A DNA stretch of 5,574 nt from a bacterium (GTDB lineage Bacteria > Coprothermobacterota > Coprothermobacteria > Coprothermobacterales > JAADFF01), in NCBI GenBank assembly GCA_027063755.1, contig JAMORD010000132.1:1-5574 (forward strand), in the 5' to 3' direction. The position numbers and the translations under genes are program-made. Each line of letters opens with the position of its first letter. Position 1 is the first letter of the stretch. This document shows, piece after piece, positions 1 to 5,574 of this stretch. Below the pieces are notes generated by a model, which saw only the letters and a program-made list of their open reading frames with translations, was not told the origin of the DNA and did no database searches.

Positions 1-390
1 GCGTGGGTGTTTCAGGTGTCATTTGACCCCCTTCTTGTTGCAGTGGCTGTTGGAAAAAGTAGACATACACTTGAGGGGATTAAAAGGGCGGGTAAATTTG
101 CCGTGTCGCTGATGTCGGAAGACAACATTGATATTGTTTTACGCTTTGGTAGCAAATTGGAAAATAAGTGGTCTGGTATACAATATACCCTTATTGACGA
201 TGTGCCTGTGATAGATGGTGCCATTGAATACTTTACGGCAGAAGTGGTGAATAGGGTGGAAACTGGGGACCATGTGCTTGTGATAGGTGAGGTGTTGACA
301 GAGAAAACTGTAGAAGATGATAAACCACCTATTCTATACAGCGATGATGGGTTGATATTTATAAGAAATATGGAGATCAAGGAGTTTTAA
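1..390 (+). CDS. Flavin reductase-like FMN-binding protein, 5' partial
   Basis: Proteins of this family form a split-barrel fold that binds FMN. They serve as NAD(P)H:flavin oxidoreductases or as flavoprotein electron carriers in the cytoplasm. The reading frame is open to the left edge (Ala-Trp-Val-Phe-Gln precede the GTG at position 7), so that GTG is an internal valine and not a start. The visible 129 residues contain the family hallmark near the start (VSFDPLLVAVAVGKSRHT), then a GKFAVSLMSED stretch, a central FGSKLENKWSGI segment, and the late GDHVLVIGEV strand with an ILYSDDG ending. Family members are usually about 150-170 residues, so roughly 25-40 N-terminal residues are missing. There is no C-terminal rubredoxin domain as in the high-molecular-weight rubredoxin type; the protein stops at IKEF. 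The gene converges on the repeat protein gene, and both end at a shared hairpin. The family assignment is firm, but the substrate and electron acceptor cannot be read from the sequence. Confidence 0.88.
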   Translation, partial: AWVFQVSFDPLLVAVAVGKSRHTLEGIKRAGKFAVSLMSEDNIDIVLRFGSKLENKWSGIQYTLIDDVPVIDGAIEYFTAEVVNRVETGDHVLVIGEVLTEKTVEDDKPPILYSDDGLIFIRNMEIKEF

Positions 391-392
391 AA

Positions 393-426
393 GAGAAAAG
401 CCCCCGCATGTGTGGGGGCTTTTCTT
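393..426. terminator. Bidirectional intrinsic terminator
   Basis: A long perfect hairpin pairs GAAAAGCCCCC (395-405) with GGGGGCTTTTC (414-424). Two more pairs (one G-T) can close the stem over an ATGT loop. It starts a few bases after the flavin reductase stop codon. Read on the plus strand, the stem is followed by TT and its own 3' arm is T-rich. Read on the minus strand, the stem is followed by a TCTTTT tract. It therefore suits both convergent genes. Confidence 0.9.
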
Positions 427-441
427 ACCAGTATAGTTATA

Positions 442-1485
442 TTATGGTTTGCGAATACGCGCGAGTAGTTTCATGATTTCAATCTTGGCTTTTCTGAACT
501 TTTCAAATAGATTGTGCTCCTTGAGATAAGACATGAGTTTACCATTATCTACTATCCGTTTGGCTTCATCAAGGGATATATCTGCAACTTTGCCAAGTAT
601 AACAACCGTCGTGGCATATCCTATATTCTTTTCTTCAATAAGGCCTAGAATCTCATCTTTGTCAAATCCAGACCAGCGGGCAAGTACATCTGCTATCTTC
701 TCTTCTAAATTTTCTTTGATGTTCTTGGCCTCTTGTTTGAGAAACTGCATAACTTCCTGTCTCGCTGTCTGGAATGTTTCTGTGAGTTCATTTTCTTCAA
801 GATATTTTCTGAGGTTTCCAGATACAACGATGCTTGCCGATGTCTGAAGGTCTATATTTCCTACCTTGGCAAGGACAACGGCGTTAATAGTGCGGGCTGG
901 ATTGAGACGGAAGTCTCTTTGTACGCTCACTATAGTTTCTGTGGGAATACCCGACCAGCCTGCAAGGACATTTACAAAATCCTTCCATACTCTGCCCTTG
1001 ATGCCAGGTATTTTCTTCTGTTTTCCTTGCTTGTATAAATCTCTCATGAATTGTTTTAGCGATTTAAGTGCTCCCATGAATTTTTCTTGCAAATTATTCT
1101 GCTCCACATATTCTTTGAGTTTGCCTTCGGCGACAATCTTTGCAGCTTCCTCAAGAGATATATCTCCGGCCTTGGCAAGTACAACGGCATTGATAAGCTG
1201 AGAAAACCTCATCTTATATTCTCTTTGTACGGCTACTATGTCACTTACAGAGAAACCAGACCATCGTGATAGAATGCCTAACAGTTGTTCTGGAGATGGT
1301 TTGCGACCTTTATCGCCTCCTCCTCTACGCATAGGTACCTGGACTGGTGCTTGGCTTACACTACTAACTGTTTGTGAATTGTCAGATGATGCATAAACGG
1401 TGTCTGGTGCAGAAAACACCATAGGACTGATAAAGATTGCCAGGGCCACGAGCCCCGCCAGTAATGCCATTCCAATCTTCTTCAT
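442..1485 (-). CDS. Secreted protein with three WSG helical repeats, function unknown
   Basis: I do not recognise a named family. The ATG at 1485 is chosen because AAGGAGG lies 8 bases upstream and the product then begins with a classic signal peptide: MKKIG, a hydrophobic core at about residues 7-26, and probable cleavage after A32 (VYA) or A26. The reading frame extends further upstream but has no such support. After a Ser/Gln/Pro-rich linker and a basic glycine-rich patch (residues 53-63, RRGGGDKGRKP), the 347-residue protein has three diverged repeats at about residues 69-150, 171-252 and 265-343. Each opens with L-x-x-WSG-[FI] and carries VxLxK, [DN]I[SD]L, IVxxG[KN]L and Y[VL]xExxL positions. 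The repeats look fully alpha-helical and are joined by Lys/Glu-rich linkers. There are no catalytic motifs, no cysteines, no lipobox and no anchor, so it is probably exported and soluble or wall-associated. It is transcribed divergently from the DUF47-PiT operon. A role in binding a surface component or a partner protein is only a guess. Confidence 0.85.
   Translation of the reverse strand: MKKIGMALLAGLVALAIFISPMVFSAPDTVYASSDNSQTVSSVSQAPVQVPMRRGGGDKGRKPSPEQLLGILSRWSGFSVSDIVAVQREYKMRFSQLINAVVLAKAGDISLEEAAKIVAEGKLKEYVEQNNLQEKFMGALKSLKQFMRDLYKQGKQKKIPGIKGRVWKDFVNVLAGWSGIPTETIVSVQRDFRLNPARTINAVVLAKVGNIDLQTSASIVVSGNLRKYLEENELTETFQTARQEVMQFLKQEAKNIKENLEEKIADVLARWSGFDKDEILGLIEEKNIGYATTVVILGKVADISLDEAKRIVDNGKLMSYLKEHNLFEKFRKAKIEIMKLLARIRKP
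457..1281 (-). repeat. Three-copy protein repeat (about 80 residues each)
   Basis: Copy 1 is encoded at 1036-1281, copy 2 at 730-975 and copy 3 at 457-693. The WSG tryptophans are residues 75, 177 and 271. Copies 1 and 2 share INAVVLAK at the same distance from the Trp (30 residues to the Lys). Copy 3 is two residues shorter there and reads TTVVILGK. The copies differ in most positions, so this is an old duplication and not a recent DNA-level repeat. Within each copy, the part after VxLxK (ISLEEAAKIVAEGKL in copy 1) resembles the part before it (VSDIVAVQREY), which hints at a two-half origin. Confidence 0.85.
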
Positions 1486-1492
1486 ACTCCAT

Positions 1493-1500
1493 CCCTCCTT
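1493..1500 (-). promoter_or_regulatory. Ribosome binding site fixing the repeat protein start
   Basis: On the minus strand this reads AAGGAGGG, a near-perfect anti-16S match 7-8 bases before the ATG at 1485. It rules out longer starts upstream, which would place a charged 33-residue extension in front of the signal peptide. Confidence 0.85.
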
Positions 1501-1524
1501 CTTGTTTTTTGGTTTTTCCACATA

Positions 1525-1556
1525 TATATACGCAGGCATGAGACACTTTGTGACAC
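1525..1556 (-). promoter_or_regulatory. Candidate promoter with Pho-box-like direct repeat for the repeat protein
   Basis: On the minus strand GTGTCAC (1556-1550) is repeated as GTGTCTC (1546-1540) after an AAA spacer. Nine bases later comes TATATA (1530-1525), a plausible -10 about 25 bases before the ribosome binding site. No good TTGACA-type -35 is present; the repeat sits where one would be. This arrangement resembles the enterobacterial Pho box (two CTGTCAT-like repeats replacing the -35), but the period here is 10 and not 11. The repeat is directly seen. The regulatory role and the link to PhoB/PhoP are inferred. Confidence 0.35.
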
Positions 1557-1585
1557 TTCTGTGAAAGGTGTTTCTATATAGCATT

Positions 1586-1591
1586 TATAGT
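1586..1591 (+). promoter_or_regulatory. Possible -10 element for the DUF47-PiT operon
   Basis: TATAGT lies about 33 bases before the DUF47 ribosome binding site in a very AT-rich stretch. TATATA at 1575 and TAAAAT at 1591 are alternatives. No convincing -35 is seen at 16-18 bases upstream, so the exact promoter is uncertain; it could need an activator. Confidence 0.25.
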
Positions 1592-1623
1592 AAAATAAAT
1601 CACACTTGTAAAAACAACTTTAT

Positions 1624-1632
1624 GAGGAGGTG
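1624..1632 (+). promoter_or_regulatory. Ribosome binding site fixing the DUF47 start
   Basis: GAGGAGGTG lies 7 bases before the ATG at 1640. In-frame starts upstream would add 24 residues outside the family's normal N-terminus and would place this strong site inside the gene, so the ATG at 1640 is preferred. Confidence 0.85.
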
Positions 1633-1639
1633 CACCGTT

Positions 1640-2284
1640 ATGATTGGAGGTATATCTACAGTTGTAAAGCGTATTATGGACCATATGTCACTTGTTGAAA
1701 AGACCCTTGAGGCTTTCAATGAAGTGCTTAAGCAGTATCTGAAAGAGGATATGGACATTAATGAACTATCGGGACTGATGAAACTTGTACATGATCTTGA
1801 GGGACAGGCTGACGACATGCAGGAAGAGGCCACTGAGTCTATTATGCATTCAAGACTTCTTCCTGAAACGAAAGTGGAGCTCATGAGACTGGTTGATAGG
1901 GTTGACGGTGTAGCCAATAAGGCGGAGTCTATTGTAGACCATGTATTTCTATTTGCCCATCTAAAGTTTCCTGAAGATATGAGGGGTCAGCTTGCCCAGA
2001 TAATGGATATAACAGTAAAGCAGATGAAGGCTGCTAAAGAGATGGTCAAGTTCCTGTTTGAAGATTTTAAAAAGGCCAAGGCCAAGGCCGAAGAGGTTGA
2101 TGAATTTGAGTCTGAAGTTGATGGATTGGAAAGGGCCCTGATAGCCGAGCTGAGAAAGTGGGATGTATCTATTGCAGAGAAATATGTATATCTCAACTTT
2201 ATTGAGAAGCTTGCCGATATTTCCGATGCCATAGAAGATGTGGCCTCTGTGGTAGAGCAGATTATAGCTATAAGACAGATCTAA
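1640..2284 (+). CDS. DUF47/PhoU-like phosphate transport accessory protein
   Basis: This is a 214-residue, almost entirely helical cytoplasmic protein of the DUF47 (TIGR00153, PhoU_div) family, which is relatively close to PhoU and typically encoded next to PiT phosphate permeases. Its length matches the family. PhoU-type acidic metal-binding patterns of the form [ED]xxxD recur in the two three-helix halves: around E54-D58 (DLEGQADD), D86-D89 (DRVDG), E157-D161 (ESEVD) and D196-D200 (DAIED). The N-terminus (ISTVVKRIMDHMSLVEKTLE) and the C-terminal LADISDAIEDVASVVEQI are typical. The stop codon lies 14 bases before the PiT start, so the two genes are almost surely cotranscribed, as with ykaA-pit in Bacillus subtilis. 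By analogy it modulates the transporter or phosphate homeostasis; the mechanism is not settled for the family. The family call is firm and the precise role is inferred. Confidence 0.92.
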   Translation: MIGGISTVVKRIMDHMSLVEKTLEAFNEVLKQYLKEDMDINELSGLMKLVHDLEGQADDMQEEATESIMHSRLLPETKVELMRLVDRVDGVANKAESIVDHVFLFAHLKFPEDMRGQLAQIMDITVKQMKAAKEMVKFLFEDFKKAKAKAEEVDEFESEVDGLERALIAELRKWDVSIAEKYVYLNFIEKLADISDAIEDVASVVEQIIAIRQI

Positions 2285-2298
2285 AGGGGGGAGCTGAC

Positions 2299-3258
2299 AT
2301 GAAGTTCCCCATATGGTTAAAATCGTATGGTCCTCTATCTTCAGGTCTTTATCTCGGTTGGGCTCTTGGTACCAATGATGCTGCCAATGTCTTTGGCACG
2401 GCTGTTGCCACGAGGGTTATACCATTCTTGTGGGCTGGTGTATCTATTCTTATATTTGCAACAGTGGGTGCTGTGCTTGAGGGGTATGCCGGTTTTCAAA
2501 CGCTTGGTAAGTTTGGTGCCATGACGCCGTGGCAGGCATTTTGGATAGCACTTTCTGCTGCTCTGACTGTGACCCTCATGACTTATTGGGGTTTGCCTGT
2601 ATCTACATCGCAGGCTATTGTTGGTGCTATCATTGGTGCCGGGGCTGTCAATGGCACACTGGATCTCTCTCCGCTGGGTAAGGTTGTTATTTCTTGGGTA
2701 TCTACACCCATTGGTGCTGGAATCATAGCATTTCTTTTGTACTTTATACTAAAACCGCTGATTCTGAAGTTCTCAAAAGGCCTCTTCGGTTGGGATAATT
2801 TCATTTTTTGGGGACTACTTATATCGGGTATATATGGTGCATATTCGCTTGGTGCCAATAATGTGGCTAATGTTATGGGAGTATTTGTCAATGCGGGAGC
2901 TGTTTCTCCCTTTATGGGGGCACTTCTGGGTGGACTTTCCATTGGTCTTGGAGCACTTACATATGGAAAAAAGGTTATGGAGACAGTAGGTGGGGGTATT
3001 GTTAGACTTTCACCGTATACGGCACTGGTTGTTGTGCTTGCTGAAGCCATTACAGTTCACTTCTTTGCCGTTGTTGGTGTACCTGTGTCTACCTCTCAGG
3101 CTGTTGTCGGTGGGGTTATTGGTGTCGGTTTTGTAGAAGGTGTTAATCGTATAGATAAGCAGACTGTAAAAAAGGTTCTTTTCGGGTGGATAGGTACTCC
3201 CACAATAGCGGGTATATTATCTGCAATTATCATGTTTTTGGTCAATCTTGCATCGTAG
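2299..3258 (+). CDS. pit: PiT-family inorganic phosphate permease, copy 1
   Basis: This is a cytoplasmic-membrane symporter that imports inorganic phosphate using a cation gradient (H+ or Na+; which one cannot be told). The 319-residue protein shows about ten hydrophobic segments and the two inverted PHO4 halves of the family. The first half has the GTNDAAN signature (residues 24-30) and GLPVSTSQ (98-105). The second has GANNVAN (185-191) and GVPVSTSQ (260-267). These are the loops expected to form the phosphate site. A short hydrophilic loop (about 152-168) separates the halves, making this the compact bacterial/archaeal form without the long central loop of some members. The second signature has Asn where many relatives have Asp. 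The ATG follows a GGGGGAG ribosome binding site, 14 bases after DUF47. A sulfate permease of the CysP branch is less likely because the GxND motif is intact. A terminator follows. Confidence 0.93.
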   Translation: MKFPIWLKSYGPLSSGLYLGWALGTNDAANVFGTAVATRVIPFLWAGVSILIFATVGAVLEGYAGFQTLGKFGAMTPWQAFWIALSAALTVTLMTYWGLPVSTSQAIVGAIIGAGAVNGTLDLSPLGKVVISWVSTPIGAGIIAFLLYFILKPLILKFSKGLFGWDNFIFWGLLISGIYGAYSLGANNVANVMGVFVNAGAVSPFMGALLGGLSIGLGALTYGKKVMETVGGGIVRLSPYTALVVVLAEAITVHFFAVVGVPVSTSQAVVGGVIGVGFVEGVNRIDKQTVKKVLFGWIGTPTIAGILSAIIMFLVNLAS

Positions 3259-3277
3259 ATCTCGTTACAGGGACTGA

Positions 3278-3305
3278 GAGGGGAGGCATAGCCTCCCCTT
3301 TTTTT
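3278..3305 (+). terminator. Intrinsic terminator of the DUF47-PiT operon
   Basis: GGGGAGGC (3280-3287) pairs perfectly with GCCTCCCC (3291-3298) over an ATA loop, followed by seven T residues (3299-3305). It begins about 20 bases after the first PiT stop codon, so the second PiT copy is probably not just a read-through product of the first operon. Confidence 0.92.
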
Positions 3306-3306
3306 G

Positions 3307-3315
3307 TGGTATAAT
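3307..3315 (+). promoter_or_regulatory. Extended -10 promoter for the second PiT gene
   Basis: TGGTATAAT is a perfect TATAAT with an upstream TGn, lying one base after the T-tract of the preceding terminator. The -35 position (about 3286-3292) falls inside the terminator hairpin and has no TTGACA match, which an extended -10 can tolerate. Transcription would start near 3322, giving a leader of only about 20-25 bases. Confidence 0.75.
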
Positions 3316-3328
3316 ACCCTTCACGCTT

Positions 3329-3337
3329 AAAGGAGGT
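3329..3337 (+). promoter_or_regulatory. Ribosome binding site fixing the second PiT start
   Basis: AAAGGAGGT ends 7 bases before the ATG at 3345. The in-frame GTG at 3339 is only one base from this site, too close to be used, so the protein begins MWWTV. Confidence 0.85.
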
Positions 3338-3344
3338 AGTGCCC

Positions 3345-4301
3345 ATGTGGTGGACCGTATCTTCTGGTGCCTTTTTAGGCTGGACACTGGGTTTTAATGA
3401 TAGTGCCAATGTTGTTGGCACTGCTGTTGCCGTGCGTATCATACGCACGACACTGGCTGGTATTATTATGTTTGTCTTTGCCACACTGGGTGCTACTCTC
3501 TTGGGACATTATGGTTTTACCACACTGGGTAATTTGGGAGACCAAACGCCTCTTACCGCTTTTTCTATAGCGCTTGCTGCGGCTATAGCCGTGAGGTGGA
3601 TCAATCGCTATGGTATACCTGTTTCTACATCACAAGCCGTTGTAGGAGCCATAGTGGGTATGGGAATAGCTATGGGACATGTTAACCTTTCCCCACTTAC
3701 GAAGATATTTCTGGCGTGGATATTTACCCCTATCGGTGGGGCACTATTTGCCTATATCCTGTTTTTTGTGCTAAGGCCCATAACAAGACCTTTTCGTAAA
3801 TCTATATTCTCATGGGATAACATGATATGGTGGGGTATGGTTATTGTTGCATCTTATGGGGCTTTTTCTCTTGGTGCCAACAATGTTGCCAATGTAACAG
3901 GTGTGTTTGTCAAGGCGGGGGTTTTAACACCATTCTGGGGGGCGTTTATCGGTGGCCTCTTTATAGGTCTTGGTGGTCTTAGTGTTGCCATATTTAGGGG
4001 AGCATCGGGTAAGCTTTTTAACACTGTGGGAGGCGGTATTGTTAAACTTGACAGCTATACAGCGCTTGTGGCTGTTCTTGCGGAATCTATTACGCTTCTT
4101 ATCTTTGCCCGTATAGGTGTGCCCGTGTCTGCCACTCAGGCTCTGGTGGGTGCTGTTATTGGTGTGGGACTTGCAGAGGCACCGCATAGAATTAACCTTG
4201 GGGTGCTTCGCAATGTCATTACATCGTGGTTTACATCCCCACTATTTGCCGGTGTGCTATCATTCCTTATGGGAATGACTATAAAAGTTATGGGGTGGTA
4301 A
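3345..4301 (+). CDS. pit: PiT-family inorganic phosphate permease, copy 2
   Basis: A second PiT symporter of 318 residues, clearly paralogous to the upstream copy along its whole length. It shares the LGW-x-LG-x-ND opening, the VGTAVAVRI helix, the W-x-TPIG segment and the SWDN-x-I-x-WG mid-region. Its motifs are GFNDSAN (residues 16-22), GIPVSTSQ (90-97), GANNVAN (177-183) and GVPVSATQ (258-265). The last has Ala in place of the Thr of copy 1 and Thr in place of the second Ser. As in copy 1, the second signature carries Asn and not Asp. It lacks the ten or so extra N-terminal residues of copy 1 and has no DUF47 gene of its own; it has its own promoter and a small downstream partner gene. The copies are well diverged, so the duplication is old or one copy was acquired. 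Different affinity or coupling ion is possible but not shown. Phosphate is the most likely substrate; another oxyanion cannot be excluded. Confidence 0.92.
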   Translation: MWWTVSSGAFLGWTLGFNDSANVVGTAVAVRIIRTTLAGIIMFVFATLGATLLGHYGFTTLGNLGDQTPLTAFSIALAAAIAVRWINRYGIPVSTSQAVVGAIVGMGIAMGHVNLSPLTKIFLAWIFTPIGGALFAYILFFVLRPITRPFRKSIFSWDNMIWWGMVIVASYGAFSLGANNVANVTGVFVKAGVLTPFWGAFIGGLFIGLGGLSVAIFRGASGKLFNTVGGGIVKLDSYTALVAVLAESITLLIFARIGVPVSATQALVGAVIGVGLAEAPHRINLGVLRNVITSWFTSPLFAGVLSFLMGMTIKVMGW

Positions 4302-4302
4302 C

Positions 4303-4581
4303 ATGGAATTGACGCTAAAACAGATGCTGCAATGCTTGGAGCATGCAATATGCTATCTTGCCAAAGATGAAGATATTCAATGGCTTTTGCCTCGCATAGA
4401 GAGGGTGCTAAATTACCTGTCAGACCTTCCCAAGGGTGATGATAGAGACTTTGTTGAGGGTATAAGGGCCTTTTTTGTCAACTATAGAGATATGTATAGA
4501 CAGGTTGGGGTAAGGAAAAAAGATGCTGCTCGGAATTGGGTACAGATTATCAGGCAGTATCGCCATCATATGGGGGAGTAG
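4303..4581 (+). CDS. Small helical protein of unknown function downstream of PiT copy 2
   Basis: I do not recognise this 92-residue protein. It begins with ATG one base after the second PiT stop codon (TAACATG). GGGGTGG inside the end of the PiT gene is the only upstream ribosome binding signal, so translation is probably coupled to the permease. The sequence looks all-helical and cytoplasmic, with no signal peptide or membrane segment. An N-terminal helix (MELTLKQMLQCLEHAICYLA) is followed by acidic and mixed-charge helices, and the basic C-terminus is RNWVQIIRQYRHHMGE. It has two Cys (residues 11 and 17) that do not form a metal motif. Its position suggests a partner of the permease, occupying the slot that DUF47 fills for copy 1, but it shows no PhoU-type acidic motifs. 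Codon use matches its neighbours, and the absence of stops over 92 codons with a coupled start makes it a likely real gene. Its 3' end overlaps the HD-GYP gene by 32 bases. Confidence 0.75.
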   Translation: MELTLKQMLQCLEHAICYLAKDEDIQWLLPRIERVLNYLSDLPKGDDRDFVEGIRAFFVNYRDMYRQVGVRKKDAARNWVQIIRQYRHHMGE

Positions 4582-5574
4582 CCTGTAAAGCCTCTTTTAC
4601 AACTTTGACAACTTTCGGGTCGTAGTATATGCCGGCATATTCCTCAAGGTGAGATATAGCTTCTTTGTGGGTATACTGAGTTCCATATACCTTAGGTAGT
4701 GTCATGGCTGTGTATGTATCAAGCACTCTCAATATACGGGCTAGCAGTGGTATTTCCTCTTCTACAAGTCCGTGGGGATATCCGCTACCATCGTAGTTCT
4801 CGTGATGATACAACACTGCCGTGCCTACTTCTGTGGGTATTTCAGGAAAATCTTCAATAAACTGCTGGCTATATACGGTATGTGTTTTAACAATATCCCA
4901 CTCTTCAGACGATAGAGGAGATCTTTTTAGTAATATGTCTGGTGAAATATAGAGTTTCCCTACATCGTGGAATACAACGGCAAGTCGAAGATCAATGCCA
5001 CTGATGGGAAATTTATCTTCTATTTGGCGAGATATATTTAGCATGGTCCGCATCTGCCCTTTGGGTTCTATGCCTAATTCTTCCATGGTTGTAGGTAATA
5101 TCATGCTTAATCGTTTGATGATCTGGATGTGTATCTCTATGTCGTCAAGATAGTCTTTGACAATATTCATATTGCGAAATATGGCTAATATAGCCTTCTT
5201 TTCTATGTGAGATAGCTCTTGTTTGTGAATGACGACGATATCTATGCCAGACTCTCGTAATTTGCTGGCAAACATATCCTTGTCTAAAGGAATAATGTAC
5301 TTTTTCTGGAGGCGATATATTACATCTTTAATGTCTATATTTTTTGCCTCCTTGAGCGTGATGATATTTTTATTGGTTATGCCATATAGGCCTTCTATAT
5401 TGCTAAAGTTTTGGAATATGCTTTTAAGAGATTCCCACACTGATATGTTTTCTTGACTTGTCTCAGTAAGTACCGTGGAGAATGTAGATATAGCAGATTT
5501 GATAAAAGAAAGCTGACGGGTAGATGTGTCTTTCAGTGTTCTGTGAGTGATAATCATTCTCAATATACTTAATA
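4550..5574 (-). CDS. HD-GYP domain protein, probable cyclic-di-GMP phosphodiesterase, 5' end uncertain
   Basis: HD-GYP enzymes hydrolyse cyclic di-GMP (some act on related cyclic dinucleotides) at a di- or tri-metal site. Numbering from an in-frame TTG at 5563, the C-terminal domain (about 160-330) shows FHDVGK (H199, D200, K203), THT (H228), HHENYDGSGYP (H253, H254, GYP 261-263), the IPLLARILRVLD segment (D282) and YDPKVV (314-319). So most metal ligands and the GYP signature are intact. The usual upstream His, about 32 residues before the HD, is not seen; that region reads EELGIEPKGQ. The N-terminal 150 residues match no domain I can name. Their end (HKQELSHIEKKAILAIF) vaguely recalls the last helix of a GAF domain. 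Neither the TTG at 5563 nor the ATG at 5557 has a ribosome binding site, unlike most other genes here, and the frame stays open to the window edge, so the gene probably begins outside. It overlaps the 92-residue gene tail to tail. Confidence 0.87.
   Translation of the reverse strand, partial: LSILRMIITHRTLKDTSTRQLSFIKSAISTFSTVLTETSQENISVWESLKSIFQNFSNIEGLYGITNKNIITLKEAKNIDIKDVIYRLQKKYIIPLDKDMFASKLRESGIDIVVIHKQELSHIEKKAILAIFRNMNIVKDYLDDIEIHIQIIKRLSMILPTTMEELGIEPKGQMRTMLNISRQIEDKFPISGIDLRLAVVFHDVGKLYISPDILLKRSPLSSEEWDIVKTHTVYSQQFIEDFPEIPTEVGTAVLYHHENYDGSGYPHGLVEEEIPLLARILRVLDTYTAMTLPKVYGTQYTHKEAISHLEEYAGIYYDPKVVKVVKEALQATPPYDGDTA

Follow-up and report, generated by a model that had tools for sequence, protein, structure and literature searches.

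An exported protein with three diverged helical repeats in Coprothermobacterota and its probable distant relatives

Gene content of the locus

The window, that is, the whole stretch of DNA analysed here, is an entire contig of 5,574 bases from a draft genome of the order Coprothermobacterales (1.5 Mb in 251 contigs, 87.9% complete). On its minus strand, an ATG at 1485 opens a frame of 347 codons (445–1485), which is preceded by the ribosome-binding site AAGGAGGG (1493–1500) and closed by a stop codon at 442–444 (Table 1). This frame is a real gene. Its orthologue in a second species of the genus (G001/JAADFF010000066.1), which is 67% identical over the full length and has the same neighbours as in the window, is the only close relative found. 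A strong hairpin separates it from the convergent gene for a flavin reductase and probably acts as a bidirectional terminator.

On the other side, a PhoU_div (DUF47) gene and a tandem pair of PHO4/PiT-family paralogues (1640–4301) run divergently from the three-repeat gene. Since both paralogues also match CysP, the sulfate permease model of NCBIfam, far under its cut-off, phosphate is a presumptive substrate. The second PiT gene is directly followed by a 92-residue open reading frame (4303–4581, plus strand) that has no Pfam match and overlaps the end of a convergent gene by about 30 bases. The latter (4550–5572, minus strand), which runs off the contig end, encodes an HD-GYP-like HD_5/HD domain protein, the N-terminal half of which has no Pfam match. 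A search of the window against Rfam gave no hit.

Conservation between the two sister species reaches 91% in the divergent promoter region, which contains the direct repeat AAGTGTC-ACA-AAGTGTC, whose sole exact occurrence in each of the two genus genomes is in this region. The repeat is a possible candidate operator, for which no regulon rose above control in either genus genome.

Table 1. Positions of the features described in the text; window coordinates unless a genome or locus is given.
Feature	Position	Strand	Basis
Gene for the exported three-repeat protein	442..1485	(-)	Open frame, 347 aa + stop, RBS, orthologue
Signal peptide, residues 1–32	1390..1485	(-)	Sequence reading; 25/32 residues kept in orthologue
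Disordered linker with Gly/basic stretch, residues 33–62	1300..1389	(-)	pLDDT <50 at residues 1–62
Repeat copy 1, residues 65–149, W75	1039..1293	(-)	Repeat alignment, model
Basic linker between copies 1 and 2, residues 152–166 (KQGKQKKIPGIKGRV)	988..1032	(-)	Low pLDDT at 152–164
Repeat copy 2, residues 167–251, W177	733..987	(-)	Repeat alignment, model; best-conserved copy
Repeat copy 3, residues 261–345, W271	451..705	(-)	Repeat alignment, model
Hairpin before convergent flavin reductase gene (putative terminator)	394..425	(-)	MFE -22.4 kcal/mol, z -6.05
Direct repeat AAGTGTC-ACA-AAGTGTC (candidate operator)	1542..1558	(-)	Divergent promoter region; identical in sister species
PhoU_div (DUF47) protein, divergent from three-repeat gene	1640..2284	(+)	PF01865, E 1.4e-25
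PHO4/PiT-family transporter 1	2299..3258	(+)	PF01384, E 7.7e-57
PHO4/PiT-family transporter 2	3345..4301	(+)	PF01384, E 1.1e-50
Two-copy exported protein	G002 C1:169718-170659
Two-copy exported protein	G004 C1:44663-45634
Two-copy exported protein	G003 C1:284632-285537
Single-copy exported proteins, GYGxGEI...GxGWGxIAxxLG	L025-L031, L038, L040-L043, L047-L051, L053-L067

Three diverged copies of one unit

The N-terminus has the features of a signal peptide, namely an MKK n-region, a hydrophobic core and a VYA↓SS site without cysteine; the protein is thus predicted, as the sequence-only reading had proposed, to be exported, with cleavage at this site. The mature protein is basic (pI 9.6) and free of cysteine. 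It contains three diverged copies of a unit of about 85 residues, which we designate the WSG unit; the copies themselves are near neutral in charge and the linkers are basic. Pairwise alignments of the copies span 74–83 columns (identities 34, 30 and 29), and the Smith–Waterman scores between them (183, 146 and 124) are so far above the shuffle maxima (47, 62 and 46; z 34, 22 and 24) that chance is excluded as the source of their likeness. The tryptophans of the three WSG triplets are at W75, W177 and W271, where the earlier reading had placed them. The triplet is invariant among the three copies here but is not a family signature, as copy 2 of the orthologue has WAG. The VxLxK, [DN]I[SD]L and IVxxG[KN]L motifs named in that reading are present in all three copies, and for its last motif the more accurate form is Y[VL][EK][EQ]xxL. 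Copy 3 is two residues shorter in helix 3. We noticed no motif in the protein that would point to catalysis or anchoring.

Comparison with the orthologue revealed that (i) conservation is highest in copy 2 (75%), whose helix 3 (PARTINAVVLAKV) is identical; (ii) the linker between copies 1 and 2 has 10 of 13 residues identical; (iii) the gene has a dN of 0.22 and a dS of 1.83, compared with a dN of 0.02–0.04 for the PhoU_div and PiT genes; and (iv) the copies pair 1-1, 2-2 and 3-3 across the two species, and the triplication therefore predates the species split. The copy tree gives strong support to two of these pairings and leaves the first open. The protein is fast-evolving yet constrained; fast evolution is usual among exported proteins.

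Predicted fold and family searches

In the full-length AlphaFold2 model (pLDDT 74, pTM 0.44), each copy has the same six helices, and the mutual placement of the three copies is uncertain. Copy 3 with its flanks, modelled alone from an alignment of the six copies, reached a pLDDT of 94.0 and a pTM of 0.85, and the predicted fold of a single copy is confident. Helical repeats without a named family had been proposed from the sequence, together with the expectation that the copies fold alike, and both proposals agree with the models and with the searches below. That the unit exists as described here is very probable.

Fold searches, including Foldseek, revealed no convincing solved or viral fold for the copy and nothing above a common helical arrangement. 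No family reached its curated cut-off in Pfam or NCBIfam for the whole protein, or in Pfam for the six repeat copies, and Pfam listed no HTH family for either. A sequence search of the PDB with the protein and two profiles gave nothing at E <0.001; a strong match to a characterised domain, which would have spoken against a new family, was thus not found. Relatives were absent from the viral contigs, plasmids and phages searched, and the literature yielded nothing useful.

Several matches were set aside. With the full sequence as query, the PDB gave Legionella LotA and Hsp104 (E 0.03–0.6); these matches were rejected, as were the Pfam LA-virus coat and NCBIfam VirB4 matches, which are far under cut-off. 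Open reading frames of about 830–880 residues that matched the WSG profile in many genomes were taken for ClpB-type proteins matched by chance, because the beginning of the repeat is similar to their VLARWTGIP segment. Further WSG-profile matches were read as a helicase (L009), a membrane-fusion protein (L015) and an ABC protein (L018), and the matches to a YebC-like protein (L045) and DnaA (L107) were judged to be due to chance.

Two-copy exported proteins elsewhere in the order

Proteins of about 302–314 residues with two copies of the unit are encoded in three other genomes of the order, with one gene found per genome. The hhalign comparison between the WSG and two-copy profiles gave a probability of 74% over 81 columns that span all six helices (score 31.3 versus a shuffle maximum of 16.1). 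The G002 and G004 proteins were found with a joint profile; with an HMM of the WSG copies alone, the G004 and G002 proteins rank first and second among the open reading frames of the fetched regions, a small set (1.3e-7 and 0.0014). The profile that combines WSG and two-copy sequences (A9), from which G003 is absent, matched the G003 protein at 4.0e-12. The two-copy proteins did not appear in the whole-genome scan run with only the WSG profile; a combined profile was needed. There was no match in G005 and G006, which have the lowest completeness among the order's genomes. Together, these results show the same unit in exported proteins elsewhere in the order, there in two copies.

In G002, G003 and G004, the two-copy gene directly follows a phosphomannomutase-family gene, whereas the gene in the window is divergent from PhoU_div-PiT. 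The phosphate-operon neighbourhood, which the earlier reading had offered as context, therefore holds in both sister species and is not conserved in the three others, although gene order is no strict criterion for family membership. This bears on the idea that the protein is an accessory of phosphate uptake, which would capture either phosphate or some phosphorylated polymer close to the PiT transporters and be co-controlled with the PhoU_div-PiT operon. The divergent arrangement in both sister species and the conserved intergenic region with its direct repeat agree with such a role; given the position of the related genes after phosphomannomutase, the direct repeat without a regulon and the lack of a match to any phosphate-binding family, we consider it quite improbable.

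Single-copy exported proteins and half-repeats

The sequence-only reading had noted a faint resemblance to exported proteins with repeated GxGxGxI units. A consensus composed to represent these units served as the first query of a genome search followed by profile extension; since the consensus was picked for its resemblance, the evidence from single-copy proteins is not blind. The search brought in exported proteins with GYGxGEI...GxGWGxIA motifs from several lineages. The six WSG copies matched the profile of these proteins with probabilities of 87–92% and scores of 33.7–38.2, compared with peaks of 17.5–29 for column and block shuffles and 12–16 for reversed profiles, and the aligned stretch covers helices 1–4 nearly without gaps. 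The two-copy profile matched it at 92% and the combined profile at 94%; with shallow alignments, these hhalign probabilities are approximate, and the controls are shuffles rather than a large library of natural profiles. The initial impression is thus supported by profile–profile comparison, at 74–94% probability and well above shuffled controls.

The WSG HMM ranked single-copy proteins 1, 2, 3, 5, 6, 8, 9, 11 and 14 among 250 open reading frames of their own loci (Mann–Whitney p 1e-7), and their summed score exceeded composition-matched shuffles (z 4.2). Copies 2 and 3 taken alone matched the single-copy family weakly (8–13%). In alignment A8, the GxGWGxIA hairpin motif is absent from all three WSG copies; the three-repeat protein would thus be a diverged relative of the single-copy proteins rather than a strict member.

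As judged from the profiles, the exported proteins with a single copy in several other phyla are probably distantly related to the three-repeat protein by common descent. The competing explanation is that the likeness to the GYGWGEI proteins arose by convergence of amphipathic hairpins and that the repeat is restricted to the order. Weak WSG HMM scores on single proteins (8.6 bits at best), the deceptive scores that helical families can attain and the selection of the first query by resemblance speak for convergence, but the scores of 34–42 against shuffle maxima of 14–29 and a natural HTH control of 22.6, and the two-copy proteins that bridge the WSG and single-copy proteins, make it hardly probable.

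Within the single-copy domain, a two-fold repeat is clear (93%, score 28.0 versus a null maximum of 13.4). In the WSG copies, ILSRWSGFSVSDIVAVQREYKM and VLAKAGDISLEEAAKIVAEGKL align in the same register at chance level (13.7 versus a null maximum of 14.9). The suggestion that each copy consists of two half-repeats is thus clear for the single-copy relatives and plausible for the WSG copies.

Many single-copy relatives end in basic Gly- or Gln-rich tails, and one adjoins a FecR-domain protein. At three loci (L026 758–1585, minus strand; L064 418–1242, plus strand; L067 587–1387, plus strand), the relatives adjoin a conserved exported protein of the GFYPGIGSDVSFT...LGYTPS type, which has no convincing Pfam match and is possibly a beta-barrel.

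The hairpins also raise the question of nucleic-acid binding, in which an HTH-derived unit would bind DNA outside the cell and keep it at the surface. Points in favour are marginal matches of some single-copy relatives to HTH_38 (2.8e-5, under cut-off; 24.2 of 27 bits in one relative) and HTH_68 (2.6e-5), an in-register alignment of the WSG profile to DnaA domain IV, the repeated appearance of DnaA C-terminal structures in the weak Foldseek matches, and the basic linkers. Against this, the score with DnaA domain IV (22.6) is at the level of the block-shuffled control (maximum 22.8), and the near-neutral repeats are without the GxGWGxIA hairpin motif. We regard a nucleic-acid binder as unlikely.

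Proposed function and significance

The best explanation, to which we give about even chances, is an exported, non-enzymatic protein associated with the cell envelope. Each six-helix module probably comprises two helical hairpins and a C-terminal helix pair, and the modules would be joined by a long helix between copies 2 and 3 and by a flexible basic linker between copies 1 and 2. Given this layout, the protein would most likely act multivalently, binding or scaffolding a polymer or protein of the cell surface, itself a tentative assignment, and one, two or three copies with basic linkers would suit multivalent binding. Retention in the envelope and ligand binding are both presumed. Omp85/BamA was not found in any of seven genomes of the order (G000–G006), and the control was detected in 7 of 14 reference genomes, including Thermotoga; a classical outer membrane is therefore doubtful and a periplasm may not exist. 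The protein may be bound to the wall or, as no anchoring motif was noticed, released into the medium.

All-helical, cysteine-free exported modules can also serve as inhibitors, chaperones or adaptors. Such a role towards other exported proteins is contradicted by nothing in the analysis, but no protease, secretion or folding gene is linked to the three-repeat gene in the window, and we consider it rather unlikely, with an envelope-associated binder or scaffold still preferred.

On a broader view, the proteins possibly belong to an uncatalogued multi-phylum superfamily of exported alpha-hairpin domains, perhaps HTH-derived, which in this order would have grown from one to two to three copies as a surface module binding nucleic acid or wall polymer. 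An apparent orphan of a sparsely sampled phylum is tied to an exported domain family that is unnamed in the Pfam and NCBIfam searches. This family can now be defined with the help of a profile, the confident fold prediction and the two-copy proteins as a bridge, and it offers a tractable case of repeat growth across lineages (one, two and three copies). The three-repeat protein alone settles no long-standing question.

Comparison with related and known helical-repeat systems

The two-copy proteins share with the three-repeat protein the signal peptide and, as judged from the alignment, the six-helix unit with its C-terminal helix pair. They differ in having two units rather than three, in the lack of WSG and in the low identity between units (12–22%). 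The single-copy proteins share the signal peptide and hairpin units that align to helices 1–4, and differ in mostly having one unit, glycine-rich hairpin motifs and a low-complexity tail.

Repeated alpha-hairpins are also found in TAL-effector repeats and in the designed left-handed alpha/alpha toroids (PDB 4yxz, 5byo and 4yxy), which gave the best rows of the fold search. For both, Z is 6 or less, which the notes of the fold-search tool class as a common arrangement, and there is no sequence relation to the WSG unit. HTH_38 (PF13936) and DnaA domain IV show a helical hairpin pattern in register with that of the WSG unit; they are cytoplasmic DNA-binding domains, and their match to the unit is not above controls.
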